A stretch of 46,564 nt of DNA from Paludibacteraceae bacterium (GTDB lineage: Bacteria; Bacteroidota; Bacteroidia; Bacteroidales; Paludibacteraceae), in contig JAFPZY010000039.1 of NCBI GenBank assembly GCA_017417025.1, forward strand, positions 1-46,564. Direction: 5' to 3'. The notes beneath the pieces are model-generated. The model saw nothing but the letters and a program-made list of their open reading frames with translations, had not been told where the DNA came from and made no database searches. Below are positions 1 through 46,564 of this stretch, in pieces. Both the position numbers and the translations under genes were made by a program. The stretch's first letter is position 1. Every line of letters starts with the position of its first letter.

Positions 1-438
1 ATCAACCAGCGTATCAAGACCATCGAGATTCGAAAAGCCTTGACCGATGAATGGAAACGAGGTGGGATGAAAGAGGAAACGGATTACGCCGTACTGACCG
101 ACATCATTTCCAAAGCATGGAGCGGAATGACAACACGGCAGTACAAGAACCACAAAGGACTTCGCAAAGAAAGCCTGCGAGACAACATGACCAACGTAGA
201 ATTGATGCTCAACGGACTCGCGGAAGCGGCGGCCACGGAACTGAGCAAACGCGAGAATCCGAAAGGGTTTGTAGAGAACGCCCAAGTGGCGGAACGCGGA
301 GGAAATGTGGCGCATGTCGCGCGTGAGCAACTGGAGAAGGAACTTGGCGATACGGTTATCTCCAAGCAGCGCGCAGTGAACTTCACCGCCCCTCCCGAAG
401 AACTGCCGTTCAAGTCTGCGGACGATAAGAAGCAGTAG
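1..438 (+). CDS. Bro-N / phage antirepressor-like protein, C-terminal part (5' end outside window)
   Basis: The reading frame is open from base 1, so the start lies upstream of the window; 145 residues are visible. The sequence aligns along its length with the C-terminal half of the complete Bro-N protein at 32482-33390. Shared landmarks are WSG-T---YK-HKGL, LRDNMT--EL, LAEA and GGNVA--AR--LE. Proteins of this family (Bro-N, DinD/antirepressor-like) are usually phage-derived DNA-binding regulators; the DNA-binding N-terminal domain is not visible here. The gene ends in a Lys-rich tail and is followed by a strong intrinsic terminator at 466-499. It lies directly upstream of a secreted InlB-repeat gene, the same neighbour as the other copy. 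The family call is fairly secure; the function is not. Confidence 0.8.
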   Translation: MNQRIKTIEIRKALTDEWKRGGMKEETDYAVLTDIISKAWSGMTTRQYKNHKGLRKESLRDNMTNVELMLNGLAEAAATELSKRENPKGFVENAQVAERGGNVAHVAREQLEKELGDTVISKQRAVNFTAPPEELPFKSADDKKQ

Positions 439-465
439 TAACTGTAAAAAATATCTGTTTTTCAG

Positions 466-499
466 GCAACGATGCGAAAGCATTGTTGCTTTTTCTTTT
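466..499 (+). terminator. Intrinsic terminator after the Bro-N gene
   Basis: A 10-bp stem (466-475 with 480-489, one G-T pair) closes on a GAAA tetraloop and is followed by a T-rich tract to 499. It separates the Bro-N gene from the InlB-repeat gene that starts at 579. Confidence 0.85.
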
Positions 500-578
500 T
501 AGGCAAATCAATACTCATAAAAGATATACGACAAAACAAATAAACAACATAAATTAACCTTCAAAAAACTCAACAATT

Positions 579-3500
579 ATGAAACAAAAACTATTCTCAA
601 TCTTTTTCGCGCTCGCGATGTTGCTGCCCGTCAGCACATACGCGCAATGGCAAATTGCTAGAAATGGAACCTGTACTTCAGCGGAAATTGTGCAAACCAA
701 TACAAGTAAACGATTTAACGTGAAACTATATGGTAGCAACAACTACGGAGGTAATTTCTCTAATAAAAGTATATTCGTCGTATTAGGTATTGATATGGAC
801 TATGTTGATGGTATTAGAGGCACACATAGTTTTACAAGCCCTACTACCGGCTGCAGTGAGGGTGATAATTTCTTTATAAATCAGTTTAATAGTTCTACAA
901 ATTGGGAATATATTGATAATTCCTGGGGAAATATCACATTTACCTATTCAAGTATGGGTAATGACGGATATCCAAGATATAGAATTCAAATAACAGCCTA
1001 TGGATATTGCCAATACAGTGGTCTGGGGTGCATCAATCTTGAAGATTATGATAATCCGTGTGTTTTGGATGTGACTGTTCCTGTATATGCATATACACCG
1101 GGCAAAGCTTCCGCACTCACTCTGACCGACTACTATACCATTTCTGTAACTTCCAACGATAATACCTACGGAACTGTAAGTGGTGCCGGAACATACGCTA
1201 ATGGAGCTTCACAAACTCTTATTGCTTCTGTTACGAATAGCACACTCTATGAGTTCAAAGGATGGAAAAAGAATGGTAGCAGTTCTTATGTTTCAACATC
1301 TGCATCATATACGGTTACTGTGAATGCCGCTGATTCTTATGTGGCTGAATTTGCTCCCAAAGCAGCTACTCAATATACAATCAATGCCGAGTCCAACAAT
1401 ACCACTTATGGAACGGTTACAGGTCATGGGAGTTACTATGGGAACAACACGGCTGAACTTTCAGCAAATTCGGCCGATGCTCTGAATTATTATTTCCAAG
1501 AGTGGCAGAACAAAGCGACATCAGCCCAAATAAGCACAAGTAATCCATACTCATTTACAGTCAATGCCACTACATCCGCGATAACTTACAAGGCCATATT
1601 TGCCACCCGAGATGTAGTGAATATTACCGCAAGTGACGATATGGTGCTGACCAAAGCAGGCAGTTTTTGGTCAGTAGCTGGTGCCGGCACAGATAACACC
1701 AATAGTTATACTATGCAGATCCGTTTTGATGCCATTTCCTTGACCGGTACATTTAATAGCGGCGTAAACACTTCTGAAACGTGGGTACAGAAGGAAGGTG
1801 GCAGCAAGATTTACGCCCAGAGTTTCAGCACTGCTACTATAACAGAACCTAGTACAGGATTGCTGCAGATTGTAGCAACTATCATCGGAACTGACCAAAA
1901 GAAGTATGTCATAACCGGTTATTATGAGACACCAAAGACCGGTGCTTTCGCAACGTTCTCTTGGGATGACCCCGATGACGATATTACTATGGGAACGTAT
2001 GGTGATGGAGATAGTTATTGCACATCCTATTTCTCCCCATACGGAAAAATGTTTGTGGAAATGATTGCTCTCAATACCACCAAAACAACTAATAATATAG
2101 TGAAAATTTATATTCAAACTACCAATACAAGCACTTATAGTGGTATCACCTGTGCGGCGGCAGGAACATATCCGATGGCAAGTGGATTGGGTACAGCGGT
2201 AAATTCTTCTTGTAATGGAAACCCTTACTGGTATTGGACTATGGATCAGACAAATGTGGCAGTACCGTATGCCTATGACGATTACAGGTTGGGAGTATGT
2301 AATCTTTCAACCTATGGCCGCAATTATGTGGGTGGTAGTGAAAGTGGTAGTTACACTACATTCAACAGCAAGTCGGTTCGTGTATCGGCAGGTAGGGATG
2401 GTAAACCCTATGTGGAAATTTTCGACCCGTCCAATGGCAACTTACATGTTGTTATCGGTGCTCCGAAAGCGAGTCGCAAAGTGACGATTGCCAATCCGGG
2501 TAGCGGCAAGACCATTACGGTGAAGGACGCACAGAATAATACCTACGCCACAGGTTCTGAACACCGTATAACGGAAGGCACAGTGCTGACCATCACCGTT
2601 TCCACAACAGATGGAACACATATCACCGGCTGGACAGGTACGAACAGTGGCGATGTGACACCCACAGGCACGGCCAACACTTACACTCTTACTATCGGCG
2701 CACAAAGTTACAACATCGCCGCCACCTTCGAGGGCGATACCCATGCCATCTTATGGAAATCGGAAGACGGCACGTCCACACTTGAGACAGATAACAATGT
2801 CGCACATAACGGGGCGACCACATTCGACGGGACAACCCCGACCAAAGATACCGATGACGAGTTCACATATATCTTCGATGGCTGGACAACCCTTGCTAAC
2901 GGGGCGGGAACCTATTATGCCGATGGATCAACACCAAATGCCACTGCCGATGCCAATTATTTCGCCCACTTCGGCAAAAAGACCAACACCTACACTGTGA
3001 ACTTCAACGGAGCTGATGCCAACGGCAGTGTGACAGGCAAGGTGAAAAGCACAAGTGCATCCATCACTACCGGCGACAAGCAACCATACAACACCGTGCT
3101 GACTTTCACCGCTACGGATATCGCTACAGGCTATGAGGTGGATTATTGGAAGAACGGTGACGATCAGATTGCCGGTTCCACTGGACAGGCAAGTATTGAT
3201 TACACCGTCGGCACGAGCAACGACATCAAGGCAGTGTTCAAGCTGAAACATTACACCATCACATGGAAAGACGGTGACGGCAACACCCTTGACACGGATG
3301 ATGTGGAACACGGTTCCATTCCGTCTTACACAGGTGCCACCACACCGACCAAGACTGCAATAACAGGTTACACTTATACGTTCAACGGCACGTGGGCTCC
3401 TGAAATAGTTGCGGCGACTGCGGCTGCTGAATACACAGCACAATTCAATCCTGTTGCCAACACCTACGCCCTCACTCTTGACAAGGGTATTGACGGCACG

Positions 3501-4748
3501 GCAAATGGTAGCGCAACAGCCACCTACGACAGCAACACACTCACATCTGTAACCGATGCTACCAAGACCACAGGCAGTTGGACACTGAACGGCTACTTCA
3601 CGGCTGCCACAGGCGGCACTAAAGTCATCAATGCTGACGGTTCGCTCGTCACCAATGCAAGTGATGCCAACTACACATACACAAATGGAGGCCAGTGGAA
3701 ATACACTGCTACATCAAGCCTGACCTTGTATGCACAGTGGACGGAGAACATCACCTACAAAACTCTGAGTGTGAATGCGCAGCACGGAACAGTGACAGTG
3801 ACAGGCGGCACATTGTCATCAGAGGAGACTGGCGGCAAGACTTACAGCGTGGCAGTGGGCAGCACGGTGACTCTCAACGCGGCGGTGAACACCACACCGG
3901 CTGTGGACAAGTACTTCTACGAGTTCAAGAACTGGAACGTGACCGCCGGCGGAGTGACTGTGACAAACAGCAAATTCACCATGCCTGACGCTGATGTGAC
4001 ACTGGCGGCACAGTTCGGCATAGCAAGTACTATTGTGCTCAAAGACGGCGAAACAGACTTCTATGGCGCATACAGCGAGCTGGTGACCACTCTCAAGGGC
4101 GCAGCAGTGGATGTACGTCTTGACCGCAACGGAGGGCTGAAAAAGGACACATGGAGCACCATCTGCCTGCCTTTCGACTACAACCTTGAAGACACATACT
4201 TTGAGGGCAAGATCTGGACTTACCAGGGCGCAACGGGCGACTGGGAGAACGGACTCGACCTGCACTTCGCCAAAACAGGAGACATGGAAGCTAACACACC
4301 GTATCTCTACTACAACACGACTGCTGTCAGCGCAGAGGAACTGCTGTTTGACGATGTTGTCCTCACCGACGGCACTCCAAAAGACATACACGGAGGCAGC
4401 GTGACCTTCAAGGGGGTGGTGCAGAGAACACCGCTGACAGGAGGCGAGAACAAGAACAAACTCTTCCTGCAGGACAACATGATTTACTATCTTGGCAGCT
4501 CAGGCACCGTCGTCCGTGCATACCGGGCCTACTTCGAGGTGGACGAGCAGGATACGCCCGCAGGCATGCAGCCCAGAGTGCGCATAGTGATGCACGGAAA
4601 CAACGCCACCGACATAGAGGTGATTGACATGGACGGCGGCACACAGACACGCAGCAATGCGGAAGTGCGCAAGTACATGGAGAACGGCATCCTCATCATC
4701 GAGCGCGAAGGCGTGCGCTACGACGCGACAGGAGCGAAAATCAATTGA
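579..4748 (+). CDS. Secreted InlB-repeat (Listeria-Bacteroides repeat) surface protein, 1389 aa
   Basis: An N-terminal signal peptide (about residues 1-22, Lys-rich then hydrophobic, ending TYA-Q) marks it as exported. Two divergent InlB-type repeats lie at about 186-345 (pattern Y-I---S---YG-V-G-G-Y--G ... F-GW). A beta-rich region with two related halves follows at about 350-620. Further InlB/Flg_new-type repeats run from about 630 to 1130, for example I-WK--DG-TL-TD ... Y-F-GW and A-Y-A-F. A C-terminal domain (about 1150-1360) begins with a W-TICLPFDY stretch common in Bacteroidales surface proteins. The last 25 residues (ENGILIIEREGVRYDATGAK) match the tail motif of two other secreted proteins in this window. 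The role is probably surface adhesion or interaction, but no ligand can be inferred. The first 1.8 kb is clearly more A+T-rich than the rest, suggesting a mosaic origin. Confidence 0.85.
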   Translation: MKQKLFSIFFALAMLLPVSTYAQWQIARNGTCTSAEIVQTNTSKRFNVKLYGSNNYGGNFSNKSIFVVLGIDMDYVDGIRGTHSFTSPTTGCSEGDNFFINQFNSSTNWEYIDNSWGNITFTYSSMGNDGYPRYRIQITAYGYCQYSGLGCINLEDYDNPCVLDVTVPVYAYTPGKASALTLTDYYTISVTSNDNTYGTVSGAGTYANGASQTLIASVTNSTLYEFKGWKKNGSSSYVSTSASYTVTVNAADSYVAEFAPKAATQYTINAESNNTTYGTVTGHGSYYGNNTAELSANSADALNYYFQEWQNKATSAQISTSNPYSFTVNATTSAITYKAIFATRDVVNITASDDMVLTKAGSFWSVAGAGTDNTNSYTMQIRFDAISLTGTFNSGVNTSETWVQKEGGSKIYAQSFSTATITEPSTGLLQIVATIIGTDQKKYVITGYYETPKTGAFATFSWDDPDDDITMGTYGDGDSYCTSYFSPYGKMFVEMIALNTTKTTNNIVKIYIQTTNTSTYSGITCAAAGTYPMASGLGTAVNSSCNGNPYWYWTMDQTNVAVPYAYDDYRLGVCNLSTYGRNYVGGSESGSYTTFNSKSVRVSAGRDGKPYVEIFDPSNGNLHVVIGAPKASRKVTIANPGSGKTITVKDAQNNTYATGSEHRITEGTVLTITVSTTDGTHITGWTGTNSGDVTPTGTANTYTLTIGAQSYNIAATFEGDTHAILWKSEDGTSTLETDNNVAHNGATTFDGTTPTKDTDDEFTYIFDGWTTLANGAGTYYADGSTPNATADANYFAHFGKKTNTYTVNFNGADANGSVTGKVKSTSASITTGDKQPYNTVLTFTATDIATGYEVDYWKNGDDQIAGSTGQASIDYTVGTSNDIKAVFKLKHYTITWKDGDGNTLDTDDVEHGSIPSYTGATTPTKTAITGYTYTFNGTWAPEIVAATAAAEYTAQFNPVANTYALTLDKGIDGTANGSATATYDSNTLTSVTDATKTTGSWTLNGYFTAATGGTKVINADGSLVTNASDANYTYTNGGQWKYTATSSLTLYAQWTENITYKTLSVNAQHGTVTVTGGTLSSEETGGKTYSVAVGSTVTLNAAVNTTPAVDKYFYEFKNWNVTAGGVTVTNSKFTMPDADVTLAAQFGIASTIVLKDGETDFYGAYSELVTTLKGAAVDVRLDRNGGLKKDTWSTICLPFDYNLEDTYFEGKIWTYQGATGDWENGLDLHFAKTGDMEANTPYLYYNTTAVSAEELLFDDVVLTDGTPKDIHGGSVTFKGVVQRTPLTGGENKNKLFLQDNMIYYLGSSGTVVRAYRAYFEVDEQDTPAGMQPRVRIVMHGNNATDIEVIDMDGGTQTRSNAEVRKYMENGILIIEREGVRYDATGAKIN

Positions 4749-4842
4749 TAATTGACAAGTGATAATTGACATTTCATCGCGGGACAATCGCAGGCAGGAT
4801 GCCTGCGCACCCGGAGGCAATTGATAGTTGATAATTGATATT
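4744..4842. repeat. Heptameric intergenic repeats, attgata type
   Basis: Immediately after the InlB gene, 7-bp units related to attgata/attgaca are strung together at 4744-4770 and again at 4820-4842, flanking a palindromic element. Shorter stretches recur at about 5266-5280 and 33931-33945. No coding potential is seen. Confidence 0.75.
4788..4826. repeat. Dispersed palindromic element, copy 1
   Basis: An about 39-bp sequence contains the palindrome CAGGCA-gga-TGCCTG (4791-4805) followed by cacccggagg. A nearly identical copy lies at 5234-5272, each followed by heptameric attgata repeats. It resembles a REP-like intergenic palindrome that could fold as a short hairpin in RNA. Confidence 0.75.
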
Positions 4843-4884
4843 TAACGCCGGTACGGGCGACCGTGCCGGCACAAAACAAGAACT

Positions 4885-5007
4885 ATGAAAAAGACATATA
4901 TTTATCCGGAAATAGGAGTAATGACAATGGCAGCCGCCAATGTTCTGCAGAGCCAGAGCGGGAATAAGTTTGAGCCGGCGAAAGAGCCCGTCACCGACGC
5001 TGACTAA
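4885..5007 (+). CDS. Small peptide of the MKK-Y-xP type, 40 aa
   Basis: This 40-codon frame begins MKKTYIYPEIGVMTMA and ends EPVTDAD, with no signal peptide or TM segment. Short Bacteroidales proteins beginning MKK-Y--P----V and carrying a mid-length Leu/Gln/Ser stretch are familiar hypotheticals, often close to surface-protein genes. This resemblance is from memory and was not searched. The frame lies 136 bp after the InlB-repeat gene, within a repeat-rich spacer, with an A-rich sequence before the ATG as is usual for Bacteroidota starts. The function is unknown; a precursor-peptide or regulatory role is possible but only speculation. Confidence 0.55.
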   Translation: MKKTYIYPEIGVMTMAAANVLQSQSGNKFEPAKEPVTDAD

Positions 5008-5233
5008 ATACAACAGCTCCGCGCCGGAGGCAGACTTCGGCGCGGGGCTGACAGAAACTTATAGCGGGGGAGGGGATATGTTATTTTTTTCCATGTGACT
5101 TGGGGAGCTAACAGATATATAAATAAAGATTCGGGTTTCCCCTCCCCCTTTTTTAATTGAAAATGGATATTTCTTTGCTGCTGCATTTATTGCAGCGGCA
5201 TTTTTGCGGCTATATTCATTGCGGCTGCATTTG

Positions 5234-5272
5234 TCGCAGGCAGGATGCCTGCGTACCCGGAGGGAATTGATA
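5234..5272. repeat. Dispersed palindromic element, copy 2
   Basis: Second copy of the element at 4788-4826, with the same CAGGCA-gga-TGCCTG palindrome followed by tacccggagg and attgata heptamers. It differs from copy 1 at about two positions. Confidence 0.75.
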
Positions 5273-5294
5273 ATTGATAGTTCGAATAGTTTAT

Positions 5295-5411
5295 ACTAGT
5301 TTTACTAGTCCTTCTGGTTGTGCTAGTCATGCTAGTTTTACTAGTCCTCCTAGTTGTGCTAGTCATACTAGTTTTACTAGTCATCATAGTTTTACTAGTC
5401 ATGCTTGTTTT
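5295..5411. repeat. 9-bp ACTAGT tandem array with 36-bp higher-order period
   Basis: Thirteen consecutive 9-bp units, mostly actagtNNN or gctagtNNN, run without interruption. Groups of four units repeat as a 36-bp higher-order unit. Each ACTAGT is itself a palindrome, so the array is rich in self-complementary sites. Because nine is a multiple of three, frames stay open on both strands; the encoded Ser/Thr strings are not evidence of a gene. Confidence 0.9.
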
Positions 5412-5452
5412 TTACTTTTGAGTGATGGATTTTTTGTACTTGGGGGCTCTAT

Positions 5453-5490
5453 ATATATGAAAATCTTCTGAATATATGAAGACCTTCTGA
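5453..5490. repeat. 19-bp tandem duplication
   Basis: Two adjacent 19-bp units (5453-5471 and 5472-5490), each atatatga-a--cttctga, differ at only two positions. Confidence 0.8.
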
Positions 5491-5532
5491 TAAGGAGTTT
5501 GCGCACTCATGGAAAGACGTGGATAGAGAGGG

Positions 5533-5576
5533 GCTGTGAGGGAACTGTGAGGGAAGTGCGAGGGAACTGCGAGGGT
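5533..5576. repeat. 11-bp tandem array, ACTGYGAGGGA type
   Basis: Four 11-bp units at 5533, 5544, 5555 and 5566 share the consensus actgYgaggga. Three units of the same sequence occur at 23156-23188, so this is a dispersed tandem-repeat family rather than a single local expansion. Confidence 0.85.
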
Positions 5577-5657
5577 GCAAAGAAGGGATGCATAATAAGA
5601 TGGCACTAAGGTTGCATTAAAAAGTATTAAGATGACAGGCAGGGAGTTGCTGACATA

Positions 5658-5701
5658 GTAGTAACACGGTAGTGACACGGTAGTGATACGGTAGAAACAG
5701 C
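5658..5701. repeat. 11-bp tandem array, gtagtgacacg type
   Basis: Four 11-bp units (5658, 5669, 5680, 5691) follow gtagtRaYacg. The length matches the other 11-bp arrays but the sequence is unrelated. Confidence 0.8.
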
Positions 5702-5798
5702 GGCAAAGCGTTGGCGGAATACTGACAAAGCGTTGGCGGGAAGATAGCGAGAAGGTGGCAGCAAGGGGGGATGTTTTTTTTGAGGGGGGGAGTATAAT

Positions 5799-5985
5799 TG
5801 GTGGTTGAAGAGAAGTGTGGTTGGTGGTTGAAGAGAAGTGTGGTTGGTGGTTGAGGAGGAGTTTGGTTGGTGGTTGGAGAGAAGTTTGGTTGGTGGTTGA
5901 AGAGGAGTTTGGTTGGTGGTTGAGGAGGAGTTTGGTTGGTGGTTGAAGAGAAGTGTGGTTGGGGGGTGAGGAGGAGGGTGGTTGG
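5799..5985. repeat. 23-bp G-rich minisatellite, about 8 copies
   Basis: About eight 23-bp units of the form ggtggttgaRgaGRagtKtggtt. The conserved ttg falls at 23-bp steps (5807, 5830, 5853, 5876, 5899, 5922, 5945, 5968). The plus strand carries many GG pairs separated by 1-4 bases (GGTTGGTGG), the pattern of two-tetrad G-quadruplexes. All three minus-strand frames are open across it because the unit contains no stop, and 23 is not a multiple of three, so coding is unlikely. Confidence 0.9.
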
Positions 5986-6048
5986 GCGGCGGGAGGTGGC
6001 AATAATTGGCGGCGGGAGAGGAAAGTGGAAAATGAAAGTGAAAAAAAT

Positions 6049-6079
6049 TTGCATATATGAAAAAATAGCCGTATCTTTG
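6049..6079 (+). promoter_or_regulatory. Bacteroidota promoter of the TPR-ribH-aspartokinase operon
   Basis: TTG at 6049-6051 and TATCTTTG at 6072-6079 are separated by 20 bp, an exact fit to the Bacteroidota housekeeping promoter. The predicted start lies near 6086, giving a 5' UTR of about 105 nt before the ATG at 6193. Confidence 0.85.
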
Positions 6080-6192
6080 CACGCTAATTTTGGAAACAAG
6101 CGAAAGTGCACATAAAAATGCACAGGAACATTTGAGAAAAACAAGTAAGAATAAAAAACATTTGAGAAAATACTAATACATTATAAAAAACT

Positions 6193-6870
6193 ATGGCAAA
6201 GAAAGATTTTCAGAAAGAGGATGCACAGCTCGAGAACGTGAACGAGGTGCTCTCTACAGCAGGTCAGTGGATTGAGAAGAACAGCAACACTATCACCTGG
6301 TGCATGGTTGCAGTTATTGCCGTTGTTGTCGGCATAGTGGCAATCAACAACTACATTATCCGCCCGAAAGCCTTAGAGGCAAGCAACGAGAACGCAAAAG
6401 CGGTGAACTACTTCATGCAGGGCGAGTGGGAGAAGGCTCTGCGCGGCGATGATGCCGAATGTGCAGGTTTTGAGGCTATTGCAGACGAATACAGCCTTTA
6501 TCAGCAAGGCGAGCTGGCAGCTTTGTATGCAGGTATCTGCTCGTACAAGCTCGGCGAATATGAGGACGCAGCGCGTTTCCTGAAGAAGTTCTCTGCAGAC
6601 GACCTGACCATCGACCCTGCCGCGAGCATGCTGCTCGGCGACGCATACGTGCAGCTTGACGAGCTGGACAAGGCGGCGAAGGCATTCCTGTCGGCGGCAG
6701 CCTCGAAGAACGAGGTGATAGCGCCCATTGCGCTCAAGAAAGCCGGCATTGTGTATATGGAGCAGGGCGGAATGAAAGATGCGAACCGAGTTTTCACGCA
6801 GATCCGCGACAACTATCCCGCTTCGTCGGAGGCATCAGACATAGACAAGTACATAGCCTTAACAGAGTAA
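6193..6870 (+). CDS. Membrane-anchored tetratricopeptide-repeat protein, 225 aa
   Basis: A short cytoplasmic N-terminus is followed by one TM helix (about residues 34-52, rich in Val/Ile/Ala) and then a helical region with TPR-like repeats at about 105-215 (GELAALYAGICSYKLGEYED, LLGDAYVQLDELDKAAKAF, and a third repeat ending in the C-terminal helix). The architecture resembles YfgM-type proteins, which act as periplasmic chaperone partners of the Sec machinery, but that role is not shown here. It is first in an operon: ribH starts 3 nt after its stop. Bacteroidales genomes often place such a TPR gene before ribH. Confidence 0.8.
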   Translation: MAKKDFQKEDAQLENVNEVLSTAGQWIEKNSNTITWCMVAVIAVVVGIVAINNYIIRPKALEASNENAKAVNYFMQGEWEKALRGDDAECAGFEAIADEYSLYQQGELAALYAGICSYKLGEYEDAARFLKKFSADDLTIDPAASMLLGDAYVQLDELDKAAKAFLSAAASKNEVIAPIALKKAGIVYMEQGGMKDANRVFTQIRDNYPASSEASDIDKYIALTE

Positions 6871-6873
6871 GCC

Positions 6874-7365
6874 GTGACTACAGATTTGTCGAAATACGAC
6901 GCTTCGAAACTGCCTGGTGCTGATGTCCTTGCGCATCAGCACTATGCAATTATAGTGGCGGACTGGAATGCGGAGATAACCTACAAGCTCTCCAACGGTG
7001 CGCTTCACACGCTGCACAAGTGCGGTATAGACGACAACCACATCCGCGTGATACATGTGCCGGGGACAGTGGAGCTGACTTACGCCGCCGCGCGCTGCAT
7101 GGACAAGTATGACGCAATAATAGTCATCGGGTGCGTGATAAGGGGCGACACCCCGCACTTTGACTATGTGTGCCAGTCGGTGACACAGGGTGTGACGCTG
7201 CTGAACGCGCAGGGGAAGACCCCTGTGGTGTTCTCGGTGCTGACTGTGGACGACAAGGAGCAGGCCAAAGAGCGCGCCGACGGCAAGTTGGGCAACAAGG
7301 GGGTGGAAGGCGCAGTCACCGCGATAAGAATGGCTAACCTCAACATCAAAAGCAGGAAGTCTTGA
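6874..7365 (+). CDS. ribH: 6,7-dimethyl-8-ribityllumazine synthase
   Basis: Catalyses the penultimate step of riboflavin synthesis, condensing 5-amino-6-ribitylamino-uracil with 3,4-dihydroxy-2-butanone 4-phosphate. The 163-residue protein has the family's usual length and motifs: a substrate-binding W at the start of the core (ADWNAEIT), PGTVELTYAA, GCVIRGDTPHFDYVC with the catalytic His, and a C-terminal GNKGVEGAVTAI-M segment. Translation appears to begin at GTG (6874), 3 nt after the TPR gene, and it overlaps the next gene by 4 nt. The other riboflavin gene in the window, ribBA at 38 kb, lies far away. No FMN riboswitch was seen upstream. Confidence 0.95.
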   Translation: MTTDLSKYDASKLPGADVLAHQHYAIIVADWNAEITYKLSNGALHTLHKCGIDDNHIRVIHVPGTVELTYAAARCMDKYDAIIVIGCVIRGDTPHFDYVCQSVTQGVTLLNAQGKTPVVFSVLTVDDKEQAKERADGKLGNKGVEGAVTAIRMANLNIKSRKS

Positions 7366-8237
7366 AAGTATTCAAGTTCGGTGGTGCTTCGGTCAGAGAC
7401 GCGCAGGGAATACGCAATCTGAAGAACATAGTCGGCCGTGAGAAGGGCGACCTGGCCGTTGTGGTGTCGGCAATGGGGAAGACGACCAATGCACTTGAGC
7501 GCGTGGTCAATGCCCTGTGGCTCCGCGAGGCGGAGCAGGTGGAGCGCGAGTGGGCCGTGATAAGCGACTACCACGAGGCGGTGTGCCGCTCTCTGGGTCT
7601 CGCCTCGCCTGTGGAGGTGCCGCCTGTGAATACCTCGATGGAGTCGTATGACGAACTTTACGACCAGATTGTCAGCTGGGGGGAGCTGTTCTCGACCCGC
7701 ATAGTGAGCAGTTTCCTCTCCGCCAACGGCATTGACAACCAGTGGCTTGACATGACTCGGCTGCTGCGCACGGACGACACTTACCGCCGCGCGCAAGTGG
7801 ACGAAGAGACTACAGGCAGGCTCCTGAAAGAGGCGATGAGCAGGGATGTGCACGTGTGGGTGCTGCAGGGCTTCATAGGAGGCACCGACAGCGGCATGCA
7901 CACCACACTCGGCAGAGAAGGGTCGGACTACTCGGCGGCAATGGTTGCCAATGTGCTTGACGCAGAGTCGGTTACGATATGGAAAGACGTGCCCGGCATA
8001 CTGACCGCCGACCCCCGCACCAACCCGAAAGCGAAGCTGATAGAGGAACTTGACTACGCCGATGCCGCACGTCTGGCGGCAAGCGGAGCGCAGATAATAC
8101 ACTCGAAGACAATACAGCCTTTGGAGGAGAAAAACATACCTCTTTACGTGCGTCCCTTCCTGTGCCCGTGGGAGAAAGGGTCGGTGGTCCGCCGTACGGA
8201 CAAACGGCTTGACATGCCCGTTGAGTGGGGGAAGTAG
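7362..8237 (+). CDS. Aspartate kinase catalytic domain lacking the ACT regulatory domain
   Basis: Aspartokinase phosphorylates aspartate at the entry to the Lys/Thr/Met pathway. The N-terminal KFGGASV, a VVSAMGKTTNAL stretch, TTLGREGSDYSA and WKDVPGILTADPR are classic family motifs. The protein stops at 291 residues, just after the LYVRPF strand that ends the kinase domain. Monofunctional LysC enzymes normally continue for about 140 residues with two ACT domains that bind lysine or threonine. No remnant of an ACT domain follows the stop, so this is not a recent frameshift. The usual GA--IHPKT is GAQIIHSKT here. The start is TTG, in a 4-nt overlap with ribH. It may be feedback-insensitive or repurposed. 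Confidence 0.85.
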   Translation: MKVFKFGGASVRDAQGIRNLKNIVGREKGDLAVVVSAMGKTTNALERVVNALWLREAEQVEREWAVISDYHEAVCRSLGLASPVEVPPVNTSMESYDELYDQIVSWGELFSTRIVSSFLSANGIDNQWLDMTRLLRTDDTYRRAQVDEETTGRLLKEAMSRDVHVWVLQGFIGGTDSGMHTTLGREGSDYSAAMVANVLDAESVTIWKDVPGILTADPRTNPKAKLIEELDYADAARLAASGAQIIHSKTIQPLEEKNIPLYVRPFLCPWEKGSVVRRTDKRLDMPVEWGK

Positions 8238-8293
8238 GTGAAAAGGCAAGAGGTAAAAGGGGAAGACAAACATTATAAATCAGTTATAAAATT

Positions 8294-9421
8294 ATGAATG
8301 AATACATTCGGCGGTATTTTACCGCCGCTTTCTGGAGTGACCTGTTTACAAGTTTTGTGCAGGCGGTGCAGACCAAAAAATTCTGGTGGGAACTGCTTCT
8401 GATGACCCTCGGCATGTTCATCGGAGCAGCAGCAGTATATTATTTTCTATTGCCGAGCCACATAATAGTGGGGTCCATATCGGGTCTTGCCATCGTCATC
8501 AATACGGTGCTCGGGGGCAATCCGGACACCTTCTCTTACTGGGTGATGGGCATCAACGCCTTCCTGCTTGTTCTGGCTTTCTTGCTGATAGGCAACGAGT
8601 TCGGGGCAAAGACGGTATATACGGCTATGATTCTCGGTCCGCTCACGCAGTTGTGGGACCGCATCTATCCTTACACCAACTTCACCCACGAGGCGGTTCA
8701 GAACCCCGATGTGCTTGCCCAGCTGCAGGCGGGTCAGACGGTGCTTGACGCCAACGGCAACCCCTATCTGCTCAGCCGTGCAGGTGAGGTGCTGATGCAG
8801 GTGAAGGACTCGGTGATGGCTGCCGGTCTCGGCACGGGCGATGTGTGGTTTGACCTTGTGTGCTTCGTTTTCCTGCTCTCGGCGTGCCAGGCTTTTGAGT
8901 TCCGCATCAACGCCTCGACGGGCGGCTTGGACATTCTGGCCAAGATAATCAACAAGTACCTGCATTTCGACCTGGGCATGTCCGTCACCATAGGCGGAGC
9001 CATCATCTGCTGCTCGGCTTTTGCAATCAACGACTTCCGCATGGTGGCAATAGGACTTATCGGCACATGGATCAACGGACTTGTAATCAACTACTTCACC
9101 GCATCGATGAACAACCGCAAGCGCGTCTGCATCATCTCGCCGGACTATGAGAAAATACGTCAGCACATCATCAGCGACTATGTGCGCGGGTGCACGCTTT
9201 ACCCCATAAAAGGCGGTCTGCACGAAGACGACCAGGTGGAGATACAGACCCTGCTGACGAAGGACGAGTTCTCGTCGCTCATGCAGTTCGTGAAGGACAA
9301 CCACCTGCATGCCTTCATCACGGCAGGCAACTGCTCGGAGGTGTACGGCTACTGGGCAAAGCACAAGAAGGTGCACGGGCATGTGGAAGTGTCGGGCGTG
9401 GAAGAGAGGAAGAACATTTGA
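8294..9421 (+). CDS. YitT family membrane protein (DUF161 plus DUF2179)
   Basis: A 375-residue integral membrane protein. Hydrophobic segments occur at about 34-55, 60-78, 88-105, 190-205 and 235-270. A soluble C-terminal domain (about 278-365) contains ISPDYEKIRQHII, RGCTLYPIKGG and FITAGNCSEVYG, typical of DUF2179. The GSISGLAIVIN and NASTGGLDILAKIINK stretches are hallmarks of the YitT family. A polar insert at about 135-175 separates the two membrane halves. The biochemical role of this family is not established. It sits 56 bp after the aspartokinase and 33 bp before the sugar-nucleotide pyrophosphorylase gene. Confidence 0.85.
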   Translation: MNEYIRRYFTAAFWSDLFTSFVQAVQTKKFWWELLLMTLGMFIGAAAVYYFLLPSHIIVGSISGLAIVINTVLGGNPDTFSYWVMGINAFLLVLAFLLIGNEFGAKTVYTAMILGPLTQLWDRIYPYTNFTHEAVQNPDVLAQLQAGQTVLDANGNPYLLSRAGEVLMQVKDSVMAAGLGTGDVWFDLVCFVFLLSACQAFEFRINASTGGLDILAKIINKYLHFDLGMSVTIGGAIICCSAFAINDFRMVAIGLIGTWINGLVINYFTASMNNRKRVCIISPDYEKIRQHIISDYVRGCTLYPIKGGLHEDDQVEIQTLLTKDEFSSLMQFVKDNHLHAFITAGNCSEVYGYWAKHKKVHGHVEVSGVEERKNI

Positions 9422-9454
9422 AAACGAGAGTAACAAACAGCAAACCAACAATAT

Positions 9455-10354
9455 ATGAAACCTACACTTTTGGTGCTGGCTGCCGGAATGGGCAGCCGCT
9501 ACGGCGGACTTAAACAGATAGACGGACTTGGTCCTAACGGAGAGACCATAATGGACTACAGCGTGTTCGACGCTCTGCGCGCGGGCTTCGGCAAGATAGT
9601 ATTTGTTATACGCGAAGATTTTGAGGAGGCTTTCCGCAGTGCGGTCCTCTCCAAATACGCCGATAAGATAGCCTGCGAGGTGTGCTTCCAGTCCATCGAC
9701 CGTGTTCCGGAAGGCTGCACCTATAATAACGCGCGCGTGAAGCCGTGGGGCACCAATCATGCCGTGCTGATGGGCAAAGAGCTTATAAACGAGCCTTTTG
9801 CGGTAATCAATGCCGACGACTTCTATGGGCGTGAGTCGTTTGCCGTGCTTGCTGATTTTCTGACTTCCATAGCGGGCAGCCGCGGTCAGTACTGCATGGT
9901 TGGCTATCGCGTAGCCAATACGCTGAGCGAGAACGGCAGCGTGAGCCGCGGCGTATGCTCGACAGACAAGGACGGTTTTCTCACCGGCGTTGTGGAGCGC
10001 ACGCAGATAGAGAGCGTAGGGGGGCAGGTGGTTTATATAGAGGGCGGCGTGGAGACCGCTATTGACCCTCTCACGCCGGTGTCGATGAACATGTGGGGCT
10101 TCACGCCAGAGTATTTCGACTACACCGAGCAGGCTTTCCGCGACTTCCTCCGCGACTATGGTCAGGAGCCGAAAAAGGAGTTCTATATCCCGACTCTGGT
10201 GAACGATCTCATAGAGGCGGGCAAGGTGAGCTGCAAGGTGCTTGACACGCCTTCGCGCTGGTTCGGAGTGACTTACGCCGAGGACCGCGAGCAGGTGGTA
10301 ATGAAAATCAACGACCTGATAAAGAAGGGCGTATATCCCGAGAAACTGTTTTAA
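9455..10354 (+). CDS. NDP-sugar pyrophosphorylase / nucleotidyltransferase family protein
   Basis: A 299-residue GT-A-fold nucleotidyltransferase. The N-terminus (LVLAAGMGSRYGGLKQID) is the sugar-nucleotide pyrophosphorylase signature that binds the NTP phosphates. NADDFYG at about 109-115 supplies the metal-binding aspartates. A late VNDLIEAG and a WFGVTY motif are also typical. It would activate a sugar 1-phosphate with an NTP. It is followed closely by galE and manA, so a role in sugar-nucleotide supply for surface glycans is likely. The exact sugar cannot be read from sequence. Confidence 0.85.
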   Translation: MKPTLLVLAAGMGSRYGGLKQIDGLGPNGETIMDYSVFDALRAGFGKIVFVIREDFEEAFRSAVLSKYADKIACEVCFQSIDRVPEGCTYNNARVKPWGTNHAVLMGKELINEPFAVINADDFYGRESFAVLADFLTSIAGSRGQYCMVGYRVANTLSENGSVSRGVCSTDKDGFLTGVVERTQIESVGGQVVYIEGGVETAIDPLTPVSMNMWGFTPEYFDYTEQAFRDFLRDYGQEPKKEFYIPTLVNDLIEAGKVSCKVLDTPSRWFGVTYAEDREQVVMKINDLIKKGVYPEKLF

Positions 10355-10373
10355 CCTACAAAAACCAACAACC

Positions 10374-11405
10374 ATGTCTCGTGTACTTGTCACAGGCGGA
10401 ACCGGCTATATAGGTTCGCACACCGTAGTCTGCCTCATGCAGCAGGGTTATGATGTCACCATAGTTGACAACCTCTCCAACTCCGACCTCAAGGTGCTGG
10501 ACGGCATAAGCGGCATAGTGGGGCGCAGGCCCGACTTTGTGCAGGCCGACTGCCTTGACGGCAGTGCCCTGGATGCTGTATTCGACTCGTTTCCTGATAT
10601 ATGCGCAGTCATTCACTTTGCTGCGAGCAAGGCAGTGGGCGAGTCGGTTGAGAAGCCGCTGATGTATTACCGCAACAACATCGGGTCGCTCCTTAACCTG
10701 CTTGAGTCGATGCGGTCGCACAAGGTGAACAGGCTCGTGTTCTCGTCGTCGTGCACGGTGTATGGCCAGCCCGACAAGGCGCATCTGCCTGTTGATGAGT
10801 CGGCTCCTATTCAAAAAGCTCTCTCGCCATACGGCAACACGAAGCAGATAAACGAGGATATAATTCAGGACACAGCACATGCCGCCCCGGAGCTGAACGC
10901 CATTATCCTGCGCTATTTCAACCCGATAGGCGCTCACCAGTCCGCCCTTATAGGCGAACTGCCCAACGGAGTGCCCAACAACCTGCTGCCTTTCGTGACA
11001 CAGACCGCTGCAGGACTACGGCCCAAGCTGCGCGTCTTCGGCGACGACTACAACACGCCCGACGGCTCGTGCATACGCGACTACATCTATGTGATGGACC
11101 TTGCACAGGCACATGTGAAGGCCGTGCAGAGGCTTGAAGACGGCGGAAGAGAGGAGCAGGTTGAGATATTCAACCTCGGCACAGGTCGTGGACTGAGCGT
11201 GCTCGAGATAGTGAAGACCTTCATGGAGGTGACGGGCGCGGAGGTGCCATACGAGATAACCGGCAGACGCGAAGGCGACATAGAGCAGGTGTGGGCCAAC
11301 CCCGAAAAAGCCAACAGAGTGCTGGGGTGGAAAGCCGACACGCCCGTCGGCGAGGTGCTGCTCTCTGCATGGAACTGGGAGAAACACCTGAGAAACATTA
11401 AATAA
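10374..11405 (+). CDS. galE: UDP-glucose 4-epimerase
   Basis: Interconverts UDP-glucose and UDP-galactose with bound NAD. The extended SDR Rossmann motif VTGGTGYIGSHT is at residues 6-17. The catalytic Ser/Thr lies in SSSCTVYG and the Tyr-x-x-x-Lys pair in YGNTK. NPIGAH, RDYIYVMDLA and NLGTGRG--VLE are diagnostic for GalE. At 343 residues it is full length. It starts 19 bp after the pyrophosphorylase gene and is followed 11 bp later by manA, forming a sugar-nucleotide cluster. Confidence 0.95.
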   Translation: MSRVLVTGGTGYIGSHTVVCLMQQGYDVTIVDNLSNSDLKVLDGISGIVGRRPDFVQADCLDGSALDAVFDSFPDICAVIHFAASKAVGESVEKPLMYYRNNIGSLLNLLESMRSHKVNRLVFSSSCTVYGQPDKAHLPVDESAPIQKALSPYGNTKQINEDIIQDTAHAAPELNAIILRYFNPIGAHQSALIGELPNGVPNNLLPFVTQTAAGLRPKLRVFGDDYNTPDGSCIRDYIYVMDLAQAHVKAVQRLEDGGREEQVEIFNLGTGRGLSVLEIVKTFMEVTGAEVPYEITGRREGDIEQVWANPEKANRVLGWKADTPVGEVLLSAWNWEKHLRNIK

Positions 11406-11416
11406 GTTTTTGGCTC

Positions 11417-12349
11417 ATGGCACTATATCCGCTTTTGTTCCGGCCTGTTGTGAAGCCCAAAGTGTGGGGTTCGGAGACTTGGGCGCTGTCAGGTTACGGC
11501 GATGACCAGTCGGTGGTCAGCAACGGCTTTCTGGAGGACAACACAATAAGCGAGGTCCTGGAGATATACATGGACGAGCTGGTGGGGGAGCATGTCTATA
11601 GCCGTTTCGGCAACACTTTTCCTCTGCTCTTCAAGTTCATTGACGCTCAGGATGACCTCAGCATACAGGTGCACCCCGATGACGCTCAAGCGGCACAGCT
11701 CGGCATGCAGGGGAAGGCGGAGATGTGGTACGTGACCGGCGCAACACCGGAGGCTTCGCTCGTAATGGGCTTCGGGCGTGACACCTCCGAGGAGGAGGTC
11801 CGCCGCCGCCTGGAGGACGACAGCATAATGGAGGTTCTGCAGGTGGTGCCCGTAAGAAAAGGAGATGTGGCATATATCCCCGCCGGCACGGTGCATGCAC
11901 TCAGGCGCGGCACGCAAGTGGCTGAGATTCAGCAGACGAGCGACCTCACCTTCCGCCTCTACGACTACCACCGCCCCGGGCTTGACGGCCGGCCGCGTCA
12001 GCTGCATATCGACGAGTCGATGGCTGTGCTCAACTTCGGCAGGCTGGAGCACCCTCTGGCAGACTACAAGGCGCAGAACGGCAAGGCGGTGACGCTGGTG
12101 GAAGATGAGCATTTTGTCACTTCGCTTCTGCGTCTCGACCGACCGGTCAGCCTCGATTATGCCAAGCGGGACTCTTTTGTGGTCTATATGTGTACAGAGG
12201 GTCAGGCGGCTGTAAGGTGCGGCGGCTCTGCGGTGCAGGAGGTGGTGGTGGCTGCGGGGCAGACGCTGCTTGTCCCCGCCTCACTGCCTGACATAACGCT
12301 GCTTCCGACAGACGGCGCGGCAGTGCTGCTGGAGGTGACAGTGCCATGA
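11417..12349 (+). CDS. manA: Mannose-6-phosphate isomerase, class I type
   Basis: Interconverts mannose 6-phosphate and fructose 6-phosphate in the cytoplasm. The zinc-site residues are visible: Gln and His in SIQVHPDD, Glu in KAEMWYV, and His in AGTVHAL. The N-terminal KVWGSETWALSGY and the IQQTSDLTFRLYDY segment are also typical. At 310 residues it is the short, Firmicutes/Bacteroidota-type form. It is the last gene of the pyrophosphorylase-galE-manA group; menG begins 53 bp downstream. Confidence 0.92.
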   Translation: MALYPLLFRPVVKPKVWGSETWALSGYGDDQSVVSNGFLEDNTISEVLEIYMDELVGEHVYSRFGNTFPLLFKFIDAQDDLSIQVHPDDAQAAQLGMQGKAEMWYVTGATPEASLVMGFGRDTSEEEVRRRLEDDSIMEVLQVVPVRKGDVAYIPAGTVHALRRGTQVAEIQQTSDLTFRLYDYHRPGLDGRPRQLHIDESMAVLNFGRLEHPLADYKAQNGKAVTLVEDEHFVTSLLRLDRPVSLDYAKRDSFVVYMCTEGQAAVRCGGSAVQEVVVAAGQTLLVPASLPDITLLPTDGAAVLLEVTVP

Positions 12350-12402
12350 ACGGCAGGCAGGCGGACTGACTGACAGCCGGCTGCAGGTAATTCATATTCC
12401 GG

Positions 12403-13113
12403 ATGGACGAAAAGAAAAATATAGGCATGCTGTTTGACCGCATAGCCGGACGCTATGATTTGCTCAACCATCTGCTCTCGTTCAACATCGACCGCCGATG
12501 GCGCAGACAGGCAGCGGCGGCAGCCGTTGAGGGCATTGCTGGCGGCCGGTGTCTGGATGTGGCGGTCGGGACAGGCGACCTTGCCATTGAACTTGCGCGG
12601 CATCAGGGCAGCAGGCAGAAGGGCTTCCGCATTACTGGCATCGACCTCTCGCGCGAGATGATGCGTCTGGGCGGGCAGAAAGTGGAGAAACTCGGCCTGC
12701 AGGACTGCATCACTTTTATGCAGGGCAGTGCACTTGAGCTGCCTTTTCCGGACAACAGTTTCGATGTTGTTACGTGCGCCTACGGGGTGCGCAATTTCGC
12801 TGACACCGACCGCGGACTAAGGGAGATGCAGCGTGTGATGAAGCAGGGCGGCAGACTGATGATACTGGAGTTCTCGTACCCGGGCAACAAACCGGCAGCC
12901 TTTGCCTACGACCTCTATTTCTCGCACATCCTGCCTTGGGCGGGGAGGATTGTCAGCCGCGACAAAACAGCTTACACCTACCTGAACCGCAGCGTCAAGA
13001 ACTTCGTATGGGGCGAAGATATGTGCCGCCTGCTGCTCAAAGCGGGGTTCAAGGATGCGGAATACAGGCCGCTGACATTAGGAATAACAACCATCTACAC
13101 GGCGACAAAATGA
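12403..13113 (+). CDS. menG: Demethylmenaquinone methyltransferase
   Basis: A UbiE/MenG SAM-dependent methyltransferase of 236 residues that makes menaquinone from demethylmenaquinone. The N-terminal FDRIAGRYDLLNHLLSFNID block is a UbiE family signature. SAM motif I is LDVAVGTGDLAIEL, and ILEFSYP and TLGI-TIYTA-K at the end are also diagnostic. Its stop overlaps the start of menA by 4 nt (ATGA), so the last two menaquinone steps are translationally coupled. No ubiquinone genes are seen, which fits menaquinone-only respiration in this phylum. Confidence 0.95.
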   Translation: MDEKKNIGMLFDRIAGRYDLLNHLLSFNIDRRWRRQAAAAAVEGIAGGRCLDVAVGTGDLAIELARHQGSRQKGFRITGIDLSREMMRLGGQKVEKLGLQDCITFMQGSALELPFPDNSFDVVTCAYGVRNFADTDRGLREMQRVMKQGGRLMILEFSYPGNKPAAFAYDLYFSHILPWAGRIVSRDKTAYTYLNRSVKNFVWGEDMCRLLLKAGFKDAEYRPLTLGITTIYTATK

Positions 13114-14021
13114 ACAAGGCACATACATCTGCCTGCAGCAAGGTGCTGCTGTGGCTGAGGATAATCCGTCCGCAGACACTGTCCGCTTCGCTTTGCCCTG
13201 TGCTGACCGGTCTGCTGGTAGCATACAGGCAGACAGGGTGCGGCAGCCTGCGGTGTGTGGCGACAGGTGTGCTGACACTGCTCTGCGCGCTGGCTCTGCA
13301 GATACTGAGCAACCTGATAAACGACTACTATGATTTTGTCCGCGGCACCGACAAGCGCGGCAGGGTGGGGTTCTCACGCGCCCTTGCAGAGGGTGAAGTG
13401 AGTGCGGAGAGCGTGCGTAAAGCCTGCTTTGCGGCACTTGGCGCAGCTGTGCTGACGGGGCTGTATCTCTGCTATGCCGGCGGCTGGCAGGTGCTGTGCA
13501 TAGGTCTGACGGCTCTGCTCTTTGCCTGGCTTTATACAGCCACCGACTACTCGCTGTCGTATCTCGGCATAGCCGACATCTTCGTTTTCCTCTATTACGG
13601 GGTGGTGGCTGCGACGGGCACGGCGTGGCTGCAATATAAGGCGGCTGAGGCGGATTTTGCCTTCAGTGCTCTGTTTGGCACGGCGTTTTATGCAGGAGCT
13701 GTATGCGGCCTGATTTCAATGTGCGTGCTGGCTGTCAATAACATACGCGACATTGATGATGACCGTGTGGCGGGCAAGCGCACTTTTCCTGTCCGCTTCG
13801 GCAAGAAGGCGGCTCTTGCTTTTTTCGGCATTATTGTGGCTCTGATGCCGTTGTTTGCATGGCTGGCTTTCGGTGTGAGTCCGGCTTTAGCGGTGGCGGT
13901 GCCTGCACTGTATTTGTATTTGCGTGTGCTGCGTGCACAGGGGGCAGAATACAACAAATGTCTTGTTCTGGCAGGTGTGGTGAACCTTATTTATGTCCTG
14001 CTTGTAGTGTTCAGTGCATGA
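13110..14021 (+). CDS. menA: 1,4-dihydroxy-2-naphthoate polyprenyltransferase
   Basis: An integral-membrane UbiA-superfamily prenyltransferase (303 residues) that attaches the isoprenoid chain to DHNA. The first Asp-rich motif, NLINDYYDFVRGTD, lies at about residue 71, and the second, NNIRDIDDDRVAGKRT, at about residue 210. Eight or nine hydrophobic segments cover most of the protein. The chosen ATG overlaps the menG stop; a longer open frame upstream is the menG gene read out of frame. It completes the menaquinone pair with menG. Confidence 0.93.
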   Translation: MNKAHTSACSKVLLWLRIIRPQTLSASLCPVLTGLLVAYRQTGCGSLRCVATGVLTLLCALALQILSNLINDYYDFVRGTDKRGRVGFSRALAEGEVSAESVRKACFAALGAAVLTGLYLCYAGGWQVLCIGLTALLFAWLYTATDYSLSYLGIADIFVFLYYGVVAATGTAWLQYKAAEADFAFSALFGTAFYAGAVCGLISMCVLAVNNIRDIDDDRVAGKRTFPVRFGKKAALAFFGIIVALMPLFAWLAFGVSPALAVAVPALYLYLRVLRAQGAEYNKCLVLAGVVNLIYVLLVVFSA

Positions 14022-14047
14022 TTTCGGCAAAAAAAGTGCATTTTTAT

Positions 14048-14078
14048 TTGCATAGTCGGGATTTTTGTCGTACCTTTG
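14048..14078 (+). promoter_or_regulatory. Promoter of tRNA-Gly
   Basis: TTG at 14048-14050 and TACCTTTG at 14071-14078, spaced by 20 bp. The predicted start is a few bases before the mature tRNA 5' end at 14090. Confidence 0.85.
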
Positions 14079-14089
14079 CACCCGCAAAC

Positions 14090-14160
14090 GCGGCATTAGC
14101 ACATCGGTAGTGCATCAGCTTCCCAAGCTGAGGAGGAGGGTTCGACTCCCTTATGCCGCT
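14090..14160 (+). tRNA. tRNA-Gly (anticodon CCC)
   Basis: Seven-bp acceptor stem GCGGCAT/ATGCCGC, anticodon stem TCAGC/GCTGA with loop TTCCCAA, and a T arm with loop TTCGACT. The anticodon is CCC, reading the glycine codon GGG. The length is 71 nt and CCA is not encoded. It has its own promoter directly upstream. Confidence 0.95.
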
Positions 14161-14201
14161 CTTTTTCTGTTTAATATGACAAACAAAACAAACACAATAC
14201 G

Positions 14202-17105
14202 ATGAAACGTACATCTTTTTTACTTGTTCTTATGCTGGCAGCAGGCGTTCAGGCGTTTGCCTACTCCTACCGCACAGTGGCGGGCGACCCGATGAAGTCG
14301 CGCGAGTACACACTTCAGAACGGCCTGAAAGTCTATATGACGCAGAATGCCGAGAAGCCTGAAATACAGACCATGATAGTGGTGCGCGCGGGCAGTCAGA
14401 ACGACCCGCTCAACTCCACCGGACTGGCTCACTATCAGGAACATCTGATGTTCAAGGGCACACAGCAGTACGGCACCACCGATTATGCACGCGAGAAACC
14501 TATACTGGACCAGATAGACGACCTCTACGAACTTTACGGCGCTACCACTGACGCGGAGCAGCGCAAGGCCATATATCACAGGATAGACAGCCTGTCGTAC
14601 GAAGGGTCGAAGATAGCCATCGCCAACGAGTTCGACAAACTGATGTCGGTAATCGGTGCAACGGGCGTAAACGCCTATACATCAACCGACCGCACCTGCT
14701 ATCATGAGGTTATCCCATCGGGCGAACTGCGCCGTTGGGCCATGATAGAGAGCGACCGCTTCCAGAACCTTGTGGTGCGCGGTTTCCACACCGAGCTGGA
14801 GACGGTGTATGAGGAGTTCAACATGTACAGCACCATGGACCAGGACAAGGTGATGCTCGCTGTGGACCAGATTCTGTATCCCGATGTGCCTTACCGCCAG
14901 CACACGGTGATAGGTACGCAGGAGCACCTGAAGAACCCCTCGCTGAAGAACATCAAGCAGTTCTACCGGACGTGGTATCGCCCGAACAATGTTGCCATAC
15001 TGCTTGCAGGCGACCTCGATTTTGACAAGACCATAGCCATCATAGACCAATACTTCGGCAAATGGCAGCCAAACAACAACCTGCCCGTATTCCAAATGCC
15101 GGTGCAGAAGCCGCTTGCGCAGCACAAAGACACAGTGGTTTACGGCAAAGAGTCGCCCGAACTCTGGATGGGCTGGCGCTTCCCCGCCATCACCGACGAG
15201 GACATAGATGCCATCGAGATAATGGCTTCCGTGCTCAAGAACGGGAAGTGCGGACTCATGGACGTGGACATCGACCAGAAGCAGCTGCTGCTCGGTGCGG
15301 CAGCCGAACCGCTTGAGAGCAACGACTTTACGACCTTCTTCCTCATCGGCGTGCCGAAAGAGAAACAGTCGCTTGAGGAGGTGCGCGGCATACTGCTGGG
15401 CGAGATTGACAAACTGAAGAAAGGCGACTTCTCAGAGGAGATGCTGCATGCCATCATCGCCAACCAGCGCCGCTACGAGATGCAGCGCATGGAGTCGAAC
15501 CGCGCACGCGCCAACATGTTCCTCACCTCTTTCGTCTATGGCATCCCGTATGAGGACCTCGTGCATGAGCTTGACCGCAAGGCGCAGATAAAGAAAGAGG
15601 ACATTGTGCGCGTAGCCAACAAGTACTTCACCGACTCATACGCCTGCGTCTTCAAGCAGCAGGGACCTGACGCCAACCCCGCCAAAGTGGAGAAACCCGC
15701 CATCACCCCCATTGAGATGAACCGCGAAGCGCAGTCGGCTTTCTTCGCCAACCTCAGCGGCATGCATGCCGACCAGCTCAAGCCGCAGTTCCTTGACTTC
15801 AACAACGACCTGAGCCGCACCAAACTTGCCAAAGAGCAGACTCTGTACTATGTGCAGAACAAAGAGAACGAACTGTTTGAACTCGACTTCGTTGTAGAGC
15901 GCGGCACCAACACCGACCCGTCGCTCTCGCTCGGCACCGACCTGCTGGACTATCTCGGCACCGACAAGATGTCGGTAAACGACTTCCATGTAGCAGTTTA
16001 TGACCTTGCAGCAGAGGTGAATGTATATACTTCGGGCGACGAGACGCACTTTGCCATATACGGCTTGCAGGAGAACTTCGATGCCACTCTGAAACTTCTG
16101 GAGGACCGGCTCTTCACCGCACAGGCGGACGAGAATATATACAAGGAGCTGGTGGCCGACCGCATAAAGAACCACAACGACTCCAAGCTTGACCAGCGCA
16201 GCAACTTCAGCCAGCTGTCAGGACTCGGCTTCTATGGCAAAGATGTGTGGAAGACCCTTACCATGACCCCGCGCCAGATGAAGAAACTGAGCGGGAAGAC
16301 CGTTCTTGAACGCGTCCGCGCACTTGTTCCGGGAGTCAGCCGTGTCACTTACTACGGACCGGCAGAGCAGGAGTTCGTCAGCAGCCACCTCAATGCCAAT
16401 TCGCGCATCGTCGCTCTTGGCGACAAGGCGCAGATGACTCCCGCACCCAAGCTCAAACGCCAGCAGGTGAGCAAGAGCGAGGTGTGGATGGCACCCTACA
16501 AAGCCAACAACCTCTACTACATCGGCTATGCCGACTGGGGCGAGGCCTATACACCCAAGGACGAGGCGGTTATCCGCCTGTTCAACGAGTACTTCAACGG
16601 CTCGATGGGCTCCATCGTGTTCCAGGAGATGCGCGAGAGCCGCGCACTGTGCTACGCCTCTTCGGCCAACTACCGCATAGCCGGACGCGCCGACGACACC
16701 AACTGGTTTATGACCTACATCATCACCCAGAACGACAAGCTCAAAGAGTGCATGCAGACCTTCGACTCCATTTGCGACTATCTGCCCATCTCGCAGCCGG
16801 CTTTCGACCAGGCCAAGACCTCGCTGCTCAAGAGCATTGAGAAACGCCGCTACGTGCGCTCGGCACCTATTGACGCTTACCTCGGCTTTGTTGAAAAAGG
16901 CTGGGACCACGATATGTACGAAGACATCTATCGCGAGGTGCAGCGTCTCACGCTTGATGATGTGGTCGCTTTCCAGAAAGAGCACGTGGCCAAACGCACC
17001 TACCGCTACATGATTCTCGGCAACAAGAAGGAGCTGGACATGAAGTACCTCAAGACGCGCGGCAAGATACGCAAATTCAGCCAGAAGCAGATATTTGTCT
17101 ATTAA
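14202..17105 (+). CDS. M16 family zinc metalloprotease (insulinase/pitrilysin type), 967 aa
   Basis: A signal peptide (about residues 1-20) sends it to the periplasm or outer membrane. The inverted zinc motif HxxEH is HYQEH at residues 77-81. The third ligand is expected in ELETVYEEFNM about 120 residues later. A second, catalytically silent M16 half occupies the C-terminal part, as usual for this two-half family. QEMRESRALCYASSANYRIAG is the typical substrate-binding C-terminal block (quoted in part). Members degrade peptides in the periplasm, but the specific substrate is unknown. It follows the tRNA gene and precedes an SDR gene by 11 bp, suggesting co-transcription. Confidence 0.9.
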   Translation: MKRTSFLLVLMLAAGVQAFAYSYRTVAGDPMKSREYTLQNGLKVYMTQNAEKPEIQTMIVVRAGSQNDPLNSTGLAHYQEHLMFKGTQQYGTTDYAREKPILDQIDDLYELYGATTDAEQRKAIYHRIDSLSYEGSKIAIANEFDKLMSVIGATGVNAYTSTDRTCYHEVIPSGELRRWAMIESDRFQNLVVRGFHTELETVYEEFNMYSTMDQDKVMLAVDQILYPDVPYRQHTVIGTQEHLKNPSLKNIKQFYRTWYRPNNVAILLAGDLDFDKTIAIIDQYFGKWQPNNNLPVFQMPVQKPLAQHKDTVVYGKESPELWMGWRFPAITDEDIDAIEIMASVLKNGKCGLMDVDIDQKQLLLGAAAEPLESNDFTTFFLIGVPKEKQSLEEVRGILLGEIDKLKKGDFSEEMLHAIIANQRRYEMQRMESNRARANMFLTSFVYGIPYEDLVHELDRKAQIKKEDIVRVANKYFTDSYACVFKQQGPDANPAKVEKPAITPIEMNREAQSAFFANLSGMHADQLKPQFLDFNNDLSRTKLAKEQTLYYVQNKENELFELDFVVERGTNTDPSLSLGTDLLDYLGTDKMSVNDFHVAVYDLAAEVNVYTSGDETHFAIYGLQENFDATLKLLEDRLFTAQADENIYKELVADRIKNHNDSKLDQRSNFSQLSGLGFYGKDVWKTLTMTPRQMKKLSGKTVLERVRALVPGVSRVTYYGPAEQEFVSSHLNANSRIVALGDKAQMTPAPKLKRQQVSKSEVWMAPYKANNLYYIGYADWGEAYTPKDEAVIRLFNEYFNGSMGSIVFQEMRESRALCYASSANYRIAGRADDTNWFMTYIITQNDKLKECMQTFDSICDYLPISQPAFDQAKTSLLKSIEKRRYVRSAPIDAYLGFVEKGWDHDMYEDIYREVQRLTLDDVVAFQKEHVAKRTYRYMILGNKKELDMKYLKTRGKIRKFSQKQIFVY

Positions 17106-17116
17106 TCAGGCAGCCC

Positions 17117-17983
17117 ATGTCACGCACAGCACTCCTTATCCCTGCAGACTCTTACGCGCTTGTCACCGGCGGCTCGTCGGGCATAGGCAGGCACTATGCG
17201 GAGCAGCTGGCGCGTGACTACGGCTGCAACCTCTTCCTTGTCAGCAATCAGGAGAAGGAACTTGCGGAAACAGCGGCGGACCTGCAGTCACGCTTTCATA
17301 CAGAGGTGCACACCTTGTGCCTCGACCTTGCAGAGGGCGATGCGGCGCAGCGGGTTTTTGACTTCAGCCGTGAGAAGGGAATGGACGTGCGCGTGCTTGT
17401 CAATAACGCAGGGCTGCTGATTTTCAATCCGTTGGTGGCAACGCCATACGCCAAAATCAACACTCTGCTGGAGGTGCATACGGTGACACTGACCAAGCTC
17501 TGCCGCCTGTTTGCGCGGCACTGGATTGACACCGACCCCGCCAATAGCGGCACTTGGGCGCGCCGCCGTCCTTCGCGCTTCATACTCAACATGTCCTCCA
17601 TGTCCGCGTGGATGGCTATGCCGGGCATACAGTGCTACAACGCGACAAAAGCCTACGTGCTTGGCTTCTCGAAGGCGTTGTGGTATGAGCTGCGGCCTTA
17701 CGGCATACGCGTTCTGGCGGTCACTCCGGGCTCCACCAACACAGGCCTGCTGCCTTTCCCTGAGGGCTTTGCGCGGCTTCTGCGGGGGGCGGGGATAACG
17801 ATGGAGCCGTCCACGCTGGTGCGGCGCGTGCTGCGTGTGCTCTTCCGCTCATGGCGCAAGACTACTATGCCGGGCGCGTGGAACCGCATCATAGTGCCTG
17901 TTATCAACCATCTGCCCGACCGGCTTGTGTTCGCAGTAATGAAAAGGCTGCCTTTGTTCGCACTTGACCACACACACGAATAA
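17117..17983 (+). CDS. Short-chain dehydrogenase/reductase, 288 aa
   Basis: A classical SDR oxidoreductase. Cofactor-binding TGGSSGIG lies near the N-terminus, NNAG in the middle, and the catalytic Ser in NMSSMSAW is followed by Y-N-A-T-K. A PGSTNTG motif follows the active site. The C-terminal 60 residues are basic and hydrophobic and may contact membrane, as in SDRs that act on lipids. NADP preference is likely but not proven. It follows the M16 protease gene by 11 bp; hpt starts 23 bp downstream. The substrate cannot be inferred. Confidence 0.85.
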   Translation: MSRTALLIPADSYALVTGGSSGIGRHYAEQLARDYGCNLFLVSNQEKELAETAADLQSRFHTEVHTLCLDLAEGDAAQRVFDFSREKGMDVRVLVNNAGLLIFNPLVATPYAKINTLLEVHTVTLTKLCRLFARHWIDTDPANSGTWARRRPSRFILNMSSMSAWMAMPGIQCYNATKAYVLGFSKALWYELRPYGIRVLAVTPGSTNTGLLPFPEGFARLLRGAGITMEPSTLVRRVLRVLFRSWRKTTMPGAWNRIIVPVINHLPDRLVFAVMKRLPLFALDHTHE

Positions 17984-18006
17984 CAACCTCAAATCTCCAA
18001 GAATCA

Positions 18007-18522
18007 ATGGCTTATCCTGTCAAATACTCCGCCGCCGACGTACAAAAGGCTATCCGCACCACAACCTGTGAACTGCAGAAACAGCAGGTGCTGCATGCAG
18101 ATGTGATGTATGTGGTAATGCTCAACGGGGGCATCTGGTTCGCCTCGCATGTATTCGACTGCCTCGGAGCCATTGACAACGAGGTTTGTTATGTCAAGTG
18201 CCACTCGTATCAGGGCAGGGAGCGGCATGAGCTGGTGTGGGACTATCTGCCGGAGCTGCAGGTGGAGGGCAGGGAAGTGGTAGTCCTTGACGACATCTGC
18301 GATTCGGGTCAGACCGCCACTGCCCTTGTGCGCTATCTGCGCGAGCATGGCGCGAAGAGTGTTGCCGTCTTCACTCTGCTCCGGCGCACTACAACTAAAA
18401 TAGAGGAGAATGCCCCCCTCTATTCATGCATCATCGACCCGTCTGCCGATTTCTTTGTCGGCTGCGGTCTGGACGACAACGGCCGCTCGCGGCTGCTGCC
18501 ATATATAGGGGTTGTTGCCTGA
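18007..18522 (+). CDS. hpt: Phosphoribosyltransferase, probably hypoxanthine phosphoribosyltransferase
   Basis: A 171-residue type I PRTase that would salvage hypoxanthine or guanine using PRPP. The PRPP-binding loop is VVVLDDICDSGQTA at about residues 95-108. VVMLNGGIWFAS fits the N-terminal PPi loop, and the DFFVGCGLDDNGR stretch near the end is the usual purine-binding block. The length fits Hpt. The exact purine preference is not certain. No gene follows on this strand for about 750 bp. Confidence 0.8.
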   Translation: MAYPVKYSAADVQKAIRTTTCELQKQQVLHADVMYVVMLNGGIWFASHVFDCLGAIDNEVCYVKCHSYQGRERHELVWDYLPELQVEGREVVVLDDICDSGQTATALVRYLREHGAKSVAVFTLLRRTTTKIEENAPLYSCIIDPSADFFVGCGLDDNGRSRLLPYIGVVA

Positions 18523-18830
18523 AGACTTCAGGTGTTTTCTTCTGTCGCTTTGTTGCAATAGAAAACGTGGCTTTTGGAAAGTGTCACGGCATTACTTGTG
18601 CCGTTATGCAGGCTGAATAGTGCCGGCATACACGGCTGTCTAAGTCTACTGTCTTGTGTTAATCCTGTGTTAATCCTGTGTTAATCCTGTGTTAATCCTG
18701 TGTTGAAGACAGACGACAGAAAAGAGACTTGACTTGGCTTTGAAATGTGATTTATGTGCTGCTTATAGTTTTCGGCATTAAGAAATATGGTGGATATTAT
18801 TCTCTTCTGCATAAAAAATCCGCTGTTCTA
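18523..18830. other. Intergenic region with an 11-bp array only
   Basis: Between hpt and the ncRNA promoter. Apart from the 11-bp tandem array at 18653-18704, I see no gene, promoter or clear terminator. Confidence 0.6.
18653..18704. repeat. 11-bp tandem array, aatcctgtgtt type
   Basis: Four perfect 11-bp units starting at 18661, 18672, 18683 and 18694, preceded by a partial unit from 18653. Perfect identity suggests recent expansion or ongoing copy-number change. Confidence 0.9.
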
Positions 18831-18861
18831 TTGCGTAATTGAAAATAATGTAGTACTTTTG
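18831..18861 (+). promoter_or_regulatory. Promoter of a probable ncRNA
   Basis: TTG at 18831-18833 and TACTTTTG at 18854-18861, 20 bp apart. There is no long open frame directly downstream; instead an intrinsic terminator follows about 310 nt later. Confidence 0.7.
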
Positions 18862-18867
18862 CACTTG

Positions 18868-19179
18868 TATTCATCTTTTGCAGGGGAGGTGTCCTCTGTT
18901 GAGAATGCAGACATAATATAAAAATAGGCGTTTATTGCGCTCTGTTCTGACAAATAGAAATCTCGCAAATTTCAGCACTTGGAACATAGCAACGGTAAAT
19001 GCCCTTGAATATAAGGCTGTTATAGTCTATATATGCTCATTCCTCATCTTTTTTGATGCGGTGTAAGGTGTATATAGTAGTGTCATATATTCATGTGGGC
19101 TTTGCGTTGTCGATTCTGGTGCAAGGGCAATGCGAGAGCCTCTATTTGTGGAACCGACAATGTCGAGTCCACTTTTTTT
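18868..19179 (+). ncRNA. Candidate free-standing small RNA, about 310 nt
   Basis: A good promoter (18831-18861) is followed by about 310 bp without a plausible gene and then a strong terminator (19148-19179). Near the 5' end, 18881-18896 can form a 6-bp hairpin with a GGTG loop. The size and isolation would suit a housekeeping regulatory RNA such as a 6S-like RNA, but I could not fold it fully or match it to a family. The alternative is a long leader of the outer-membrane protein gene at 19268, but the terminator lies before that gene. The 5' end is estimated from the promoter. Confidence 0.5.
19148..19179 (+). terminator. Intrinsic terminator of the candidate ncRNA
   Basis: Outer stem GTGGA/TCCAC and inner stem CGAC/GTCG with an AAT loop (19148-19172), followed by seven T residues. 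It lies 88 bp before the next gene. Confidence 0.85.
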
Positions 19180-19267
19180 ATGTCTTTGTTATTCAGATAA
19201 AATAACGATGGAGTAAGCCGAAAATCCAAAACAGAGTAGGCGGAACTAAAAAAACATTTTATCATTT

Positions 19268-20245
19268 ATGAAAAAAACTTTATTGTTGATTCTCCTTGCA
19301 GTGAGCACAATGCTGTCCGCTGCGGATGTGATTGTGCTTAAAAACAGCACCCGCATTGATGCCAAGATTCTGGAGGTGTCAGAAACCGAAATCAAGTACA
19401 AGAAGGCAAACAATCTGGACGGTCCGATTTTCACGCAACGCGTAAGCGGCATTTCTGTCATCCTGTATGACAATGGTGATGTGGTTTCTTATGCCGACAG
19501 ACAAGAGGAGGATTCAAGGTCTCAGACACAAAGCCAATCTTCCGCACCTCGCGAAAAGAAAGAGTCGAAGATACGCTTCAACCCGCAGCCTTCTGACCAC
19601 TACATTGTAGGTTTTACAGCCGGTTATGTTTCAAAGCAGATTGTAGCAAATGGCAACGGTATGAAGGTCAGCGAGGCATTTTTAGGTGGAGGAGAAAATA
19701 AAAAGTTTACTCCTGCAATGCGTGCCGGTCTCTCTGTAAATCCGACTTTCAAATACGGCATAGGTCTCCGCACCGGTGTTTATCTGGAGTATGCGCGTGA
19801 TGTGGTTGGAGAAGATGGTTCTGTTGAAGATGGTTATGGAGAGATGACAAAAGTTACGGCACATGACATAACATTGTCCGTGCCTGTGCAGTTGTCTTAT
19901 CGTTATGAGATTATTCCTAAGTTCAGTCTCATGTTCTATACAGGTCCTGTATTTGATTTTGGTGCATATATGATGCATGAAACTTACCATTACTACAAAA
20001 AATATAGCAGCAGTTACAGCACTACGGCTACTGAAGAAACAGTAAAATCAGACAATTACTATTCACAGACTGAAAATTATGAAGGCTTTAATGCTTTGTG
20101 GGGTGTGGGAGCCGGAATACAGTACAGCCGTTTTCGTCTGGATATAGGCGGCGAGTTCGGCATGGTTAACAAAGCGTCCAACTCCGGCAGTATTACCGCA
20201 CATTGGACGAAGCCTGTTTATGTAACTCTGACCTGCTTCTTCTGA
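19268..20245 (+). CDS. Outer-membrane beta-barrel family protein, 325 aa
   Basis: A signal peptide covers about residues 1-18. Residues 19-75 form a small beta domain (ADVIVLKNSTRIDAKI, then IKYKKANN and SVILYDNGD) often found at the N-terminus of Bacteroidales proteins. A Ser/Gln-rich linker follows at about 78-100. From about 110 to the C-terminus, alternating hydrophobic/polar strands (GIGLRTGVYLEY, PVQLSYRYEI, LMFYTGPVFDFG, GVGAGIQYSRFRLDIGGEF) suggest a porin-like barrel. The final residue is Phe, as expected for BAM-assembled outer-membrane proteins. No close family was recognised. It is followed by a perfect hairpin terminator. Confidence 0.7.
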   Translation: MKKTLLLILLAVSTMLSAADVIVLKNSTRIDAKILEVSETEIKYKKANNLDGPIFTQRVSGISVILYDNGDVVSYADRQEEDSRSQTQSQSSAPREKKESKIRFNPQPSDHYIVGFTAGYVSKQIVANGNGMKVSEAFLGGGENKKFTPAMRAGLSVNPTFKYGIGLRTGVYLEYARDVVGEDGSVEDGYGEMTKVTAHDITLSVPVQLSYRYEIIPKFSLMFYTGPVFDFGAYMMHETYHYYKKYSSSYSTTATEETVKSDNYYSQTENYEGFNALWGVGAGIQYSRFRLDIGGEFGMVNKASNSGSITAHWTKPVYVTLTCFF

Positions 20246-20263
20246 TTTGTTTCTTATTTATGC

Positions 20264-20295
20264 AATCAGAGCCATAGGATGTTATGGCTCTGATT
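20264..20295. terminator. Bidirectional hairpin between convergent genes
   Basis: A perfect 13-bp stem (aatcagagccata with its complement) with loop ggatgt. It lies between the plus-strand outer-membrane gene and the convergent pyrG gene and probably ends both transcripts. Confidence 0.8.
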
Positions 20296-20374
20296 GTTGT
20301 GTAGTGGGATATGCTGATTTATGCCTATATGCAGAGGGGCATGAACTGGCATGTTCCGGATTGCAGCGGGCTCA

Positions 20375-22014
<1,640 letters not shown>

Positions 22015-22084
22015 GGAACATTTTTTGGAAAGTATTTTTTCCTTCTGGGTTTTGGTTATGGAAGATAGGAGTTTTAGCAACTCC

Positions 22085-23131
22085 TCATTCCTCATTCCTC
22101 ACTTTTTCAAGAGTGTAGAGGATAGCCTCCGCCTGACGGAGGACGTTGCGCTTTTTCTGTCCGGCGGCATAGACAAAGACCTCCGCCGTGATGATGTTGC
22201 CGCTTACATAGTCGAGGACTGAGTGGCTGACGAAAGGTCCGCCCATAGCCTCGCCGCCATAGAGCCTCCACAGGCCCCGCACCTCGGCGGCATAGAAGGA
22301 TGGGGCTGCGGCAGCGGCGGAAGCGGACACGGGCTGCAGGGGCTGTATGTAGCGCACCTGCGGGGGGAAGTGCTTGTACTCGGTGCCCATGTAGGAGCCC
22401 TGCACACTGCCGCTGACGAGCCTGCCCATCACTTCGTCGCGCTTGCTGCACAGGTGCTCCGCGGTGAAAGCAAGGGAGTCGGTGTAGGGGTAGGAGTAGA
22501 TGACCAGGTCGCGGCGCACAGGGCCTTTGCTGTTGCAGCACCAGATGAGGCCGGCGGTGTCCTTGAGGAGCATATAGTCTTCGGGCACGAGTATGTCGCA
22601 TTGCATGTTCCGTTGCAGCGCTTCGCGCGCCTGTTTGTTGGTGCTGCCGCGCAGGAAACGTCCCTGCCTCGCCAGTTCTTCGCGGACGAACCAGTCTCTG
22701 ACGGCCGTGCCGTTGGTGCTCCACCATGCGGCAAAAGCGGCCGTGTCGGGAGCCTGAATGCGGCATACGGCCTGCGGCTTGCTCCAGTTGTCGCGGCTGA
22801 AGTGCACTTTGACCTGCGTGTATCGGCTGCTGTCGGTGTCGGCAATGAGCACGTTGCGCGCCGAGCGGAGGAAGTCGTCGAAAGCCGCCTGCTCCACGTG
22901 CGAGAGGTTGAAGTAAGGCTCCATCTGCGGCAGGCAGGGCATGTCCGCCTCCATGACGGCGGCGATGGCGGAGTAGGGGGTGTTGTGGGTGACGACCACG
23001 CACTCGTAGATGCTGCCATTGGCAGAGGGCAGGGTGCGCCCGCTTTTGCCGCAGCCTGCCAAGAGCATGACGGCGGCGAGAATCAGCATCGCCGTAAGCG
23101 GCATGGTTTTGTTGTTCATGTTATTGTTCAT
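22085..23131 (-). CDS. DUF4837 family lipoprotein, 348 aa
   Basis: A lipoprotein signal ends in the lipobox LAGC (about residues 23-26), so it is expected in the cell envelope. The body (about 30-340) begins SGRTLPSANGSIYECVVV and matches my memory of DUF4837, a Bacteroidales family of unknown function. RDLVIYSYPYTDS and GLWRLYGGEAMGGPFVSHS are characteristic-looking blocks (the latter shortened here). It lies between a YgjP-type metalloprotease gene and pyrG, an arrangement seen in related genomes. An alternative start is Met-5. No function can be given. Confidence 0.8.
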   Translation of the reverse strand: MNNNMNNKTMPLTAMLILAAVMLLAGCGKSGRTLPSANGSIYECVVVTHNTPYSAIAAVMEADMPCLPQMEPYFNLSHVEQAAFDDFLRSARNVLIADTDSSRYTQVKVHFSRDNWSKPQAVCRIQAPDTAAFAAWWSTNGTAVRDWFVREELARQGRFLRGSTNKQAREALQRNMQCDILVPEDYMLLKDTAGLIWCCNSKGPVRRDLVIYSYPYTDSLAFTAEHLCSKRDEVMGRLVSGSVQGSYMGTEYKHFPPQVRYIQPLQPVSASAAAAAPSFYAAEVRGLWRLYGGEAMGGPFVSHSVLDYVSGNIITAEVFVYAAGQKKRNVLRQAEAILYTLEKVRNEE

Positions 23132-23155
23132 TGTCAGTTTGTTTTTATGTCAGCG

Positions 23156-23188
23156 TGTGTGAGGGTACTGTGAGGGTACTGCGAGGGT
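23156..23188. repeat. 11-bp tandem array, second ACTGYGAGGGT locus
   Basis: Three 11-bp units (23156, 23167, 23178) share the actgYgaggg core of the array at 5533-5576. They lie in the short spacer between the YgjP-like and DUF4837 genes. Confidence 0.85.
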
Positions 23189-23206
23189 AGGCGGCAGCAG
23201 ACCGGT

Positions 23207-23776
23207 TCAGGTGTCTCCGGCGCGGAGGACGGGGGTGTAGGTTTTGAGTTGCTGTTCCCTCTGCCTCTCGTCGGGCAGGTAGCGGCGGACATGCTCGTGG
23301 AAGCGCGGGCTGTGGTTGCGGTGGAAGAGATGGCTGAGCTCGTGCACGATGACCAGCTCTGTCAGCTCGGGCGGCAGGAAAGCGAGCCTCTTGTTGAGCG
23401 TTATGACGGGCGGTGTGTGCGCGTAGCTGCATACTCCCCAGGCGCGCTTCATCCGCCTCCAGCGCCATGTCACTTGCTGCGCCTGCATGCGCCGTCGCCA
23501 CTCTTCGGCGCGTGCTTCGGTGGTCCGCATGAAAGCCTCCGCTTCAGCGCGGCTCAAACCGGGGAGGACGGTGCTCCGGCACTGCTCGCGCAGAGCCTGC
23601 ATCCTGGCGGAGGCATGCCTGAGCCAGTCGAGTTTGCTGAGGGCGAACTGCTCCGCTTTGGCTTGGCTTACAAGCAAGGGGACGGACAAATGAATTGTTC
23701 CGTCCACCTTGATTGTGAGCCGCATGTTGCGGATGTTTTTGCGCTTCAGTTCTATGTCAAATTCTGCAATCTGCAT
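23207..23776 (-). CDS. YgjP-like (SprT/M48-type) metallopeptidase, 189 aa
   Basis: The zinc motif HELSHLFHRNHSPRFHEHV at about residues 145-163 fits the YgjP family (PF01863), where HExxH plus a downstream His bind the metal. The N-terminal part (KRKNIRNMRLTIKVDGTIHL) gives the beta-strands typical of this family. It is a cytoplasmic protein with no signal peptide. The physiological substrate is unknown. It begins 22 bp after the stop of the giant InlB-type gene and leads into the DUF4837-pyrG genes. Confidence 0.85.
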   Translation of the reverse strand: MQIAEFDIELKRKNIRNMRLTIKVDGTIHLSVPLLVSQAKAEQFALSKLDWLRHASARMQALREQCRSTVLPGLSRAEAEAFMRTTEARAEEWRRRMQAQQVTWRWRRMKRAWGVCSYAHTPPVITLNKRLAFLPPELTELVIVHELSHLFHRNHSPRFHEHVRRYLPDERQREQQLKTYTPVLRAGDT

Positions 23777-23798
23777 GTTTTTGGCAGAGCGCGCGGTT

Positions 23799-26700
23799 TT
23801 ATTCCACGCGCTTGCCTTGTGCGTCGTAGCTTTGTCCGTTCTGGCGGATATAGAGGTTGCCGTTAATCATCACTTTCTCGGCTCCGGCTGTGCGGAGTTC
23901 GCCGCCGTTGCAGCCTTCGAGCGATGTGACGGTGTTCTTGCGGTTGATGCGCAGAGCGAAGCGGTTGTCGCATGTGCCTTTTTCGAGAACGGCTGTGTAG
24001 TCGCCGAGGCTGAGGTTGGTCTCGCGGTTAAGTTCGTAGTCGATGAGCGTAACGTCCATTCCGTCAGTGCCTTCGGGCATTGAGAAGGTGTATTCGCCCG
24101 CCTTGTTGGCTATGAGTCCCACAGCTACAGTCTTGTCGGCGGCAGGCACTTGCAGGCAGTTGGCACCCATGCGGACCGGTGTGGTGGCAGTCGGGTCGGG
24201 CATGTAAGCCTTCTCAAGCAGTGTATAGACGATGGTCTGGTTGCCGTTGGCGTTCTTGACGAGGTCGTTGTTCATGTCGTAAGCGTCGGTGACATCGTCG
24301 CGGAACTCGATGTAGGTGTGGTCGGCATCAGTGCCGTCCTGTGCGATGTGCAGGTCAAGTGTCCACTTGTCTTTCTCTTCAGCGGTGGCTGCTCTGCGTG
24401 CTGCGACAGACGGAGTGGTATTCTTTGCCTGCCAGTTGATTGTTCCGGCGAACTGTACGAGATAACTGTACATGGTCTGGAAGGTCTCTGTGCTTGTAGA
24501 TGTTTCTACTGAGAACTCGTTAGTTGCGGCATTCCACTTGTAGTAGAATCCGACAGCTCCGGGTGTCAATATCTTATCTGCATTGGCAGGTTGTTCTGTT
24601 GTTGCCGGAGTGCTGAAACTTGCTATGTTCCAGTAAGCGGGTACGCCTATTACGTTCCAGTTGCTGTCCCAGATGTTGCGGTTGTTGCGCGTGATGGAGC
24701 AGGTGTGTGCAGGTATGGTGACAGATGTCAGCGTGCCTGTGATATCGCCGATATTGTCGGCTGAAGGGAAGTAGAGATGTACGCTTGTAACACCATTTAC
24801 CCAGATGGCATCTTTTTTCATCTCGTCAAGGTCAAGTGCGAGTACATAACCCATGCCTTTCCGGAGAACAAGAGTGTCGCGCATTGCAGGCATGACGAAT
24901 TTCCATCGTGTGGGCGAATCCACCCATTGTCCTTCTCTTGCGCGTGCTTCGCCGTCGTAATACTCAAGTATCCACTGTTTGCCGTATTCTCCAATGCCGA
25001 AGATTTCGCTTGCTTTGACATTGAAGGGGAAGCTGATCCAGTACAATGCACGCTCGGCTTCAGATTTTGTGTCATCTAAGATGGTGGTCTTATTGAACTC
25101 CATTACGCCGTAAGCCTTTTTCACGTCAGTCAGTTTGTTGCCGCTTGTGAATGTCAGTTGTCCGGCATCTCCGTTGTGGCTGCGGATGAACATGATGTCG
25201 GCCTCAATCGGTTTTATACCGGTTACCTCCATGTCTTGTGGCAGGTAGGCGGCAATCAGTTTGTTGGTCTTGAAATCGTAGATGATGCGGAACCCGAGCC
25301 ATTCATCGGTAGAGCCGCCAAGTATCTGTTCGGTGTTAGCATCAGTATAATCTCCTGTCTGGCCGATAAAGTACTGCTCGTGGTTAGCATCGCTGAAACG
25401 ATAGTTTGCCGTAACTTTGACACGTGCACCCGGTTTGGCCTCCAGGTCAAGTTGGTAAATCCAGTTGTTGTTGTCCTTGAAGGTTGTATCGTTACCGGCA
25501 AAAGCGGAATGTGTATATTTGCTGCGAATCTGATTTGCGTCACCTGCCGAAATGCGCAGGAAGGTCTCCTGCCAGTCAGTGGCACCGTTGATGTACGCGC
25601 GTTTGAGTTCGTTGGTGTAACTGTTGTAGCTGAAGCGCACGTTGGCGGCGTATGCCAGATACTGGCGCGGTTTGCTGTCAACCAAACCCAATACATCGTC
25701 GCCGATAAGGGTGTCGGTGATTTGCTCGTTGTAGTCGTTGGCAATGATGCACTTGACGTTCTTGTCTCCTTCCTCAATCCATTTGCAGAAGTAGTAGTCG
25801 AAGGTTGAGGATTTCGCCTTGTTGAAGTTGATGGTGTTGAGGTTCATGATGTTCTGTTTGTAGTTCACCCATCCGCCCGGAGCATAGTCGGTCTTGATGT
25901 AGTAGTTGCCCGTATAAAGCTTCACATTGTTCAGGATGACGCTTGCTACATCATTGCTGTTGCCGGTGCCGTCCGTAATGTCCATGTCAAACTCATACAC
26001 TCCCTTGCCTTTAGTGAAGTTGCTTAATGCTATATCCGTTCCGCTTGTCCAGATCGGATTAGAAGAACCGTCCAATCCGGAACATTTCTGGAGTTTCAAA
26101 CTTCCACCTGTTGTTGCTGGATCAATATATACGGACTTCTTGACGCTTGTAGAAGAAGCATTATCCGGTTTGATGATGTCCGAATAGAGGTGTTTGTTCG
26201 TATCATAGGTATAATCCAAGCGGTAGTCACCTGCGGAAATAGGATAGACTACAGAGAGCTTCATCTTTTCGCCTGCCTGCTCGATATAGAGGGTGTAGTC
26301 ACCTTCCGCAGTCGGGGTGATGGTAAAGCCTGCAGGCGTTGCATCCTCCACCAAAGTTATATTGGTGCAAGCTGCGTTTGTAATCGTTGCAGATACTTTG
26401 TAGAACTTGCCTGCCGCATTAGCAATGAAGAAGGTATGAACATTCGTGTTTCGGAAGCGATATTTCGCAATAAGCGTTGTGCCGTTGTTGGCGGTCGCTT
26501 TGAATATATCCACCTGATTGTCCTTGTTGCCTTCTTTCAGATAGTAGCCGGCATCTTGATTAGCCACCGTATTATACTTCATCCAATAACCATTATCGAA
26601 ATATTTGGTGGAGTTGGATGTGTATTTTTCCGTGTGTTCGGGTACGTACATATTCAGATATTTGCTGTAGTCCGTGCGATATACGCCATTTCCCTCATGG

Positions 26701-29700
26701 AATTTACCCCATACTCCATCGGGATAAGCACTACCACTCATCCATTTATCGGAGAATGCAACATTTCTGTTTCCACTTGTGGTGAACGAACGCGGTACAT
26801 AAGCCCAGTAGATATTCGACTCTGCGCTAATCGGGTTCATCTCTGCATTGGTACTAAGGTTGTTAACACCTCCATATACTTCTCCGTCATTAGCCCATCC
26901 TACATTGAAGTAAACGTACATCTTGTTTACATCCCATAGTTTGCCGCCGGTTTCTTCGTTCTCGTTGCGGAAATAGATCTTGTCCAGCTCCACGAAGTTG
27001 GCGGTGAGGGTCTGGCCGGTAGTCTCGCCTACGCCTTTACCTTTTAGAGTGGTATTATTGTTATCCTCATTATTGAAGCTGCCTGTAATCTCATAGTCAG
27101 TACCTTCAGTATTTACCCAACCGGCGAAATAATAACCTGTTGCAGGAACGGCTTTAATGGAGCAATTGGTGGCCACGCCTACATTCACAGATGATGCTGC
27201 ATCTTCCCACGAATCACCATCCCAATACTGAATCTTACCATTCGTAGCGGACAGAGCAACCGTTGTCATATTCTCCGTATATTGCGCATAAACGTCTGCG
27301 TTTGTGGCGATCGAAGTGATGGCGTTCTCACTAACTACAGAAGCCGAGGTGCTACCATCCGTAGAGGTGTACCAGCCCTTAAAGGTATAACCCGGAGAAT
27401 GTGTTTCGGTGAAGGTGATATTCTCACCCGCCCCCACATAGTCTCCTGATACGAGAGAGCCGGATGCGCTTGCCGTAGCCGTCACGCCCGTACCTCCCGA
27501 GCCGTAACCGAAGTTGACGGTATAGGCTGCAGGATAAGTAACATCAATAGTGGCTTCGCCCGGTGTATAAGTAAAGATATAGTATCCTGCTGCATCTGTT
27601 GTAATCTGCAAATTCGTTTCCACGTTGGGAGTTACGGAGGATGCAGAGTGACTTGCACGAGAAAGATTTATACCTTCTTTACCCAACCATTCTCCGCCAT
27701 AAATAGGTTTGAAAGCATAAGTACTTTTGGCTGCAAGAAAAATAGTGTATGAATAAGGGCCACTACCAGTCATGTTGAAATAACGGAATAAGCCTGAACT
27801 CGCAGTTTCCTCAATCATCAGTTGCGGATCCAGAGATGGACAATCGGCCATTGCTCCTAAACGCTTGTGACCAGATTCGTTGTTTTCAGTGGACACATAC
27901 CAATAACATTTTTCGCTTCCAGGGCTCACTGTATTGTCTGATTGAGTGGTAGTGCCATTATCAGTGATGATGAAATTATTGTACGTAGGATCAAATGAAT
28001 AAGAGTACCATCTATATACAACACCAGCCTCTCCCTCTGCCGTCATGTTCACACCGGGGAAGACGGCATTCTCCTCTTTGACACCTCCATTTGCAGACTC
28101 ATCTGTATAACCATAAATTTTAGGTTGACTATTTGTTTTCGGGATGCGCACATGAATCGTATAGTTCCCTCCTGCACGTGTAGTCGCAGTTTGAGACATC
28201 TCGCCCTTGGCTTTAATGCTGGTGGCATATGCCTTGAATGTATATTCCGTTCCTGCGGTTAATCCTGTGAAATATTTTGTAAAGGAAGAACCGCTTACGG
28301 TAGCAGGATTTACAGGATCTTCGTCCCCCTTTTGGAATCCATAAGCTTCCAGTTCTCCCGGTGTCGTTCCATAACCGCCGTAAGAGGTTATAGTTCCGGT
28401 TAGTTTAATCTGTGTACAACTGATTACCTCACATGCAATGGTTACGGTAGGAGTAGTAAGATTATCTTGAGTCAAAGTGTATTTTTTAGGATTGTTTGAA
28501 TTGCTCACATATGTCATGTGCCAATATGTTCCTGCAGCAAATGTACCGGAGCTGGAACCGGTCGTGCATGCGTTGGTTTCCTCTCCATTGTTATTGTTAT
28601 TAATAATGAAATAAGTCCATTTGCTGTCGAGTGTCACCTTCTTCCAATTCTTAACACCTTCCGCCACTAAAATGTTGTCGCCGTCGGAGCCGGGGAATGT
28701 GGACTTTTTATTATCACCGCTAATATACTGATATAATTTTACTGTTTCCCAATTGCAGTTATTCTGAACGTAGATATTCCAACGCTCATAGACGGTAAGG
28801 TTATAAGTCTTGGTATAATTATTACCGCCAATAGTCATTGTTACGGTAATTGTCTTGGCTCCTGTTGAACCCGGAGTATAACTGAATGTCGCTCCCGAAT
28901 AATTACTGGTCGTTGTACTTACTGTACAATCACCTGTATTATCTGTTAAACTCCATGTGACGGATGTCCCGCTGCTTACATTACTTGATTTGGCCGTAAA
29001 TGTTAATGCGGAAGAGGGGTTCTCTCCAATCCACAATTCCGTAGCATTCCCAGCTGCTGTCAGCGTGGCGACACCCGGATCTTGTGTCCAGTAGGCATAA
29101 AGAGTCGTCGGACCCGTACCGTCGCTTGGCCAAGTGGCAGCACTGGAACCGTCTGCATTATAGTATTTCGTTCCGCTTCCACTTGTGCCGGTATAATAAC
29201 CTGCAAACGTGTATCCGTCACGTGTCGGCATGGTAGCACTAGGCATTGTAGAACCGCAAGTGGCTACTATAGAAATAGAACCAGTAGTGCCGTTTTGACG
29301 GTCAAGAGTGACATCGTAAGCGAGAGTGTTCCAAGAAGAGTTGGCATACATCTTACCTGCATAGGTGGAGTTTGTTGTCCAAGAGTTACTAATCACTTCT
29401 TCTTGGCTCTCATAAGTACTTCCGTTATACAATTGGAATTGCAAATACAGACTTGCCTCACGTTGGTCTGTAAATGTAGCTGAATAGATAGGCGTACCAT
29501 TATATGTCATGGATGTGTTGGTCATTGTGGTCTGTTGCCACAAGTCCCACAGATTGGAATATTTGCGGTTCAGCTTGACGGTCTTATTTGTTGACGTCAC
29601 ATAATAGACCGTCGTGGAAGTATTGGCATCAAACCCATCATCCTTCCAAGTGTGAGCATCGCTATAATAGCCTATATATATTTTATTCTCCCAGTTGGAA

Positions 29701-30098
29701 TTGGCAGACCAAGATCCATCAGGAGACCATTTATATGCGTAGTTATTATCGCCCCAATGACCATCTCCTCCAGAGTTGATTTCCAAATACTTTAAACCTC
29801 CAAATTCATCCGGCAACGAAGCGGAATAAACTGTGTATCCATGATAGGTGTCGGAAGTTTTAGTCATCATACCATTGTCCCAGTTGTTATCACCATACTG
29901 GTGGTTATAATAAGCGTTTCCATCAGTAGTCCAACCGGTTTTACCATTTAATAGCAATTGCGGAATGGTGTAGATGGTACGATAAGTCACATCCGCCCAC
30001 ATCTGTCCCACGCAGAGTGTGAGGAGGGCGAATAAAGTAAATAACCACCGTGCTTTGCTCCGCACGACTGATTTGAAATTTGAGTGTTTGTTTTTCAT
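23799..30098 (-). CDS. Giant secreted InlB-repeat / starch-binding-like surface protein, 2099 aa
   Basis: A basic N-terminus (FKSVVRSKARWLF) and a hydrophobic core ending QMWAD form the signal peptide (about residues 1-35). Residues 36-240 contain aromatic-rich beta modules. A clear InlB/Flg_new repeat lies at about 255-335 (YDVTLD--NGT ... RDGYTFAGYYT ... LYAYW). CBM26-like modules with W/Y-rich strands occur at about 440-560 and again at about 650-740 (KIYGYTDES ... FPGVNM). Further InlB-type repeats lie at about 870-1050. The C-terminal 500 residues include YWISFPFNV and WNVIGVPAYWN blocks. The last residues (MINGNLYIRQNGQSYDAQGK) share a tail motif with two other secreted proteins here. 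Probably a surface glycan- or host-binding protein. The 5' two-thirds are more A+T-rich than the 3' end. Confidence 0.85.
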   Translation of the reverse strand: MKNKHSNFKSVVRSKARWLFTLFALLTLCVGQMWADVTYRTIYTIPQLLLNGKTGWTTDGNAYYNHQYGDNNWDNGMMTKTSDTYHGYTVYSASLPDEFGGLKYLEINSGGDGHWGDNNYAYKWSPDGSWSANSNWENKIYIGYYSDAHTWKDDGFDANTSTTVYYVTSTNKTVKLNRKYSNLWDLWQQTTMTNTSMTYNGTPIYSATFTDQREASLYLQFQLYNGSTYESQEEVISNSWTTNSTYAGKMYANSSWNTLAYDVTLDRQNGTTGSISIVATCGSTMPSATMPTRDGYTFAGYYTGTSGSGTKYYNADGSSAATWPSDGTGPTTLYAYWTQDPGVATLTAAGNATELWIGENPSSALTFTAKSSNVSSGTSVTWSLTDNTGDCTVSTTTSNYSGATFSYTPGSTGAKTITVTMTIGGNNYTKTYNLTVYERWNIYVQNNCNWETVKLYQYISGDNKKSTFPGSDGDNILVAEGVKNWKKVTLDSKWTYFIINNNNNGEETNACTTGSSSGTFAAGTYWHMTYVSNSNNPKKYTLTQDNLTTPTVTIACEVISCTQIKLTGTITSYGGYGTTPGELEAYGFQKGDEDPVNPATVSGSSFTKYFTGLTAGTEYTFKAYATSIKAKGEMSQTATTRAGGNYTIHVRIPKTNSQPKIYGYTDESANGGVKEENAVFPGVNMTAEGEAGVVYRWYSYSFDPTYNNFIITDNGTTTQSDNTVSPGSEKCYWYVSTENNESGHKRLGAMADCPSLDPQLMIEETASSGLFRYFNMTGSGPYSYTIFLAAKSTYAFKPIYGGEWLGKEGINLSRASHSASSVTPNVETNLQITTDAAGYYIFTYTPGEATIDVTYPAAYTVNFGYGSGGTGVTATASASGSLVSGDYVGAGENITFTETHSPGYTFKGWYTSTDGSTSASVVSENAITSIATNADVYAQYTENMTTVALSATNGKIQYWDGDSWEDAASSVNVGVATNCSIKAVPATGYYFAGWVNTEGTDYEITGSFNNEDNNNTTLKGKGVGETTGQTLTANFVELDKIYFRNENEETGGKLWDVNKMYVYFNVGWANDGEVYGGVNNLSTNAEMNPISAESNIYWAYVPRSFTTSGNRNVAFSDKWMSGSAYPDGVWGKFHEGNGVYRTDYSKYLNMYVPEHTEKYTSNSTKYFDNGYWMKYNTVANQDAGYYLKEGNKDNQVDIFKATANNGTTLIAKYRFRNTNVHTFFIANAAGKFYKVSATITNAACTNITLVEDATPAGFTITPTAEGDYTLYIEQAGEKMKLSVVYPISAGDYRLDYTYDTNKHLYSDIIKPDNASSTSVKKSVYIDPATTGGSLKLQKCSGLDGSSNPIWTSGTDIALSNFTKGKGVYEFDMDITDGTGNSNDVASVILNNVKLYTGNYYIKTDYAPGGWVNYKQNIMNLNTINFNKAKSSTFDYYFCKWIEEGDKNVKCIIANDYNEQITDTLIGDDVLGLVDSKPRQYLAYAANVRFSYNSYTNELKRAYINGATDWQETFLRISAGDANQIRSKYTHSAFAGNDTTFKDNNNWIYQLDLEAKPGARVKVTANYRFSDANHEQYFIGQTGDYTDANTEQILGGSTDEWLGFRIIYDFKTNKLIAAYLPQDMEVTGIKPIEADIMFIRSHNGDAGQLTFTSGNKLTDVKKAYGVMEFNKTTILDDTKSEAERALYWISFPFNVKASEIFGIGEYGKQWILEYYDGEARAREGQWVDSPTRWKFVMPAMRDTLVLRKGMGYVLALDLDEMKKDAIWVNGVTSVHLYFPSADNIGDITGTLTSVTIPAHTCSITRNNRNIWDSNWNVIGVPAYWNIASFSTPATTEQPANADKILTPGAVGFYYKWNAATNEFSVETSTSTETFQTMYSYLVQFAGTINWQAKNTTPSVAARRAATAEEKDKWTLDLHIAQDGTDADHTYIEFRDDVTDAYDMNNDLVKNANGNQTIVYTLLEKAYMPDPTATTPVRMGANCLQVPAADKTVAVGLIANKAGEYTFSMPEGTDGMDVTLIDYELNRETNLSLGDYTAVLEKGTCDNRFALRINRKNTVTSLEGCNGGELRTAGAEKVMINGNLYIRQNGQSYDAQGKRVE

Positions 30099-30130
30099 TG
30101 TTATATTGTTTTTTTATGTTTGTTATTTTG
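29998..30130 (-). repeat. Leader repeat A (functional start of the giant gene)
   Basis: This copy covers the 5' UTR and first 34 codons of the giant secreted protein. It shares about 130 bp with copy B (30801-30934) and about 110 bp with copy C (32404-32514). Conserved parts are the A-rich UTR (aacaaacataaaaa), the ATG and the codons for FKSVVRSKARWLFT. Only this copy reads on into a long protein. Confidence 0.9.
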
Positions 30131-30136
30131 TTTGTG

Positions 30137-30406
30137 TCAGAGTGCCTTCGGGACGATGGACTTGGCTATAATGTTATTCAAATATGTACTTGCACTCTCT
30201 CCGAGAGCATGGGCGTTGCTACGAATAGCATCGCGCATATATACCGGCACTTTGATGCGCATAGAAGTGTATTGTTCCTGCTGACGAACCTTATCCTCTA
30301 CTTTAGCATCAAATATAGCACGTTCAGGCGTGCCTTTCACTGCAATATCTTGATCTATTAGTTCATCTAAAGACCATACTTGCATATCTTTACCTACTGT
30401 TTTCAT
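30137..30406 (-). CDS. Antitoxin-like protein, 89 aa (unusual domain combination)
   Basis: It lies 17 bp downstream of a HigB/RelE-type toxin gene, the usual toxin-first order. Residues 10-45 (WSLDELIDQDIAVKGTPERA) resemble the N-terminal arm of the XRE-type antitoxins that normally accompany this toxin family in Bacteroidales. The expected helix-turn-helix is absent. Residues 47-89 instead look like a ribbon-helix-helix segment: TSMRIKVPVYMRDAI, a turn, then STYLNNIIAKSIV. It is probably still a DNA- and toxin-binding antitoxin, but the combination is unusual. The family call is based on context and resemblance. Confidence 0.6.
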   Translation of the reverse strand: MKTVGKDMQVWSLDELIDQDIAVKGTPERAIFDAKVEDKVRQQEQYTSMRIKVPVYMRDAIRSNAHALGESASTYLNNIIAKSIVPKAL

Positions 30407-30423
30407 ATATTATTGGTATATTT

Positions 30424-30759
30424 TTAGATATTCATATAATACTTTCTCATTATTTGTTCCGCTCTTTCTATTTCTCTCTGTGGGACTTTCTGAGTTTTTT
30501 TAATAAATCCGTGAGTTGCTATCACCATCGCTTTTTGTTTCTTATCCCAAAACGCTAACATCCGAAATTGTCTGCCACCGTATTTGCTGCGGAACTCCCA
30601 TATTTCATTGCTCAATTTTTTGAATAATGTTGAATTGATAGTTTGGGTGGCTGCTTTTATATCTGCCAAAATTTCTTCTTTTTCGCCTTTACTCAATGAT
30701 TGCAAGAAATCTCTCGCTTCACCCAAAAAATAAACGTCAAATCGTTTGTCTAATGCCAT
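30424..30759 (-). CDS. HigB/RelE-type toxin (phage Gp49-like), 111 aa
   Basis: A type II toxin-antitoxin toxin expected to cleave mRNA at the ribosome. Residues 46-60 (NEIWEFRSKYGGRQF) and 84-98 (HGFIKKTQKVPQREI) are the two Gp49/HigB signature blocks: E-R-kyg-rQFR, then H-FiKKtqk-P--Ei--A. Basic residues suited to RNA binding are present. It is followed by its antitoxin and preceded by an orphan leader copy that ends 37 nt before its ATG. The gene is A+T-rich like the rest of the island. Confidence 0.85.
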   Translation of the reverse strand: MALDKRFDVYFLGEARDFLQSLSKGEKEEILADIKAATQTINSTLFKKLSNEIWEFRSKYGGRQFRMLAFWDKKQKAMVIATHGFIKKTQKVPQREIERAEQIMRKYYMNI

Positions 30760-30795
30760 ATTCCCTATTGCCTAATAAAGATTGCTACAAATTAC

Positions 30796-30903
30796 TCATC
30801 CCCACATCTGTCCCACTCCGAGGGTGAGGAGGGCGAATAAAGTAAATAACCATCGTGCCTTGCTCCGCACGACTGATTTGAATTTAGAGTTGTTGTTTTT
30901 CAT
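30796..30903 (-). pseudogene. Orphan signal-peptide leader B, 35 codons
   Basis: It reads MKNNNSKFKSVVRSKARW and continues through a hydrophobic stretch to GVGQMWG, then stops. It is nearly identical to the first 34 residues of the giant secreted protein at 30098. No mature protein follows; the HigB-type toxin starts 37 nt later. It is either a decapitated copy of the secreted gene, a recombination scar, or a small leader peptide that is translated in its own right. Confidence 0.75.
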
Positions 30904-30934
30904 TGTAGTTATTTTTTATGTTTTTATTATTTTG
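30801..30934 (-). repeat. Leader repeat B
   Basis: An about 130-bp direct repeat of the giant gene's 5' UTR and signal-peptide codons. It begins immediately after the stop codon of the DUF1016-like chimera (30935-30937) and ends inside the leader's last codons. Differences from copy A are scattered point changes and small UTR indels. Confidence 0.9.
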
Positions 30935-31657
30935 CTATGATAGGTTATGTTGTATTTGATAAATCTCTTTTTGTCTTTCAATCTTCTTACGCAATTGTTC
31001 TTGCGTAGGAAGGTATAGTTGATATTTAGTGGCAAAAAGTTGTTCGTTACCTTTCAATACGGAAAAACGTGCTATATCTTCATCTGTATCCGCACATAGT
31101 ACAATTCCTATGGTGGGGTTGTCATCTTTACCTTTCTTCAGTTCATCATACATCCGAACATACAATAGCGTTTTGTAATGCGACCAACTGAGCTGAAAAG
31201 ATTTTGGATTCGCTGTGTCCAAAATGTTCGGATAACATTGGTAAAAGCGGACATATTTATACAAACTGCTAAAGTCAAATCCACCTCCGTAGGCACAAGT
31301 GAGTTCTTTGGATAGCGATGTAATCGTTTGATTGCCGTATAACTCTTTGCGTGTGTTATTTTCTAAATTCTCCTCATAAATACGCTTGCCAAGCAGCCAA
31401 TTCCGATGAATCAGAACGACATCAACAGCTCTATATGCTAATTGACGGGCAGATTCGACGATTTGTTTGGCATCAGCAATCAAATCTGTAGTCTTGTTAT
31501 ATGCGATAGTCTCTAACATGTTTTTTAGAATGGTGGCCATCATATATAAGCCGCGTTCTGTGAAAGCGACAGGATTATAATGACTTTTTATTAAGTTATG
31601 CTTAATCCGCTCATCTTCAGTGTTTTCTACGGATGTGGTCAAAATTTTTGACCTCAT
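30935..31657 (-). pseudogene. ORF6N / DUF1016 (YhcG) chimera lacking the nuclease core, 240 aa
   Basis: Residues 1-50 resemble the end of an ORF6N phage-regulator domain (YNPVAFTERGLYMMATILKN). Residues 62-165 match DUF1016 N-terminal sequence (LLGKRIYEENLEN, ELYGNQTITSLSKEL, GGGFDFSSLYKYVRFY, SFQLSWSHYKTLL). From residue 166 it matches the extreme C-terminal part (YVRMYDELKKGKDDNPTIGI, SVLKGNEQLFATKYQLYLPT). The section between, which in intact family members carries the PD-(D/E)xK catalytic Asp and Glu-x-Lys, is missing, so residues about 165/166 are an in-frame deletion junction. The frame upstream of Met-1 continues as ORF6N-like sequence to a stop near 31715. I judge it a decayed double fusion, probably inactive. 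Confidence 0.75.
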
Positions 31658-31727
31658 CTCTGCAACTTCTTGATTAATCGCCTTTTGTCGTCTTTTTGCG
31701 TAGTAAGATCAAGTTGATAAATACATG

Positions 31728-32024
31728 TTAAATGGCAATGCCGGTTCGTATAATATCATCATATAAAAGCGATGGTTGTTCCGCTTCTATCAATACGGGC
31801 TCAATTAGAGTGCTTATTCGGCGTGTCTTATTCCACAATTGCGAACTAATATCCAACCAGTCAGCCTGTAGCTTTGGTACAACAACGGCAACATCAATAT
31901 CGCTGTCCTTACGAGCCGTCCCCTTGCTATATGAACCATACAAGTACACTTTAGCATCGCTCACTATGGGTAGAATAGCCTGCTTGTAAGAATTGACTAT
32001 ACCTATAACTTGTTTTTTATCCAT
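31728..32024 (-). CDS. Minimal nucleotidyltransferase (MNT), MntA-like
   Basis: A 98-residue polymerase-beta-fold nucleotidyltransferase. The signature GSYSKGTARKDSDIDV lies at residues 30-45, with the two metal-binding Asp residues at 42 and 44. In HEPN-MNT pairs the MNT protein acts as antitoxin by adding nucleotides to the HEPN partner; this is established for some members and inferred here. Its start overlaps the HEPN gene by 22 nt, indicating coupled expression. Confidence 0.85.
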   Translation of the reverse strand: MDKKQVIGIVNSYKQAILPIVSDAKVYLYGSYSKGTARKDSDIDVAVVVPKLQADWLDISSQLWNKTRRISTLIEPVLIEAEQPSLLYDDIIRTGIAI

Positions 32025-32395
32025 ACTTGTAATTGCTGTGTGTTATCAATTATTAATCGACATGTGTTTTTGTCCAACATCTTACTCAATTGGTCTTTGT
32101 ATGACGGATAACGCGCTGCAATGTTCATTGGCATTATCCGGGCAAGAAACAGATTCTGTTCATCGCTCATCATATCCGCTAATCCGGATTGATTAGCCAA
32201 CAAAATAAGGTTGTGTGTGTAAGGAGCATCTTCTGACTGAGTTTTGCACCAATATGCTTTCAGCGTCTTCTCAATCACCTGATGGCACATAAATGCGACA
32301 TATAACCATCGACCGGTTTTGTACATTGCTTCTGCCGTATCCAAATCATAATCGGCTATATCCAACCAGTATTGTATCTTTTCCTCCGTGGTCAT
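32003..32395 (-). CDS. HEPN domain protein, partner of the MNT gene
   Basis: A 130-residue all-helical HEPN protein. The N-terminal YWLDIADYDLDTAEAMYK and the central H-VIEKTLKAYW with a following YTHNL match the HEPN family (PF05168). In toxin-antitoxin pairs such proteins act as RNases, but I do not see an unambiguous R-x4-6-H catalytic motif, so activity is uncertain. The ATG lies 13 nt after the stop of orphan leader C, and the gene overlaps the MNT gene by 22 nt. Confidence 0.85.
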   Translation of the reverse strand: MTTEEKIQYWLDIADYDLDTAEAMYKTGRWLYVAFMCHQVIEKTLKAYWCKTQSEDAPYTHNLILLANQSGLADMMSDEQNLFLARIMPMNIAARYPSYKDQLSKMLDKNTCRLIIDNTQQLQVWIKNKL

Positions 32396-32403
32396 GTTTT
32401 TAA

Positions 32404-32514
32404 GCGAATCAAGTAAATAACCACCGTGCTTTGCTCCGCACGACTGATTTGAATTTAGAGTTGTTGTTTTTCATTGTTGTATTAGTTTTTATGTTTGTTA
32501 TTTTCGTTGCGTTG
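32404..32514 (-). repeat. Leader repeat C
   Basis: An about 110-bp direct repeat of the giant gene's 5' UTR and first 21 codons. The UTR part supplies the last seven codons and stop of the upstream Bro-N gene (ENNKHKN then TAA), so the junction lies inside that gene. On the other side the repeat ends at 32404, nine bases before the HEPN start codon. Confidence 0.9.
32409..32474 (-). pseudogene. Orphan signal-peptide leader C, 21 codons
   Basis: It reads MKNNNSKFKSVVRSKARW then LFT and a TGA stop created by one base change relative to copies A and B. The HEPN gene begins 13 nt later, so ribosomes finishing this leader could reach the HEPN start. Confidence 0.75.
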
Positions 32515-33390
32515 AATATCATTTTCATCAAAAGACAACTGGTGTGTCTTGCTATCTTCGACCGGACGAATATAATCACTTGCTTTAAGAGGCGACACTA
32601 TACTCTCACCTATTGTATTTTCCAATTGCTGACGCGCAGCCTTGGCTACATTCCCTCCTTCCTTGGCAACTTGCATATTCTGGCTCATCGTCTTGGGATT
32701 CTTGCGCTTTGATATTTCTGTCGTAGAGGCTTCTGCCAATGTGTTTAGAGCTAACTCTATCGTTGTCATATTGTCGCGTAGATTCTCCTTTGTCAGGCCT
32801 TTATGTTGCTTATACTCTTTGGTTGTTTTCCCGCTCCATGTTTTGGTTATCAGGTCAGTCAGTATGGCAAAATCCCGTCCTTCAGACAGTCCGGCACGTT
32901 TCCACTCATTTGTCAACTCATTACGCGCATCAATTGACTTAACCCTGTTGGCAATCCATTTATCCGAATATCCCATCTTTTTGTAATCAGCAACAGCCTG
33001 TTGGATGGAAAGTTCCGGATCTATCATCTGCTCTATACGTTTGCTTCCGACTTGCGCCAACCAGCGTTTGAGCGGCTCTGCCTTTTTCGACGGTATAGAT
33101 TGAACAATACGCAGTATCCCCTCTAAATCGGCAACATCTGTAAGGCGCATCTTTCCATCGGTTGCAAGTAACTTCAACTGCTTACAATTTGTAATCAGTT
33201 CGTCTGCTCCTTCAGTTTTTAACCGCTTCTTGACAACGGCCCAATATACGGAAGCATTTCGGGCGGTAGCCTGCTCGCTTAATACGCCGACAACATCCAC
33301 AACAGAGAAGAAGTGTTTCTCTTGTTCGTCATCCCATATTACGCGTATCTTGGCGTTTTCGAATAATTGTATATTTGTTTCTTGCCCCAT
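32482..33390 (-). CDS. Bro-N / phage antirepressor-like protein, 302 aa
   Basis: Complete version of the gene truncated at the left edge of the window. Residues 5-110 form a Bro-N DNA-binding domain: IQLFENAKIRVIWDDEQEKH, FFSVVDVVGVL, YWAVVKKRLK and MRLTDVADLEGILRIVQSIP. Residues 110-130 (KRWLAQVGSKRIEQM) resemble the link region of DinD-type proteins. The C-terminal half shares LRDNMT--EL, TTEIS and GGNVAKAARQQLE with the other copy. Such proteins are phage- or plasmid-type regulators. Two promoters lie upstream on the same strand. The C-terminal ENNKHKN is encoded by leader repeat C, so the original C-terminus may have been replaced. Confidence 0.85.
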   Translation of the reverse strand: MGQETNIQLFENAKIRVIWDDEQEKHFFSVVDVVGVLSEQATARNASVYWAVVKKRLKTEGADELITNCKQLKLLATDGKMRLTDVADLEGILRIVQSIPSKKAEPLKRWLAQVGSKRIEQMIDPELSIQQAVADYKKMGYSDKWIANRVKSIDARNELTNEWKRAGLSEGRDFAILTDLITKTWSGKTTKEYKQHKGLTKENLRDNMTTIELALNTLAEASTTEISKRKNPKTMSQNMQVAKEGGNVAKAARQQLENTIGESIVSPLKASDYIRPVEDSKTHQLSFDENDIQRNENNKHKN

Positions 33391-33433
33391 CGAAAAAATT
33401 AAAATCTATAACATATTCTTATGAAAACTTCAT

Positions 33434-33460
33434 CTTTATCCCCGCATCAGTCCCGCATGG
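33434..33460 (-). repeat. Possible remnant of a fourth leader copy
   Basis: About 16 of 20 bases match the downstream edge of leader B (atccccacatctgtccca) in the same orientation, just upstream of the Bro-N gene. If real, every cassette in the island would be preceded by a leader end. It is short and may be chance. Confidence 0.3.
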
Positions 33461-33497
33461 GGCGTGATTATTTCCGGAGAGTTGGCTTATTGGGCGG

Positions 33498-33528
33498 CAA
33501 AGTTACGAATAATTTTATATTTATGCAA
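33498..33528 (-). promoter_or_regulatory. Minus-strand promoter upstream of the Bro-N gene (proximal)
   Basis: On the minus strand TTG (33528-33526) and TAACTTTG (33505-33498) are 20 bp apart. It would give a 5' UTR of about 100 nt to the Bro-N gene and may drive the whole Bro-N-HEPN-MNT island. Confidence 0.85.
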
Positions 33529-33663
33529 GTGTTTTTGCATTTTTGTTAATTTTGTTGTCTTTTGTTGTCATTTTTTCCTGATTTGGGCCTGTATCCTCTT
33601 GTTGTTAATCAGGTTTGTGTTATGTTTACTATTCCTTATTATATAATAATACAATTCAAGCGG

Positions 33664-33694
33664 CAAAGATACAAAAAGAAATCGGAATATGCAA
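33664..33694 (-). promoter_or_regulatory. Minus-strand promoter upstream of the Bro-N gene (distal)
   Basis: TTG (33694-33692) and TATCTTTG (33671-33664) on the minus strand, 20 bp apart. Flanking sequence (gcaaaaac-cttgcata before the spacer, ctttgccgc after) is also shared with the proximal promoter, so the promoter region is probably duplicated. Confidence 0.85.
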
Positions 33695-33883
33695 GAGTTT
33701 TTGCAAAAAATGCGGAATTTGTTCTTTTTTTCTGCATTTTGTAATGTCTGTTGCTTGGCGGACGGATAAAAATGCCGTGAAAATCGTGCGCCCGGGAAGC
33801 CTGCTTGCAGGTGCACGGAGTTAGTGGGGCGGGGGTGAAAAGGCTTGTTTTGATGCGGATGCGGCTAAAAAATGAAAGAAAAT

Positions 33884-33914
33884 TTGGAAAAGCGGTTTTT
33901 TTGTATTATCTTTG
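33884..33914 (+). promoter_or_regulatory. Promoter of the FucI/AraA-like isomerase gene
   Basis: TTG at 33884-33886 and TATCTTTG at 33907-33914, with 20-bp spacing. The short leader contains an attgata/attgaca heptamer pair just before the ATG at 33950. The 33391-33949 interval otherwise holds the minus-strand promoters and A+T-rich spacer. Confidence 0.85.
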
Positions 33915-33949
33915 CAAGCGGAAAGTTTGGCAATTGATAATTGACAGTC

Positions 33950-35176
33950 ATGGATATACGGATTATTACACTGACATCGGCGCTGCATGACAGGCGGCGC
34001 ATAGAAGAGGAGTCGGCACGCTTCGTGGCGGAAATACAGGAACATACGCCGGTGCGGCTTATAGTGGAAGCTGACGGGGCGGGTGACAATGGCGCAGCAG
34101 ATAATGCAAAAGGCTGTGCAAGTGTTGTTTACGTGCGGACAGGAGGCGTGGAGATGCAGTTTGCCGGAAAGGTGCCGGTGCTCGCAGGCAGGCCTGTGTA
34201 TTTGCTGACCTCGGGCGGGAACAACTCGCTTGCCGCGTCGATGGAGATATTGTCGTATGTCCGTGACCACGGCGGCAGCGGCGAGATTCTGCACGGCAGT
34301 GCGGAGTACATAGGCCGCCGTCTGACGGAGATAGCCAGGGTGGAGCATGCGCGCCGTGAGCTGGAGGGGAGCGTAATAGGCGTTATAGGAGAGCCGTCTG
34401 ACTGGCTCATAGCAAGCCGCGCTGACGAGACGGCTCTGCGTAACCTGCTCGGCATCAGCGTCCGGCACATAAGCATGCAGGAGCTGTTGGAGGAGGTTGG
34501 CAGGGTGAAAGAGGTCGGTGCGGACACACGTCTGAAGCTGAAAGAGTGCCCGAGCGCGTATTTTGACGGCGCACTGCGCATTTACGAGGCTTTGCGCGTG
34601 CTTGTGGCGCGTCACGGCCTGAACGGGCTGACACTGAGGTGCTTCGACCTGCTGACAAGCTTGCACAACACCGGCTGCCTGGCTCTGGCTTTGCTTAACA
34701 GCGAAGGAGTGCCGTCGTCGTGCGAGGGCGATGTGCCGGCGCTGCTGACGATGATGGCGGCCAAGGCCCTGACGGGCAGGAGCGGCTTCCAGGCTAATCC
34801 GTCGCGCATCAATCCGGAGACGGGCGAGATGGTTTTTGCGCATTGCACAGTGCCGCTTGACATGGTGCGCGATTACAGCTATGACACTCATTTTGAGTCG
34901 GGTATAGGCGTGGCTCTTCACGGCGAACTGCCCGAGGGCGAAGCCACGCTGATGAAGGTGGGTGGCGATATGAAACGCCTGTTTGTCCGCGAGGTTAGAC
35001 TGCTGCGTAACAGCTGCGAGAGCAATCTGTGTCGCACGCAGGTGGTGCTTCGGTCGGCACCGGAGGATGCCGCCTTTCTGCTTCGCGAGCCGATAGCCAA
35101 CCACCATGTGATAGTCAGCGGCTGTTGGCGCAGGCAGGTGGAGGCTTTGTTCGCGCCTCTCGGTCTCGGGCGGTAA
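33950..35176 (+). CDS. L-fucose/L-arabinose isomerase-like protein, 408 aa
   Basis: The central GVIGEPSDWLIAS and the later block GCLALALLNSEGVPSSCEGD, followed by VPALLTMMAAKALTG and FQANPSRIN, match the fold and active-site region of FucI/AraA-type isomerases. These convert aldoses to ketoses with a metal ion. The Glu/Asp of the CEGD segment are likely catalytic or metal-binding. It lacks the usual neighbouring kinase, aldolase and transporter of a fucose or arabinose operon, so the substrate is unknown. An in-frame TTG at 33941 is an alternative start; the ATG at 33950 is preferred. It stands alone with its own promoter. Confidence 0.75.
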   Translation: MDIRIITLTSALHDRRRIEEESARFVAEIQEHTPVRLIVEADGAGDNGAADNAKGCASVVYVRTGGVEMQFAGKVPVLAGRPVYLLTSGGNNSLAASMEILSYVRDHGGSGEILHGSAEYIGRRLTEIARVEHARRELEGSVIGVIGEPSDWLIASRADETALRNLLGISVRHISMQELLEEVGRVKEVGADTRLKLKECPSAYFDGALRIYEALRVLVARHGLNGLTLRCFDLLTSLHNTGCLALALLNSEGVPSSCEGDVPALLTMMAAKALTGRSGFQANPSRINPETGEMVFAHCTVPLDMVRDYSYDTHFESGIGVALHGELPEGEATLMKVGGDMKRLFVREVRLLRNSCESNLCRTQVVLRSAPEDAAFLLREPIANHHVIVSGCWRRQVEALFAPLGLGR

Positions 35177-35254
35177 GGGCGGGCAGTTGGAGCCCCTGAC
35201 AGGCTGTATTTTTTGTGAGGGTTGCAAAAAAACGAAAAAAAAGTGCAATTTTAT

Positions 35255-35285
35255 TTGCTTGTTTGCGTATATTTGTGTAATTTTG
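35255..35285 (+). promoter_or_regulatory. Promoter of the small secreted protein gene
   Basis: TTG at 35255-35257 and TAATTTTG at 35278-35285, 20 bp apart. The predicted leader is about 100 nt. Confidence 0.8.
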
Positions 35286-35394
35286 CGGCGTAAAGCAAAC
35301 AGACACTTGCCGCGGGTCGGGCTGGAGTCCGGCAATCCGGAAAGGCAGGCACGCAAAAATAAAAGTCTAACAATCAAAAAGAACACACGGATTT

Positions 35395-35865
35395 ATGAAG
35401 AAAACATTACTTGTAATCTGCGCATTGTTTGTAGCCGCAGTTGGTATCAACGCCACCGATTATTATCTGGTCGGCTCAATGACCGAATGGACCAAAATTG
35501 TCGAGGCCAAGTACACCTTTGTCCTCAATGAAAAGGCTGTGGGTGTCACGGAGTACATGCTGACGGCTGACCTGAAAAAGGACGATGAACTCAAGGTTGT
35601 GAGTGACGCCGACGAATGGTTTCCTGCCGGAATGGGCAATAATTATGTTGTTGCTGCCGACGGCAAGTACGACATCTATTTCCGTCCCGGCAAAGACGGC
35701 GGTGAGGGCTGGCACGAAGGTTGCATCTATCTGACCGCCTCGTCGGTTACGGCACTGGACAAGGCTGTGGTTGAGGCAAGGGCTGTAAAGGTGGTTGAGA
35801 ACGGCCGCATTTACATTGTCCGCAACGGAATCCGCTTCAACATCACCGGCGCAGTCGTAGAATAA
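35395..35865 (+). CDS. Small secreted protein with a carbohydrate-binding-like domain and conserved C-terminal tail, 156 aa
   Basis: A signal peptide spans residues 1-20 (MKKTLLVICALFVAAVGINA). Residues 21-115 form one beta domain starting DYYLVGSMTEWTK, with DDELKVVSDADEWFP and YDIYFRP motifs. This resembles the starch/glycogen-binding-like domains repeated in Bacteroidales surface proteins. The last 25 residues (VENGRIYIVRNGIRFNITGA) have the same form as the tails of the two InlB-repeat proteins. It has its own promoter and terminator. The small size makes it a minimal example of domain plus tail. The ligand is unknown. Confidence 0.75.
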   Translation: MKKTLLVICALFVAAVGINATDYYLVGSMTEWTKIVEAKYTFVLNEKAVGVTEYMLTADLKKDDELKVVSDADEWFPAGMGNNYVVAADGKYDIYFRPGKDGGEGWHEGCIYLTASSVTALDKAVVEARAVKVVENGRIYIVRNGIRFNITGAVVE

Positions 35866-35886
35866 GGGCTTGCGCGCTGTTCCTGC

Positions 35887-35923
35887 ACTCTCCTGCTCAC
35901 CCCTGTGTGCAGGAGAGTTGTTT
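35887..35923 (+). terminator. Intrinsic terminator after the small secreted protein
   Basis: A perfect 10-bp stem ACTCTCCTGC/GCAGGAGAGT (35887-35918) followed by TGTTTT. The 12-base loop is rather large. Confidence 0.75.
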
Positions 35924-36022
35924 TGTGGTCCGCCGTCTTTGCGGCGGCGGGTGTTTTGCCGTCTTTCGGGGCGTGTTTTGCGGCAAAAAGCGTGGCAAAT
36001 TGTTTATTTTTCGTCATTGCGC

Positions 36023-36053
36023 TTGCATATATCGGAAAAAAGCCGTAACTTTG
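36023..36053 (+). promoter_or_regulatory. Promoter of cdd
   Basis: TTG at 36023-36025 and TAACTTTG at 36046-36053, 20 bp apart, leaving a leader of about 25 nt before the ATG at 36084. Confidence 0.88.
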
Positions 36054-36083
36054 CGGGCTGAACATATAAATAAGTACGCGCAC

Positions 36084-36569
36084 ATGAAAGAATACAACCT
36101 CAAAACCGTGATAAAAGTCTGCTCTTGGGACGAGCTGACCCTCCCGCAGCAGGAGCTGATTGCAGCAGCAAAAGGAATGACAGACAACTCCTATTGCCCT
36201 TATTCGCGTTTCCGCGTCGGTGCGGCTGCGCGTTTGGAGGGCGGTGTGGTGGTTAAGGGCAGCAACCAGGAGAACGCCGCCTATCCGAGCGGCCTGTGCG
36301 CCGAGCGCACTACCTTGTTTGCCGCCAATGCCAATTATCCGGACAAGGCGGTTGAGTCGCTTGCCATAGCATGCCGCAAGCCCGACGGATTCACGGCCAA
36401 GCCCGGCGCTCCCTGCGGGGCGTGCAGGCAGGTGATGATAGAAACCGAGCACCGCTTCGGCAGGCCGATGGAGGTGCTGCTTTACGGGGCGGACGAGATT
36501 TATGTGGTTGAGAGTGCGGAGGCCTTGCTGCCTCTCGGTTTCTTTGCCGAAGATTTGCCGGCAAGCTGA
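36084..36569 (+). CDS. cdd: Cytidine deaminase
   Basis: Deaminates cytidine or deoxycytidine to the uridine form in pyrimidine salvage. The zinc and proton-shuttle motif is present as SGLCAERTTLF (Cys-Ala-Glu), with the second pair of zinc Cys residues in PGAPCGACRQV. YCPYSRFRVGAA near residue 35 is also typical. At 161 residues it is the small homotetrameric type. The start at 36084 fits the promoter just upstream; the frame is open further 5', but that part precedes the promoter. The LptF-like gene follows 27 bp later. Confidence 0.93.
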   Translation: MKEYNLKTVIKVCSWDELTLPQQELIAAAKGMTDNSYCPYSRFRVGAAARLEGGVVVKGSNQENAAYPSGLCAERTTLFAANANYPDKAVESLAIACRKPDGFTAKPGAPCGACRQVMIETEHRFGRPMEVLLYGADEIYVVESAEALLPLGFFAEDLPAS

Positions 36570-36596
36570 GTGTCAGTAGGTTGATGGCGGTGCGTG

Positions 36597-38087
36597 ATGA
36601 AGTTGCTCAAGAAGTTGGATGTTTACATGCTCAAGAATTTTCTGGGGCTTTTCTTCATGACTTTCGCCATCTGCTGCTTCATCTTGCTGATGCAGCTTAT
36701 CTGGATGAGAATCAACGACATCGTGGGCAAGGGAGTCGGGGTGGATGTGCTGATGGAGTTCCTGTTTTACGCCTTTCTGGGTGTGGTGCCGATGGCTCTG
36801 CCGCTTGCCATTCTTCTTGCTTCGCTGATGACATTCGGCAATCTGGGCGAGAAGTTCGAGCTGACGGCCATGAAGGCGGCGGGCATAAGCCTGTTCCGCA
36901 TCATGCGCCCTCTGACGGTGTTCATCGCTATGGTGAGTGTGGGGGCGTTCTTCTTCTCCAACTACGTGCTGCCGCAGTCGCAGCTGAAGTTCTGGACGCT
37001 TGTTTTCTCGCTGAGGCAGAAGTCGCCCGAGCTGGATATCCCGCAGGGCGAGTTTTATCCTGGTGTGACGGGCTACAACATCTATGTGCAGAGCAAGGAT
37101 GCTGCAACGGGGTTGCTGCGTGGGGTGATGATATACGACTATTCGCGCGGTTTTCAGGACGCGACGGTCACTGTGGCCGACTCTGGCCGCCTCTATTTCA
37201 CTGACGACAGGGGGCACCTGCTGCTCCGTCTTTACAGCGGCGAGTCGTTTGAGAACCTTGACAAGCAGGCGCAGCGTGCCGCCAAAGCCGACAAGAGTGT
37301 CCCTTACAGGCGCGAGATGTTCGGGCAGAAGAGTCTGCTCATTGACTTCAACTCCCAGTTTGTGCGTCTTGACGAGTCCGTCCTGCGCGACCAGCATGTG
37401 AGCAAGGATGTGCGCGAGCTGGTGGAATCGATAGACTCCATCAGCGTGCTTGCCGCAGGCCGCAGCCGAGAGCAGAGCGACAAACTGCGCGACACCCGCT
37501 ATCTCGGGCGTGAGCACAGGGCGCAGAAGGTGTTGGCGGCAGTGGAGGAGGACGACCGCCGCTACTGCGACCCCGATTCCATTTATGCGCACTTCAGCCG
37601 CGAGCAGAAAATACGTGCGGTTGATTATGCCATCAAGCGGGCGGGCTTTGCGCGCGACGTGATTAACTACAACGGAATCCTGCTTGAGGACTACCAGCGC
37701 TACATGCGCAAGCACTCCATAGAGCTGCACCGCAAGTTCACTCTGGCTTTTGCCTGCCTCATCTTCTTCTTCATCGGTGCGCCTTTGGGAGCCATCATCC
37801 GCAAGGGCGGTCTGGGGGCTCCGGTGGTCATATCGGTGGCGCTGTTCATCATCTACTACATCATCGACAATGCCGGCTACAAGATGGCGCGAGAGGCTCT
37901 CTGGCCCGTATGGGAAGGCATGTGGCTCAGCTCGTTTGTGCTGCTGCCGATAGGCATCTTCCTCACCTACAAGGCGGCCACCGACTCTGGCCTGTTCAAC
38001 ACCGAAGTATGGATAAAAGAAGCCGAGCGCCTTTCGGCAAAGGCTAAACAATATATGGTAAAACTTAAAAACAGATACAGAAAATGA
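36597..38087 (+). CDS. LptF/LptG family permease (lipopolysaccharide export)
   Basis: An inner-membrane subunit of the Lpt machine that extracts lipopolysaccharide for transport to the outer membrane. The N-terminus has the family start [19 protein letters not shown] segments occur at about 14-35, 60-85, 105-125, and three near the C-terminus (about 385-405, 415-430, 445-465). [14 protein letters not shown] is a strong YjgP/YjgQ signature. A long periplasmic and helical insert (about 130-370) is larger than in proteobacterial proteins but common in Bacteroidota. A GTG codon directly before the ATG is an alternative start. It overlaps ribBA by 4 nt. F versus G cannot be decided. Confidence 0.88.
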
Positions 38088-39346
38088 ATACTATCGAAGA
38101 GGCTCTGGACGACATCCGGGCAGGCAAGTTTGTTATTGTCGTTGATGACGAGGACCGTGAGAACGAGGGCGATTTCATCATCTCGGCGGAGAAGATTACG
38201 CCCGAGAAGGTCAATTTCATGCTTCAGCACGGTCGCGGTGTGCTTTGTGCGCCGCTGCTTGAGGAGCGTTGTGCCGAGCTCGGACTGATGCACCAGGTGG
38301 CTACCAATACATCTATGCTCGGTACTCCTTTCACCGTTACGGTTGACAAGCTTGAGGGCTGCACCACCGGCGTTAGCGCTGCCGACCGTGCCGCCACCAT
38401 CCGCGCACTGGCCGACCCCGCCTCCAAGCCGGAGACTTTCGGCCGCCCGGGGCATATCAATCCGCTCTACGCCCGCTCGCGCGGAGTGCTGCGCCGTGCC
38501 GGTCACACCGAGGCTTCCATCGACCTCATGCGCCTGGCCGGACTCTATCCGGCTGCCGCGCTGATAGAGATTATGAACGACGACGGGACCATGGCGCGCA
38601 TGCCGCAGCTGGAGAAAGTGGCGGCTGAGTACGGACTGTGCCTCATCAGCATCAAGGACCTCATCGCCTACCGCCTGACCCACCATTTCCCCTCCGACGG
38701 CGAGCCTCTGACCAATGCCGACAACAGCCGGGTGGACACCGACGAAGATGCCTGCCTCGTCGAGCGAGGCGACACGGTGGACATGCCCACCGCCTACGGC
38801 ATGTTCCGCCTCACACCTTTCCGGCAGCTGAGCAACGGGCTGGAGCATGTAGTGCTCACCAAAGGCGAGTGGCGCGAGGACGAGCCTGTGCTCTGCCGCG
38901 TACACAGCTCGTGCATGACGGGCGACACCTTCGGCAGCCTGCGCTGCGAGTGCGGTGAACAGCTGCACAAGGCCATGGAGATGATTGAGAAGGAAGGCCG
39001 CGGCATAGTGGTGTATATGAACCAGGAAGGCCGCGGCATAGGGCTGATGAACAAAATACGCGCCTACCGCCTGCAGGAGCAGGGCGACGACACCGTTGAT
39101 GCCAACCTCCATTTGGGCTTCCGCCCTGACGAGCGCGACTACGGGGTAGGAGCGCAGATACTCCGCCAAATGGGGGCAAAACGCCTGCGCCTGATGACCA
39201 ATAATCCCGTGAAAAGAGTGGGGCTCGAAAGTTATGGCATAGAAATTGTAGAGAATATTCCGATAGAGATTGCTCCGAATCCCTATAACGTGCGGTACAT
39301 GCGCACCAAGAAGGAGAAAATGCATCACGAACTAAAATTGGTATGA
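38084..39346 (+). CDS. ribBA: Bifunctional 3,4-dihydroxy-2-butanone-4-phosphate synthase / GTP cyclohydrolase II
   Basis: Supplies both riboflavin precursors. The N-terminal RibB domain (about 1-200) contains [12 protein letters not shown] and [14 protein letters not shown]. The C-terminal RibA domain contains the zinc motif [15 protein letters not shown] with three Cys residues and the catalytic block NQEGRGIGL. At 420 residues it is the usual fused length. Translation is coupled by an ATGA overlap to the LptF/G gene upstream and to the next gene downstream. No FMN riboswitch was seen. Confidence 0.95.
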
Positions 39347-40764
39347 TTATGAGAACCTCACGAATTCTTCTGGCTCTGGTCCTCTTAATGACCGGAATCA
39401 TGATTGCCAATGCTGACGAAACCGTCACAGTGTCATCAACCAACGCCGACATAGCCGAGAACCTCGACCTCAAGGCTGTGGCTACTCTCTTCGGCGAAGT
39501 GAACAATCTTGAGGACTTTGAAAAAGAACTCAATTCCGAGGAGCGCCATCTCAACAACCTCGACCTCAACGGCGACGGAGTGGTGGACTATCTGCGCGTC
39601 GTCGAAATAGGGGAGGGGGAGAACCGCCTTATCGTCCTGCAGGCTGTGCTTGCAAAGGACATTTATCAGGATGTAGCCTCCATCTATGTTGAGCGTCAGG
39701 CCGACCAGACAGTGTCCGTGCAGGTCATAGGTGACGAGTATGTATATGGCACCAACTATATTATTGAGCCTGTATATCTCTATCGCCCTGTTATTTACGA
39801 CTGGTTCTGGGGACCTGCTTGGGTTTGCTGGCACTCGCCTTATTACTGGGGTTATTACCCCGGCTGGTACACCTGCTATAATCCGTGGATCTGGAATGAC
39901 TACTACTACCATGTTCACGCTTATCACCACCACCACCCCCGTTGCAGTTTCCACTATGCACACACTGCCCGTCATGGCGTGTCGGGCTTGAGGCAGAGTG
40001 AGCGCGGGGCGCGCATAGTCCGCAACGACTGGGCTGCCGCTCATCCCGAAACCCGTTTCACGGCACGTGCGGAAGCGCGCGGGGTGTCTGCTGCAACCAA
40101 TGTGCGCCAACTCCGCACCAATGCACCGGCTGCATCCTCACGAGGCAATGCTTCGGCGGGAACTGCACGCAGTACTATGGCATCGGCCGCATCTGCGGGG
40201 ACGGCTTCAACACGCTCTGTAACAGCGGTTTCGAGGGACACACGCAGCACTTTCGGAAGCACCAATACACGTGCGGCACGCGCTGCAACAGCGTCTGCAC
40301 GCAGCACTGACAACACTGTGCGCAGCATTGCCTCCGCCAACAACGGGGCGGTAACGCGCAGCACGGCTTCCGCCGGCAGTGGTGTAACAAGCAGAAGCAC
40401 TTACAGCGGCACCGGCTCATCAACGCGCAGCCGTTATGTGGCGGCAGGCACAGCCTCTTCCGGCATACTGAGGAGCACTAACTCTTCTGCTTCAGGTGTT
40501 ACGCGCAGCAACTCGTCCTCATCGTCCGGCATGTTGCGCAGCAGCAACTCGTCCTCATCGTCCGGCATGTTGCGTAGCAGCAGCTCGTCCTCCTCGTCCG
40601 GTATGGTGCGCAGCAGCTCGTCCTCATCCTCAAGCATGATGCGCAGCGGCAGCTCGTCCTCGTCGTCGGGCATGATGCGTAGCAGCAGTTCATCCTCGTC
40701 GTCGGGCATGATGCGCAGCAGCGGCTCGTCGGGCGGCGGCTCTGTACGCAGCACACGCCGCTGA
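39343..40764 (+). CDS. Secreted His/Trp/Tyr-rich protein with a Ser/Arg tandem-repeat tail, 473 aa
   Basis: A signal peptide covers about residues 1-24. Residues 25-140 form a small domain containing [16 protein letters not shown], an EF-hand-like loop. Residues 145-205 are extremely rich in Trp, Tyr and His ([26 protein letters not shown]). From about 210 on the protein is low-complexity Ala/Ser/Thr/Arg; the last 90 residues are 12-residue repeats SSSSSGM-RSS-. A metal- or envelope-associated structural role is plausible, but no function is known. The start overlaps the ribBA stop by ATGA; Met at 39349 is the alternative. Confidence 0.75.
40502..40734 (+). repeat. 36-bp coding tandem repeat, about 6 units
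   Basis: Six units encode [11 protein letters not shown]. The unit is 36 bp (one is 33 bp), so copy-number change would keep the frame. The third codon positions differ between units, which indicates selection for the amino-acid pattern as well as repeat slippage. Confidence 0.85.
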
Positions 40765-40786
40765 TGCTTGCCCCTTGTTAAAAAAG

Positions 40787-40819
40787 CACTGCCTGTCGGT
40801 TCCGGCAGGCAGTGTCTTT
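40787..40819. terminator. Bidirectional terminator between convergent genes
   Basis: A 13-bp stem CACTGCCTGTCGG/CCGGCAGGCAGTG (one T-G pair) with a TT loop, flanked by an A-run on the left and a T-run on the right. It ends the ribBA operon and the korAB operon. Confidence 0.9.
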
Positions 40820-40840
40820 TTGTAAGCAGGTCTTGTTGCT

Positions 40841-41869
40841 TTACATCTCCCACTGTTCGAGAGTGCCGAGCAGCTGGTCGAAGGTCTGCGCCATGCTCTT
40901 GCTGCGGATGTCGGCAATCTGGCGGTTCACGGCCTCATCGTAGGTCTCTGCTTCCACATCGCGTATAACTCCCAGTGCTATGGGCAGTTCGGGCTGCATG
41001 TCGGCGTTCTGCACGTCGGTGAACTTTTCCTGTCCCATGAGTGCGAGCATGCGGTGGAGAGCCGGGTCCTGCAGATGTGCATCGTGAGTGAGCACACGCG
41101 GGTCATCGGCTGCAACCACTGTCAGTCGCGGCATCAGTTCGCTGTAGTCAAGAGCCAGACCTTTGTCCTTGTTCGCTCCGAAAATCATCTTTTCCCCGTG
41201 GCGGAGCACTATGCTGCGCTCGGCGCGGGTCTCGCGGTCGGCTATCCAGTTGTGGGTGCCGTTGTTGAAAATCACGCAGTTTACAAGGCACTCAACCACC
41301 GATGCACCTTTGTGCTGTTGTGCTTTCTTCAGGCAGTCCACGGTGTTGGGCATGTCCACGTCCAGTGTGCGGGCAAAGAAGGTGCCGCGTGCTCCCATCA
41401 CCAGCTCGGCGGGGATGAACGGACGCTCCACTGTGCCGAATGGCGACGACTTGCTGACAAAGCCTTTGGGCGAGGTAGGCGAGTACTGGCCTTTGGTCAG
41501 GCCGTAGATGCGGTTGTTGAACAGGCAGATGTTTAGGTCCACGTTGCGGCGTATTTCGTGTATGAAATGGTTGCCGCCGATGGCGAGGCAGTCGCCGTCG
41601 CCCGACATCTGCCATACGGTCAGTTCGGGGTGTGCGGTCTTCACGCCGGTGGCTATGGCGCCTCCGCGCCCGTGTATGGTGTTGAAGCCGTAGGTGTTCA
41701 GGTAGTGAGGCATACGGCTCGAGCAGCCTATACCCGATATGACTACCGTGTTGTAGGTCTCAACTCCTATTTCCGCCATTGCTTTCTGCAGGGCGGCGCA
41801 GATGGCATGGTCGCCGCAGCCGGGGCAGAAACGTACGTATTGGTCTGATTTGAATTGTGCTGCTTCCAT
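40841..41869 (-). CDS. korB: 2-oxoglutarate (2-oxoacid):ferredoxin oxidoreductase, beta subunit
   Basis: The beta subunit binds thiamine diphosphate and a 4Fe-4S cluster. CPGCGDHAI near residue 15 gives two cluster Cys residues. GDGDCLAIGGNHFIHEIRRN followed by NNRIYGLTKGQYSPT is the TPP/Mg region. With KorA it decarboxylates 2-oxoglutarate to succinyl-CoA (or runs reductively), passing electrons to ferredoxin. It starts 2 nt after korA, so the two are co-expressed. At 342 residues it is full length. Confidence 0.92.
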   Translation of the reverse strand: MEAAQFKSDQYVRFCPGCGDHAICAALQKAMAEIGVETYNTVVISGIGCSSRMPHYLNTYGFNTIHGRGGAIATGVKTAHPELTVWQMSGDGDCLAIGGNHFIHEIRRNVDLNICLFNNRIYGLTKGQYSPTSPKGFVSKSSPFGTVERPFIPAELVMGARGTFFARTLDVDMPNTVDCLKKAQQHKGASVVECLVNCVIFNNGTHNWIADRETRAERSIVLRHGEKMIFGANKDKGLALDYSELMPRLTVVAADDPRVLTHDAHLQDPALHRMLALMGQEKFTDVQNADMQPELPIALGVIRDVEAETYDEAVNRQIADIRSKSMAQTFDQLLGTLEQWEM

Positions 41870-41871
41870 GA

Positions 41872-43725
41872 TTATAAGGCTTTTACGTGTTCTACTATAC
41901 GTTCAACCGCGAAGGGCTGACCCATTATCTCGTTGTACTGCTTGAAGTCCACGCCCTGAACTTTCGAGCGCAGCAGGGTGGCAAACTGGCCGTTGTTCAG
42001 CTCGCATACCACCACTTTCTTGTAGCGGCGGAGCACTTCGGCTGTGTTCTTGGGCAGCGGGTTGATGTAGTTGAAGTGTGCCAGTGCGCAGTTCAGCTCG
42101 TTGGCGGCTGCGTGCAGGTGTCCTTCGGTCGAGCCCCAACCTACTAATAGTGTGTCGCTTGCGGCATTGCCCTGCACTTTCAGTTCGGGTATCTTGTTGG
42201 CCACCTGGTCCACTTTGGCCTGGCGTGCTTTCACCATGCGCTCGTGGTTCTCGGGGTTGGTGGAGATGGCTCCGGTCTTGCTGTCGCGCTCCAGACCTAT
42301 GTTGCGGTGTTCATAGCCTTCCATTCCGGGCACTGCCCAGTAGCGGATGCTGTTCTCGTCGCGGAGGGCGGCGTTGTAGTGTCCTTTCAGTTCTGCGGGC
42401 ACGCCCTGGGGCTTTATCTCCGGCAGTTCGGCAAGCTTGGGCAGTTTCCACAGGCCTGTGCCGTTGGCAAGATAAGTGTCGGTCATAAGGATGACGGGTG
42501 TCATGTTCTCCAGCGCTATCTTGCAGGCTTCGTAGGCGTACTGGAAGCAGTTGGCGCTTGTCGAGGCGGCTATAACCACTGCCGGACATTCGCCGTTGCG
42601 CCCATATACGGCCTGCATCAGGTCGGTTTGCTCCGTCTTGGTGGGCAGACCGGTGGACGGACCGCCGCGCTGAACGTCTATCACAACCAGCGGCAGTTCG
42701 GCCATCACAGCCAGACCTACGGCTTCGCTCTTCAGGCTCAGACCCGGGCCGGAGGTGCTGGTGCAGGCCAGGTCGCCGGCAAACGATGCGCCTATGGCGG
42801 TGCAAACGCCTGCTATCTCGTCTTCTGCCTGAACCACCATCACACCCATGTCCTTCCTTGCTGCCAGCTCGTGCATGATGTCGGTGGCGGGGGTGATAGG
42901 ATAGCTGCCCAGGAAGAGCTTCTTGCCGCATTTGTGCGCGGCGGCAATCAGTCCCCATGCCGTGGCTTTGTTGCCGGCTATAGAGGTGTAGGTGCCGTGG
43001 GCGAGGTCTTCGGCTTTCTCAACGGTGATGGTGTTGATGTTCATCGCCGTGTTGTTGCCGTAGTTGTAGCCGTCGGTCAGCACTTTCACGTTGGGGGCTA
43101 TCAGGGCTGGTTTCTTCGCGAACTTGCCTTCAAGGAAGTGTATGGCTTTGTCTATCGGGCGGCTGAAGAGCCAGCATACTACGCCTAAGGCAAACATGTT
43201 GCGCGATTTCAGAACGGCCTTGTTGTCCATGCCGCTGTCTTTCAGGCTCTCTTTGGTGAGCTGGGTCAGGGGAACGGGAACAATCTGCACCGTCTCCGGA
43301 ATACCGAGCTCGGTGAAGGGGTTGTCGGTCTTGTAGAGGGCTTTCTCAAGGTCCTTGTCGGTGAAGGAGTCCGTATCTACAATCACCACGGCGTTCTTCG
43401 TGAACATGCTCTCCGTCTCGTCGTAGCGCGCACCGGCAACATTGAACTTGCTGCCTAATGTGCACACTTTCAGCGCGGCGGCGTTCATAGCCACAATCAC
43501 GTCTGCCTTGTCTCCGGGCGTATAAACGCCGTTGCCCAGACATACTTGGAATCCACTCACTCCGCCTAATGTGCCTTGCGGAGCACGAATCTCTGCGGGG
43601 AAGTCGGGAAGGGTGGAAATCTCATTCCCTAAAATGGCGCTCAGCGACGAGAACATGTTTCCCGTCAGCTGCATGCCGTCACCCGAGTCACCGCAGAATC
43701 GAACTACAACAGTTTGCTTTTGCAT
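41872..43725 (-). CDS. korA: 2-oxoglutarate (2-oxoacid):ferredoxin oxidoreductase, fused gamma-alpha subunit
   Basis: A fusion of the gamma domain (about residues 1-190, starting VVRFCGDSGDGMQLTGNMFS) and the alpha domain (about 230-610, with YPITPATDIMHELAAR and TSTSGPGLSLKSEAVGLA). The domain order and length of 617 residues match the KorA of Bacteroidales. It forms the complex with KorB. No separate ferredoxin-like delta gene is found beside it. It has a strong promoter on the minus strand at 43812-43842. Confidence 0.93.
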   Translation of the reverse strand: MQKQTVVVRFCGDSGDGMQLTGNMFSSLSAILGNEISTLPDFPAEIRAPQGTLGGVSGFQVCLGNGVYTPGDKADVIVAMNAAALKVCTLGSKFNVAGARYDETESMFTKNAVVIVDTDSFTDKDLEKALYKTDNPFTELGIPETVQIVPVPLTQLTKESLKDSGMDNKAVLKSRNMFALGVVCWLFSRPIDKAIHFLEGKFAKKPALIAPNVKVLTDGYNYGNNTAMNINTITVEKAEDLAHGTYTSIAGNKATAWGLIAAAHKCGKKLFLGSYPITPATDIMHELAARKDMGVMVVQAEDEIAGVCTAIGASFAGDLACTSTSGPGLSLKSEAVGLAVMAELPLVVIDVQRGGPSTGLPTKTEQTDLMQAVYGRNGECPAVVIAASTSANCFQYAYEACKIALENMTPVILMTDTYLANGTGLWKLPKLAELPEIKPQGVPAELKGHYNAALRDENSIRYWAVPGMEGYEHRNIGLERDSKTGAISTNPENHERMVKARQAKVDQVANKIPELKVQGNAASDTLLVGWGSTEGHLHAAANELNCALAHFNYINPLPKNTAEVLRRYKKVVVCELNNGQFATLLRSKVQGVDFKQYNEIMGQPFAVERIVEHVKAL

Positions 43726-43811
43726 GACAAAATGTGTTTTTTGTTGGTTTTATTTGGTGTTTTGTTGGTGTTTCCTGTGTGTGGTTTTTTGCGGTTTTGC
43801 AAAAAACGGCA

Positions 43812-43842
43812 CAAAGTTACATTCTTTTTTTCAATCTTCCAA
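43812..43842 (-). promoter_or_regulatory. Promoter of the korAB operon
   Basis: TTG (43842-43840) and TAACTTTG (43819-43812) on the minus strand, 20 bp apart, giving a leader of about 80 nt before the korA ATG at 43725. Confidence 0.88.
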
Positions 43843-43930
43843 ATTTATTTATGCAAAAACAAAACTTGCAACGCCAAATGCCGCATATTGCCTGATTGTC
43901 TCTGCTGTATTACGCGTAAAAACGGGTCCG

Positions 43931-44329
43931 TCAGCGGAAACGGCCGTAGATGTATAGCGCGGCTTTCAGCAGAAGCAGCAGCACTGCAACGGCGAGAAGG
44001 GCGGCGCACCATTTGTACACCCCCGGTACATACCTCACTTGCCTTGTTTCGGTTCTTACCGTCTCCACTTGCACTGTGTCGGTGCGGAGCACTGCCTTGT
44101 CGCGCCACCGCGTGTGCCAGCGTTCCATATACACCGTGTCTGCACGGATGCGCACATACACGCTGTCGTGCACAAACACGCTGTCGCGCTGCATGTGCTC
44201 AGAACTCTGCAGATGCCTGCTGACGGTCGCGTTTTCTGTTGCAGAGCAGGCACTCAATGTCAGCATTAGTGCCGCAATGCTCAGTGCAGAAACGCTCCGG
44301 CGTAGTGATTTCGATGTAGTGTTCTTCAT
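43931..44329 (-). CDS. Lipoprotein with C-terminal TM segment (unimolecular spanin-like), 132 aa
   Basis: The N-terminus carries a lipoprotein signal with the lipobox LSAC (Cys-28). The middle (about 40-100) is polar and Thr/Val/Arg-rich (RDSVFVHDSVYVRIRADTVY), with no obvious enzyme motif. A TM helix of about 20 residues (WCAALLAVAVLLLLL, about 107-126) lies near the C-terminus and is followed by a few basic residues. A lipid anchor at one end and a TM helix at the other is the layout of phage u-spanins, which fuse outer and inner membranes during lysis. It begins inside the preceding DUF5675 gene, 131 nt before that stop. The spanin role is inferred from topology and context only. Confidence 0.7.
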   Translation of the reverse strand: MKNTTSKSLRRSVSALSIAALMLTLSACSATENATVSRHLQSSEHMQRDSVFVHDSVYVRIRADTVYMERWHTRWRDKAVLRTDTVQVETVRTETRQVRYVPGVYKWCAALLAVAVLLLLLKAALYIYGRFR

Positions 44330-44687
44330 TTTTGTGCTTGTTCAGTAGTTCAACAATCTCTTTTTCTGTGCGGCGCGAATTGAGCAGCGTGCTGCCGCTC
44401 AGTTTCCCCACCAGTATGCAGCCTGCGGTGTGGTCGCGGTTGTTGCCTGCGTGGATGCGTATGCCCTCGAAGCCCGGCACATAGTGCAGCAAGGGCAGCA
44501 CGCGCCCGAAGCGGGGCGATTGTGTTAGTGTTAGCCTGTACCACCCTAAGGGGACAGCCCCTTTGGGGTGCTGTGCGTTGGGTACTACGGGCGGCTCGAG
44601 TGTGTTGCACAGCGGCTTGTTGCCGATGAGCAGTGTGCCCCTTGTCTCCAGAGGCGAAAGACCGGTTCTTATCAATGAGAGTAACAT
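44199..44687 (-). CDS. DUF5675 family protein, 162 aa
   Basis: Residues 5-125 match DUF5675, a family often found in phage and prophage lysis-like regions. Landmarks are GTLLIGNKPLCNTLEPPV, GWYRLTLTQSPRFGRVLPLL and HAGNNRDHTAGCILVG. From about residue 126 (IEITTPERFC onward) the frame runs into the lipoprotein gene, so the last 35 residues are probably an unconstrained extension. The His, Asp and Cys of the HAGN...GCILVG block might form an active site, but no activity is known. It lies between a holin-like gene and the spanin-like gene. Confidence 0.8.
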   Translation of the reverse strand: MLLSLIRTGLSPLETRGTLLIGNKPLCNTLEPPVVPNAQHPKGAVPLGWYRLTLTQSPRFGRVLPLLHYVPGFEGIRIHAGNNRDHTAGCILVGKLSGSTLLNSRRTEKEIVELLNKHKNEEHYIEITTPERFCTEHCGTNADIECLLCNRKRDRQQASAEF

Positions 44688-44702
44688 AATATTTTTTAGT
44701 CT

Positions 44703-44895
44703 AAAGTTAAAAGTTAAAAGTCAAAAGACTGAAGTCAAAAGTCGAAAGTCGAAAGTCAAAAGCCTGAAATCGAAAGTCAAGGGCCAAAAGCCTGAAATCT
44801 GAGGTCACAAGCCGGTTATGTTTTGTGCAGTCGGAAGTAATTAGGCTTTCGACCTTCGACTTTCGACTTTCGACTAAAAGCTTTCGACTAAAATC
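44703..44895. repeat. Heptameric aaagtta/aaagtcg repeats with internal inverted symmetry
   Basis: About 200 bp of 7-bp units: aaagtta, then aaagtca and aaagtcg up to about 44780, and the complementary form cttcgac/tttcgac from about 44842 to 44895. The two arms could pair into a long imperfect hairpin. It lies between the holin-like and DUF5675 genes and abuts the holin stop codon. Confidence 0.85.
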
Positions 44896-44904
44896 TTTCG
44901 ACTA

Positions 44905-45093
44905 TCAATTCTCCATCGCCTTCATTCCGGTCAGTGCGCCGGCGAAGGTCAGTATCTCGCCGAAGGCGGCAAGCACGGTCGGGTCGATGACCCCCTGCGG
45001 GGGTACCAGGAACGCCGCTCCTATCAGCACGCATCCGAATACCACCGTCAGGGTCGCCAGACACAACTGCAATGATTTCTTTTTCTTTTTCAT
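44905..45093 (-). CDS. Small two-TM holin-like protein, 62 aa
   Basis: A basic start (MKKKKKSLQLCLA) leads into a first TM helix (about 9-30). A short Pro/Gly loop (VPPQGVIDPTVL) is followed by a second TM helix (about 42-58, GEILTFAGALTGMKAM). Size, two helices and basic terminus suit a class II holin or holin-like protein. It lies 19 bp after the upstream unrecognised gene and before DUF5675. Identity as a holin rests on topology and context. Confidence 0.65.
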   Translation of the reverse strand: MKKKKKSLQLCLATLTVVFGCVLIGAAFLVPPQGVIDPTVLAAFGEILTFAGALTGMKAMEN

Positions 45094-45112
45094 GCGCGTG
45101 TCTGTTTCAGGG

Positions 45113-45424
45113 TCAGCTGTTCAGTTTCTTGTACTCCATTGCGAACACGTATCCGTTCAGGGTGCTGTACTTCTGCTGGTTCTTGAAGGCTGCCAGCAGT
45201 GCCGCACTCTGCTGCGGGTCTGCCAGTGCTGCGGCTGCGTTGGCGCGGGCGGTGGCGAACTTGCTCTGCTGCGCCGTCTGTGCCTCGGTCGGGGCTTTGG
45301 TGCTCGGGTGGCAGCGCTTGCCGGTGAAGATTTTTCCGTTGCGGCTGAAGAAATACAAATCAGAGTGTTTGCACACTTTGCCTGACATGGACTCGATGAG
45401 TCCCATTGGTTTTACTTTTGCCAT
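45113..45424 (-). CDS. Conserved-looking protein of unknown function, 103 aa
   Basis: It begins MAKVKPMGLIESMSGKVC and has no signal peptide or TM segment. A small N-terminal beta region (DLYFFSRNGKIFTGKR) is followed by two helices rich in Ala/Gln (about 45-85) and an aromatic end (YSTLNGYVFAMEYKKLN). The chosen ATG is the start most compatible with the rest of the operon; a longer frame upstream lacks a sensible start. It occupies the position often held by an HU-like DNA-binding gene in related loci, but I do not see HU motifs. Confidence 0.6.
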   Translation of the reverse strand: MAKVKPMGLIESMSGKVCKHSDLYFFSRNGKIFTGKRCHPSTKAPTEAQTAQQSKFATARANAAAALADPQQSAALLAAFKNQQKYSTLNGYVFAMEYKKLNS

Positions 45425-45568
45425 AATAAAGTTAAGGTTTAGGTTAATGTTTTTTGTTTGTTTTTGTCTCCGGTTAAATACCGCCAGCACCTGTTTGTGT
45501 CGTCCTTGAGCCGGATCCATACCCGAAAGGCGGGTGTACTTGTGCTGCGGTTTTTCCGTTTGACGGTG

Positions 45569-45576
45569 CAAAGGTA
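45569..45576 (-). promoter_or_regulatory. -7 element of the lysis-like cassette promoter (no -33 box)
   Basis: TACCTTTG on the minus strand, followed by CACC. At the expected 20-bp distance no TTG is present. Five phased 10-bp repeats lie just upstream instead (45607-45656), which suggests an activator-dependent promoter. The leader to the ATG at 45424 is about 140 nt and contains a CCCG/CGGG hairpin. Confidence 0.6.
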
Positions 45577-45606
45577 CGATAGCGGGGATTGGCGTTGTCC
45601 CATTCC

Positions 45607-45656
45607 GGCACCATCTGACACCATCAGGCATCATTTGGTACACATTGGCACTATAT
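45607..45656. repeat. Five direct 10-bp repeats (GGCACCATnn type)
   Basis: Units start at 45607, 45617, 45627, 45637 and 45647 with no gaps. The first two match GRCACCATCW closely and the rest progressively less. They lie at about -38 to -87 relative to the predicted start of the lysis-like cassette on the minus strand, a typical activator position. Confidence 0.75.
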
Positions 45657-45674
45657 GTCCCCGCAAAGGGGGCG

Positions 45675-45869
45675 CTATGGGATATCTATCTCAAAAGTTT
45701 CGCAAATATACCTTACTGCGGCAGGCGGGAGCAGTTTCATGTTTTCCGCTCCCAACTTGCGCAAAGCCTTTTTATGTTCTTTGTGACTAAGCCAGCGGAA
45801 GAAAGTCCGACGGCTCACACCCGCACAGTCTGCCAACTCGGTACGGGTCATTGATTTGTATTTTGCCAT
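45675..45869 (-). CDS. DUF4248-like small helix-turn-helix protein, 64 aa
   Basis: A basic 64-residue protein. Residues 8-28 (TRTELADCAGVSRRTFFRWL) form a helix-turn-helix, and the C-terminal LLPPAAVRYICETFEIDIP fits the ending of DUF4248 proteins. In Bacteroidales such genes often head short cassettes near phage-lysis-like or HU-type genes. Its own start codon is inside one arm of a 13-bp inverted repeat. It may regulate the downstream cassette, which has a separate promoter region with phased repeats. Confidence 0.7.
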   Translation of the reverse strand: MAKYKSMTRTELADCAGVSRRTFFRWLSHKEHKKALRKLGAENMKLLPPAAVRYICETFEIDIP

Positions 45870-45980
45870 AATGCTATTTGTTGATTGTTAGACGAAAGCC
45901 CCGAATCAAAATCGGGACAATGGAAGAAAAAATCAGCCCGAACAGTATTCTGGAAAACTGACAACACATAGCATTATGGC
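45865..45980. repeat. Perfect 13-bp inverted repeat pair, inner
   Basis: GCCATAATGCTAT at 45865-45877 and its exact complement ATAGCATTATGGC at 45968-45980 flank 90 bp. The left arm covers the start codon of the DUF4248-like gene. The 90-bp interior shows a small CCCGA/TCGGG hairpin and no clear promoter. Confidence 0.85.
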
Positions 45981-45994
45981 GGCGGTCTTGCACA

Positions 45995-46117
45995 GGTATA
46001 ACACAAAAAGAGCAACGGCAAAAAGATGCTGTCGCTCACAACCAATCTATGTAACTCAATATGTGCCTTAAGTTCTCATTACATTATGTTAAGTCCTTTC
46101 TATCTTTGTGTTATACC
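45995..46117. repeat. Perfect 13-bp inverted repeat pair, outer
   Basis: GGTATAACACAAA at 45995-46007 and TTTGTGTTATACC at 46105-46117 flank 97 bp. The right arm supplies TTTG of a plus-strand -7-like box TATCTTTG (46101-46108). If the segment were inverted, that box would be rebuilt facing the DUF4248 gene. The -33 position is weak (ATT). Confidence 0.85.
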
Positions 46118-46130
46118 ATTTCTTTCTATA

Positions 46131-46163
46131 TCTCCCCCGCATGTTTGGTGCATGCGGGGGAGA
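46131..46163. terminator. Strong hairpin after the outer-membrane protein gene
   Basis: A perfect 13-bp stem TCTCCCCCGCATG/CATGCGGGGGAGA with a 7-nt loop, 44 bp beyond the stop of the minus-strand gene at 46207. There is no T-run on either side, so it may be an mRNA-stabilising hairpin rather than a classic terminator. Confidence 0.6.
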
Positions 46164-46206
46164 GTCAGGCAAAGATTTTCTCAAAGAAGCCTGACTGTTT
46201 ATTCAC

Positions 46207-46564
46207 TTATTTTGCACCACTCAAGATACCATTTTCTTTGTCCTCGTTGTTGATGCGCTTATTTTCGCGTGTCGAGGCTCTCGACCCGAAATCGAGGTTG
46301 CAATGAAAGTTGAGAATGAGCATCTGGCGGAAGTCGCGCATCTCGGCGTGCTGTGTGTTCGGGGCAAGAGCGGAGAGGTCTTTGGTCTCGATGCTGTAGC
46401 CCTTGACGGAGAAGGGATTCATCAGCATCGCACGGAAGCCCCATTTGTCGGCATTGTAACCGAGCCCGATATGATGGTAGAACTCGCCGTACTCCAGCGT
46501 CTCGCCCCAGAGGTTATTGTAGCGCGTGGTCACCTCGCCGAAGAACTGCCAACCGTTGTACATG
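46207..46564 (-). CDS. Outer-membrane beta-barrel protein, C-terminal part (runs off the window)
   Basis: The frame is open to the window edge, so only the last 118 residues or so are visible. Alternating aromatic strands (WQFFGEVTTRYNNLWG, GEFYHHIGLGYNADKWGF, LILNFHCNLDFG) and the ending KRINNEDKENGIL are typical of the outer-membrane beta-barrel family (PF14905-like) of Bacteroidales, which resembles TonB-dependent receptors. The start seen at 46563 is probably not the true start. The substrate is unknown. Confidence 0.8.
   Translation of the reverse strand, partial: MYNGWQFFGEVTTRYNNLWGETLEYGEFYHHIGLGYNADKWGFRAMLMNPFSVKGYSIETKDLSALAPNTQHAEMRDFRQMLILNFHCNLDFGSRASTRENKRINNEDKENGILSGAK

Follow-up and report, generated by a model that had tools for sequence, protein, structure and literature searches.

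The window, that is the whole 46,564-nucleotide stretch of DNA analysed here, carries on its minus strand a block of small genes ahead of a giant secreted-protein gene. Each of three leader copies in this block corresponds to the 5' untranslated part and signal-peptide codons of the giant gene, with or without a 27-base core at the signal-peptide end. The features are, in the order of transcription:

33498..33694, minus strand: two promoter-like motifs of Bacteroidales type (loose motif scan)
32482..33390, minus strand: Bro-N / DinD-like gene heading the block (Pfam Bro-N)
32404..32514, minus strand: leader C, orphan, truncated, 21 codons, without the core
32003..32395, minus strand: HEPN-domain toxin-like gene (Pfam PF05168, 1.8e-19)
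31728..32024, minus strand: MNT-like nucleotidyltransferase, antitoxin-like (Pfam PF01909, 5.1e-11)
30935..31657, minus strand: chimeric remnant made of an ORF6N stub, DUF1016_N and part of YhcG_C (Pfam)
30801..30934, minus strand: leader B, orphan, open frame of 35 codons terminating where the signal peptide ends
30424..30759, minus strand: HigB/RelE-type toxin-like ORF (Gp49, Pfam PF05973)
30137..30406, minus strand: small antitoxin-like ORF, 89 aa, named from its position, with no Pfam or NCBIfam match
29998..30130, minus strand: leader A, 5' untranslated part and signal-peptide codons of the giant gene, the copy in use
23799..30098, minus strand: giant secreted-protein ORF, 2099 aa, matching Listeria-Bacteroides repeats weakly, below the Pfam cut-off

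Three leader copies in one block

Compared with a 141-base query containing leader A, leader B is 87% identical (query 1-135) and leader C 91% identical (query 2-103). The preliminary description had placed three minus-strand leader copies at 29998-30130, 30801-30934 and 32404-32514, with orphan frames of 35 and 21 codons; both statements are confirmed, the latter by translation of B and C. The frame of leader B ends in GQMWG*, immediately past the signal peptide, and its stop lies 36 nt from the HigB-type start (30759) rather than the 37 nt given before. The frame of leader C ends in WLFT*, homology being lost before the end of the signal peptide, and the distance of 13 nt from its stop to the HEPN start (32395) stands as described. 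The last codons and the stop of the Bro-N gene fall within the untranslated part of leader C. Leader B is about equally near to leader A and to the leader of another genome, G083.

Several gene names carry limits. The DinD-like match in the later part of the Bro-N gene is far under that model's cut-off, and the ORF6N match of the chimera stub is under the curated cut-off; in the stub region, 158 nt are 93% identical to the DNA of an ORF6N gene adjoining the G083 giant gene. The HEPN gene and the minimal nucleotidyltransferase adjoin and overlap, a gene-order feature of type VII HEPN-MNT systems, and the latter is named MNT-like because it scores 41.7 bits against the curated MntA model NF047752, whose cut-off is 60. 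By Pfam, the cargo consists of Bro-N, HEPN, MNT-like, ORF6N/DUF1016 and Gp49 genes and includes no restriction-modification system. Among the six ORFs of the insert, from Bro-N to the antitoxin-like frame, no transposase or integrase was found: five match other families and the 89-aa one matches nothing.

The promoter scan used a motif that we take to be of the Bacteroidales type. On the minus strand from 35500 to 29001 it gave no match beyond the pair at 33498..33694, and none between Bro-N and the giant gene. Within its own genome the leader occurs three times; a single further match, a weak one, lies where another gene has its untranslated part and first codons. A repeat family of the leader in its own genome was rejected on this count, a large reservoir not being seen.

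Orphan leaders recur with defence cargo

Across 178 same-genus genomes the exact core pattern has 60 matches, spread over 47 of them, and its reversed control has none, so the likeness of the leaders is not due to chance. Core-bearing orphan leaders number 24, in 16 same-genus genomes, 14 of which have the orphan upstream of a long secreted-protein frame. Taking as giants the 84 frames, at 83 loci, that run at least 100 codons past the core among the matches listed (some of them short or ended by a contig edge), an upstream core-bearing orphan is found at 14 of the 83 loci and 69 are without one. Between or beside the orphans lie DUF1016, RhuM, ORF6N, KilA-N, HEPN-MNT, Abi and GmrSD-like genes and toxin-antitoxin-like pairs; PADLOC matches were obtained for 7 of 10 upstream proteins tried (from 110). 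The giant gene starts 20-40 nt past the final cargo stop at nine of the 14 loci with an upstream orphan. Because leaders are repeated free of cargo in G208 and G234, duplication may precede cargo. All same-genus data are draft assemblies, in which repeats are possibly mis-joined.

The earlier proposal that modules sit between direct leader repeats ahead of a secreted-protein gene is supported by 15 further genomes in which the arrangement has cargo of the same kinds. The outcome named as speaking against it, orphan leaders that are unlinked remnants of deleted genes, is not what the relatives show, since the arrangement of leader and cargo recurs in those 15 genomes.

The giant genes occupy different chromosomal positions across species. 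Those in the window and in G083, for example, neighbour dCMP deaminase and LptF-type genes and a ribosomal-protein L21-like gene (named by eye), respectively. In a synteny search DUF4837 was present in 70 of 91 genomes and LptF in 81 of 91; the two lie within 15 kb on one contig only in G036 and G049 among same-genus genomes. Gene calls in both relatives lack the entire block, giant gene included. With just these two syntenic relatives, we found no two close strains that differ in the presence of a module at one leader.

Modules join behind a common core

Leaders of differing types share the core, and modules attach directly behind it. Among 19 junctions distinct over the first 12 bases, 18 have an in-frame stop no more than 4 codons from the end of the core and signal peptide; stops occur at this distance in intergenic DNA at a rate of 0.223, giving an excess with a P of 2.7e-11, which is nominal since the junctions of G228, G236 and G032 agree at 11 of 12 bases and may be non-independent. 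The gene called next begins at most 52 nt past the stop of 12 of the 24 orphans, overlapping by 4 nt in G172, and 135-334 nt separate orphan and module start in six.

These distances bear on the possibility that the orphans are what is left of complete giant genes after in-place deletion of the bodies, with modules lying between them by chance. Tandem giants with similar leaders do occur, as in G210, where two lie about 9 kb apart with leaders 91% identical over 103 nt. However, deletion endpoints would be expected anywhere in a gene of several kilobases rather than at the signal-peptide end in 18 of 19 junctions, and a giant body could not fit where the module begins within 52 nt, as it does for 12 of the 24 orphans; both points count against this origin. 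We regard it as very doubtful.

The same junctions could instead reflect translated leader peptides or translation-coupling devices, the ribosome making a signal peptide, stopping by the module start and restarting; the preliminary description had offered control of the toxins by such peptides as its alternative. The stop at the signal-peptide end, the short distances to the next gene, the overlap in G172 and the lack of the scanned promoter motif type from Bro-N to the giant gene all agree with this. Yet a regulatory role is weakened because 10 of the 24 core-bearing orphans are broken or reduced, having no in-frame start, an internal stop, only the core, or another frame overrunning them. 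Leader C is truncated as well. Furthermore, the six more distant modules include those of G228 and G078 that stand behind promoter-like DNA (by eye), and the G218 DUF1016 cassette and its G026 relative have other sequence immediately ahead of them. Overall, we judge this explanation to be improbable.

In mycoplasma surface genes, recombination boxes lie in the signal-peptide region. A dedicated site-specific recombinase might similarly act on the core, inserting and removing modules in the manner of these boxes or of integrons, and the core common to the different leader types, the modules joining right after it and the HigA-like frames fused to it in G152 and G078 would suit such an enzyme. 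Against this, the core is variable at the third position of two codons, as coding sequence is, the duplicated stretch in leader pairs of the same type extends far past it, and HEPN-MNT and DUF1016 modules elsewhere lie between unrelated repeats. No recombinase was found among the array proteins annotated with Pfam, which are a part of the total, and we consider this route quite improbable. A serine recombinase was dropped as a candidate driver: the resolvase-like genes (by eye) of G215 and G075 lie close to other signal-peptide genes, not in the listed orphan arrays.

Possible movement of modules and leaders between species

One DUF1016 cassette, 92.9-95.5% identical in DNA, is present in G214, G085 and G218 with differing leaders and flanks, and G026 carries a related cassette whose leader and flanks differ again. 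One toxin-antitoxin-like cassette is present in both G228 and G172, with an identical left junction under different leader halves, and two orphans of G078 differ in their 5' halves above nearly alike downstream DNA. Five orphans for which the own giant is available (in G214, G208, G218, the fourth of G228 and the second of G078) are closer to a leader of a foreign species over at least 59 nt. When all 25 orphans are counted, with leader C among them, 12 have their nearest match in another species (some covering the core alone), 12 have it at their own locus, and one is tied. The recurrence of the arrangement, the common junctions under differing leaders and the mixed leader types inside one array are directly observed.

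Twelve chosen copy comparisons (eight of leaders, four of HEPN genes; the L188 pair, the G210 giant pair serving as a control, and window B versus C excluded) gave 61/299.7 synonymous versus 61/1110.3 nonsynonymous changes per site (P 1.8e-13). With the leader comparisons taken by themselves, the excess at synonymous sites is modest, 35/218 versus 45/799. Selection on the copy in use accounts for part of this excess.

A probable route by repeated insertion

On balance, leaders B and C are probably recombination scars of repeated module insertion at the 5' end of the giant gene. Small toxin-antitoxin or defence modules would repeatedly enter there, and after each insertion the module would be flanked on its far side by another copy of the leader, comprising the untranslated part and the signal peptide. 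The giant gene would thereby retain a working start and the older leader would be orphaned. The most likely route would be import of DNA from a related species in which the module already stands beside a homologous leader; the incoming leader, or only its core, would pair with the resident leader and carry the module in, presumably by RecA-type or one-sided, homology-aided recombination. The block may be transcribed as a single unit, the immediate end of the short leader frame keeping the module from being fused to the signal peptide.

A bolder form of this proposal, which we hold to be rather unlikely, is that the leader core serves as a standing docking site for promoterless defence or toxin modules, expressed from the giant gene promoter and exchanged between species, with the giant always re-supplied with a leader. 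If so, the signal-peptide frame must end at once, and the array and the giant protein would be one linked trait.

Comparison with known systems

Restriction-modification genes reportedly insert with long target duplication (Nobusato 2000, Furuta 2010). The earlier statement that no system of this form has been described is too strong: insertion of such genes with long, variable target duplications has been reported (PMC3874152, PMC3031569; also PMC1643837). As in those reports, host direct repeats of about 100 bp enclose a small addictive module for which no mobile element is known, and the window has this feature. Unlike those insertions, the modules here belong to uncultured Bacteroidales and carry defence genes such as toxin-antitoxin, HEPN-MNT and DUF1016 genes, and insertion would be repeated at one leader, giving arrays.

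For Vibrio type VI secretion, arrays of orphan immunity genes are proposed to have arisen by homology-facilitated illegitimate recombination, with successive imports anchored by a conserved upstream segment, as proposed here; new effector-immunity modules displace the effector genes and the old immunity genes remain (PMC5361080). In our arrays, by contrast, a signal-peptide leader takes the place of that segment, the giant gene is not lost, and the modules consist of defence genes that are unrelated.

Integron arrays hold small cassettes, toxin-antitoxin pairs among them, with a repeated element between. Such arrays are described for super-integrons (PMC2654758). The arrays here likewise consist of small cassettes, some of them toxin-antitoxin, spaced by a repeated element, but that element is a coding leader and there is no integrase among the array proteins annotated. 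Defence islands and insertion hot spots collect variable defence genes at one kind of place. The same holds here, except that the place is directly ahead of giant secreted-protein genes, at chromosomal positions differing between species.

Direct repeats around modules outside leaders

DUF1016 is abundant in this genus, with 149 of 178 genomes giving 560 matches, so its presence alone was rejected as evidence and flanking repeats were used as the criterion. HEPN-MNT pairs lie between direct repeats in 17 of 73 cases versus 2 of 176 shifted windows; the sample was 80 of 153 relatives, 73 of them with 400 nt on each side, and the positives include the G007 array itself and one locus (L188) resembling a duplicated gene. 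Both repeats are within 250 nt in 9 of the 17, and two pairs of repeats resemble each other. For DUF1016 genes the count is 10 of 38 versus 0 of 82, from 40 hand-picked matches (upper part of the list, away from contig ends) of which 38 were testable; four of the ten repeats are mere common promoter-like sequence, hence 6 to 10 of 38. Around other genes of the same loci direct repeats were found in 1 of 222.

The repeat is thus not necessarily a leader, these modules sitting between copies of other sequence. Because some HEPN-MNT and DUF1016 modules elsewhere are also repeat-flanked, the window seems to belong to a more general pattern in which small defence or toxin modules would be inserted with long duplication of host sequence.

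To our knowledge, it is an open question by what means minimal defence and toxin-antitoxin modules are mobilised in the absence of a transposase. The leader copies point to a simple route for defence genes that have no transposase of their own. In the samples taken, 17 of 73 HEPN-MNT and 6 to 10 of 38 DUF1016 modules bear an apparent insertion footprint, a long duplication of neighbouring sequence, which would make insertions mappable and yield empty-site predictions checkable in strain collections. The leader arrays would then be several such events stacked at one place with the host gene still readable. The core itself is present at 4 of 80 HEPN loci from named records, all four apparently same-genus contigs.

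Leader copies and gene order in the window

Sequence comparison confirmed that the window, part of an assembly of 2.18 Mb in 64 contigs, carries the three minus-strand copies of the giant gene's 5' untranslated part and signal-peptide codons (leaders) reported in the preliminary description:

29998-30130, minus strand, leader A, the copy in use
30801-30934, minus strand, leader B, 87% identity to A across the alignment
32404-32514, minus strand, leader C, 91% identity to A across the alignment

Leader B ends where the signal peptide ends, and leader C is cut short of that point. The gene order given in that description was also upheld, running from a Bro-N/DinD-like gene through HEPN, an MNT-like nucleotidyltransferase, an ORF6N stub/DUF1016_N fusion, a Gp49/HigB-type gene and a small ORF without a family match to the giant ORF. 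In the fusion, DUF1016_N and a portion of YhcG_C follow the ORF6N stub, whose match is below the Pfam cut-off. On the minus strand between 35500 and 29001, a loosely defined Bacteroidales promoter motif matches at only two places, both before Bro-N.

Recurrence in same-genus genomes

Of 178 same-genus genomes, all draft assemblies, 107 matched a leader profile; among the matches listed, most start ORFs of well over 1000 aa. The exact DNA core, a short stretch at the signal-peptide end that is common to the leader types (LTLGVGQMW), was matched 60 times in 47 of the 178 genomes, and the reversed pattern, used as a control, had no match in the same set. We scanned the surroundings of 84 giants (leader-bearing frames of at least 100 codons behind the core) in 83 loci. 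A core-bearing orphan, that is a leader copy without a giant body, lies upstream of the giant in 14 loci, and two further loci (G236 and G172) have orphans without a giant within the stretch examined. The total is 24 core-bearing orphans in 16 genomes, of which 10 are broken or reduced; G228 has four orphans ahead of its giant, and core-less truncated copies like leader C occur additionally in G007 and G218. No empty-site pair of strains, with and without a module, was found. At one locus (L154, G234), a giant frame is preceded by two leader copies (oriented 6904 and 7181; 93% identical over 107 nt) spaced about 280 nt from each other, and the interval contains no called gene, representing either duplication without cargo or loss of cargo.

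Across 12 chosen comparisons, repeat copies differ at 61/299.7 synonymous and 61/1110.3 nonsynonymous sites (P 1.8e-13). The HEPN coding repeats (26/81.7 versus 16/311.3) are consistent with divergence of the copies in separate lineages where they were functional genes; the synonymous excess is weaker in the leaders alone (35/218 versus 45/799).

Junctions at the signal-peptide end

An in-frame stop lies within four codons behind the core at 18 of 19 junctions, counted as those differing in the 12 bases behind it, compared with a fraction of 0.223 at random places in the same loci's intergenic DNA (nominal P 2.7e-11). Because orphans were chosen as frames under 60 codons, later stops were detectable; the junctions are perhaps not all independent, since a few resemble each other (those of G228, G236 and G032 have 11 bases in common). 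Regulation through the peptides of orphan leaders is possible at some junctions, and is not needed to explain the data.

The giant starts 20-40 nt past the last cargo stop in 9 of 14 loci and overlaps the last cargo gene by 4 nt in three; the other two have no such gene. In G152 and G078 a frame judged HigA-like by eye is fused in frame to core and giant (L060:8464-12000 and L023:12262-18999, with a first part resembling a HigA-type helix-turn-helix antitoxin), where an inner start could still produce a signal peptide. In G228, a 129-aa ORF that is STAS-like by eye (L055:2199-2588) reads in frame as far as an orphan core, where it terminates.

Cargo and its probable movement between leaders

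The kinds of cargo, the genes between or beside leaders, are the same across leader loci as in the window. DUF1016, ORF6N, HEPN-MNT and Bro-N were assigned through similarity clusters with annotated members, KilA-N, Abi_2 and GmrSD_N by Pfam, and RhuM, ParDE-like and HigBA-like by eye; a toxin-antitoxin-like protein of G228 and G172 had no Pfam match. PADLOC matched 7 of the 10 upstream or array proteins tried, including dGTPase, patatin effector, PDC-S71 and PDC-M29A models. A same-strand ORF lies at most 160 nt ahead of 54 of 84 giants, a count without a matched control that includes small doubtful ORFs. DUF1016 genes are common genus-wide (560 matches, spread over 149 of the 178 genomes).

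Cassettes recur beside dissimilar leaders. One DUF1016 cassette is shared by G214, G085 and G218 at 92.9-95.5% identity and has a relative in G026, and the leaders and left flanks are unlike; G214 and G085 have identical bases behind the core, despite the damaged G085 core. The toxin-antitoxin-like cassette of G228 and G172 has one left junction and different leader halves, and two G078 orphans with different 5' halves continue into nearly identical DNA. In the window, 158 nt of the ORF6N stub are 93% identical to an ORF6N region beside the G083 giant, and leader B and a damaged G083 orphan have the same bases behind the core, followed by different genes. The best match of 25 orphans was another species' leader for 12, some in the core only, the same locus for 12, and tied for one; five (in G214, G208 and G218, the fourth of G228 and the second of G078) have a clear other-species best match with their own giant available.

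Direct repeats around modules elsewhere

Of 153 relatives found with the HEPN protein, 80 loci were covered, almost all from records labelled Bacteroidales, Prevotella or kin. In several, local sequence is repeated around the HEPN pair:

L203, 3' end of a YifB-like gene (named by eye)
L205, Prevotella ruminicola KHT3, terminator-promoter stretch
L233, 3' end of a small gene
L220, 5' end of a sigma-factor-like gene, with the fuller copy after the module, which is the window's layout

HEPN pairs lie between direct repeats in 17 of 73 cases, whereas shifted windows do so in 2 of 176 (P 2e-8), and both repeats are within 250 nt in 9 of the 17. For DUF1016 genes the counts are 10 of 38 versus 0 of 82 in the control (P 4e-6), four of the ten repeats being promoter-like sequence common to several loci. 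Of 222 other genes at these 120 loci, one was so placed, and it is G007's RhuM-like cassette. Two DUF1016 modules are candidates for recent insertion:

L286, oriented 4849-4930 and 5981-6062, 82-nt direct repeats, 97.6% identity
L289, oriented 4473-4653 and 6125-6305, 181-nt direct repeats, 97.8% identity

Probable insertion with duplication of host sequence

On balance, we lean towards reading the leaders as traces of modules that inserted and, in doing so, duplicated host sequence; the probable route is import from related species, aided by homology. Signal peptides would be one insertion target of several, recurrent in same-genus genomes perhaps because the core is common to many genes. This recombination route is inferred, as is any present-day activity. 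Two-sided homologous recombination alone would be insufficient for the first duplication, which one-sided (homology-facilitated illegitimate) recombination could produce.

Some restriction-modification systems are reported to insert with long, variable target duplications on the order of 100 bp (PMC3874152), as supported by genome comparison (PMC3031569, PMC1643837), including in Helicobacter pylori (PMC1643837); toxin-antitoxin mobility has been likened to theirs (PMC2654758), and anchored one-sided recombination has been proposed for Vibrio immunity arrays (PMC5361080). A literature search covering few subscription papers returned none on HEPN toxin-antitoxin modules flanked by direct repeats, a Bacteroidales signal-peptide recombination site or shufflon, or Bacteroidetes toxin-antitoxin target duplication.

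Five loci (L106, L110, L121, L157 and L158) have an abbreviated version of the leader repeat. There, about 35-95 nt with a start codon at or close to the end are found ahead of at least one upstream ORF, some of these ORFs being ParDE-like by eye, and again ahead of the giant.
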